Shown here: in pieces, positions 1 through 42,930 of the stretch
How positions within the stretch are numbered: the stretch's first letter is position 1
Layout: each line of letters starts with the position of its first letter
Assembly (NCBI GenBank): GCA_036374795.1
Contig: DASUTC010000291.1
Location: 1-42,930 of the forward strand
Reading direction: 5' to 3'
Length of the DNA: 42,930 nt
From: Herpetosiphonaceae bacterium
Lineage (GTDB): Bacteria; Chloroflexota; Chloroflexia; Chloroflexales; Kallotenuaceae
Notes under the pieces: generated by a model
What the model saw: the letters and a program-made list of their open reading frames with translations, nothing else
Databases searched by the model: none
Told to the model about the DNA's origin: nothing
Position numbers and translations under genes: made by a program

Positions 1-1652
1 GCAGACGACGGCGCAGGCGTGGGGGGTGCGCGCGGCCTGGGCGGCGACGAGGTGGTGCAAACAGCGGAGCGGCGGGGTGTCGGTAGCGGGCGGATTCCAG
101 CTCAGCAGCAGCGCCCGCTCCGCCGCCGTCAGCAGCGGCAGCGTCATGATCGGCTGGTCGGGATCGGCAACAGCCGCCGCGAGCAACATCTGGTAGTGGA
201 CGACCATCCGCGCGATCGTGCTGGCGTCGAAGAGCGCGGTATTGTAGATCAGCCGACCGCTCAGCCCGTTCTCTTTCTCCTCCAGACTCAGCTCAAGGTC
301 GAACTTGGCGACCAGTGCATCCATCTCCAGCACCCTGAGCGTCAGCGCCTCCAGATTGAGCGCTGGCATCGGCGCGTTCTGGAGCGCGAACAAGACCTGG
401 AACAGCGGCATGTAGCTCAGATCGCGGGTGGGCTGGAGCGTGTCGACGACCTGCTCGAAGGGAATATCCTGATGCGCGTAGGCCGCGAAGGTCGTCTCGC
501 GCACCTGCCGCAGCAGCGCGCGGAAGCCGGGATTGCCGTCCAGCCTGGCGCGCAGCGCGAGCGTGTTGACGAAGAAGCCGATCAGCCCTTCGGTTTCGAT
601 CCGCGTGCGTCCGGCGATCGGCGTACCGACGACGATGTCGTTCTGGCCGCTGTAGCGCGCGAGGAGCACCTGCCACGCCGCCAGCAGCGTCATGAACAGC
701 GTTACGCCCTCCTGCTGGCTCAGCCGCACCAGCGCGGCATGCAGCTCCAGCGGAATAATGAACGTCTGCTGCGCGCCCTGAAAGCGCTGCACCGCCGGAC
801 GCGGGCGATCGGTCGGGAGGGTAAGCAGCGCGGGAGCGCCCTGCAACTGCGCACGCCAGTAGTCGATCTGCTGTTCCAGGACCTTGCCCTGAAGCCAGTC
901 GCGCTGCCAGATAGCGTAGTCGGCGTACTGGATCGGCAGCGGCGGTAGGACGGCGGGGTTGCCTCCGGCGGTGTAGAGCGCGGCCAGCTCACGAATCAGG
1001 ATGCCGATCGACCAGCCATCGGCGATGATATGATGCAGCGTCAGCAGCAGCACATGTGCCTGCGGATCGAGCCGCAGCAGCAGCACGCGCAGCAGAGGCC
1101 CCGCCGCAAGATCGAATGGCCGCTGCGACTCAGCCGTCGCGATCCTGTGCGCCTCCGCAAGGCGCTGGTCGGCGGGGAGCGTTTGAAGATTATGGATCGG
1201 CAGCGGCAGCGGCGCGGGCGGCGCGATCACCTGGACCGGCGCTCCCTCATCGCCGTGTATGCCCTGGGCAAACGTGGTGCGCAAGCTCTCGTGACGCGCG
1301 ACCAGCGCGGTAAAGCTGCGCTCTAGCGTCGCGATGTCAAGCTGTCCGTCGAGCGCGACCGTCGTGTGGATGTTGTAGGCGGCGCTATCAGGCTGAAGCT
1401 GATCGAAGAACCAGAGGCGCTGCTGGGCGAACGACAGCGGCAGCGCTCGATCGCGGGATGCCGGGCGCGGACCAGCCGCTCTGGGCGTGCGCTCCGACTG
1501 AAGCGCAGCGATCAGCTCGGCTTTACGAGCGGCGATCGAGGCGTGAATCTCCGGCGTCAGCACCTCTTTCGGGCCTCGGTAGCGCAGCCGATCGCCCTCG
1601 ACTCGCAGCGTGATCCCCTGGTCTTGCAGCAGCGCCAAAAACTCGGCGGTCG

Positions 1653-1656
<4 letters not shown>
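1..1656 (-). CDS. NRPS, TubC-type docking domain, condensation and start of adenylation domain (partial)
   Basis: This is the 5' part of a nonribosomal peptide synthetase; the gene continues past base 1. Residues 1-55 match a TubC_N beta-hairpin docking domain, with the VEGDRLRYRGP segment, then LTPE and a RKAELIAAL helix. A condensation domain follows from about residue 70 (PLSFAQQRLWFFDQL), with an intact HHIIADG catalytic motif and the late IGFFVNTL and YAHQDIPFE motifs. The C-A linker (VAAQAARTP) is reached at the window edge, so an adenylation domain should come next. The ATG overlaps the stop of the upstream NRPS by 4 bp (ATGA), and an AGGAA lies 8 bp upstream, so translation is probably coupled. 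The docking domain implies that it receives its substrate from a separate upstream protein, most simply the adjacent one-module NRPS. It was extended by hand to the window edge. The family call is secure; the substrate is not visible. Confidence 0.93.
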
Positions 1657-5042
<3,386 letters not shown>

Positions 5043-5277
5043 GGGAGGCTCCGGATCATCAACGGCGTTTCAAGTTTCAAGTTCAAAGTTTCACGTTCAG
5101 GCCCTCACCCAGGGCCGGGTACCATGCCCAGAGGGCACCCGGCCTCTCCAGGCCCAGAGGGCACCCCCCTTGGCATAGGAGAGGGGGAGTGACGGCACAT
5201 ACGGTTACTCGTTGTTCCTTTGTTCCTTTGTTCCTTTGTTCCTTTGTTCCTTTGTTCTCTGTTTGTTCCTGGGTTCG
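5043..5277. repeat. Intergenic composite repeat island
   Basis: This 235-bp gap lies between the monooxygenase and the downstream one-module NRPS. On the plus strand it holds, in order: heptamers of the GTTTCAA type (5067-5100); a palindrome with stem GGCCGGGT/ACCCGGCC at 5113-5120 and 5137-5144 enclosing the core ATGCCCAGAGGGCACCCG; a second copy of the CCCAGAGGGCACCC core (about 5152-5166); and five perfect copies plus one decayed copy of the octamer TTGTTCCT (5212-5259). The components are the same as in the three adenylation-domain islands. Only the NRPS ribosome binding site (GGAG near its start) is recognisable as functional. The long palindrome could affect transcript stability or partial termination inside the operon, which is inference. 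Confidence 0.85.
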
Positions 5278-6489
5278 TCATCCACGCTCGTACAACGCTC
5301 GCAGCTCGTTCAAATGCGGCAGGCTGGCGAGCACGGTCTGTGCATCCAGGCCAAAGTCGACCAGACAGGCGATCTCGTCGACGCCGATCGCCTGAAGCCG
5401 ATCGACAAGCGCCGTGCATTTCTGCGGCGTGCCCAGCAGCGCGCCCGTCTCGAAGTAGCGCTCGAAGACGGCATCCAGCAGCAGCGCCTTATCGGCCTCG
5501 CTGACCTGCGCGGCCTGAGCGCTTTTCTCGGCCTGCGGCAGGTTATCGAACTGGCCGATGTAGGTTCGCAGGTAATCGCGCAGTGGCTCGCGCACCTGCT
5601 CTTTGACCGTGGCCTCGCTGTCGCCCAGGTACGTATGCAGCATCACCGAGACGATCCCCGCGCGCGGGTTGTAGCCGTGGCGAGCCAGCGCCTCGCGGTA
5701 GAGCCGGATCTTCTGGCCCAGCTCGTCGAAAAGCTGCCGGGTGGGGCTGAGCGAGGTCAGAATATTCGCGCCGATCTCACCGGCGGCGACGAACGTCTCC
5801 AGCGTGCCGGAGCTGGTGATCCAGATCGGCAGCCGGTGCTGGATCGGTCGCGGCAAGATCCGAATCGGGACCGTCTCGCCGTCCACGCCGGGCACGTCCA
5901 CCGTCTCGCCAGCCCACAGCCGCCGGATCATCTGGATATACTCAAGCATGATCGTTTTGCGGCTGGCATAGTTCTGCGGCGACAGCACAAAATCGCCGGG
6001 ATGCCAGCCGGAGGCAAACGAGACGCCGACCCGACCGTCGGAGAGGTTATCCACGACCGACCACTCCTCGGCGACGCGGATCGGGTTGTGCAGCGGCAGC
6101 GCGACGCTTCCGGCGCGAATCTGGATGCGGCTGGTGATCGTCGCCAGGGCCGCGCCGAGCACCGACGGGTTGGGATACAGGCCGCCAAAGTCCTGAAAAT
6201 GACGCTCTGGTGTCCAGATCGCGGCAAAGCCGTGCTCGTCGGCGAACTTCGCGCTTTCGAGCAGCAGCCGGTACTTGCCGCGCGTCGCCTGCGATCCCTG
6301 ATCGGAGAAGAAGAAAAGCGTGAAGCGCATCGCCCGATCGACCGGCGCGATCCCGCCGATCTGCCGCTGCGTCGTCGGCGCGGCGCGATCGATCGTCCCA
6401 GGCTGAAGCCCTTTTTGCTTGAGCCGTAGCTCAAGCAGCGCGCGCTGCTCAGGAGCGAGCGCCGCAAAACGTTTTTCCAGATCATCCAT
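5278..6489 (-). CDS. LLM-class flavin-dependent monooxygenase of NRPS/PKS clusters
   Basis: This 403-residue protein has a luciferase-like (LLM) fold. Recognisable stretches are RFTLFFFSDQ, ADEHGFAAIWTPERHF, YPNPSVLGAALA, the FASGWHPGDF segment and GRVGVSFASGW. It resembles the natural-product LLM subfamily that includes MupA-type domains, which use reduced flavin and oxygen to hydroxylate carrier-bound intermediates. Most relatives are embedded inside megasynthases; this one is free-standing. Its first 26 residues (LEKRFAALAPEQRALLELRLKQKG) closely match the N-terminal helix of the one-module NRPS in this operon, so it probably docks to, or was excised from, an assembly-line protein. The ATG overlaps the PKS stop by 8 bp, with AGGAGG 9 bp upstream. 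The likely role is oxidation of the chain on the PKS or NRPS carrier protein. Family is confident; the reaction site is inferred. Confidence 0.88.
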   Translation of the reverse strand: MDDLEKRFAALAPEQRALLELRLKQKGLQPGTIDRAAPTTQRQIGGIAPVDRAMRFTLFFFSDQGSQATRGKYRLLLESAKFADEHGFAAIWTPERHFQDFGGLYPNPSVLGAALATITSRIQIRAGSVALPLHNPIRVAEEWSVVDNLSDGRVGVSFASGWHPGDFVLSPQNYASRKTIMLEYIQMIRRLWAGETVDVPGVDGETVPIRILPRPIQHRLPIWITSSGTLETFVAAGEIGANILTSLSPTRQLFDELGQKIRLYREALARHGYNPRAGIVSVMLHTYLGDSEATVKEQVREPLRDYLRTYIGQFDNLPQAEKSAQAAQVSEADKALLLDAVFERYFETGALLGTPQKCTALVDRLQAIGVDEIACLVDFGLDAQTVLASLPHLNELRALYERG

Positions 6490-9400
6490 CGGCGGTGCCC
6501 TCCTGGCTCAGGCCCATCTCGGCGATCAACTGCGTCTGCGCCTCATCGATCGAAAGCCCTTCGATCTCGCGCAGCAGGGCCTCCAGCTCTTCGCGCTCGC
6601 GCTGCCGGGCCTGCGCCGCCTCGATGATCGCCGCCAGCTCCGCGACGGTCGCCGCCTCGAAGAGCGCGTTCATGTGGAGCTCGACCTGGAAGGCTGCGCG
6701 CAGCGCCGACACAAGCTGGATCGCCAGCAGCGAGTTGCCGCCAAGCGCGAAGAAGTTATCATGCACGCCGATCTGCTGGATGCCGAGCAGCCTGCTCAGC
6801 GTCGTCGCTACGATCGCCTCGATCTCGCTGCGGGGCGGCGCGTACTGCACCTCGGATGCCGGGCGCTCGTGGGCGGGCGCTGCCTGCCGCAGCCGCTCCA
6901 TCTGCTCAAGCGCGTTCGCGGCGGTCAGCTCGCCCGCCTGCGCCATGACCTCGTGGAAATCCTGGGTCGAAACGATCACCTGCGGCAGGCGCTGGGTCAT
7001 GATCCGCGCAAAGGCGTCGATCGCCTGTGCTGGCGTGATGCCGTAGGCCGCGCGGATCTGCCTGAGCTGCTGCTGCATCGCCGGAATGCCCGCGATCAGC
7101 TCGTCCTGCCCATCGTCCCAGGCCCAGACGCTCCAGTTGATCGCTGTGGTTTGCCTGCCGCTCTGCCCGCTGGCAGCATGCGCGTACGCATCGACGAAGG
7201 CGTTGGCCGCGCAGTAATCGGCCTGTCCAAAGCCGCCGATCAGCGCGATCGTCGAGGAGCAGAGCACCATGAAATCGAGCGGCGTGTCTGCCAGGACCGA
7301 CTCCAGCACGTAGGTGCCGATCACCTTGGGCGCGAGCACGGCTGCTGCCAGATCGGGCGCTTTGAGCTGGATCATGCCAGCGCCGAAGACCGTCTCGGTG
7401 TGGATCACGCCGTGCAGCGCGCCGAAGCGCTCGCGCGCCTGGGCGACAACGCCCGCCATGCGCTCCTGGCTGGCGACATCGGCGCTGCACACGAGGATCT
7501 CCGCTCCCGCCGCCTCAAGGGCCTGAAGCCTGCGCAGCGTACGGCTGACGCAATCTGCCTCGTCGTGGGTTTCCAGCCAGAACGACCACTGCGATTGGTC
7601 CGGCAGCGGCGCGCGATCGACGAGCACGAGCCTGGCCTGCACGCTCTGCCACAGGTACTCGGCGAGCGCGAGGCCGATCTCGCTGGTGCCGCCGGTGATC
7701 AGGTAGACGCCATGCTGCCGCAGCGCGGCTGGCGGCGTGGCCGCAGCCGGAAGTCGCAGCCGCTCGAAGCGCAGCGCCCAGCGATGGCTGTGCCGATACG
7801 CAACCTGATCATCGGGCGACGGCGTGCTACATTCCGCGATAAGCTGATCGACGAGCGCCGCCAGCGACCAGCGTTTGCCTTCCGTGTCGCCGATGTCGAT
7901 GCTGCGACAGGCGATAGCGGCGTACTCCTGCGGAATAACCTTGCACGGGCCGAGGATCGTCGCTTTTGCGGGGATCAGATCCTCGTCGCCGGTCACGTCG
8001 TGGATGTTGTTGGAGATCACACAAAGGTCGATCTTCTCCGCGCTGCTCTGCTCGCCGAGGATTTGCGCCAGCGTCAGCAGGCTGTAAAAGCCCTGGTCCT
8101 GGTAGGCGCTCAATCGATCCACGCTCGGCGGCGCTGCCTCGGCGGGCGTGACGCTCCACAGGTGGACGATCGTCGTCGGTGTCTGGCGCTGCTCCCGCAG
8201 GGCGCGGAAGAGCGCCTGGTAGTCGATCGGCTGGCGCGGGTGGATCGCATACGCCCGCTCGCCGATCTGCGCGAACTCCGGCCCGACCGCCACGGTCGTC
8301 ACGCTGTCGCCCCGCTGCCGGAGCTGCTGCGCCAGGTGCTCGCCGACGCCGCAGGCATCCAGAAAGATCAGCCAGCGCCGCGCGGCGCTGCTCTGCTCCA
8401 CGCGGTTCGGCAGCGGCGCTTGCTGCCAGACCGGCACGTACAGCCAGTCGGCCAGGTTCGGCTGCCGATCGAGCGATACCGGCTGCGCGAACGTGTGCTG
8501 CGGCTCGACCCAGTAGCGCTGCCGCTCGAATGGGTACGTCGGCAGCGGCACGCGCCGCCGCCGCTCGTGGCTGTGCATGCCCGCCCAGTCGATCGGCGCT
8601 CCCGCCAGCCACAGCCGGCCGATCGTCTCGAAGAGGAGCGCCTGATCCGATTCGCTGTCGCGCGGGTGGCGCATCGTGGCGAGCACGTCGTGCGCGCCGT
8701 CGTCCAGAGATTGCTTTGCCAGCGTGGTGAGCGTGCGTCCCGGCCCGACTTCCACCAGCAGCGCATGGCGCACGCTCGATAGCTCGCGGATGCCCTCGGC
8801 GAAGCGCACCGGCTGCCGCAGATGGCGCGCCCAGTAGCGCGGATCGGTCGCCTGCTCGGCGGTGATCCAGGTGCCCGTCAGGTTGGAGATGTAGGGAAGC
8901 TGCGGCGGCTGAAGCGTCACGCGGCGCACCTGCTCGACGAATGGCTCCAGAATCGGCTCCATCATCGCCGAGTGGAACGCATGCGAGGTGTGCGCCAGAC
9001 GACACTCCACGCCCTGCTGTGTCAGCCGCTCCCGCAGCGCCGCCACCGCATCCGGCGGGCCGGAGACGACGCACACCGAGGGGCCGTTGCTGGCCGCGAG
9101 CGAGAGGTTCGTGTCGAGCAGCGCCTCGACCTCCTGCGCCGACAGCGGCACGACCAGCATCGCGCCGGGCGGTAGGCTCTGGATCAGCCGTCCACGCGCC
9201 GCGACGAGCAAGAGCGCGTCTTCCAGCGAGAAGACGCCCGCGAGACAGGCCGCGACGTACTCGCCGATCGAGTGGCCGATCAGCGCGTGCGGCTGAATGC
9301 CCCAGGCCATCAGCAGCTTTGCCAGCGCGTACTCGATCACAAAGAGCGCGGGCTGTGTCAGCCAGGTCTGGCCGATCTGCTCGGCGGCTTCGCTCTCGGC

Positions 9401-11167
9401 GGCGCGCGGGTAGAGGATCGTTCGCAGATCAAGGCCCAGATGCGGCCTGAGCAGCTCGGCGCAGCGATCGATCTCACGGCGCACGATCGGCTCGTGGGCG
9501 TAGAGTTCCGCCGCCATCTGCACGTACTGCGCGCCCTGGCCTGGAAACAAAAAGACGATCGGGCGATGCGCGCCGCTGTGGTGCTGGCTCCGCACGCGCT
9601 GCGGATCGAGCGATTCCAAGGCGCGCAGCGCGTCGGCGGCGTCGCGGCAGACCACCGCGCGGCGATGCGCGAAGGCTTTACGCCCAAGCTGAAGCGTGAA
9701 GGCCACATCCGCGATGTTCGCGTCCGGCTGCTGCCGCAGATAATCGGCAAGATTGGCGGTCGCCGCATCGAGCGCCGTCTCGGTCTTGGCCGAGAGCACC
9801 AGCAGTTGCATGGGCCGCGACAGTCCCGATTCTGCGACCGGCGGCGCTTCTTCGAGGATCGCGTGGGCGTTCGTGCCGCCGATGCCGAATGAGCTAACGC
9901 CAGCGCGGCGGGGCTGTCCATCTGTCGGCCACGGCGCGAGCCTGTTGTTGACATAAAACGGCGTGCTGGCGAAGTCGATCGCGGGGTTGGGCCGCTCGAA
10001 GTGCAGGCTGGGCGGCAGCACGCGATGATGCAGCGCCAGCGCGGTCTTGATCAGTCCGGCGACGCCCGCCGCCGCGTCCAGGTGGCCGATGTTGGTCTTG
10101 ACCGAGCCAAGCGCGCAGTAGCCCTGCCGATCGGTGTGGACGCGAAACGCCTCGGTCAAGGCCGTAACCTCGATCGGATCGCCCAGCGCGGTGCCGGTGC
10201 CGTGTGCCTCGATGTAGCTAATCGTAGCCGGATCGACCTCGGCGATGGTGTGGGCGGCCTGAATCACGCGCGCCTGTCCGTCGACGCCGGGCGCGGTGTA
10301 GCCCGCCTTGGCGGCGCCGTCGTTGTTGATCGCCGAGCCGCGAATCACCGCGTAGATCGTATCGCCGTCGGCCAGCGCCCGGTCGAGCCGCTTGAGCGCC
10401 ACCACGCCGACGCCGTAGCCGGTGACGGTGCCCTGAGCCGCCGCATCGAAGGCGCGACAGTGGCCGTCAGGCGACATAATGCCGCCCTCCTGGTAGAGGT
10501 AGCCCGCCTTCTGCGGAAAGCCGATCGACACGCCGCCCGCCAGCGCCATGTCGCAATCGCCGATCAGCAGGCTTTGACAGGCCAGATGGACCGCTACCAG
10601 CGAGGTCGAGCAGGCGGTCTGCACGCCGACGCTCGGCCCCTTGAGGTTGAGCTTGTACGAAACCAGCGTGGTCAGTTGGTCGCTGGTGTTGCCGATGAGC
10701 GTCTGGAACATGCCGCCCGACTCGCGGAGCAGCGCGCGGTTCGTGTAGAGGTTGTTGAGCAGGTAGGCGCTGCGTCCGGCTCCCGCATACACCCCGATCG
10801 TCGCGTCGGCTGTGTCGGAGCTGTACCCGGCCTGCTCAAGCGCTTCCCAGGAACACTCAAGGAACAGCCTGAACTGCGGGTCCATGATCTCGGCCTCGCG
10901 CGGCGTGTAGCCGAAGAAGCTCGCATCGAAGCGATCCACGTCGTCGAGGATGCCCGCCGCTTTGACCAGATCGGGATGGTCGGCCAGCTCAGGCTCGATC
11001 GTCGAGCGCTCCAGCTCGGCGTCGGAGAAAAACGCGATCGACTCGACGCCATCACAGAGCTGTTGCCAGAAGGCGGCACCGCTGTCGGCACCGGGGAAGC
11101 GACCGGAGATACCGATAATCCCGATTTCCAAACCTGTGGTATCGTTCGCCGATACAACCTGATCCAC
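6482..11167 (-). CDS. Type I polyketide synthase module (KS-AT-KR-ACP)
   Basis: This 1561-residue module extends a peptidyl chain by one ketide unit. The KS (about 12-430) has Cys in TACSTS and His in EAHGTGT and NIGHLDAAAG. The AT (about 535-830) has FLFPGQGAQY and GHSIGEY; the SHAFHS motif predicts malonyl-CoA. A structural segment (about 870-1145) precedes the catalytic KR (about 1150-1330). The KR keeps Ser in LCSST and the Tyr/Asn of DYCAAN, but its cofactor loop reads TGGTSEIG, with Glu where the middle Gly of TGxxxGxG is expected, so reductase activity is doubtful. The ACP has FFALGGNSLL (Ser about 1474). The C-terminus (EIEGLSIDEAQ...) looks like a PKS docking tail. The start is GTG, with AGGAGG 5 bp upstream, 9 bp after the preceding NRPS. 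No methyltransferase or dehydratase is seen. Confidence 0.95.
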   Translation of the reverse strand: MDQVVSANDTTGLEIGIIGISGRFPGADSGAAFWQQLCDGVESIAFFSDAELERSTIEPELADHPDLVKAAGILDDVDRFDASFFGYTPREAEIMDPQFRLFLECSWEALEQAGYSSDTADATIGVYAGAGRSAYLLNNLYTNRALLRESGGMFQTLIGNTSDQLTTLVSYKLNLKGPSVGVQTACSTSLVAVHLACQSLLIGDCDMALAGGVSIGFPQKAGYLYQEGGIMSPDGHCRAFDAAAQGTVTGYGVGVVALKRLDRALADGDTIYAVIRGSAINNDGAAKAGYTAPGVDGQARVIQAAHTIAEVDPATISYIEAHGTGTALGDPIEVTALTEAFRVHTDRQGYCALGSVKTNIGHLDAAAGVAGLIKTALALHHRVLPPSLHFERPNPAIDFASTPFYVNNRLAPWPTDGQPRRAGVSSFGIGGTNAHAILEEAPPVAESGLSRPMQLLVLSAKTETALDAATANLADYLRQQPDANIADVAFTLQLGRKAFAHRRAVVCRDAADALRALESLDPQRVRSQHHSGAHRPIVFLFPGQGAQYVQMAAELYAHEPIVRREIDRCAELLRPHLGLDLRTILYPRAAESEAAEQIGQTWLTQPALFVIEYALAKLLMAWGIQPHALIGHSIGEYVAACLAGVFSLEDALLLVAARGRLIQSLPPGAMLVVPLSAQEVEALLDTNLSLAASNGPSVCVVSGPPDAVAALRERLTQQGVECRLAHTSHAFHSAMMEPILEPFVEQVRRVTLQPPQLPYISNLTGTWITAEQATDPRYWARHLRQPVRFAEGIRELSSVRHALLVEVGPGRTLTTLAKQSLDDGAHDVLATMRHPRDSESDQALLFETIGRLWLAGAPIDWAGMHSHERRRRVPLPTYPFERQRYWVEPQHTFAQPVSLDRQPNLADWLYVPVWQQAPLPNRVEQSSAARRWLIFLDACGVGEHLAQQLRQRGDSVTTVAVGPEFAQIGERAYAIHPRQPIDYQALFRALREQRQTPTTIVHLWSVTPAEAAPPSVDRLSAYQDQGFYSLLTLAQILGEQSSAEKIDLCVISNNIHDVTGDEDLIPAKATILGPCKVIPQEYAAIACRSIDIGDTEGKRWSLAALVDQLIAECSTPSPDDQVAYRHSHRWALRFERLRLPAAATPPAALRQHGVYLITGGTSEIGLALAEYLWQSVQARLVLVDRAPLPDQSQWSFWLETHDEADCVSRTLRRLQALEAAGAEILVCSADVASQERMAGVVAQARERFGALHGVIHTETVFGAGMIQLKAPDLAAAVLAPKVIGTYVLESVLADTPLDFMVLCSSTIALIGGFGQADYCAANAFVDAYAHAASGQSGRQTTAINWSVWAWDDGQDELIAGIPAMQQQLRQIRAAYGITPAQAIDAFARIMTQRLPQVIVSTQDFHEVMAQAGELTAANALEQMERLRQAAPAHERPASEVQYAPPRSEIEAIVATTLSRLLGIQQIGVHDNFFALGGNSLLAIQLVSALRAAFQVELHMNALFEAATVAELAAIIEAAQARQREREELEALLREIEGLSIDEAQTQLIAEMGLSQEGTADG

Positions 11168-11176
11168 CGGAACCTC

Positions 11177-14100
11177 CTACTCTTGATGCTCGCCGCGCCT
11201 GGGACGGCCAGCGCGCTGTTTCAGCCAGCTTCGGCCCTCTTTGACGGTCTGAAGCTGCTGCTTGGACTGTGGCGGTGACTGATCGGGCGTGGGCTGGCTG
11301 AGGTGCTCGGCCAGCGCGCTGACGGTCGGATACTTGAAGAGATCGACCATCGCGATGGCGCAGTTGAAGATCGTGCTGAGCTGGCTGTGCGCCTGCACCA
11401 CCAGCAGCGAGTGGCCGCCGAGATCGAAGAAGTTGTCGTGGAGGCCGATCTGCTCGATGTTGAGCAGCGCCTGCCATACTGCCGCAATCGTGCGCTCGAC
11501 CTCGGTGCGCGGCGCGACAAAGGCGGCTTCCAGCGCCGGGCGGGCGGTGTCGGGCACCGGCAGCGCGCTGCGATCGAGCTTGCCGTTGGGCGTCAGCGGC
11601 AGCGTGTCGAGCACGACAAAGGTGTTTGGCACCATGTAGTCGGGGAGGCGCTGTCGCACGTAGGTGCGGAGTTCCGAGTTCCAAGTTCCAAGTTCCAAGT
11701 TTCGAGTTTCGGTTTCCTGGTTCCTTTGTTCTTTGTTCGGGGTGCCCATGCCCAGAGGGCACCCGCGTCTTTGTTCTCCGGTTTGTTCCTTTGTTCCTTT
11801 GTTCCCTTGTTCTCCCACGACATACGCCACCAGCCGCGTATCGCCCGGATGATCTTCGCGCGCCAGCACCACCGCCTCACGAATCGCGGGATGCTGCCGG
11901 AGCACCGTCTCGATCTCGCCCAGCTCGATGCGGAAGCCGCGCACTTTGACCTGCTGGTCGCTGCGGCCAAGGTAGATCACGTTGCCGTCGGGCTGGTAGC
12001 GCGCCAGGTCGCCGGTCTTGTAGAGTCGCGCGCCCGGATTCTGGCCGAACGGATCGGGGATGAAGCGCTCGGCGGTCAGATCGGGCCGGTTGAGATAGCC
12101 ATGAGCCAAGCCCACGCCGCCGATATAGAGCTCACCGACCACGCCGACCGGCACCGGGTGCAGCCCCGCGTTCAAAATATAGACCTGCGCGTTGCCGACT
12201 GGACGGCCAATCGGCGGGCTGTGCGGCGGAGCGTCGCGGCACTCGAAGCTGGTCGAGTACACCGTTGTCTCAGTAGGACCGTAGGAGTTGAAGAAGCGTC
12301 GTCTACGACCGTCCGCATCGGTCAGCCAGCGCGCGACGACCTCAGCCGAACATGCTTCGGTTCCCGCGTTGATCACAGCCAGCTGCGGCAGGTCGTCCGC
12401 TCGGGTGAGCGCCAGCGCCGAGGGCGATACCAGCGCGTGCGTGATCGCCTGCTCGCGGAGCAGCGTGTAGATTGCCAGCCCCGGCAGCAGCGCCTCTCGA
12501 TCGGCGATGCACAACGCCGCGCCGCTCAGCAGCGCGAAGACAAACTCCCAGACCGAGGCGTCGAAGCTGGGCGAGGCGAATTGCAGCACCCGGCTGCCGA
12601 CACCAACATTCATCCGCCTGATCTGGCTTGCGGTAAGGCTGACCAGCCCACGGTGGGGCAGCATCACTCCTTTGGGCCGTCCGGTCGAGCCGGAGGTGTA
12701 GATGATGTAGGCCAGATCGTCGGGCGTGATCGGGGCGCCGGGATTGGTTTCAGGCTCATGCGCGATCAGCGGCCAGTCAGCGTCGAGGTAGACCAGCGGC
12801 ACATGCTGATCCGCCAGCCGCTCGGCGAGGCGCTGCTGTGTCAGCAGCAGCGGAGCCTGCGTATCCGCCAGCATAAAGGCCAGCCGCTCCTGAGGGTAGC
12901 CGGGGTCCAGCGGGACGTAGACGCCGCCCGCCTTGAGAATCGCCAGGAAGCCCACGATCAGCTCAAGGCCGCGATCGACACACAGCCCGACGCGCATGCC
13001 TCGTGCAACGCCGCGCGCGCGGAGATCGTGCGCGAGCTGGTTTGCGCGCCGGTTGAGCGCGTCGTAGGTCAGCGATTGGCCGTTGTAGGTCAGCGCGACG
13101 GCATCGGGTGTGAGCGCGGCCTGGGCCTCGAAGCAGGTGTGGACGCACGCTTCGTCGGCGTAGGGCGCATCGGTCGCGTTCCACTCGTAGAGCATCCGCT
13201 GGCGCTCGGCCTCAGTCAGCAGCGGCAGATCGACCAGGCGCTGCTCAGGATCGACCGCGATCGCCTCCAGCAGCACCCGAAAGTGCTCGATCATCCGGGC
13301 GATCGTCGCGGCGTCGAAGAGGTCGGTGCGGTACTCGATCCAGCCGGTGAGTTCCTCGGCGCGATCGTCCAGCGCCAGGATCAGATCGTACTTGACCATC
13401 CCAAGCTCGACATCGATGCGCTGCAACTCCAGACCGGCCAGCGCCACGTCGGGCAGCGGCGTGTTCTGGAGCACGAACATCACCTGAAACAGCGGCGTGT
13501 AGCTTGGGTCGCGGGCGGGCCTCAGATGCTCGACCAGTTGCTCGAACGGCAGATCTTGATGAGCATACGCCCCCAGGGTGGTCGCGCGGGTTCGCCGCAG
13601 CAAGGCGCGAAACGTGGGATTGCCCGACAGGTCGGCTCGCAGCACCAGCGTGTTGACGAAAAACCCGATCAGATCCTCGGTGGCGCTGTGGCGGCGGTTG
13701 GCGATCGGGCTGCCGACGATCAGATCGCGCTGCCCGCTGTAGTGTCCGAGCAGCGTTTGCCAGGCCGCCAGCAGCGTCATGAAGAGCGTGACGCCCTCCT
13801 GCTGGCTGAGACGCCTGAGGCGATTGCTCAGCGCGGGCGGCAGCGACAGCGGCATGAGCGTGCCCTCGAAGGTCATCGTCGGCGGTCGGGGACGATCGGT
13901 GGGCAGCTTCAAGACCGAGGGCGCGGCGGCGAGCTGTTGCCGCCAGTAGGCAAGCTGCCGCTCAAGCAGCTCGCCGGGTGCTATGCCCTGAGGGCACCCG
14001 GCAAGCCAGTCGCGCTGCCAGAGGGCGTAGTCGGCATACTGAATCGGAAGATCCGGTACGAGCGGATCGGGCGCGTTATAGTGCGCTGCGATCTCGCGCA

Positions 14101-17100
14101 GCAGCACGCCGATCGACCAGCCATCGGCGATGATGTGGTGCATCGTCAGCAGCAGCAGATGCTCGTCTTCGTCCAGCCGCAGCAGCAGCGCGCGCAGCAG
14201 CGGGCCTGCGGCGAGATCGAAGGGCTGCCGCACGGCCTGGGCCAGCCGCCGCCGAACTTCGTCGGTGCGCGCATCCGGCGGTAGCGCCGAAAGATCATGC
14301 AGCGCCAGCGTCAGGCGGTAGCTCGGCGCGATCCGCTGGATCGGCTGTCCTGCGACGGCCTCGAATGTGGTCCGCAGCGTCTCATGGCGCTGGACGACGG
14401 CATTAAGGCTCGTTTCCAGCGCGGCCACGTCGAGCAGGCCAGTGAGCCGGACGGCAGCCGGAATCACGTAGGTTGCGCTGTCGGGCTGTAGCTGGCTTAG
14501 AAACCAGAGCCGCTGCTGCGCGAACGAGAGCGGCAGGTCGCGATCACGGGGAGCCCGATACAGCGGCGGTGGGAGCAGCCCCACTCGATCGCGCCCGGCC
14601 TGATCGATCCACTCCGCCAGGCTGCCGACCGTGGGCGAGGCAAAGAGCGTCCGCAGCGGCAGCTCCACCTGGAAGGCGTCGCGCACCCGCGAGGCGATCT
14701 GTGTCGCCAGCAGCGAGTGGCCGCCCAGCTCGAAGAAGTTGTCGTGCGCGCTCACCCGCTCCACGCCGAGCACCTCGGCCCACAGACCGGCGAGAATCAA
14801 CTCCGTCTCGGTGCGCGGCGCGACGTAGCCAGCAGTTAGCTCAGCCTGTCGCTCCGGCGCGGGCAGCGCGCGGCGGTCGATCTTGCCGCTGGGCGTCTTC
14901 GGCAGGGCCTCCAGAAAGACGAACGCGGATGGGATCATGTACTCCGGCAGGTGCTCTTTCAGGTAGGCGCGGAGTTCCGATTTCCACGTTTCAAGTTTCA
15001 AGTTTCGAGTTTCGAGTTTCGAGTTTCCGGCTCTCGGCTCTTGGTTCCCGGTGCCATGCGAGTGCCCATGCCGGGCGCCCTCTGGGCATGGCACCCGTAT
15101 AGCGCCCGTTCTTTGTTCTACCACGTACGCCACCAGCCGCCGCGCCCCAAGGGCACCCGCGCCATCCTCGCGCGCCAGCACCACGCACTCATCCACCTGG
15201 GGATGCTGCGCCAGCACGGCCTCGATCTCACCTGTCTCGATGCGGAAGCCTCGGATCTTCACCTGATGATCGATGCGGCCCAGGATCTCGACCGTGCCGT
15301 CGGGCTGCCAGCGGCCCAGGTCGCCGGTGCGCACCATGATCTGCCCGTCCTCGAAGGGACACGGCACGAAGCGCTCAGCGGTCAGCTCCGGGCGGAAGAG
15401 GTAGCCGCGCGAGACGCTCTCGCCGGAGATGCAGACCTCGCCCGCGATGCCCACCGGCTGCGGCTGGTCGAAGCGATTCAAGATATAGATCCGGTTGTTC
15501 TGCAAGGGCTTGCCCACCGTGATCGGCTTGCCACGATCGGCGGCGCGAATCACGCCCAGCGCGTTAATGTCGCTGATCTCGGTTAGGCCATAGATGTTAA
15601 CCACCTCGACCTGCGCCCCAAGCTGGCCGAAGACCGCCTGAAGCAAGCGCGGCTCGATCTTCTCGCCGCCGAGCAACAGGTAGCGCAGCACGTTCGGGGG
15701 GCGTTCGGGCGTGTTGAGCACGGCGTGCAGATACGAGGGCACCGCGTCCAGCAGGTGGATCTGGTGCTCATCGAGGTAGCGCAGGAGCGCGCGGCTGTTA
15801 AACTTGACCGGGTCGGGGATGATGTGCAGCGTGCGGCCAAAGATCAGCGTCGGGAAGATCTGGTTGACCGAAATATCGAAGCTGATCGAGGTGATCAGGC
15901 CGGTGTGCTGCACTGCCGGATCGGTGAAGTAGGCGCGCAGGCCATAGACGAGATTGATCAAGCCGCGCTGCGTGACCATCACGCCCTTTGGTCGGCCCGT
16001 GGAGCCGGAGGTGAAGATGATATAGGCCAGGTGTTCCGGCAGCGCGGTGCGCGGCGGGTTGGTGGTGCTGCAATTCGCCAGTCGATCCCAATCGGCATCG
16101 AGGCAGAACACCTGCGCCTGATGTTCCGGTAAACGTTCGACGAGCGCGGCCTGGGTCAGGAGCACCGGCGCGCGGCTGTGCGACAGCATGTACTGAAGCC
16201 GCTCGGCGGGATAGGTGGGATCAAGCGGCACGTACGCGCCGCCGGCCTTGAGGATCGCCAGCATGCCGACGATCATCTCCAGCGAGCGCTCGACACACAG
16301 CGCGACGAGCACATCCGGGCCGACGCCCTGAGCGCGCAAATAGTGCGCAAGCTGATTCGCCCGCGTGTTCAGCTCGGCGTAGCTCAGCGCTTGCCCATCG
16401 AAGACGATCGCGGGTACGTCGGGCGTGCGCGCGGCCTGCACCTCGATTAATGCATGCACAGCGGCAGCGCACGGATACTCCGCCCCGGAGCGGTTCCAGT
16501 CGACGAGCATCTGCTGCTGCTCGGCCTCCGTCAGCAGCGGCAGGTGGGCGATCGGCGCATCAGGATCGGCGACGATGCCCGTCAGCAGGGTTTGAAAATG
16601 CGCGGCCATCCGCGCGATCGTCGCAGCCTCGAACAGGGCGGTGTTGTACTCGATCCAGCCGCGCAGCCCATCGGCGTGCTCTTCGAGATTGAGCATCAGA
16701 TCGAACTTGGCCGTGCCGGTGTCGCCCTCCTCAAGCGTCAGCGTCAGATCGGGCAACGCGATCGTGTCGCTCTGGCTGGGCTGAAGCACGAACATGACTT
16801 GAAAGAGCGGCGAGCGGCTGGGATCGCGATCGGGCTGAAGCACCTCGACAAGTTGGACAAAGGGCATGTCCTGATGCGCGTAGGCATCCACACAGGTGGC
16901 GCGCACCCGTGCCAGCAGCTCGCGGAACGTGGGATTGCCCGACAGATCCGTGCGCAGTACAAGATTATCGACGAAGAAGCCGATCAGCGCCTCAAGCTCG
17001 CGCCGGGTACGCCCCGCCGCCACCGAGCCGACGACGATCTCGTCCTGCTGGCTGTAGCGCTGGAGGAGCGTCTGCCAGGCGGCGAGCAGGGTCATAAAGA

Positions 17101-17980
17101 GCGTGGCGCTGTGCTGCTGGCCTAGCTCCTTGAGCGCCTGCGTCAGGTTCGCGGCTACGTGCAGGCGGTGCCGATCGCCCTGGAAGGTCTGGAGCGGCGG
17201 ACGTGGCCGATCGGTGGGCAGGTGCAGCGTCGGCAGGTCCGCGAGGCGCTGCCGCCAGTGATCGATCTGCCGGGCGTGGGTTGTGCCCTGCATGCGCTGC
17301 CGCTGCCAGTCGGCAAAGTCGGCGTACTGGACCGGCAGCGCCGGGAGCGAGGCCGGCCTGCCGTCGATCAGGGCGGTGTAGATCTCGGCCAGCTCACGGA
17401 CGAACACGCCGATCGACCAGCCATCGGCGATGATATGATGCAGCGTCAGCAGCAGCAGATGCTCCTGCGGACCAAGCTGGAGCAGCAGCGTGCGGAGCAG
17501 CGGGCCTTGCGCCAGATCAAACGGCTGCCGCGCCTCATCGGATGTGTGCCGCCGCACGACGACGGCCTGCTCCGGCTGGGGTAGTTCGCGCAGATCGACC
17601 CGGCGCAGTGTCACCGTCGCTTCCTGCTCCACGCGCTGCATCGGCACGCCGTCCACGTCGACGAAGCTCGCGCGCAGAACATCATGGCGCTGCACGATCT
17701 GGTGCAGGCTGCGCTCAAGCACGGTGACATCCAGCCGTCCGCGCAGGTGGACGACTCCGGGCATGTTGTAGGCCGCGCTATTGGGATCGAGCTGGTTGAC
17801 GAGCCAGAGCCGCTGCTGGGCAAACGACAGCGGTGTACAGGTGCGATCCGCAAGCCGAGGGATCGGGGTCGCGGTCGCCGGAGCGGAGCGGGTTTTGATC
17901 TGCAACCACCGTTCGAGCAGCGCGCGTCGTGTCTCCGAGAGCTGGTCGCGGCTGGGGAGGCGATCCTCGTCGTGCGTCAT
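11177..17980 (-). CDS. Two-module NRPS (C-A-PCP-C-A-PCP)
   Basis: This 2267-residue synthetase adds two amino acids. Approximate layout: C1 50-480 (HHIIADG), A1 490-1030, PCP1 around 1080 (FFELGGHSLL), C2 1145-1585 (HHIIADG), A2 1600-2120, PCP2 around 2180 (FFDLGGHSLL). A1 is atypical, with A4 FDISVNQ and A5 YGLTEIS; its pocket read by eye is D-I-N-A-L-G-I-D-I. A2 has classical FDASVWE and YGPTETT; its pocket reads D-A-W-L-I-A-S-V-Y, nearest to aromatic or hydrophobic codes, with low confidence. Each A domain carries a 47-residue repeat-derived insert between AYVV and the LRxYL helix, and C2 carries an 8-residue palindrome-derived insert. The ATG at 17980 was chosen because AGGAGG lies 8 bp upstream; an in-frame ATG at 18028 has no such site. 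The first domain is a C domain, so something upstream must supply a starter. Confidence 0.95.
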   Translation of the reverse strand: MTHDEDRLPSRDQLSETRRALLERWLQIKTRSAPATATPIPRLADRTCTPLSFAQQRLWLVNQLDPNSAAYNMPGVVHLRGRLDVTVLERSLHQIVQRHDVLRASFVDVDGVPMQRVEQEATVTLRRVDLRELPQPEQAVVVRRHTSDEARQPFDLAQGPLLRTLLLQLGPQEHLLLLTLHHIIADGWSIGVFVRELAEIYTALIDGRPASLPALPVQYADFADWQRQRMQGTTHARQIDHWRQRLADLPTLHLPTDRPRPPLQTFQGDRHRLHVAANLTQALKELGQQHSATLFMTLLAAWQTLLQRYSQQDEIVVGSVAAGRTRRELEALIGFFVDNLVLRTDLSGNPTFRELLARVRATCVDAYAHQDMPFVQLVEVLQPDRDPSRSPLFQVMFVLQPSQSDTIALPDLTLTLEEGDTGTAKFDLMLNLEEHADGLRGWIEYNTALFEAATIARMAAHFQTLLTGIVADPDAPIAHLPLLTEAEQQQMLVDWNRSGAEYPCAAAVHALIEVQAARTPDVPAIVFDGQALSYAELNTRANQLAHYLRAQGVGPDVLVALCVERSLEMIVGMLAILKAGGAYVPLDPTYPAERLQYMLSHSRAPVLLTQAALVERLPEHQAQVFCLDADWDRLANCSTTNPPRTALPEHLAYIIFTSGSTGRPKGVMVTQRGLINLVYGLRAYFTDPAVQHTGLITSISFDISVNQIFPTLIFGRTLHIIPDPVKFNSRALLRYLDEHQIHLLDAVPSYLHAVLNTPERPPNVLRYLLLGGEKIEPRLLQAVFGQLGAQVEVVNIYGLTEISDINALGVIRAADRGKPITVGKPLQNNRIYILNRFDQPQPVGIAGEVCISGESVSRGYLFRPELTAERFVPCPFEDGQIMVRTGDLGRWQPDGTVEILGRIDHQVKIRGFRIETGEIEAVLAQHPQVDECVVLAREDGAGALGARRLVAYVVEQRTGAIRVPCPEGARHGHSHGTGNQEPRAGNSKLETRNLKLETWKSELRAYLKEHLPEYMIPSAFVFLEALPKTPSGKIDRRALPAPERQAELTAGYVAPRTETELILAGLWAEVLGVERVSAHDNFFELGGHSLLATQIASRVRDAFQVELPLRTLFASPTVGSLAEWIDQAGRDRVGLLPPPLYRAPRDRDLPLSFAQQRLWFLSQLQPDSATYVIPAAVRLTGLLDVAALETSLNAVVQRHETLRTTFEAVAGQPIQRIAPSYRLTLALHDLSALPPDARTDEVRRRLAQAVRQPFDLAAGPLLRALLLRLDEDEHLLLLTMHHIIADGWSIGVLLREIAAHYNAPDPLVPDLPIQYADYALWQRDWLAGCPQGIAPGELLERQLAYWRQQLAAAPSVLKLPTDRPRPPTMTFEGTLMPLSLPPALSNRLRRLSQQEGVTLFMTLLAAWQTLLGHYSGQRDLIVGSPIANRRHSATEDLIGFFVNTLVLRADLSGNPTFRALLRRTRATTLGAYAHQDLPFEQLVEHLRPARDPSYTPLFQVMFVLQNTPLPDVALAGLELQRIDVELGMVKYDLILALDDRAEELTGWIEYRTDLFDAATIARMIEHFRVLLEAIAVDPEQRLVDLPLLTEAERQRMLYEWNATDAPYADEACVHTCFEAQAALTPDAVALTYNGQSLTYDALNRRANQLAHDLRARGVARGMRVGLCVDRGLELIVGFLAILKAGGVYVPLDPGYPQERLAFMLADTQAPLLLTQQRLAERLADQHVPLVYLDADWPLIAHEPETNPGAPITPDDLAYIIYTSGSTGRPKGVMLPHRGLVSLTASQIRRMNVGVGSRVLQFASPSFDASVWEFVFALLSGAALCIADREALLPGLAIYTLLREQAITHALVSPSALALTRADDLPQLAVINAGTEACSAEVVARWLTDADGRRRRFFNSYGPTETTVYSTSFECRDAPPHSPPIGRPVGNAQVYILNAGLHPVPVGVVGELYIGGVGLAHGYLNRPDLTAERFIPDPFGQNPGARLYKTGDLARYQPDGNVIYLGRSDQQVKVRGFRIELGEIETVLRQHPAIREAVVLAREDHPGDTRLVAYVVGEQGNKGTKEQTGEQRRGCPLGMGTPNKEQRNQETETRNLELGTWNSELRTYVRQRLPDYMVPNTFVVLDTLPLTPNGKLDRSALPVPDTARPALEAAFVAPRTEVERTIAAVWQALLNIEQIGLHDNFFDLGGHSLLVVQAHSQLSTIFNCAIAMVDLFKYPTVSALAEHLSQPTPDQSPPQSKQQLQTVKEGRSWLKQRAGRPRRGEHQE
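11672..11812 (-). repeat. In-frame composite repeat island, second A domain
   Basis: Six tandem heptamers (GTTCCAA/GTTTCGA type, 11671-11712 on the plus strand) are followed by a perfect 8-bp palindrome GGGTGCCC/GGGCACCC (11740-11747 and 11757-11764, core ATGCCCAGAGGGCACCCG) and then four octamers of the TTGTTCCT type (11783-11814). The segment encodes exactly 47 residues, rich in K, E, Q, N, R and G, inside the C-terminal subdomain of A2. The order of elements is the same as in the intergenic island at 5043-5277. Confidence 0.88.
13974..14001. repeat. Palindromic element inserted in a condensation domain
   Basis: A 28-bp element has outer arms CCGGGTGC/GCACCCGG and an inner GCCCTGAGGGC. It carries the variant core ATGCCCTGAGGGCACCCGG. 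It adds eight residues (CPQGIAPG) to C2 between RDWLAG and ELLERQ. The C domain of the NRPS at the left edge has RDWLQGKVLEQQ at this place with no insert, so the element is an in-frame insertion relative to a paralogue in the same operon. Confidence 0.85.
14977..15117 (-). repeat. In-frame composite repeat island, first A domain
   Basis: Eight heptamers of the GTTTCGA/GTTTCAA type (14974-15029 on the plus strand) are followed by a long palindrome with 9-bp arms GGTGCCATG/CATGGCACC (15050-15058 and 15087-15095), containing the repeat core in inverse orientation, and then by a trace of the octamer (GTTCTTTGTTC, about 15107-15118). It encodes 47 residues, the same length as the island in A2 although the sequence differs, and sits at the same hinge between AYVVE and LRAYL. 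Confidence 0.87.
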
Positions 17981-18261
17981 AGATGGTCCTCCTGCGCGAA
18001 GCGCTGGCTCTGGATTCTGGTGCGGCATCTCGCCAGCGCACGCCCGCGATGCGCAGGCCGTAGCGTCCGTGCAGGCGCAGCGCAGCGGCGCGCCCTTCGC
18101 TCACCCGGCAGCAGCGCCGCGATCTCCTGGGAGCGCCGATCGAGCAGCGTGTAGCCCCGACGAAGCCTGTCAGTTGCGCTATCGACCAGAAAGGTAAGTG
18201 CCTGCTGCTCAGGCTGGCGTTCAGCGCGCGGGCGAAGCAGCGCGGCCAAGAAGTCATTCAT
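17977..18261 (-). pseudogene. Truncated fatty-acyl-AMP ligase (FAAL) remnant
   Basis: From ATG 18261 the frame reads MNDFLAALLRPRAERQPE, then ALTFLVD and YTLLDRRSQEIAALL. This is the typical N-terminal start of fatty-acyl-AMP ligases, which activate a fatty acid and load it on a carrier protein at the head of lipopeptide assembly lines. After about 55 residues the similarity stops, and the frame continues as Arg/Ala-rich nonsense into the start of the two-module NRPS. More than 500 residues, including every AMP-binding motif, are missing. A neighbouring frame (18080-18000, ...LRIAGVRWRDAAPES...) may be another scrap but could not be assigned. The remnant sits where a starter ligase would be expected: first in the operon, behind the promoter. 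The alternative is a short unrelated ORF, but the match over 50 residues makes the remnant more likely. Confidence 0.6.
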
Positions 18262-18648
18262 GAAAACGGAACCTTCATGCGCTCGACGAGGGCCGGTAAG
18301 ACCCTTTAGCGTGGTTGATGGCGTAGCATGAGGCGGATGATCCTGGGCGATGATACGTATCGCCCTACCATGCCGGGCACGCGCAGGATCACGATTGCCC
18401 TGATGGGCCGATCGGAGCATTCATGTAGATGTGCTAGTCAGTGTAGTGCAGGCGAACCCTGGTAGCAAGTGCCTCATGATCCTATCGTCGGCTGAGCAGG
18501 TAGGTTGTGGGTAGAGCGGCCTTTTCGATCGGTGCATACCTGGATGCAATTTTAACCAGCGGCACATAGCTTGTCAAACATAGTAAAAGCGCCGACGATC
18601 GGGGCATAGGCACCAGGGACTCGTCGGCGAGGCAGCGCAACAGGCAAT
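18262..18648. other. Leader and promoter region of the NRPS operon
   Basis: This stretch of nearly 390 bp has no convincing gene. It contains the minus-strand promoter at 18549-18577 and about 280 bp of leader before the FAAL remnant. The short frames here have no ribosome binding site or family match. No riboswitch or terminator was recognised. Confidence 0.6.
18549..18577 (-). promoter_or_regulatory. Candidate sigma-70 promoter of the NRPS/PKS operon
   Basis: On the minus strand, TTGACA (18577-18572) is followed after 17 bp by TAAAAT (18554-18549). This is a perfect -35 with a 5/6 -10 at ideal spacing, pointing at the biosynthetic genes. Transcription would start near 18542, giving about 560 nt of leader before the first intact gene. 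Confidence 0.7.
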
Positions 18649-19008
18649 CTACTGTACGGCGCGCTCTCTGGGGAAGGAGCGGAGATGCTCCAGCACACGC
18701 TGCTGGACGTCGGCTGAGGAGTAGCGATCGGTGTGCAGGTAGAGCGTGGCGTGCTCGCGGGCGGAGCGGAGCCGCCGCATCTGGAGCGTGTAGAGCCACT
18801 CCGGAAACTCGTTCTGGCGGCGCGCGGTGATCGTGGCGGGGCTGGCATCCAAAAAGATCAGCGCGTCGGGCATGCCGCCATGCTTCCACAGATCATGGAT
18901 CTGTGAATGCTCCTGCGCTACCGCGCGCGCCGTATAGCCTGAAGCGCGCAGCCGTGCGACAAGCGTTGATTTGCCGCTGCCGCACGGCCCGACCACGACA
19001 ACTACCAT
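18649..19008 (-). CDS. Small P-loop nucleotide-binding protein
   Basis: This 119-residue protein begins with a strong Walker A motif, GPCGSGKST, at about residues 7-15 directly after a hydrophobic strand. It has a weaker acidic strand (ALIFLDAS) further on and an R-rich lid-like stretch (TARRQNEF). The build resembles small nucleoside or adenylate-type kinases and AAA-33-like P-loop proteins, though it is short for a kinase. It starts 35 bp after the stop of the SpoIIE-like phosphatase on the same strand, so the two are probably co-transcribed. The phosphorylated substrate, if any, cannot be read from the sequence. The class call is good; the function is unknown. Confidence 0.75.
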   Translation of the reverse strand: MVVVVVGPCGSGKSTLVARLRASGYTARAVAQEHSQIHDLWKHGGMPDALIFLDASPATITARRQNEFPEWLYTLQMRRLRSAREHATLYLHTDRYSSADVQQRVLEHLRSFPRERAVQ

Positions 19009-19043
19009 AGCGCCAACTCGGCAGACGCCGGTACGACCCGCGC

Positions 19044-19769
19044 CTACTTATACACTCGCTCCAGCGGGAACGTGACGTGCTGCCGCCGGATCTTGGGCTC
19101 GTGCTCGTCGCGCGGCAGTGTCGCCAGGACCATCACGCTCATATCGTCGGCGGGACGCTCCTGGTCGAGTTCGAGCGCCCGCATCAGAATACTATCGGCC
19201 ATATGCTTGGCCGAGCAGCCGTTATCGCAGCGGAACGATGCCAGATAATTGGCGAGATCGATATCCCTGCCGTAGCGCTGCCCGGCTCCGGCGATGCCGT
19301 CGGTGAACGCGATCAGGTAGCTGTATGGCTCGATCTCGTGCTGCGTAATCACCGGCTTGGTATTCGGGTACAGCCCGATCGCCGTGGATGGCTCGTTGCT
19401 GGAGGTCAGGCCCTGCCGATCGAGAATATAGTACGGCAGCGGATTATTGCGCGACATAATAATGCAGTTCGCCTGGAAATCGACCGATAGAATATTCAAG
19501 GTGGCCGATACCTGGCCGTTGCGGTAGCCGTACAGGTAGTCGTGCACCGCACGCGCCGTCGCGCCATCGCGCGCGCCATCTTTGAGCATCGCAACTGCCC
19601 GCGCCGTCACGAGGTTGCTCAGCGTTTTCGCGCCGCGCCCGCTGCCCTGCCCATCGACCATCACGAGCGAAAAGCCGCCCTTGGGCCGCTCGATCATTTC
19701 GATCGTATCACCGCTCTCCGGCGATGCGTATTTGCCGACCTTCGCAATTGCGACTTCCAGCTCGACCAT
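19044..19769 (-). CDS. SpoIIE/PP2C-family serine phosphatase
   Basis: This 241-residue protein has the acidic metal-binding signatures of the PP2C-like SpoIIE domain: VMVDGQGSGRGAK (residues about 36-48), SRNNPLPY, FTDGIAGAG and the C-terminal ERPADDMSVMVL. Such proteins dephosphorylate anti-sigma-factor antagonists or related regulators. There is no attached sensor domain or membrane segment, so it is a free-standing cytoplasmic phosphatase. ATG 19769 (MVELEVAIAKVGKYAS) was chosen because AAGGA lies about 7 bp upstream. A longer frame to 19883 contains an imperfect duplication of the start region: plus-strand segments near 19782-19801 and 19839-19858 are nearly the same. The downstream partner is the small P-loop protein. 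No HPK-like kinase or STAS antagonist is nearby. Confidence 0.85.
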   Translation of the reverse strand: MVELEVAIAKVGKYASPESGDTIEMIERPKGGFSLVMVDGQGSGRGAKTLSNLVTARAVAMLKDGARDGATARAVHDYLYGYRNGQVSATLNILSVDFQANCIIMSRNNPLPYYILDRQGLTSSNEPSTAIGLYPNTKPVITQHEIEPYSYLIAFTDGIAGAGQRYGRDIDLANYLASFRCDNGCSAKHMADSILMRALELDQERPADDMSVMVLATLPRDEHEPKIRRQHVTFPLERVYK

Positions 19770-20171
19770 CTTGATTCCTTCTAGCGTTTCTCGTTCCGTC
19801 ATCATACCACACCCACCCGCATCCTTAAGCGATGATAGCGTCTCCCGTTCCTCATAACGATTCAAACTCCTGTCCGCCCGCAAAAGTTACGAACACGAGC
19901 CCAGGCTAGCGTTATAGCAAGAATCGTAGGCATAGCGCGCACCTTGACGCACACTGCGGCCTGTGCTATGCTCGTGCCCCTGGTAAAAAAACATTTACCA
20001 CGGTCTGGCGAGTGGCTAGCTCCGCCCAACGCTGAGTATACGTAGTCGCAGCGCATGATGAATCGGCTGATTCGATGTTCCTCATGTTCGGCTCTGCGTG
20101 CTGTGCGTCTTTGCTCACCCCCCGCAGCGTGCATGTCTGATGATTGGTTGTACGTTCGAGGAGGAAACCAG
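19770..20171. other. Divergent intergenic region
   Basis: About 400 bp lie between the minus-strand phosphatase and the plus-strand cyanophycinase-like gene. The region holds the plus-strand promoter at 19944-19972 and a small stem-loop at 19981-20000 (TGGTAAA/TTTACCA). No clear promoter was found for the phosphatase. An open frame from 20055 lacks a ribosome binding site and was not called. Confidence 0.6.
19944..19972 (+). promoter_or_regulatory. Candidate promoter of the cyanophycinase-like gene
   Basis: TTGACG (19944-19949) and TATGCT (19967-19972) are spaced by 17 bp. The predicted start, near 19979, puts the stem-loop TGGTAAA/TTTACCA (19981-20000) at the very 5' end of the transcript, where such structures can stabilise mRNA. 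The leader is about 190 nt. Confidence 0.6.
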
Positions 20172-21176
20172 ATGAACGTTCGCAGGCTCGTGATGGCGTG
20201 GATGATGGTCTTGGGTGGGCTGCTGCCGATCTTCGGCGCGGCGACGGCTTCAGCCGCAACTGGCTACGAGTACTATGTCACCGGCAACTCCGGCGATGTC
20301 GCAAGATCAACTACCGCTGGTCTGATGCTCATGGGCGGCAGCACCGATGTCGACGCGGCGTTCCAGTGGATGATCAACAAGTCCGGCGGCGGCGATTTCG
20401 TGGTCATCCGCGCTTCGGGCACCGACGCCTACAATCCCTACATCTACGGCCTGGGCACCCTCGACTCGGTCGAGACGATCATCATCAAGACGCGCACGGC
20501 GGCCAGCAACAGCTTCGTCGTCAACAAAATCCGCAGCGCCGAGGCGCTCTTCATCGCGGGCGGCGACCAGGCCGACTATGTGGATTTCTGGAAGGGCACG
20601 CCGGTCGAGGACGCGATCCACTATGTCGCATCCAGGAACGCGCCGATCGGCGGGACGAGCGCCGGGCTGGCGATCATGGGCGAGTTCCTGTTTGCCGCGC
20701 AGAACGGCACGGTCTACTCCAGCGAGGCGCTCAGCGATCCGTACAACCGCTACATGTCGCTCGACCGCGACTTCCTGACGCTGCCGAACATGGACAACGT
20801 GATCACCGATAGCCACTTCGCGGCGCGCGACCGGATGGGGCGGCTGGTTGGGTTTTTAGCGCGGATCGTGCAGGATGGCTGGTCGCCGGAGGCCAGAGGC
20901 ATCGGCATTGATGAGCGCACGGCGCTGGTGGTGGAGCCCAGCGGCGCGGCGACGCGCCTCGGCAGCGGCGCGGTCTATTTCCTGCGCACGCCCGGACGCC
21001 CTGAGGTCTGTGTCAGCCGCACGGCGCTGACCTATCGCAACGTGGCGGTGTATCGCGTATCGGGCGCGGCGACGTTCAACCTGGCGACATGGAGCGGCAG
21101 CGGCGGCACGGCCTACACGCTCTCCGCCGAGGCTGGCGTGCTCACGTCGACACAGCAGGGCGGCGCGATCTACTAA
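20172..21176 (+). CDS. Secreted cyanophycinase-like serine peptidase (S51 family)
   Basis: This 334-residue protein belongs to the cyanophycinase/peptidase E group. It has a signal peptide (MNVRR, a hydrophobic core, ATASAA around residue 29), the GGDQADYV segment, the nucleophile motif GGTSAG (Ser about 163) and GIGIDERTAL. Cyanophycinases cut the storage polymer multi-L-arginyl-poly-L-aspartate; family members with signal peptides act outside the cytoplasm and probably degrade polymer from other cells. No cyanophycin synthetase is in the window. The C-terminal part after about 270 looks like a small beta domain. ATG 20172 was chosen over an in-frame ATG at 20055 because AGGAGG lies 7 bp upstream and it places the signal peptide at the terminus. 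Family confident; the true substrate is untested. Confidence 0.9.
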   Translation: MNVRRLVMAWMMVLGGLLPIFGAATASAATGYEYYVTGNSGDVARSTTAGLMLMGGSTDVDAAFQWMINKSGGGDFVVIRASGTDAYNPYIYGLGTLDSVETIIIKTRTAASNSFVVNKIRSAEALFIAGGDQADYVDFWKGTPVEDAIHYVASRNAPIGGTSAGLAIMGEFLFAAQNGTVYSSEALSDPYNRYMSLDRDFLTLPNMDNVITDSHFAARDRMGRLVGFLARIVQDGWSPEARGIGIDERTALVVEPSGAATRLGSGAVYFLRTPGRPEVCVSRTALTYRNVAVYRVSGAATFNLATWSGSGGTAYTLSAEAGVLTSTQQGGAIY

Positions 21177-21192
21177 GCTTCTCGGTGTGTTT

Positions 21193-21230
21193 CGCGGCAG
21201 GTCCGATATATCAGAATCGGGCCTGCCGCG
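21193..21230. terminator. Stem-loop between convergent genes
   Basis: A 15-bp stem (21193-21207 with 21216-21230, one G-T pair) with an 8-nt loop lies 16 bp after the cyanophycinase-like stop and 41 bp before the end of the convergent DUF6615-like gene. It lacks a U-tract on either strand, so it is a probable 3' end or transcript-stabilising structure rather than a textbook terminator. Confidence 0.5.
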
Positions 21231-21271
21231 TCGTGGCGTGATGGGCGTAGCTCGCGAGCGAAGGCCAGACG

Positions 21272-21838
21272 CTAGCCGCCAAACATCCTGTACCACGGCT
21301 TTCCGCCCAGGTCGATGATCAACTGGGGAGACACGGTGGTCGACTGCTGGTTTCCGACGCCCTTCGTGTCCACCAGATAATGCTTCAGCACAAGCGCGTT
21401 GACAAAGATACAGCCCATATCCTGAGGCTGCACGTTTTTCATCATCGAGTTGTAGAAGACATATGCCGGGATCGTGTCGATGCCCTGCTGCTTTGACAAG
21501 GTCTGCGATGCATCGACGAGCAGGTTGAGCTGATCGATGAGGATGGTATACGAAAGGCCGCCGACAGACGGGACAACATCCAGTCGTTTTGCCTGGACCA
21601 TATAGCCCGACTGGTTCAAGATCCACATCCAGTCGGCACCAAACTCGCTTTCGAGCTTCGCGCCCTGGAAGCTGGTGATGCTGAGCGGAATCTGATTATC
21701 CTTCGCCAGACGGTTGATTGTGGCGAGATTGACGGAGGTGATCGCATCTTCGCGAATCATTTCGCCGAGTTGGGCGCTGTCCGCCATGATACTCCAGGTC
21801 CACTCCGCCTGAAGCTTAAGGATCTGTTGAATGTCCAT
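21272..21838 (-). CDS. DUF6615-like protein with Mrr-type nuclease signature
   Basis: This 188-residue soluble protein resembles the uncharacterised DUF6615 family by recalled sequence pattern (INRLAKDNQIPLSITSFQG, LNLLVDASQTL, IPAYVFYNS). The segment ESEFGADWMWIL, then GYMVQAKR, has the spacing of the Mrr-like PD-(D/E)xK core: Glu, then GAD, a beta-turn, then QxK. In Mrr-type restriction enzymes this reads GxD...QCK. The rest has no signal peptide or membrane segment. AGAGG lies 7 bp before the ATG. It follows the unknown 233-residue gene by 96 bp with a hairpin between them. Known family members are not functionally described as far as I recall; a nuclease role is inference from the motif. 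Confidence 0.7.
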   Translation of the reverse strand: MDIQQILKLQAEWTWSIMADSAQLGEMIREDAITSVNLATINRLAKDNQIPLSITSFQGAKLESEFGADWMWILNQSGYMVQAKRLDVVPSVGGLSYTILIDQLNLLVDASQTLSKQQGIDTIPAYVFYNSMMKNVQPQDMGCIFVNALVLKHYLVDTKGVGNQQSTTVSPQLIIDLGGKPWYRMFGG

Positions 21839-21896
21839 CAGTGTACCTCTTGAGCTATGTTAATCAATGCCGGAGATGCCGGCGACGATACACGAA

Positions 21897-21921
21897 ACGC
21901 CCCGCCCTACGGGCGGGGCGT
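21897..21921 (-). terminator. GC-rich hairpin, probable terminator/attenuator
   Basis: A perfect 11-bp stem ACGCCCCGCCC/GGGCGGGGCGT has a 3-nt loop. On the minus strand it is followed by TTTCGT, a weak U-tract. It sits 13 bp after the stop of the 233-residue gene and before the DUF6615-like gene, so it may end or attenuate transcription between them. Confidence 0.6.
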
Positions 21922-21934
21922 CCGCATAGGCTGC

Positions 21935-22636
21935 TTAGGTGAACACAGGGCTGAGCAGCCTCACGTCTGGAGCGTCCACCACGAGCGCGCGCTCCTGGGG
22001 AACATACTTCACGAACATGCCGCGCGAGGAATCGTAGCGGAGCGTGATCGTTGTTACCGAGCCGCCAAAGATGACCTCGGTATGCTTGCTGGCGACCTCG
22101 GTGATCACCGTGCCGCTCGTCAGCGTCGACTGAAGCCAGACGTACACGGTGGTCAGCGGCGTGAACGTCACCTGCTGGCTGGCCGGGACATACTGCGCGT
22201 TGAGCGGGCGGGAGTCGGAGAGCCTGCCGTTGATCGTCGCGCTCTGCATCAGCCCGAAGGTCAGCGCGGGGTATTGTGAGCTCGGCATCTCGTTGAAGAT
22301 ACGATACTGGCCGATCCCAGGTGCGTCGCCATCCTGATTCGGGCCGTAGAAGGTGGCGTCCGATCGGAACGAGTAGTACGCTTTGTCGGTCGCGCTCTTG
22401 ACGCCGCTCATCTTTGCGATGCGCGCGCCGTTGACAATCTTGGTGTTCGAGGCATACAGGCCGTACTCCTCCGACCAGGTAACGCTATTTTCCTGGAAGG
22501 GATCGAAGCTTTGCCAGGCGACGTTGGGCGAGGCGTTGTCGCCGGTGGGCTTTGCCAGAACAATGTTTTGCTGGGCGCCTTTGATAATGCGGAGATCGTC
22601 TTCGTCGATCAGCAGTTCAAGCGTATAGGTTGGCAT
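21935..22636 (-). CDS. Uncharacterised 233-residue protein
   Basis: I do not recognise this protein. It has 233 residues, no cysteine, no signal peptide and no transmembrane segment. It is rich in Thr, Ser, Val and aromatic residues in alternating patterns, typical of an all-beta protein (for example VTFTPLTTVYVWLQSTL and VTTITLRYDS). The N-terminus TYTLELLIDEDDLRIIKGAQQ looks like a strand-helix start. ATG 22636 was chosen because AAGGAG lies 6 bp upstream; the frame is open further up to 22834 but lacks a better site. A moderate promoter lies at 22680-22708. It is divergent from the STAND regulator and followed by the DUF6615-like gene, so it may belong to the same functional group. Confidence 0.8.
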   Translation of the reverse strand: MPTYTLELLIDEDDLRIIKGAQQNIVLAKPTGDNASPNVAWQSFDPFQENSVTWSEEYGLYASNTKIVNGARIAKMSGVKSATDKAYYSFRSDATFYGPNQDGDAPGIGQYRIFNEMPSSQYPALTFGLMQSATINGRLSDSRPLNAQYVPASQQVTFTPLTTVYVWLQSTLTSGTVITEVASKHTEVIFGGSVTTITLRYDSSRGMFVKYVPQERALVVDAPDVRLLSPVFT

Positions 22637-22679
22637 AGGTGTCTCCTTGGTGCTTGTCGGGGTGGTCGAACCCCGCACG

Positions 22680-22708
22680 GATACAAGATTGATAGTCGAC
22701 ATAGTCAA
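22680..22708 (-). promoter_or_regulatory. Candidate promoter of the 233-residue gene
   Basis: On the minus strand, TTGACT (22708-22703) is followed after 17 bp by TGTATC (22685-22680). The predicted leader is about 36 nt and contains the AAGGAG site used by the gene. Confidence 0.45.
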
Positions 22709-23104
22709 ACAATGATTGGCGAGCTGGTGAGCATAATCTTGGCGGTGCCGGATGGTCTGGTGTCGTCGATCTCGCGCGGCGGAACTATTCTGGATGCGCT
22801 CGGCGGAGCGATCAGCCGGTCGGGCGCCTACCAAGCGTGGATGATCATCGGCTCAAGCTGTGACATAGTTCTCCGGGCCTCGTTAATCAACGTTAAGTGG
22901 ATGCATACGACACCAGATAGTGGTTGAACCCTCCTTTCAACTCGTGCGAACGATCGCCTGGATCGTTCCTCAGGAAGCTGGATGTTTGTACGATTTGGCG
23001 TTGCTTTGGCAGCAAGTTGGCGTGGCTGTATTACACCATCTTCAACCAGGGTTGCTGTATCGCTCTGGGATATAGAAAGGGATACAGCGAGCGATATGCG
23101 GCAA

Positions 23105-23132
23105 TTGCAAACAGCAGAACATGCGCTATACT
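23105..23132 (+). promoter_or_regulatory. Candidate promoter of the STAND regulator
   Basis: TTGCAA (23105-23110) and TATACT (23127-23132) are spaced by 16 bp, leaving a leader of about 180 nt before the STAND gene. It lies in the locally AT-richer stretch. No closer candidate was seen. Confidence 0.45.
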
Positions 23133-23316
23133 AGCTTCGGTCGTTAAAGGCCGCGCACACCCAGGAGATGATCCCCCCACTCTTGATGCTGCATTCGTCC
23201 TACTGGCGGGAGAACCCCCATCGGCGCTCGTCTGTCGTCCCGCCGTATATTTCTGCCCACAAACAGCCCTGTTCGTACGACATGCCGGTTGATAAACGGT
23301 ATGGAGGCGTTTTGCG

Positions 23317-25710
23317 ATGGAGGAGATTTTTTCGTTTGGAGTCTGGCTGCGCCGTCGGCGTAAGGCGCTGGATCTGACACAGGCGGCGCTGGCGCAGCGG
23401 GTCGGCTGTGCGGCAATTACGATCCGCAAAATCGAGGCCGACGACCTGCGTCCTTCGCGGGAGGTTGCCGAGCGGCTGGCGGTTTGTTTGGAGCTGCCCG
23501 CCGAAGCACATACGGCCTTCCTCCGTGCGGCACGCGCCGAAGTCGCCGTCGATCGATTGTCCTCGCCGATCCCGCCGTCGTCTGTCGAGGCACCAGCCGC
23601 GCCGTCCGGCGTGCGGCGTACCAACCTGCCGCTTCAGCTCACCAGCTTTGTCGGTCGGGCGGACGAACGCGCCGAGCTGAAGCCGCTAATCGCTGCTAAT
23701 CGGCTCGTGACGCTGGTCGGAGTGGGCGGCAGCGGTAAGACGCGGCTGGCGCTTCAGTTGGCAGACGAGCTGCTGGACAGCTTTGCCGATGGCGTGTGGC
23801 TGGTCGAGCTGGCACCACTGCGCGAGGCTTGCTTTATCGACCAAACCATCGCCGCCACGCTTGGCCTGCGCGAAGACTCCGAGCAGCCGATGCGTGCGAC
23901 GCTCTGCGCCGCCCTGCGCAGCACCCAGATGTTGTTGATTCTGGATAATTGCGAGCATCTGCTGGATGCCAGCGCCGCGCTGATCGACGAGCTGCTGCAT
24001 CATTGCGCGCGGCTCAAGCTGCTCGTCACCAGCCGGGAGCCGCTTAATCTGCTGGGCGAGCAGCTCTACTCGATCCAACCCCTGGCGATTCCTACCGCCG
24101 AAGATCGCCGCTCGCTTGACGACCTGATGCAGGTGGAGTCAGTTCGGCTCTTCTGCGAGCGGGCACGCGCTGCCGCGCCGACATTCACGCTCTCGGCGGC
24201 GCATGCGCAGCCAGTCGCCGAGATATGCAGCCGCTTAGACGGTCTGCCGCTGGCGATCGAGCTGGCGGCGGCGCATATTCGGCACTTCCCGCCGTCGCTG
24301 CTGCTGGAGCGGCTGCAAGAACCGCTCACGCTGCTGGTTGGGGGCGCGCGCAACCTCCCGGCCCGTCAGCAGACGCTCCGCACAACGATCGATTGGAGCT
24401 ACCAGCTTTTAGATGCGGAGGAGCAGCGACTCTTTGCCAGGCTGGGCGTCTTCGTGGGCGGCTGGACGATCGCGGCAGCCAGTGCGGTCTGCAATGAAAG
24501 TGGCGATCGGAGGCTATCGGTAGAAGCTGCGCTGGTTGCGCTGCTCGACAAACATTTGGTGCGGCGGATCAAGGATGAGGCGGGCGAGGTTCGCTTTGCC
24601 ATGCTGGGCACGCTGCAATCCTACGCCCTTGAGCGGCTGGCGGCGTGCGGCGAGATCGAGCAGGTGCGCCGCTCATTCGCCGCGTACTATGCCGGGCTGG
24701 TGGCGCAATCGGAGGCAGCGCTGGCCGGATCGGAGGCTACGGCGCGGATCGATCATCTGGACCAGGAGCATGAGAATCTGCGGGCGGCGCTGGCCTGGGC
24801 GTTTACAGATGCCGAGCCGTCCCGCCTTGAGATCGCGCTGGACATGTGCAGCGTGCTATGGCGCTTCTGGTGGCTTCGTGGCTACGTCGGTGAGGGACGG
24901 CACTGGCTCGATCGGGCGCTGGCGCAGCGCTACGGCTCGTCTGCGGTGCGCGCCAAGATTGTGTACGGCAGCGCGATTCTTGCCCGCATGCAGGGCGATC
25001 TTGTGAGCGCCACAGCGCATCTTACGCAGAGTCTCCATCTCTGGAAGGATCTGGACGATCGCGCCGGGATAGCGCTGGCGCTCAATAGCCTGGGCGTGGT
25101 GGCGTTCAACCAGAGCGATTACGATCGGGCACGTCCATTCTTTGAGGAGGCGCTCACCCTCTACCGTGAGCTAGACGATACCAATCGCGTGGCGACCGCG
25201 CTCAATAACCTGGGCAATATCGCGTACAAGCAAGGCGATCTGCACCGCGCGACGCAGCTCTATCGGGACGGCCTGCTCCTGCTTCAGGACGACAGCACGA
25301 ACAAGCGCACGGTCGCGCTGATCAAGACCAATCTCGGCGAGATCGCGCGGCTGCGTGCGGAATATCTCGAAGCCGCCAGGCTGCTGCATGCGGGCGCGAC
25401 GATCTATCTCGAACTCAACGACATCGAGAACATTCTCTTTTGCCTGAACAATCTGGTCGAGCTTGCGATCGATCTGGGACAGGGCGATCTGGCCGCGCAG
25501 GCGCTGGGCGCTGCCGACGCGCTCTACAAGCGCAGCGGAGCCGCTCGCTCGCCCGATCAAGCCCGCGATTACGAGCGGCAGGTCGCGGCGGTTCGTCGTC
25601 AGGTGCCCCATGATGTGTTTGAGATCGCCCGGCTGCAAGGATGCTCCGCAACACTCGACCAGATCTTTACCCAGTCGATGCAGACGATCATGCTCGAATC
25701 GGTGTACTAA
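23317..25710 (+). CDS. XRE-HTH / STAND NTPase / TPR regulator
   Basis: This 797-residue protein has three parts. Residues about 5-60 form an XRE-type helix-turn-helix (LTQAALAQRVGCAAITIRKIE). An NB-ARC-like STAND NTPase follows, with Walker A GVGGSGKTR (about 134-142), Walker B LLILDNCEH (about 206), the sensor LLVTSREPL and the DGLPLAIELAAA motif. From about residue 560 there are tetratricopeptide repeats (ALNSLGVVAFNQSDYDRARPFFEEAL and similar). STAND proteins act as ligand-gated switches, with the repeats sensing a signal and the NTPase driving oligomerisation. Here the DNA-binding head suggests a transcriptional output. GGAGG lies 9 bp before the ATG. The 131-residue gene follows after 12 bp in the same operon. 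Similar large regulators are common in Chloroflexota and Actinobacteria; the ligand is unknown. Confidence 0.9.
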   Translation: MEEIFSFGVWLRRRRKALDLTQAALAQRVGCAAITIRKIEADDLRPSREVAERLAVCLELPAEAHTAFLRAARAEVAVDRLSSPIPPSSVEAPAAPSGVRRTNLPLQLTSFVGRADERAELKPLIAANRLVTLVGVGGSGKTRLALQLADELLDSFADGVWLVELAPLREACFIDQTIAATLGLREDSEQPMRATLCAALRSTQMLLILDNCEHLLDASAALIDELLHHCARLKLLVTSREPLNLLGEQLYSIQPLAIPTAEDRRSLDDLMQVESVRLFCERARAAAPTFTLSAAHAQPVAEICSRLDGLPLAIELAAAHIRHFPPSLLLERLQEPLTLLVGGARNLPARQQTLRTTIDWSYQLLDAEEQRLFARLGVFVGGWTIAAASAVCNESGDRRLSVEAALVALLDKHLVRRIKDEAGEVRFAMLGTLQSYALERLAACGEIEQVRRSFAAYYAGLVAQSEAALAGSEATARIDHLDQEHENLRAALAWAFTDAEPSRLEIALDMCSVLWRFWWLRGYVGEGRHWLDRALAQRYGSSAVRAKIVYGSAILARMQGDLVSATAHLTQSLHLWKDLDDRAGIALALNSLGVVAFNQSDYDRARPFFEEALTLYRELDDTNRVATALNNLGNIAYKQGDLHRATQLYRDGLLLLQDDSTNKRTVALIKTNLGEIARLRAEYLEAARLLHAGATIYLELNDIENILFCLNNLVELAIDLGQGDLAAQALGAADALYKRSGAARSPDQARDYERQVAAVRRQVPHDVFEIARLQGCSATLDQIFTQSMQTIMLESVY

Positions 25711-25722
25711 AGGAGAAAGCTC

Positions 25723-26118
25723 ATGGCCGATGAAATCTATTGCCAGATCACCAACCAATTCGGTGAAGCGATCGTGATCGTCGCTCAGTCGAGCACGATC
25801 TCGACGACCGAGACACTCGCATCCACTAAGCACACGACCTATAAGCTCGATCCGGCATACCTCGATCTCCAAATCAATTACACCGAGCTGAGCGATCCGT
25901 CGGCGAATATCATTCTCTATGGCACGAAGGTACCTGATTCTTCACCGATCAGCATCAAGAAGGGCGTATGCCTGTGTATCATCGATGGCACATCGGTTCA
26001 TCTCGTGCCGTCTGAATCGCTGCTCCTGACGGTAGGCCAGGGCAATGCGTTTTCGACAGCGCAGGAGGGAATTCACGGCGTCAAATGTGGTGAGGGCGAG
26101 GGCGAGCCCGAGCCGTAG
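25723..26118 (+). CDS. Uncharacterised 131-residue protein, partner of the STAND regulator
   Basis: I do not recognise this protein. It is soluble, with no signal peptide, and has many alternating Thr, Ser, Ile and Val residues, suggesting a small beta-sandwich. Four cysteines are present (YCQ, VCLC, KCG), and it ends in an acidic GEGEGEPEP tail. Its ATG has AAGGAG 7 bp upstream and lies 12 bp after the STAND stop, so co-expression is very likely. A small gene following a STAND protein could be its effector or ligand partner; this is inference from position only. It does not visibly resemble the divergent 233-residue protein, though both look beta-rich. Confidence 0.8.
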   Translation: MADEIYCQITNQFGEAIVIVAQSSTISTTETLASTKHTTYKLDPAYLDLQINYTELSDPSANIILYGTKVPDSSPISIKKGVCLCIIDGTSVHLVPSESLLLTVGQGNAFSTAQEGIHGVKCGEGEGEPEP

Positions 26119-26187
26119 CGGTCGATCAGGTGGGCCAGGCGCAGCCGCCGGGGCGTCGTCGAATGATGCCCCGTGCTGATCTACGGC

Positions 26188-27033
26188 TCAATCGCTGCGG
26201 GCCTGGCCGTAGGCGGGCTGCGCTGACGCTTCGAGGAAGTCGAGGATCATCCGGTTGACCTGCGCGGCGCGCTCGATAAAGACCAGATGGCCCGCGCCGT
26301 CGAGCAGATGGACGGTCGCATCAGGCAGCGCCGCGCCGAGCAGCCGCGCATTCGCCACCGGCACAACGCGATCGTCGGTGCCGTGAAGCACCAGCGTGGG
26401 TGCGGCGATGGTGCGTGCCTGGTGCAAGCCGTCGAAGCGCACGCCCGCCATCACCTGGCGAAAGTAATCGGCGCGCGAGAGCGGATCGCTCTGTCGCCAC
26501 TCGGCGATCTGAACCAGCTCGTCCAGATGCTCGTCGCAGTACGGCTGCGAGGTCGCGATCCGCAGCCCGCGCAGGATCGCCTGGGTTCGGTCGATGCTGC
26601 CCCAGCCGAGCGTGGCGCTGAGCGCCGACCACGACATCGGCACGCTGCGCGGCCCGCCGTAGCTCGTGCAGCACAGCACCAGCCGCCCGACCCGTGCGGG
26701 ATGACGTGCCGCCAGCTCTTGCGCGACAAAGCCGCCCAGCGAGGTGCCCAAGACATGCGCCCGCCGTACGTCCAGCGCGTCCAGCAGCCCGATCGTATCC
26801 TCGACCATGCGTGTCACGCTGTAGGGATGGCGCGGCTTTTCGGAGCGGCCCGTGCCGCGATTGTCGAAGACGATCACCTGATGGTGCTCGGCCAGGGCTG
26901 GCAGTTGTTTGAACCAGCACCACGTCGAGAAGCCGAGTCCGGCGATCAGCAGCAGCGGAGGGGTATCTGCGCGGCGGGGATGACCATGCACGTCGTAATA
27001 CAATCGTAGTCCCTGGACGGTGGTGAATGGCAT
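26188..27033 (-). CDS. Alpha/beta-fold hydrolase
   Basis: This 281-residue protein has a complete catalytic triad of the alpha/beta-hydrolase family: nucleophile in GTSLGG (Ser about 95), acid in HGTDDRVVP (about 217) and His in GAGHLVF (about 244). The oxyanion region is LIAGLGFSTWCW, and VFDNRGTGRSEKP is typical of esterase, lactonase and MhpC-like members. No signal peptide is present, so it is cytoplasmic. It starts 2 bp after the PhaC-like gene stops and is almost certainly co-translated with it. Together they suggest metabolism of a hydroxyacyl ester or polyester, but the substrate cannot be read from the sequence. Confidence 0.88.
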   Translation of the reverse strand: MPFTTVQGLRLYYDVHGHPRRADTPPLLLIAGLGFSTWCWFKQLPALAEHHQVIVFDNRGTGRSEKPRHPYSVTRMVEDTIGLLDALDVRRAHVLGTSLGGFVAQELAARHPARVGRLVLCCTSYGGPRSVPMSWSALSATLGWGSIDRTQAILRGLRIATSQPYCDEHLDELVQIAEWRQSDPLSRADYFRQVMAGVRFDGLHQARTIAAPTLVLHGTDDRVVPVANARLLGAALPDATVHLLDGAGHLVFIERAAQVNRMILDFLEASAQPAYGQARSD

Positions 27034-27035
27034 AG

Positions 27036-28346
27036 CTACCTGTCGGGCTGATCGAAAGCCTCGCTCGTATCCCCGGCCTGATTCTTGTTGCGCCGTCCGC
27101 CGCGCGGCCTCGACGGTTGCTTCGGCGCGCGCTCATGTGCGGCCTGGGCTTGATTCGCCGCTGCCGAACGTGCGGCCTCAGGCGCGGCGCTCGGTTCGGC
27201 TGCGGGCATGGCATCCTGCTCAAGCTCCGGCATCGCTGCATCGGTCGCCTCCGCCACCGCAGAGCGCGCGATCAGCCATGCGCTGATCTGCGGCCAGAGC
27301 TGCCCGGTCACGTCGCTGCTGACGACCAGATCGATATGGCCGCCGGGGATTTCGAGCACCTGCCGATCGGCGCTGGCGACATGCTCGTTGAGCGCGGCCA
27401 CGGAGCGCGGCGGGCAGATCCGGTCGCCGCTGGCGGCGATCGTCAGCAGCGGCTGGTCGATCCGGCGCAGATCGACGCGCTGCCCGCCGATCACGAGCTT
27501 GCCCTGCACCAGATGATTGGCCTGGTAGCACTCCTTGATGAAGGTGCGGTAGGCTTCGCCGGGCAGCAGCGCCATGTCGCTCATCCAGACCTGCATCGCC
27601 AGCAAGTCCTGAATCGCGTGCGTGTCGCCGAAGCGCTCGGCCAGCGCGATCTGCTGCATGATCTGCGCGGTCGGCTGGAGCATCCGCAGGCTGGCGCGCA
27701 TCAGCTCAAGCGGCATGGTGCTCAGCGTATTGACGATCAGATCGACGTTGAAGCGCTCCGGGCGGGTCCACTGCGAGATCAGGCCCTCGTCGTGGAAGTT
27801 GATCGGGGCGGCAAGCTGCACCAGGCTTTGCACGTAGCGTCCGTAGAGCGCGCTGAAGATCGCCGTCAGCGTGCCGCCCAGTGAGTAGCCCAGCAGGTTG
27901 ATCCGCGACTGGCCGGAGCGGCGATGGACGTGCTGCACCACGCGGCGCAGGTAGCCGACGACGTACTGATCGAGCGTGACGCTGCGCTGCTCCGGCCCGG
28001 CCTTGCCCCAGTCGATCATGTACACATCTAGCCCCTGGCCGACCAGATGCTCCACGAGGCTGCGGCCCGGCGCGAGATCGAGGATCAAGGCGCGCTTGAT
28101 CACCGAGGGCACGATCAGCAGCGGCACCGGGTGCGGCTCCGCGACGGTCGGACGGTAGTGCAGCAGCCGCACGTTGTGTTCGGTATAGACCGTCTCGGCT
28201 GGCGTCCGGCCAATCGTGCCCGGCCTGGCCGCCAGCATGGTCTTGAAGAGCGCGCCGAAGCGCTCCTGCATCTCTTCCAGGTCGTGCTGCATGCGCTGAA
28301 ACATAGCGCTGGTTGTGGGCAGAAATCCCCAGCCAGGTGGAAACAT
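27036..28346 (-). CDS. PhaC-like alpha/beta hydrolase with Ser nucleophile
   Basis: This 436-residue protein resembles class I/III polyhydroxyalkanoate synthase subunits in overall pattern: PVPLLIVPSVIKRALILDL, GLDVYMIDWGKAG, a long middle segment and a late SGDRICPP...PGGHIDL. The synthase nucleophile normally lies in a GxCxGG box; here it is GYSLGG with Ser (about 154). The Asp (about 308) and His (about 335) are retained. A Cys-to-Ser change in characterised PhaC enzymes severely reduces polymerisation, so this may be a hydrolase or acyltransferase relative rather than a true synthase. Residues after about 375 form an Ala/Pro/Glu tail followed by an Arg/Lys-rich end (PRGGRRNKNQ) that could bind polyanions or DNA. 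GGGGAG lies 6 bp before the ATG. No phaE or phasin is visible. Confidence 0.82.
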   Translation of the reverse strand: MFPPGWGFLPTTSAMFQRMQHDLEEMQERFGALFKTMLAARPGTIGRTPAETVYTEHNVRLLHYRPTVAEPHPVPLLIVPSVIKRALILDLAPGRSLVEHLVGQGLDVYMIDWGKAGPEQRSVTLDQYVVGYLRRVVQHVHRRSGQSRINLLGYSLGGTLTAIFSALYGRYVQSLVQLAAPINFHDEGLISQWTRPERFNVDLIVNTLSTMPLELMRASLRMLQPTAQIMQQIALAERFGDTHAIQDLLAMQVWMSDMALLPGEAYRTFIKECYQANHLVQGKLVIGGQRVDLRRIDQPLLTIAASGDRICPPRSVAALNEHVASADRQVLEIPGGHIDLVVSSDVTGQLWPQISAWLIARSAVAEATDAAMPELEQDAMPAAEPSAAPEAARSAAANQAQAAHERAPKQPSRPRGGRRNKNQAGDTSEAFDQPDR

Positions 28347-28438
28347 GTCACTTCTCCCCTCATCTGTCGTGAAGCCCCGCTACCACCCGATCCAGGCCCT
28401 CACCCGCATGGCGCCCGTTCCTGGCCGCTAGCGCCCTG

Positions 28439-29722
28439 CTAGCGCTCGTGGAACTGCTCGGCCTCGGTCGAGCCGGACAGCGCGGTTGTGGAGGACATGC
28501 CGCCCGAAATGACTTGCGCGACCTCGTCGAAGTAGCCGGTGCCGACCTCGCGCTGGTGCCTGGTTGCGGTGTAGCCCTCGGCCTCGCTGGCAAACTCGGC
28601 CTGCTGTAGCTCGGAGTAGGCCGCCATGCCGCGCTCGCTGTAGCCGCGTGCCAGGCTGAACATGCTGTGGTTGAGCGCGTGGAAGCCCGCGAGCGTCACG
28701 AACTGGAATTTGTAACCCAGTGTACCAAGCTCGCGCTGAAACCGCGCGATCGTCTCGTCGTCCAGCTTCTTCTTCCAGTTGAAGGAGGGCGAGCAGTTGT
28801 AGGCCAGCAGCTTGCCGGGGAAGCGTTCGTGGATCGCCTCGGCGAAGCGCCGGGCCTCGTCCAGATTCGGCTCTGATGTCTCGCACCAGATCAGGTCGGC
28901 GTAGGGCGCGTAGGCCAGCCCACGGGCAATCGCCGCGTCGAGGCCGCCGCGCACGTGGAAGAAGCCCTCGGAGGTGCGCTCGCCGGTCAGGAAATGTGCG
29001 TCGCGCGGATCGACATCGCTGGTGATCAGCTGCGCGCCGTTGGCGTCGGTGCGGGCGATGATCAGCGTGGGCACGCCCAGCACGTCGGCTGCCAGCCGCG
29101 CCGCCGTCAGGTTGCGGATCGCGGTGCTCGTCGGGATCAGCACTTTGCCGCCCATGTGGCCGCACTTCTTCTCCGAGGCAAGCTGATCCTCGAAGTGAAC
29201 GCCCGCCGCGCCCGCCTCGATCATCGCCTTGGTCAGCTCGAAGACGTTGAGCGAGCCGCCGAAGCCGGCCTCGCCATCGGCGACGATCGGCGCGAACCAG
29301 TAGGTATCGCCCTGGCCCTCGGAGTTCTGGATCTGATCGGCGCGCTGAAATGCCTGGTTGATGCGCCGCACGACGTGCGGCACGCTGTTGGCGGGGTAGA
29401 GGCTTTGATCGGGGTACATCTGCCCGGCCAGGTTCGCGTCGGCGGCGACCTGCCAGCCGCTGAGGTAGATCGCTTTGAGACCGGCTTTGACCTGCTGGAT
29501 CGCCTGGTTGCCGGTGAGCGCGCCGAGGGCGGCGACGTACTCCTCGCTGTGCAGGAGATCCCACAGCCGCTCCGCGCCCAGCTTCGCCAGCGTGTACTCG
29601 ATCGGGATCGAGGTGCTGAGCCGGATCACATCCTCGGCGCTGTAGGGTCGCTCGATGCCCTGCCACCGTGGATTTGACGCCCAATCTGCCGCCAGCGCCG
29701 CGCTACGTTGCTCTCGAAGCAT
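28439..29722 (-). CDS. aceA: Isocitrate lyase
   Basis: This 427-residue enzyme splits isocitrate into succinate and glyoxylate, the first step of the glyoxylate shunt. The catalytic Cys signature KKCGHMGGK is intact (about 190-198). Family stretches [55 protein letters not shown] and [13 protein letters not shown] are all present. Length is that of the bacterial AceA type. Two ATGs lie 6 bp apart; the second (29722) has AAGGAGG 6 bp upstream, whereas the first directly abuts it, so the second is preferred. Malate synthase is not in the window. The gene is separated by 92 bp from the downstream PhaC-like gene on the same strand, and both would fit growth on acetate or fatty acids. Confidence 0.96.
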
Positions 29723-29919
29723 GATCATCCTCCTTGCTAGGCTCTTCGGTTAGAGTCGGCAAGCATCGCACGACAGCGGCGGCGTCTGCCTCGGCGCAGC
29801 GCAAGCAGGATCTACCGGCGGTCGCGTGTGCTGCGGCACCGCCGATGTCGTGTGCCTGGTGATAGGGTAGCATGATCCAGTTACAATCGGGTTCATGGCG
29901 AGATCACGCAGGTTTTGTG

Positions 29920-30020
29920 GGGGCGAATCGTCATCGCGGATACATTCGCCCCACGATATTATGTTGCGAAATCCCGAAGAGGCGTGATATATCACGCCCA
30001 GGGCGTCATGAATGACGCCC
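29920..30020. repeat. Cluster of three palindromic repeats
   Basis: Three inverted repeats share a GGGGCG-type arm: GGGGCGAAT/ATTCGCCCC (29920-29928 and 29944-29952, 15-nt loop); GGCGTGATA/TATCACGCC (29981-29998, perfect, no loop); and GGGCGTCAT/ATGACGCCC (30001-30020, 2-nt loop). The last two are 2 bp apart. Arms end in a similar CCCCxACGAT motif. They resemble REP/BIME-style extragenic palindromes. Confidence 0.8.
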
Positions 30021-30144
30021 CTACGATCGCATCCACGCGATTGTGTTGCGGAAACATTCATTGGGCCAATCGCATCCACGGTCTTTCGTACATGTCCATC
30101 AGCCCACCTCTGCATGCGATCATCCAAGATCCTCGCCCGCCACC

Positions 30145-30241
30145 GCTGCACGGCGCTTCTATACCGCTACATAGCGCTTCTACACCACTGCACAGCACGT
30201 CTGCACTACTGCACAGCACGTCTGCACCGCTCCGCAGCGCC
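30145..30241. repeat. 21-bp tandem repeat, about 4.5 copies
   Basis: Units start at 30145, 30166, 30187 and 30108+21=30208-type spacing of 21 bp is kept: 30145-30165, 30166-30186, 30187-30207, 30208-30228, then a partial unit to 30241. Copies 3 and 4 are nearly identical (ACTGCACAGCACGTCTGCAC); copies 1 and 2 are diverged. It lies outside any supported gene. Confidence 0.75.
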
Positions 30242-30361
30242 AAATCACCGCCGCTCTGCGCCCCAATCCCCCCAAGCATCCGCTTATTTTTCGCCTCGGC
30301 GGAGGGCGGAAAACGGCAGAATCGCGCATCACAAAGGCGCAAATCGCGTTCTACAGCCTGC

Positions 30362-30391
30362 TAGACAAACCCGCAGCGCGTGGTATATAAT
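30362..30391 (+). promoter_or_regulatory. Promoter of the RadC-family gene
   Basis: TAGACA (30362-30367) and a perfect TATAAT (30386-30391) are spaced by 18 bp. The predicted start is near 30398, giving a leader of about 190 nt that contains the double hairpin at 30411-30476. Confidence 0.65.
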
Positions 30392-30410
30392 CGCAACAAG
30401 TTAAAAAGCA

Positions 30411-30476
30411 GTTCGCCCCCGGTGCAAAACCACCAGGGACGAACCTCAGACCAGGAAAGGAAACGCTTTCATGGTC
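30411..30476 (+). ncRNA. Structured 5' leader of unknown class
   Basis: Two consecutive hairpins can be drawn. The first pairs GTTCG (30411-30415) with CGAAC (30440-30444), then CCC with GGG (30436-30438), and GGTG (30421-30424) with CACC (30431-30434) around a CAAAAC loop. The second pairs GACCA (30449-30453) with TGGTC (30472-30476) and GAAAG (30455-30459) with CTTTC (30466-30470) around a GAAACG loop. The element begins about 13 nt after the predicted transcription start and ends about 113 nt before the RadC-family start codon. It matches no riboswitch that I recognise. It may be a regulatory RNA or simply a stable leader. Confidence 0.5.
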
Positions 30477-30589
30477 GTAACGACGATTGTACCATGCACG
30501 GCTTGCCCCGCCGCGCCCGCCCACATCCCCGCACCTACGCCCGTAGGACACCCGGCCTTCCCGCTTTGTTCTCGCTCCGAGGTGCGCTA

Positions 30590-31168
30590 ATGGCTCGTCG
30601 CAAACGCTCGGATGAGCAGCGCCTGCGCGAGGCCGTCGCGCCTTACCTCGATCTGCGCCACCTGCGCCGCCTTGCGGCCACCGAGGGCGCGAATCTGCGC
30701 GAGGCGCTGCGTGTGAAGCAGCCACCGCCGGAGGTGCAGGCGATCCTCGATGTGCTCGCCCATGTGCTGCGCCCGCACTCCGGCGCTCGGATCACCACGC
30801 CCGACGACGTGGCCGCGCTGCTGCTGGTCGAGATGAGCTGCCTCGATCAGCAGCAGCTTCGGGTGATCTGCCTCGACACAACAGGCCAGGTGCTGACGAT
30901 CCAGACCGTCTATCAAGGCAGCCTGAGCGACATGCCCGTGCGCGTCGGCGAGCTGTTCCGCGAGGCGATTCGCCGCAACAGCGCGTCGATCATCCTGGCG
31001 CACAACCACCCCTCCGGCGACCCGACGCCCTCGGAGGCGGACACGAGCATCACGCGGCAGATCGTCGTCGTGGGCAGGCTGCATAACATCGCGGTCCACG
31101 ATCATCTGGTGATCGGGCGCGGGCGCTGGATGAGTCTGCGTCGGGAGCAGCCGCAGCTCTTCACGTGA
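30590..31168 (+). CDS. radC: RadC-family JAB/MPN-domain protein
   Basis: This 192-residue protein has the RadC JAB-type metal-binding centre: an N-terminal acidic strand (LVEMSCLDQQQLRV), then FREAIRRNSASIILAHNHPSG followed by DPTPSEAD (HxHx(n)Sx2D). The N-terminal part (LDLRHLRRLAATEGANL) corresponds to a shortened helix-hairpin-helix region. The name reflects an old repair phenotype; the biochemical role of RadC is unresolved, though it may act on DNA or natural-competence processes. ATG 30590 was chosen with GAGG 7 bp upstream, because the longer frame to 30380 would translate through the promoter and structured leader. A terminator for the opposing operon lies downstream. Confidence 0.88.
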   Translation: MARRKRSDEQRLREAVAPYLDLRHLRRLAATEGANLREALRVKQPPPEVQAILDVLAHVLRPHSGARITTPDDVAALLLVEMSCLDQQQLRVICLDTTGQVLTIQTVYQGSLSDMPVRVGELFREAIRRNSASIILAHNHPSGDPTPSEADTSITRQIVVVGRLHNIAVHDHLVIGRGRWMSLRREQPQLFT

Positions 31169-31196
31169 TGCGCGCAAGGTAGCACGGGCACAAAAA

Positions 31197-31224
31197 CCCC
31201 TCTCCGGCTTCGGTAGGAGAGGGG
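31197..31224 (-). terminator. Rho-independent terminator of the sigma/anti-sigma operon
   Basis: A 9-bp stem CCCCTCTCC/GGAGAGGGG with a 10-nt loop is followed on the minus strand by TTTTTG. It lies about 30 bp past the stop of the 345-residue membrane protein and also between convergent genes. Confidence 0.75.
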
Positions 31225-31254
31225 CGCGGTGAGCGTTTTGTTCTTGCGTCTGGC

Positions 31255-32292
31255 TTACGGCTGGCGCATGTCCTGAACCGTCGCGCTCGCGGGCGGCGTG
31301 AAGCTAAACTGCCGCGCGTCGATCGCGGTGTTGTACTGCATCGCGCTGATCTCGCGCGTCGCGATCGGCTGGTCGCTGCCCTGACCGTACAGCTCGGCCT
31401 TGAGCACAAAGAACGTCTGCTGATCGATCCACAGCACCTGCCGTCCGTTCAGCTCCGGCGCTGAGCTGCTGCTGCCGCACGTCGACGGGCCAAGATCGAT
31501 CACGTAGCTGCGCCGCCCGGCGATAGCCGCGTCTGTTTGCAGCGTTGGCCTGCGGCAGGTGCTCGCCTCTTGCAGCACGGCCTCCAGACCGGTGACACCA
31601 AAGGCGAGCATGCCGTGCTGCCCGCTCTGCTCGGCGTCGACGCGATCGATCGTGACGATCTGCTGCTGGGTATCGTAGTCCCAGCGCGTGGTGCCGTCGC
31701 TCACCTGGATCGCCGTGTGCGTCTCCTCGCCGGTGCCGGGCATCAGCGTGCTGTACGTGCTCTCGATCCGCCAGCGGTTGGGTGCCTCGTACCAGCGCCT
31801 TGTGACGTTGCGAAAGCCGCCGTTGCCCTGCGCGGGATTGCCCGCCGACTCCAGCGTCTCGGTGAGGACGAAGCTGCGGATCGACCTGTCTCTGCTGGCG
31901 GTCTGTGCCCGCTGAAGAATCTCCGCCGCGCTTACCGGCTGTGGCCGGAGCGTCAGAAATTGCATGGTGACAAGCGCAAACACGGTGATGATCGCGGCCA
32001 CGCTGCCCAGCAGCCGTCGGCGGTTGAACATGTTGCCGAGCTGGAATCGCGGGCGGCGCGATCGAGCGGCAGCGCCGGGCGCGAGCGCTATCGCCTCCGC
32101 ATATAAGCGCTGACGAAGCTGCTCGGCAAAGAGCGGCTGCGGCGCCTCGCGCGCTGTATGGTGATCCAGGTGCCGGGCCATCTGGACGATCTCCGGCGCG
32201 AGATTGTGGGGCGGTATAGCGTTAGCGTCGCGAGACAGCGCCGCAGTGTATTCGTCGAGTAACGCGGCCTGGTGCTGATCGTCAAAATCCAT
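31255..32292 (-). CDS. Membrane-anchored putative anti-sigma / RseB-like protein
   Basis: This 345-residue protein has a soluble N-terminal part (about 1-90), one transmembrane helix (LLGSVAAIITVFALVTMQFL, about 95-115) and an extracytoplasmic C-terminal domain. That domain starts SAAEILQRAQTA and continues with LTETLESAG, RRWYEAPNRWRIES, and WDYDTQQQ, the pattern of LolA/RseB-like lipoprotein-binding folds. No HxxxCxxC zinc motif is seen in the cytoplasmic part. Its ATG overlaps the sigma-factor stop by one base (TAATG), so it is translationally coupled and most likely the cognate membrane regulator. Two Cys in the outer domain could form a disulfide. The anti-sigma role is inferred from context. 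Confidence 0.78.
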   Translation of the reverse strand: MDFDDQHQAALLDEYTAALSRDANAIPPHNLAPEIVQMARHLDHHTAREAPQPLFAEQLRQRLYAEAIALAPGAAARSRRPRFQLGNMFNRRRLLGSVAAIITVFALVTMQFLTLRPQPVSAAEILQRAQTASRDRSIRSFVLTETLESAGNPAQGNGGFRNVTRRWYEAPNRWRIESTYSTLMPGTGEETHTAIQVSDGTTRWDYDTQQQIVTIDRVDAEQSGQHGMLAFGVTGLEAVLQEASTCRRPTLQTDAAIAGRRSYVIDLGPSTCGSSSSAPELNGRQVLWIDQQTFFVLKAELYGQGSDQPIATREISAMQYNTAIDARQFSFTPPASATVQDMRQP

Positions 32293-32834
32293 TAGTGGCC
32301 TCCTTCAAATGCCTTATGTTCCTGATGTATAACTGTGCGTAAGCGCTCAACTGCTCGATAGCGCAGCATCTTGATCGAGGCCAGGCTTTTGCCCAGCCCA
32401 TCGGCGATCTGCGCTGTTGTCCAGCCCGCGAGCTGTAGCTCAAGCACCGCCCGCTGCTCATCGGTCAGCAGCGCCAGCATGTTCATGAGCGTCTCGCGCT
32501 CGATGTACGCCTCGGCGAGATCGCCGGGAGCCGCCAGCAGATCGTGCTCGGCAGCGGCGGCGGTGCGCGCCTGGATACGGTAGCTGCGGCGGTGGGTATC
32601 GGCGACGACGTTCTGTGCGATCCGAAAGAGCCAGGCCGCGAAAACGCCGTCGCGGTAGCCCGGCAGATTGGTCAGGGCCTTGAGAAAGATCTCGCTCGTC
32701 GCGTCTTCGGCCAGCTCACGATTATTGAGCCTCACGTAGCAGTAGCGGTAGATCGGCCCAAGATACCGCTCGTAGAGCGCGGCAAAGTTGCGCGGGTCGG
32801 TGCGCGCAGCGCTAACCAGGGCGATGTCATCCAT
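32292..32834 (-). CDS. ECF-family RNA polymerase sigma factor
   Basis: This 180-residue sigma-70-like factor has region 2 (FAALYERYLGPIYRYCYVRL, then AEDATSEIFLKALTNLP and GVFAAWLFRIAQNVVADTHRR) and region 4 (LLTDEQRAVLELQLAGWTTAQIADGLGKSLASIKMLRYRAVERLR). There is no region 1 or 3, as expected for ECF factors. ATG 32834 has AGGAG 8 bp upstream, whereas the longer frame to 32897 has none. It is coupled by a 1-bp overlap to the membrane protein downstream. The trigger is unknown; such pairs usually sense envelope stress. Confidence 0.9.
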   Translation of the reverse strand: MDDIALVSAARTDPRNFAALYERYLGPIYRYCYVRLNNRELAEDATSEIFLKALTNLPGYRDGVFAAWLFRIAQNVVADTHRRSYRIQARTAAAAEHDLLAAPGDLAEAYIERETLMNMLALLTDEQRAVLELQLAGWTTAQIADGLGKSLASIKMLRYRAVERLRTVIHQEHKAFEGGH

Positions 32835-33231
32835 CGAAATATCTCCTCGCGACATGTATGGCGAGTGCTGGTGTTTGTGGATCAGGGGGATGCTCATGCT
32901 GCTCTAGCGACGATCAATCGTGTCGTGCTATGAGCAAAGACGCTCCAGGCTCAGAAAAGTAACGGCCCGCGATCAGCAGCGTCGATCAGGCTCTTTGATT
33001 CTGCGCAGGACTTACGCAGTGGCCGCATTGCCTTCGGCAGAGCGGTACGGAACTGGTCAAGGTTGTGCGTTGTGTGCCCGAATGGCACACAACACACAGC
33101 AGGGAAGTTTCCTTGCTGCCGCAGGCTAAAAGCCGCTCCAAGAACAGGTTTCTGCGTACCTCCTGTCTGCGTTAACAACAACACCGAGATGCGCGCAGCA
33201 TCTCGGTGTCTGGCCGGTCTGTGGGGGATCG
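32835..33231. other. Intergenic region with two strong hairpins
   Basis: About 400 bp between the sigma factor and the MFS transporter carry no supported gene. It contains a perfect 10-bp stem GTTGTGTGCC/GGCACACAAC with a 5-nt loop (33069-33093) of unknown role, and the transporter terminator at 33181-33209. No clear sigma-factor promoter was found. Confidence 0.6.
33181..33209 (-). terminator. Terminator of the marR-MFS operon
   Basis: A 12-bp stem ACACCGAGATGC/GCATCTCGGTGT with a 5-nt loop is followed on the minus strand by TGTTGTT. It lies 22 bp after the MFS stop. Confidence 0.75.
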
Positions 33232-35316
33232 CTACTCGAACGCAGGCATCGGCGCGTCGGCGCGATTGGTTTTACGCAGCGGGATCTCAGGGATCGCGAA
33301 GGTCAGCAGGAAGGCGGCGATCACCGGGAAGAGCGCGTAGAAGTAAATCTGCGTGATGCTCGTGGCGAATGATTGCCGCAGCGCCTCGCTGATCTGCGCG
33401 CCGATCGACTGGCCCTGCCTGAGCGCGTTGACCTCGGCCTCGTCGATGGCTTTGAGCGCGCCCGCCAACATCTGCGCGCGAGTCTCGGCTACCAGCGTAG
33501 GCTTCTGCTCCTCAAGGCGGCTGCGAAAACCTTTGAGGATCTGGTCGACGGCTGCCGGATTGTTGAGCAGGATCGGCGGAACCTGCTCCAGAAAGGTTTT
33601 GAGCGAGGCTGGAGCCTCCGGATCGTGCTTCAGCCGGTCGATCGTCTGCTGGTTGCCGCTCTTGAGCGCCGCCTCGATCCGCTGGTAGCGCGCGTCGATC
33701 TGCTGCTGAACCGCGCCCTCGACGCCGCCCGCTTGCAGGAACGCCTTGATCTGCTCCGGCGTTTGCGGATTGTTGAGCAGCGCGGCCTGGGCCTGCGGAT
33801 CGTCGTCGCGGATCGCGGCGGTCACAACCGTGCGCTGCTGGGCAAACTGATCTTTGATGCTCTGCTCGATACGCGCGCCAACGTTGATCTGCTCGCCCTG
33901 CGCGCCCTCGCCGCCGGTAACGCCGTTGCGCAGTTCGTTGGGATCGAACTGGCTGCGCAGCTGGGGCGGCAACTGCGACTGAATCGGCGCGAAGTTGGCC
34001 GCAAGCTGCGCGGTCAGCGTGGTCGAGAGGATCACGCCGAAGATCGCCGCGCCCAGCGTCTGGCCGATCTGCTGGAAGAACTGGCGGCTGGCTGTGGCCG
34101 CGCCGACCTTCTCGAAGGGCACGGCGTTTTGCAGCGCCAGGTTGAGCAGCGGCAGCGCAGGCCCGATGCCGATACCCACAACGATCATCCGCAGCGTCAC
34201 GCCCCAGGGCGAGACGTTCGCGTCCATCTGCGAGAGCAGCACAAAGCCGATGATCATGATCACAAAGCCTACCAGGATGATCGGCTTGTAGCGACCGACG
34301 CGCTGCACCAGAAACGACGAGACGATGCTGCCGAAGACGACGCCAAACGTCAGCGGGATCAGCGTGGTCCCGGCGGCGGTCGCCGAGACGCCGACGACGT
34401 TGACCATGAAGATCGACAGGAACAGAATCGCCGCGAAGAAGGCCGCGCCGTTCAAGACCGAGATCACATTGATCACCGCGAAGCTGCGGTTGCGGAACAG
34501 TTCCAGCGGCAGCACCGGCGAAACCGCTCGCGATTCGACGAACAGGAAGAGGACGGTCCCGATGGCCGCGACCGCGAAGAGGCCAAGGATCAGCGGCGAC
34601 GACCACGGATACAGCGTCTTGTCCAGCGTCAGGCCCAGCAGCAGCGGCACCACGGCCACGGTCAGCATGATCGTGCCCAGCCAGTCGATCGGCGCGCGGA
34701 TGCCGCTGGCAAGCTTCGGCATCTTGATGATGATGAACGCCAGCGCGATTGCGCCAATCGGCAGATTGACGTAAAACACCCAGCGCCAGTTGAAGTTATC
34801 GGTGAGCAGGCCGCCCAGGTATGGGCCGATCACGCTCGACAGGCCAAAGACCGCGCCGAACAATCCCTGGTAACGCGCGCGCTCGGCAGGTGCGAAGAGA
34901 TCCGCCGGAATCGCAAACGCGGTGGAGGTCAGCGCCGCCGCGCCGATGCCCTGGATCACGCGGTAGATGATCAGCTGAAGCATATCGCCTGCGATGCCGC
35001 AGAGCGACGATCCGGCCAGAAAGACGACGATGCCGAAGAGCAAAATCGCCCGTCGCCCGTAGAGGTCGGAGAGCTTGCCGTAGATCGGGACCATCGTGGT
35101 GCTCGCCAGCAGGTAGCCGGTCGAAACCCACGAGAGCAGGTCGATGCCCTGGAACTCGGCGACGATCGCGGGCAGCGCCGTAGCGACGATCGTCTGATCC
35201 AGCGCGGCCAGGAAGAGGCCGAGCAGCACGCCTGCCAGGATGATCGCTTTGGTACGTCCGGGTAAGACTGAGGCGTAGTCAATCCGCTCATCCGATGGTG
35301 CGGAAGTCGTTGTCAT
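33232..35316 (-). CDS. DHA2-type MFS drug efflux transporter with large insert
   Basis: This 694-residue membrane protein belongs to the EmrB/QacA (DHA2, 14-helix) branch of the major facilitator superfamily. It has the motif-C-like opening LFLAALDQTIVATALPAI, the motif A loop YGKLSDLYGRR, and FNWRWVFYVNLPIG. Typical members have about 500 residues. Here roughly 210 extra residues (about 440-650) lie before the last helix; they are hydrophilic, Gln/Ala-rich and largely helical, with proline-linked repeats (LLNNPQTPEQIKAFLQAGG, PPILLNNPAAVDQILKGF). It follows marR by 41 bp on the same strand, so the repressor most likely controls it. Probable function: proton-driven export of a toxic compound, possibly a secondary metabolite. 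Confidence 0.92.
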   Translation of the reverse strand: MTTTSAPSDERIDYASVLPGRTKAIILAGVLLGLFLAALDQTIVATALPAIVAEFQGIDLLSWVSTGYLLASTTMVPIYGKLSDLYGRRAILLFGIVVFLAGSSLCGIAGDMLQLIIYRVIQGIGAAALTSTAFAIPADLFAPAERARYQGLFGAVFGLSSVIGPYLGGLLTDNFNWRWVFYVNLPIGAIALAFIIIKMPKLASGIRAPIDWLGTIMLTVAVVPLLLGLTLDKTLYPWSSPLILGLFAVAAIGTVLFLFVESRAVSPVLPLELFRNRSFAVINVISVLNGAAFFAAILFLSIFMVNVVGVSATAAGTTLIPLTFGVVFGSIVSSFLVQRVGRYKPIILVGFVIMIIGFVLLSQMDANVSPWGVTLRMIVVGIGIGPALPLLNLALQNAVPFEKVGAATASRQFFQQIGQTLGAAIFGVILSTTLTAQLAANFAPIQSQLPPQLRSQFDPNELRNGVTGGEGAQGEQINVGARIEQSIKDQFAQQRTVVTAAIRDDDPQAQAALLNNPQTPEQIKAFLQAGGVEGAVQQQIDARYQRIEAALKSGNQQTIDRLKHDPEAPASLKTFLEQVPPILLNNPAAVDQILKGFRSRLEEQKPTLVAETRAQMLAGALKAIDEAEVNALRQGQSIGAQISEALRQSFATSITQIYFYALFPVIAAFLLTFAIPEIPLRKTNRADAPMPAFE

Positions 35317-35357
35317 AAGTCCTCTAAATGCTTGATACGAAATGGATCACGCCAGCG

Positions 35358-35858
35358 TCAGGCGCCTGCGCGCTCTTCGCCAGGTGTGTGCTGTGGGTCG
35401 CTGTGATGAAGAAATATCAGCACGTCGGCCAGCATGTCGATCGTCGTGCTCACCTGCGCGGGCGGCATATCGGCCAATCGCTGCGCCACCTCTGCCACGC
35501 GCGCCTGCTCGACCTCGCCAAGCAGCGCGAGGCCCTCCTGCGTGAGGATGACCTGCTTGTGACGGCGATCGGTGCTGGCCTCGCTGCGGCTAACGAAGCC
35601 GCTCACCACCAGCCGATCGACCAGATGGCTGGTCGCGGCCAGCGACAGGTTGAGATGCTCGCGGATGTCCGAGATCGTCGCGGTGCCGGAGCGGCGGAGA
35701 AACCAGAGCGTGACAAGCTGCGGCATCGATAGCTCTGCCCGCCGCATGATGCGCATCGTGTCGGAGGCGCTGTGCCGCATCACGGTGGCGAGAAAATCTT
35801 TCAGCAGGTGCGCTAGCTGCTGAGCCGAATCGGTCGTGTCGATAGTTCCAGTGCTCAT
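35358..35858 (-). CDS. MarR-family transcriptional repressor
   Basis: This 166-residue winged-helix regulator has the usual MarR layout: a dimerisation helix at each end, recognition region LSMPQLVTLWFLRRSGTATISDIREHLNLSLAATSHLVDRLV, and wing SRSEASTDRRHKQVILT. It sits directly upstream of the MFS pump and probably represses both genes until a ligand binds. ATG 35858 was chosen because the longer frame (to 35930) would run through the promoter and operators. No Shine-Dalgarno sequence is visible before this ATG, so initiation may be weak or leaderless-like. A palindrome TTTGATATATCAAA lies 5 bp upstream of the start. Confidence 0.9.
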   Translation of the reverse strand: MSTGTIDTTDSAQQLAHLLKDFLATVMRHSASDTMRIMRRAELSMPQLVTLWFLRRSGTATISDIREHLNLSLAATSHLVDRLVVSGFVSRSEASTDRRHKQVILTQEGLALLGEVEQARVAEVAQRLADMPPAQVSTTIDMLADVLIFLHHSDPQHTPGEERAGA

Positions 35859-35862
35859 ATAG

Positions 35863-35876
35863 TTTGATATATCAAA
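35863..35876. promoter_or_regulatory. Putative MarR operator, palindrome 1
   Basis: TTTGATATATCAAA is a perfect 14-bp palindrome between the predicted marR transcription start and its start codon. Its length and symmetry fit a MarR dimer site. Confidence 0.6.
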
Positions 35877-35886
35877 TACTTCTAAG

Positions 35887-35930
35887 CTTCTAACTATTAG
35901 AAGTGTAAGTATATTTCTCCCTGCTGTCAA
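35887..35930 (-). promoter_or_regulatory. marR-MFS promoter with overlapping operator
   Basis: On the minus strand, TTGACA (35930-35925) is followed after 17 bp by TACACT (35907-35902). An inverted repeat CTTCTAA/TTAGAAG (35887-35903) overlaps the -10 and start site, an ideal place for repression. Confidence 0.65.
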
Positions 35931-35973
35931 ATCACGAGGAGCTGCTATGTCGTTGACTATTCAACATAGTTAG

Positions 35974-36002
35974 TTGACTTTTTCACAAACCCCTGGTATG
36001 CT
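35974..36002 (+). promoter_or_regulatory. Promoter of the M23 peptidase gene
   Basis: TTGACT (35974-35979) and TATGCT (35997-36002) are spaced by 17 bp. The -10 is the same as in the cyanophycinase promoter. Confidence 0.65.
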
Positions 36003-36078
36003 GTCGCCGTTCTGATGCTGCCATGACGCAGCACTGATATGTATTCGCTTCCCAAGATGGAAAAGGAGTACAACCGGT

Positions 36079-36924
36079 ATGCTTGCACAACGCCTGGTCG
36101 CGTTGGCGCTGGCTCTGGCCCTGGTGTTCGGTACCCTGTCTGTACCCACGAACGCTGAGGCAGCCTCGCCCCCCACACTTTCATTACCGATCCCTCTGGG
36201 CGAAACCTGGAAAGTGATCCAGGGCTATAACTGTGGCACCCACACCGGCTACGACGACAACGCTTTTGATCTGGTGAATACCAGCGGGCGCACTCGTGGC
36301 GCGCCGGTTCGCGCCGCCGCTGGCGGTACGTACTGGTGGTGGGGTGCCGCTGGCGGCACAGTGATCCTGTCGCATGGGAACGGCTACTACACGATGTATA
36401 GCCATCTTGAGAGCCGCGTGCCCTTTGGCAAGGGTCAGTTCGTGCCTGCCGGAACCGTGATCGGCACCGTCGGCAGCGCCGGAACGAGCTATAGCAATCC
36501 GCATCTCCATTTCGAGATGTTCTACGGCGAGGGCGTTGCTGCCCGCCATCGCCGTGGCGTGCCGCTGGCGTTCGTTGAAGGCTACAATTTCCCCGACCAT
36601 GAGCAGTGCAATCAGTACATGGGGCAGCGGCTGACGGCGCGCGCTGGCGATACGGAAGCTCCATCGGCACCAGCGCTGCTCGACGCGGGCCAGGGGCAGA
36701 ATCAAATCGTGCGCTGGCAGGCATCCACGGACTCCGGCTCCGGCGTGCGGGGCTATCAGCTCTACGTCGGCACCGACGCGCAGGGCACCGGCGATTGGTT
36801 CGTGACAGAGCCGCAGGCTGCGCTGCCCACGCTGCCGCGCGGGCGCTACTTCGTGCGCGCGCGTGCGCTGGACAACGCCGGTAACGCCTCGCCGTGGGTC
36901 ACGCTGACTGAGGTCCAGGCGTAA
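36079..36924 (+). CDS. Secreted M23-like peptidase with C-terminal Fn3-like domain
   Basis: This 281-residue protein starts with a signal peptide (MLAQRLVALALALALVFG, cleavage likely after NAEAA near 29). The M23 (LasA/lysostaphin) metallopeptidase core has the first zinc motif in HTGYDDNAFD, the SHGNGYYTMYSHL strand and the closing NPHLHFE. Such enzymes cut peptidoglycan cross-bridges or glycine-rich peptides. After residue about 195 comes a beta-rich tail (DTEAPSAPALLDAG ... VRGYQLYVGTD ... YFVRARALDNAGNAS), which has a fibronectin-III-like pattern and probably helps wall or substrate binding. AAGGAG lies upstream, 11 bp from the ATG. A strong terminator follows. Confidence 0.9.
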   Translation: MLAQRLVALALALALVFGTLSVPTNAEAASPPTLSLPIPLGETWKVIQGYNCGTHTGYDDNAFDLVNTSGRTRGAPVRAAAGGTYWWWGAAGGTVILSHGNGYYTMYSHLESRVPFGKGQFVPAGTVIGTVGSAGTSYSNPHLHFEMFYGEGVAARHRRGVPLAFVEGYNFPDHEQCNQYMGQRLTARAGDTEAPSAPALLDAGQGQNQIVRWQASTDSGSGVRGYQLYVGTDAQGTGDWFVTEPQAALPTLPRGRYFVRARALDNAGNASPWVTLTEVQA

Positions 36925-36949
36925 CCGACGGCGCGGTCTATGGTATCCT

Positions 36950-36985
36950 AACAGGGACGCTGCGGCGTCCCTGTTCTATTTTGTT
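36950..36985 (+). terminator. Rho-independent terminator after the M23 gene
   Basis: An 11-bp stem AACAGGGACGC/GCGTCCCTGTT with a TGCG loop is followed by CTATTTTGTT. It lies only about 10 bp before pgeF, so pgeF depends on read-through or on a promoter overlapping this region. Confidence 0.85.
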
Positions 36986-36995
36986 AAAGGTTGCT

Positions 36996-37775
36996 ATGTT
37001 GCTGCGTTTTTCCTCATTCGAGCATACCGATCTGGTTCATGCCGTGACGACTCGCCACGGGGGCGTGTCGGCAGGTCCCCACAGCACGCTTAATCTGTCG
37101 TTCTCGCGGCCCGACGACCCGGCTGCCGTGCGCGAAAACCGGCGGCGGCTCTACGCGGCGCTGGAGATTCCTGCCGCGCGGGTGGTGCAGGCGGGTCAGA
37201 TCCACGGCGACGATGTGCTGGTTGTGACGGATGCGCACGCCGGGCGCGGCGCGCTGGATCGCGATTCGGTGCTGCCGCCCGCCGACGCGCTGATCACCAA
37301 TACGCCGCAGCTCTACCTGCTGGCGTGCTTCGCCGATTGCGTGCCGCTGCTCTTCTTCGATCCCGTGCGGCGCGCGGTGGGCGTGGCGCATGCGGGCTGG
37401 CAGGGCACCGTGAAGCAGATCGGCGCGGCGACGGTGCGCGCGATGGCGGCGGCGTTCGGCTCGCGGCCCGCCGATCTTCAGGTGGCGATCGGGCCGTCGG
37501 TGGGGCCGTGCTGCTACAACGTGTGGCCGCACGTGGCCGAGCATGTTCGCGCTGCCTTGTCGTCACAGCCGGAGGTGTTGATCGAGCGCGACGGGCAGAC
37601 CTTCTTCGATCTGTGGCAATCGAATGCCGCGACACTGGTTGCAAGCGGGGTGCAGCCTGAGCGGATCGAGGTCAGCGGCGTGTGTACAGTGCATCACGCC
37701 GATCGATTCTTCTCGCATCGCGCGACGAACGGGGCGACCGGACGCTTTGCCGCGATCATTGGGATGCGTGAGTAG
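36996..37775 (+). CDS. pgeF: Peptidoglycan editing factor PgeF (YfiH/DUF152, multicopper-like laccase family)
   Basis: This 259-residue protein carries the family signatures TTRHGGVSAGP, QIHGDDV, FADCVPLLF, VGVAHAGWQG and GPSVGPCCYNV. The His/Cys residues in QIHG, ADCVP and AHAGW form the metal-site pattern of the YfiH group. Family members have purine-nucleoside or polyphenol oxidase activity and affect peptidoglycan fidelity. ATG 36996 has AAAGG 6 bp upstream; an in-frame TTG at 36981 is less likely. The gene lies 7 bp before yggS, the same order as ylmD-ylmE in many Gram-positive division clusters. Confidence 0.93.
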   Translation: MLLRFSSFEHTDLVHAVTTRHGGVSAGPHSTLNLSFSRPDDPAAVRENRRRLYAALEIPAARVVQAGQIHGDDVLVVTDAHAGRGALDRDSVLPPADALITNTPQLYLLACFADCVPLLFFDPVRRAVGVAHAGWQGTVKQIGAATVRAMAAAFGSRPADLQVAIGPSVGPCCYNVWPHVAEHVRAALSSQPEVLIERDGQTFFDLWQSNAATLVASGVQPERIEVSGVCTVHHADRFFSHRATNGATGRFAAIIGMRE

Positions 37776-37782
37776 GAGCAGT

Positions 37783-38523
37783 ATGGAACTGTCGCAGCAG
37801 ATCGCGCAGAATATCGCGGCGGTACGCGAGCGCATAGCCGCCGCCGCGCGCCGCGCCGGTCGATCGCCGCAGGAGATCACGCTGATCGCCGTGACCAAGA
37901 CGCATGCGCCGCAGATAATCGAGGCGGCGCTGGCCGCAGGTGTCGGCGATTGCGGCGAGAACCGCGTGCAGGAGGCCGAGGCCAAGATCGAGGCGCTGGG
38001 CCATGAGCGGACGCGCTGGCATCTGATCGGGCATCTTCAGCGCAACAAAGCCCGGCGGGCGGTCGCGCTCTTCGATATGATCCACTCGCTCGACAGCGTC
38101 AAGCTGGCCGAGGCGCTCAACCGCCACGTGGAGGAAGACTCATCGTTCGGGTCGCTCCGCCTGCCGGTGCTGCTCCAGGTCAACGTGTCGGGCGAGCCGA
38201 CCAAGGAAGGCTTCGATCTGGTCGGCGGCGTGGAGAACCGCGCGGCGCTGGCGGATCTGGTGCGGGCGGTCGGGCAGATCGCCGACCTGCCGCAGCTTGA
38301 GGTGCAGGGGTTGATGACGATCGCGCCCTACGACCCCGATCCTGAGGTCGCTCGTCCGGTCTTTCGCGCGCTGCGCCGCCTGCGCGACGAGCTGGCGCGG
38401 CAGGTGCCGCAGGCGAGCTGGCGGCATCTGTCGATGGGCATGACTGGCGACTTCGAGGTTGCGATCGAGGAGGGAGCGACGCTGGTGCGCGTCGGGCGGG
38501 CGATCTTCGGCGAGCGGGAGTGA
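37783..38523 (+). CDS. yggS: YggS-family pyridoxal-phosphate homeostasis protein
   Basis: This 246-residue fold-type III PLP-binding protein has the Schiff-base lysine in LIAVTKTH (about 39), then [54 protein letters not shown] and [23 protein letters not shown]. It has no known enzymatic reaction and buffers PLP supply. ATG 37783 has AGGAG 4 bp upstream and follows pgeF by 7 bp. Nothing recognisable from the division cluster (sepF, yggT) follows; a PIN toxin gene on the other strand comes next. Confidence 0.95.
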
Positions 38524-38582
38524 GCTTGGCTTGGTGACGAGATATATGAACTGATAAGAGGGCAATGCTGAGGATAAACCTT

Positions 38583-38993
38583 TTACCAATCGCGCTCAAG
38601 AAAGGCGCGCGGAGTGATAATGGGAATGGCACGGAATGGATGGAGCGCTAATAAATCATCATCGCCACTAATGATACACGTTGCCATACCATTCGCGGCT
38701 ACATCCAAGAATTTGTTGTCCTTTGGATCGCGGCATAGCGTAATGTGTTCAGTGATACTTACTGCTTTAGCTTCAGCGAGTAACGTTGTTAAGAAGAGCA
38801 AGCGCGTTTGCTCTGTGAGATATTTGTCGAACTTTGGACGGAAAAGTACCTCGCGCAGTTCGTGTATGGTGGCCTCTGAAATCAACACGTGCCCAAGCGC
38901 CTGAGCCTGATTGAGCGCCTGACGCGGTAGTGACTGGCGACGCAGGGCCGCGCTGACGAGGACGTTTGTATCGAATACAAAGCGCTTAGTCAT
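38583..38993 (-). CDS. PIN-domain toxin
   Basis: This 136-residue protein is a PIN-fold RNase-like toxin (COG1569 type). The acidic metal-binding residues are in FVFDTNVLVSAAL, ELREVLFRPKF, CRDPKDNKFLDVA and ISGDDDLL. It follows the small antitoxin-like gene with an 8-bp overlap if ATG 38993 is used; a GTG 6 bp further upstream is also in frame. The expected action is RNA cleavage, neutralised by the partner protein. Confidence 0.88.
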   Translation of the reverse strand: MTKRFVFDTNVLVSAALRRQSLPRQALNQAQALGHVLISEATIHELREVLFRPKFDKYLTEQTRLLFLTTLLAEAKAVSITEHITLCRDPKDNKFLDVAANGMATCIISGDDDLLALHPFRAIPIITPRAFLERDW

Positions 38994-39213
38994 CGTCACG
39001 AAGCAGCGACTCCAATATCTCGTCGGTTAGCCCATGTGCTTCAGCCTCATCGCTCACCTGATCCATGACCTCCTGTAACGAGCGGTGTGGTGCTGTGATC
39101 AGCTCCGGCAGCCATGTGTTAAGGAGTATTTGCACCTTTTTTTGAGTCTCCTTCGAGGCGGATGCATACGCGCTGGCAACATCAGGGCTAACCTCAATTT
39201 CTATAGTTGCCAT
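38986..39213 (-). CDS. Putative antitoxin of the PIN toxin
   Basis: This 75-residue protein is acidic, and its first half (ATIEIEVSPDVASAYASASKETQKKVQILLNTWL) looks like a strand followed by a helix, in the style of ribbon-helix-helix or small antitoxins. The C-terminal half is rich in Glu and Asp and could wrap the toxin. ATG 39213 has AAGGAGG 5 bp upstream. The gene overlaps the toxin by 8 bp and has its own promoter/operator region at 39230-39256. Confidence 0.8.
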   Translation of the reverse strand: MATIEIEVSPDVASAYASASKETQKKVQILLNTWLPELITAPHRSLQEVMDQVSDEAEAHGLTDEILESLLRDDD

Positions 39214-39229
39214 ATCAACCTCCTTAACC

Positions 39230-39256
39230 ATAATCTACTATAAGAACAGATTATAG
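39230..39256 (-). promoter_or_regulatory. Toxin-antitoxin promoter and operator
   Basis: On the minus strand there is an extended -10 TGCTATAAT (TATAAT at 39255-39250). Two nested inverted repeats overlap it: CTATAA/TTATAG (39238-39243, 39251-39256) and ATAATCT/AGATTAT (39230-39236, 39248-39254). This fits autorepression by the antitoxin. No good -35 was found. Confidence 0.6.
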
Positions 39257-39378
39257 CACGCCGATCTGGACACGAGATTGGGAAGTACCTTCGTTCCGCT
39301 CGTTCTCATTAGGAGATACCCTTCCTTCGATGATCACGCCGAAGCTACTTCGATGATAGTACGCTGCTCTGCCACAGC

Positions 39379-39415
39379 AAAGGCACGCAGAAGCACTTTG
39401 CAACTGCGTGCCTTT
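39379..39415. terminator. Strong hairpin, likely terminator of the M1-like peptidase
   Basis: A perfect 12-bp stem AAAGGCACGCAG/CTGCGTGCCTTT with a 13-nt loop lies 22 bp after the peptidase stop. Short T-runs flank it on both strands (TTTCTCTT on plus, TTTGCTG on minus). Confidence 0.7.
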
Positions 39416-39437
39416 CTCTTGCTCCTGAAGACCGAGC

Positions 39438-40904
39438 CTACCGACCCACCCAGCGCTTGAAGAGCGCGTCGAGGTCGCGACCGCTGCTCTGCTCGAAGGC
39501 CTCTTTGACATCGTCGCTGTGGGCGATACCGTACTTGTGCCCGCTGACGTAGCGCCGCATCCCGGCGAAGAAGGCTGCATCGCCGATCTCGCCGCGCAGG
39601 ACCGCCAGGAATTGCGCGCCGCGACCATACACCGAGGCATAGTAGCCGTTCCACGAGCCGTAGTCGCCGATACCCAGACCGGCGGGCAGCTTCGCGCGGC
39701 GGCTCAGGCGTGTCACCTGCTGATCGTACATGCGCGCGGCGGCGGCTTTTCCGGCCCACTGCTCCTCGACCAAAATCCCGCTATACTGCGCGAAGGCTTC
39801 GTCCAGCCACGGCTCGTGGTAAATATCGTTGCCGATCATGCCGTAGAACCACTGGTGCCCGACCTCATGCGCCGTGACGAAGCGCGTCTCCTGGGTGTAG
39901 CGTCCGTTGAGCAGGATCACCACCAGGCCCGGATACTCAGCGCCGATGTCGAAGCCGCGCCGGGCGTTGATCAGGTGGAATTCGAGCGCGCGGTACGGAT
40001 ACGGCCCGAAGAGGTTGTTGAAGGTTGCCAGCGAGGCCGCGACATGTTTCGCCATCACATCGGCGGCGGCGTCCAGCCCATCGTCGGCGCGGTGATGCAC
40101 GACGACCTCAATGCCGTCGTGGCTGGCGCGAGCGCTGGCGAAGCGCCCGACGCTGAAGGCAAACTCGCGGACGGGGCCGCTGACCGCCTCGAACGTCGTG
40201 GTGCCGTTGTCGTTGGCCTGGCTGCCGATCGTGCTGCCGGTGCTGATCGCGGTCCAGCCGCTCGGCACGGTGATGCGCGCGTGATACAGCCCGCTGGCGG
40301 CATAGACACGATCGGGAAAGCGCGTTACATCGGTGCGCCAGCCGCCCTCCCAGATCGCCAGCATCGGGTAGTACGAGGGCAGCGGGAAGGTGCCTTCGCT
40401 CCTTTGCCACGGCTCGATGTTTGCCGAATAGTCCAGGCTCAGCGCGATCATCTCGTTGGCGGGCACCGGCACCGGAAGCGAGAGTCGCAGCGCGGTGCGC
40501 TGGGCCTGGTACGTGCCGGTCGTCGCGATGTTTTGCACGACGATGTTGCTGACATCCATCTTGATCGTGCCGCCGTCGCCAAAGATGTCGCGCGGGAACT
40601 GCGGGTAGAGCCGCAGCACAACATCTTTCAGGACGCCGCCGGTGGTGTTGCGGAAGGTCAGATGCATGTGGCCCGTCAGGCGGCGGGCGCGCGGATCGAC
40701 TGTCAGATCGAGATCGTAGTGCGGCAGATCGGGGCGCTTGACATCGGCGGCAAAGGCTGGCCGCATCGCCGCAGCATACTCGACGCTCTGCGGCAGCGGC
40801 TCCATGACGATCGGCCTGGTCTGCGGCGATGCGGCCACACCGAGCGGCAGCAGCAGAAAGATCCAGAGCGCCAGGCATCGAAGGGTAGGCTTGCACAGAT
40901 TCAT
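39438..40904 (-). CDS. Secreted M1-family-like zinc metallopeptidase
   Basis: This 488-residue protein has a signal peptide (MNLCKPTLRCLALWIFLLLPLGVAA) and a gluzincin centre HEVGHQW with the third ligand in DEAFAQY, spaced as in M1 aminopeptidases. The beta-rich N-terminal half (YDLDLTVDPRARRLTGHMHLTF, VVLRLYPQF) matches the saddle domain of the family. The exopeptidase GAMEN motif is replaced by GAEYPGL, so specificity may differ. There is no large C-terminal ARM domain, making it shorter than typical PepN. ATG 40904 has GAGGAG 10 bp upstream; a longer frame to 41009 lacks support. It probably digests extracellular peptides. Confidence 0.9.
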   Translation of the reverse strand: MNLCKPTLRCLALWIFLLLPLGVAASPQTRPIVMEPLPQSVEYAAAMRPAFAADVKRPDLPHYDLDLTVDPRARRLTGHMHLTFRNTTGGVLKDVVLRLYPQFPRDIFGDGGTIKMDVSNIVVQNIATTGTYQAQRTALRLSLPVPVPANEMIALSLDYSANIEPWQRSEGTFPLPSYYPMLAIWEGGWRTDVTRFPDRVYAASGLYHARITVPSGWTAISTGSTIGSQANDNGTTTFEAVSGPVREFAFSVGRFASARASHDGIEVVVHHRADDGLDAAADVMAKHVAASLATFNNLFGPYPYRALEFHLINARRGFDIGAEYPGLVVILLNGRYTQETRFVTAHEVGHQWFYGMIGNDIYHEPWLDEAFAQYSGILVEEQWAGKAAAARMYDQQVTRLSRRAKLPAGLGIGDYGSWNGYYASVYGRGAQFLAVLRGEIGDAAFFAGMRRYVSGHKYGIAHSDDVKEAFEQSSGRDLDALFKRWVGR

Positions 40905-41117
40905 GGTGCGATTACTCCTCGCGGGGGCTACATGGCCCACTCCAAGATCCGGCAGCGCCGGATGTGGCGCGTATTCTACACGACGTTGCAACTCGTCCGC
41001 GAATCCCACCGGCGCCGTCTCGATAGTCGAGGGATGCCCGCCAGCGCAGAATCACACACCGTTTTTGGGAAAGCGCTCATGCGATTCTGCATCAGCAGAG
41101 GTTCAAAAACCTCGCCT

Positions 41118-41459
41118 TCATACCGGCTTGCTCAGCACGACCCGGCGTTTGATCTGCGGATCGTACACCTCGCCGCCCCAGCGCTGCACGACGCGCGTGG
41201 CGATCAGCCGAAGCTGCGCCGCGCCGACGGCAGTATCTCCTCGGCGCACGGTAGCATCGACGATCGCTCCGGAGGCATGGGGATCGCCGGCATGGTAGAC
41301 AACCCGCAGATTGTCCATGCCGAACACATGCATCGGATAATCCCAGCGGTCGTCGGCGGGGAGCGTGTGGCGATAGCAGAGGCCGAGGTGGCTCAGCTCC
41401 GTGGCGATCTCATCCAGCGACGGCGCGCTGTCGAGATAGGCAAACAGGCTCTCGCTCAT
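41118..41459 (-). CDS. Hypothetical 113-residue protein
   Basis: I do not recognise this protein. From ATG 41459 (AGGA 7 bp upstream) it reads as a small soluble alpha/beta protein: SLDEIATELSHLGLCYRHTLPADD, then MDNLRVVYHAGDP and a C-terminal basic end IKRRVVLSKPV. It has no signal peptide or membrane segment. The longer frame to 41672 adds residues with unlike composition and was dropped. The gene is flanked by two copies of a 16-bp sequence (41077-41092 and 41691-41706). Its neighbours give no functional clue. Confidence 0.65.
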   Translation of the reverse strand: MSESLFAYLDSAPSLDEIATELSHLGLCYRHTLPADDRWDYPMHVFGMDNLRVVYHAGDPHASGAIVDATVRRGDTAVGAAQLRLIATRVVQRWGGEVYDPQIKRRVVLSKPV

Positions 41460-41806
41460 AGCGATTCCTCGATCTTTACTGGTCATGGCGAAGGATCGTG
41501 CCTCCGCGATGGCTGGACCTGATGCAAAACCTGCGGCTAGCGTGCGGGGTGGGAATGCAGGAGCACCCGTACAGACGACAACCGAGCCGCCCCAGACGGC
41601 GCGGCTTGACAGATGCATCATGCAGAGTATGTTATCGGCTCTATCGTAGCAGATGTTAACCTGCTTTGACAAGACTGAATGTGACAGCGTTCATGCGATT
41701 CTGCATGGGGAATTTGGGGGGCCGCCCGAAACCCCTGGCCTGTCGCCATGCCTGGCGCTGCTGGCCGGTGTTATGATAGATCGCGGCCTAGTCTGAAAGG
41801 ATCCGT

Positions 41807-42715
41807 ATGCGAGTTCCGGGATTCCACGGTCTGAGAGTGAGTACGCTGGCAATGCGCTCGGTCAGAGACTTCCTTGCCGATAACATGCTGACTTACGCTG
41901 CCGCGCTGGCGTATCACGTGCTCTTTGCCATCTTTCCGTTCATCATCTTTCTTGTCGCGCTGCTGGGCTTCCTGAATCTCTCCGACTTCTTCGACTGGCT
42001 GCTGGAACAGGCGCAGTATGTCGTGCCGGAGCAGGCGATGGACTCGGTGAGCAGGGTGATCGCCGAGCTGCGCCGCGAGGACTCCGGCCAGATCCTCTCC
42101 TTCGGCATCATCCTGGCGCTCTGGAGCGCATCCGTTGGCGTGCGCTCGACGATGCATGCCTTGAATATGGCCTACGATGTCGATGAGTCGCGGCCCGCCT
42201 GGAAGCTGTACCCGCTCTCGATCATCTATACGATCGGCCTTGCGGCCATGCTGATCCTTGCGATCGGGCTGATGATGGTCGGGCCGCGCCTGATGACCTG
42301 GCTAGCGGCACTGATTGGCTTCGACTATGTTGTCGTCATGTTCTGGACCTGGCTGCGGTGGCCGGTTGCAGTCTATCTGCTGATGCTCGCGACGGCGATC
42401 GTGTACTACGTCGCGCCGAATGTCGAGCAGCCATTTCGCCTGATCACGCCCGGCTCGGTGCTGTCGGTGATCATCTGGATCGTGGCCTCGCTGGGCTTTG
42501 GCTACTACGTGCGGAACTTTGTGGACTACAGCGTCACCTACGGCAGCTTCGGCGCGGTGATCGTGCTGCTGTTGTACTTCTATATCTCCGCCGCCGTGCT
42601 GCTCTTTGGAGCCGAGGTCAACGCGGTGATTGCGCGGCACGCGGGCGAGGTACGCCAGCCGACGCAGGCGGACGAGAGACAAGCCGCGCGCGGTCGTCCC
42701 CCTCATGGCGCCTAG
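41807..42715 (+). CDS. YihY/BrkB-family inner membrane protein
   Basis: This 302-residue protein has about six predicted transmembrane helices and the family opening DFLADNMLTYAAALAYHVLFAIFPFIIFLVAL, then LWSASVGVRSTMHALNMAYDV, and near the end GSFGAVIVLLLYFYISAAVLLFGAEVNAV. The family was once annotated as RNase BN but is now treated as membrane proteins of unknown transport role. AAAGGA lies 5 bp before the ATG, and a -10-like TATGAT lies at 41772-41777 without a good -35. The C-terminal 30 residues are polar and Arg-rich. Confidence 0.93.
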   Translation: MRVPGFHGLRVSTLAMRSVRDFLADNMLTYAAALAYHVLFAIFPFIIFLVALLGFLNLSDFFDWLLEQAQYVVPEQAMDSVSRVIAELRREDSGQILSFGIILALWSASVGVRSTMHALNMAYDVDESRPAWKLYPLSIIYTIGLAAMLILAIGLMMVGPRLMTWLAALIGFDYVVVMFWTWLRWPVAVYLLMLATAIVYYVAPNVEQPFRLITPGSVLSVIIWIVASLGFGYYVRNFVDYSVTYGSFGAVIVLLLYFYISAAVLLFGAEVNAVIARHAGEVRQPTQADERQAARGRPPHGA

Positions 42716-42745
42716 AACGCCGTCACGATCGCGGGATGTTAAGTT

Positions 42746-42773
42746 TTGTTAATACGCTCCTTCATGCTATAAT
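42746..42773 (+). promoter_or_regulatory. Promoter of the right-edge NRPS gene
   Basis: TTGTTA (42746-42751) and a perfect TATAAT (42768-42773) are spaced by 16 bp in an AT-rich patch. The predicted start near 42780 gives about 40 nt of leader. Confidence 0.7.
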
Positions 42774-42820
42774 CGACACGACAACAAGACCCATCAGGGC
42801 GGAGCCGATCGCGGCAGGCC

Positions 42821-42930
42821 ATGCTGACCGTCGCCGAGCGTCGGCAGATAGTGGTCGATTGGAACGCGACGCTGCGCGCGTATCATCAGCAGGTCTGCCT
42901 GCACGCGCTGGTGGCGGCACAGGCCGCGCG
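42821..42930 (+). CDS. Start of a second NRPS gene (partial)
   Basis: From ATG 42821 the frame reads MLTVAERRQIVVDWNATL, then CLHALVAAQAAR at the window end. This is the conserved linker between condensation and adenylation domains (compare LLTEAERQRMLYEWNAT and VAAQAARTP in the other operon). The gene therefore begins directly at the linker, without a condensation domain, and should continue with an adenylation domain; that is the architecture of a loading module. A good promoter lies 50 bp upstream. A weak GGAG is 16 bp upstream and an AGG is 2 bp upstream, so the exact start is uncertain. It is on the opposite strand to the 18-kb operon and 24 kb from it. Confidence 0.8.
   Translation, partial: MLTVAERRQIVVDWNATLRAYHQQVCLHALVAAQAA

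Follow-up and report, generated by a model that had tools for sequence, protein, structure and literature searches.

Palindromic repeats within genes have been described before, for the most part as isolated instances. REP sequences are palindromes of 20-40 bp that are present in high copy number, mostly between genes, and some lie wholly within open reading frames and are translated (PMC3733652). The CGTC REPs have no known transposase, and in the recB genes of X. campestris and X. oryzae REPs occupy about the same site (PMC3733652). The Rickettsia palindromic elements (RPEs) are palindromic repeats that lie in frame in many protein genes and are tolerated by the protein (PMC10969869). The GC clusters of yeast mitochondria, such as GC42, are short palindromes rich in GC; they multiply, fuse and shuffle with no transposase of their own, and putative co-conversion tracts have been reported for them (PMC4478555). 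Recombination has been reported as a key driver of NRPS gene evolution (PMC8097286).

The palindrome described here lies in an NRPS gene of the window (the whole stretch of DNA that was analysed, 42,930 nucleotides). Its kind is known, but it is an unusually rich example of a protein family with residues derived from a repeat. Like the GTAG and CGTC REPs, its family consists of short, high-copy palindromes, some of which are intragenic and translated; unlike them, it shows neither a GTAG nor a CGTC tag, is found in one genus only, recurs in the same loops of one enzyme superfamily and often sits in heptamer and octamer tracts (PMC3733652). With the RPEs it shares in-frame insertion tolerated by the protein, whereas RPEs are about 150 bp long, encode a longer conserved peptide and lie in unrelated metabolic genes (PMC10969869); the family in the window is a word of 24-28 bp that occurs in the loops of NRPS paralogues whatever the frame or orientation. 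The GC clusters shuffle in a similar manner but belong to a eukaryotic organelle and differ in sequence and host (PMC4478555). NRPS recombination is a possible route for short stretches between modules, and the part of that work considered here does not describe palindromic words of 12-24 bp (PMC8097286).

Window positions 13974-14001 read CCGGGTGC-TATGCCCTGAGG-GCACCCGG. On the minus strand the added codons are TGC CCT CAG GGC ATA GCA CCC GGC and the reading frame runs RDWLAG-CPQGIAPG-ELLERQ; the position and the peptide are exactly those of the original prediction. The same prediction held that the paralogous condensation (C) domain at the left edge of the window lacks the insert, and this domain (175-1461) indeed reads RDWLQGKVLEQQ. 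The feature is a DNA-level repeat copy inside C-domain coding sequence, with a net gain of 24 bp and eight residues, in frame. The ATA codon of the insert is one of only 2 among the 240 Ile codons of the three NRPS open reading frames in the window, as would be expected if this DNA had not evolved as coding sequence. No heptamer or octamer tract occurs within 250 bp of the palindrome, making it the solo copy that had been proposed. The features and their positions are collected in Table 1.

Table 1. Features of the palindromic repeat in the window and the NRPS loops that host its family.
Feature	Position	Strand	Remarks
NRPS open reading frame	11177..18028	-	2283 aa; two C, two A (AMP-binding) and two carrier (PP-binding) domains
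C domain with insert	13253..14599	-	
28-bp palindrome CCGGGTGCTATGCCCTGAGGGCACCCGG	13974-14001	.	8-bp perfect arms
22-bp repeat core of palindrome	13977..13998	.	120 genome copies at up to 3 mismatches
24 bp coding, 8 codons CPQGIAPG	13973..13996	-	missing in other compared C domains except C41 paralogue
Core copy in in-frame composite island, A domain	15074..15095	-	VAYVV...LRAYL linker
Heptamer tract of the 15074..15095 A-domain island	14972..15027	-	
Core copy in second A-domain island	11742..11763	+	in frame
Heptamer (AGTTCCA) and octamer (TTTGTTCC) tracts around 11742 core	11670..11812	-	
Core copy in spacer upstream of NRPS open reading frame 1653-5042	5118..5139	+	half-core 5152-5165, octamers 5212-5257
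C-domain loops with cores			WLA/ELLERQ; YWRQQLG/LELPTD; before LPDLPIQYADF; before HHxxxDG strand
A-domain loops with cores			FIPDPF/RLYRTGD; VAYVV/LRxxL
GGGTGCCCTCAG half-word in GVG/GETLVG loop			A domains L177, L201, L221, L223, L224, L226, L231, L264

The palindrome is a member of a lineage-specific, genome-wide REP-like repeat family. With up to 3 mismatches allowed, its 22-bp core matches the 7.75-Mb genome 120 times and a reversed control not once. The family consensus is close to CCGGGTGCCATGCCCAGAGGGCACCCGG; 63 copies from outside NRPS genes have a flank consensus of C/G-C-G at one end and C-G-G-C at the opposite end, and the palindrome in the window shows the same outer C/G-C-G ... 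C-G-G ends. Among the congeners, 8 weak core copies occur in G001 and none in G002 or G003; the other 399 genomes sampled from the phylum gave no core at up to 1 mismatch, nor was there a match in viral contigs. Most copies are held in composite islands, with heptamers (e.g. AAGTTTC) on one side and octamers of the kind listed in Table 1 on the other, and these islands also contain further GCATGGCACCC half units. The orientation of the asymmetric core with respect to tract polarity is random (34:28). At up to 4 mismatches, 90 of 113 copies are outside NRPS coding sequence, not each of them necessarily intergenic, and 70 of these 90 have tracts. Solo copies account for 14 of the 23 in NRPS genes and for 20 of the 90 elsewhere (Fisher p = 7e-4). 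The genome sample comprised about 1.6 Mb in stretches mostly centred on core copies; the NRPS share is biased and enrichment in NRPS genes is not claimed. The open reading frame around a core at 9948 in L198 has no Pfam match and was left out of the gene count. A core-like copy with 4 mismatches is also present in the acyltransferase domain region of a PKS open reading frame (L160:2768).

The core was further predicted to match the palindrome of the A-domain islands of the window. This is correct at 11742 and 15074; the island at 2163-2192 has tracts and no core, and the copy at 5118 is in a spacer, not in an A domain. The tracts at 2163-2192, 11670-11812 and 14972-15027 are stop-free in the NRPS frame and fill the variable A-domain linker VAYVV...LRxxL. 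The congener orthologue of one tract-bearing A domain (C170 compared with G001:C972) has another tract mixture at the same linker; the pair was considered as a clean empty site and rejected, the congener having a different island there.

The palindrome fits the general definition of REP sequences (imperfect palindromes of 20-40 bp in high copy within one genome or genus), being 28 bp long and present in 120 copies. Neither a GTAG nor a CGTC tag occurs in the flank consensus of the 63 copies, and by its ends the palindrome is not part of either REP superfamily. RAYT-mobilised REPs flank a Y1 tyrosine transposase gene, an arrangement that was not found here: no intact RAYT was found in the genome, the only Y1_Tnp match being a 35-residue remnant with a stop, and the intact Y1 transposases of the congeners have no flanking palindrome copies. 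The in-frame insertion in protein genes is that of RPEs; the length of 24-28 bp and the varying peptides are not those of elements of about 150 bp with a conserved peptide, and by its size the palindrome is not a member of the RPE families. The element is REP-like, as originally predicted; transposition as a MITE, which the same prediction allowed, is no more than a possibility. Inverted arms are present and the search for a parent transposon covered Y1_Tnp only; both ends of the element are CCGG, which is part of its consensus, and a target duplication is not separable from these ends.

The insert is absent from all 159 foreign C domains compared, of which 149 are exactly 8 residues shorter. 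Most paralogous C domains of the same genome also lack it, including an empty site on contig C133 (L234:3671) that reads TGGCTTGCCGGTGAG. No true orthologue of this NRPS was found in the congeners examined (G001-G003), so the empty-site comparison rests on paralogues. The named genomes scanned likewise contain no orthologue (best 56%), and relatives of the same order have no match to this NRPS above 60%. The solved homologue 6p1j has an 8-residue gap at the insert, as do the nearest solved homologues. In an AlphaFold model of the C domain (pLDDT 90.3 overall), the insert forms loop 201-209 between helices 188-200 and 210-222 with a local pLDDT of 61. Judging from this model, the insert occupies what is apparently a tolerant surface loop, and the eight residues are apparently tolerated. 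The loop is longer by at least 4 residues in 10 of 65 C domains of this genome and in 0 of 159 foreign ones (p = 3e-6). Two C domains of the genome have a 12-bp word, CCAGGGGCACCC, in this loop, and three others have variants of it. At the same loop, a C domain of a genome from another family (L123, from G027) reads TGGCTCGGGGGCCCTCAGGGCAGCGCA, also given as GGCCCTCAGGGC, and encodes GGPQGSA. The G027 genome is without the repeat, and the loop hints at some convergence or at an old relation.

At up to 4 mismatches, 23 cores fall in NRPS coding sequence. They are placed between conserved motifs and read in each of the three frames and in either orientation, and about six recurrent loops host them. 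The peptides that these copies encode are unrelated and vary with frame and orientation. Another loop of the A domain, GVG/GETLVG, gains four residues from the 12-bp half-word GGGTGCCCTCAG (GCPQ); this loop is longer in 9 of 31 A domains of the genome and in 0 of 67 foreign ones (p = 1e-5), and one congener gene also has the word. Identity among cores is 91-100% at several sites, against about 61-77% for their flanks. The core of three diverged A domains (L158:3638, L173:9359 and L186:10371) is enclosed by the near-identical flanking words AAACAAAGACGCCG ... CCGGAACAG. The core is inverted in L158 relative to L173 and L186 within the same flanks, and the presence of both orientations in the same surroundings fits hairpin-mediated inversion, as does the random core orientation with respect to tract polarity.

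Contig C41 carries another C domain (L192:970-2289, core L192:1553-1574) with these eight residues, at the codon and in the orientation seen in the window. The core variant TATGCCCTGAGGGCACCCGG is common to these two domains and has no other exact match in the genome. The copy in the window departs from the family (intergenic) consensus at two positions of the core, with both arms intact. The insertion was originally described as fresh, a description that is not supported by these two differences or by the same variant at the same codon of the C41 paralogue. The presence of this variant in a diverged paralogue indicates that it has been inherited or copied since the first arrival of the repeat.

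We consider it likely that a lineage-specific, REP-like palindromic repeat entered a tolerant inter-helix loop of the C domain as a solo copy and in frame, that it is translated and tolerated there, and that it was then probably copied between paralogues. The repeat family would be a non-autonomous, parasitic DNA word that reaches NRPS genes by rare insertion through a putative mobilizing activity. Selection would act as a filter, the survivors being only those copies that kept the frame and fell in loops. After entry into one module, a copy would probably reach paralogous loops through recombination of short tracts or through exchange of domains, as is known of NRPS genes. Copying between paralogous loops is the weakest step of this mechanism. 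A 29-bp run that is identical between the window and C41 was at first taken as decisive evidence of copying and has been downgraded, since runs of at least 26 bp occur in 59 of 377 (16%) similarly diverged C-domain pairs; with such runs this frequent, copying is a step that we infer rather than observe. The large number of NRPS domains in this genome was evident at first look (249 C-domain candidates in G000); NRPS content is also large in G001 and absent from G002 and G003.

Other explanations account for part of these observations. That a GC-rich coding stretch became palindromic by accident is hardly credible: the window is 64% GC and loose palindromes of the same spacing are not rare in it (about 4 expected at 2 mismatches), but the sequence matches a family of 120 copies of which none is expected by chance, shuffled window sequence yields no match to the core at up to 3 mismatches, and the insert is missing from the 159 homologues. 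Copy number refutes this explanation. If one ancestral domain had simply handed the insert down to both the window and C41 domains, and neither later copying nor independent insertion had taken place, the identical codon, orientation and unique core variant would follow. However, the domains are 62.5% identical in DNA overall whereas the insert core is 95% identical, and in the tree they are not sisters, each grouping with different insert-free relatives with modest support; this was a quick tree with weak deep nodes, and it does not formally reject a single origin. We regard such single inheritance as improbable.

Somewhat less probable still is an origin and spread within NRPS genes only, in which a native loop (GGPQGSA or APGAPG) was made palindromic by local template switching and then distributed by domain recombination, the intergenic copies being exports. 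The half-words and variants at the C loop, the half-words at the A-domain loop of own and congener genes, and the GGPQGSA loop in the other family are all in keeping with such an origin. It is harder to reconcile with the majority of full cores being outside NRPS genes, where they usually have tracts, or with a core in the window that lies within 2 mismatches of the intergenic consensus and retains both arms. A functional element under selection, either a hairpin affecting transcription or mRNA stability in the long NRPS transcript or a peptide loop important to the enzyme, is very unlikely. The strand forms a stable hairpin (-16 kcal/mol, z about -2.5) and the same loops are hit recurrently, but the use of every frame and both orientations with unrelated peptides, the lack of an Rfam match, the low confidence of the predicted loop and the fact that most C domains of the genome dispense with the insert all argue against it. 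A bolder idea, which we consider doubtful, is that 12- and 24-bp hairpin units are transposase-free mobile words: recombination alone would copy, invert and combine them, and they would settle again and again in the same loops of NRPS paralogues. Such words, if real, would change loop lengths in assembly-line enzymes.

One genome has dozens of copies in a small set of recurring loops of paralogous megasynthase domains, where filled, half-filled and empty sites occur together. Along with the inverted core in identical flanks, these copies form a natural experiment on the movement of such repeats where no transposase is evident. They also indicate which NRPS loops tolerate insertions, knowledge that is useful for NRPS engineering. 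Alignments of NRPS proteins from such genomes should be used with caution, as they include repeat-derived residues. Elsewhere in the window, a 21-bp tandem repeat of about 5 copies is located at 30141-30240.
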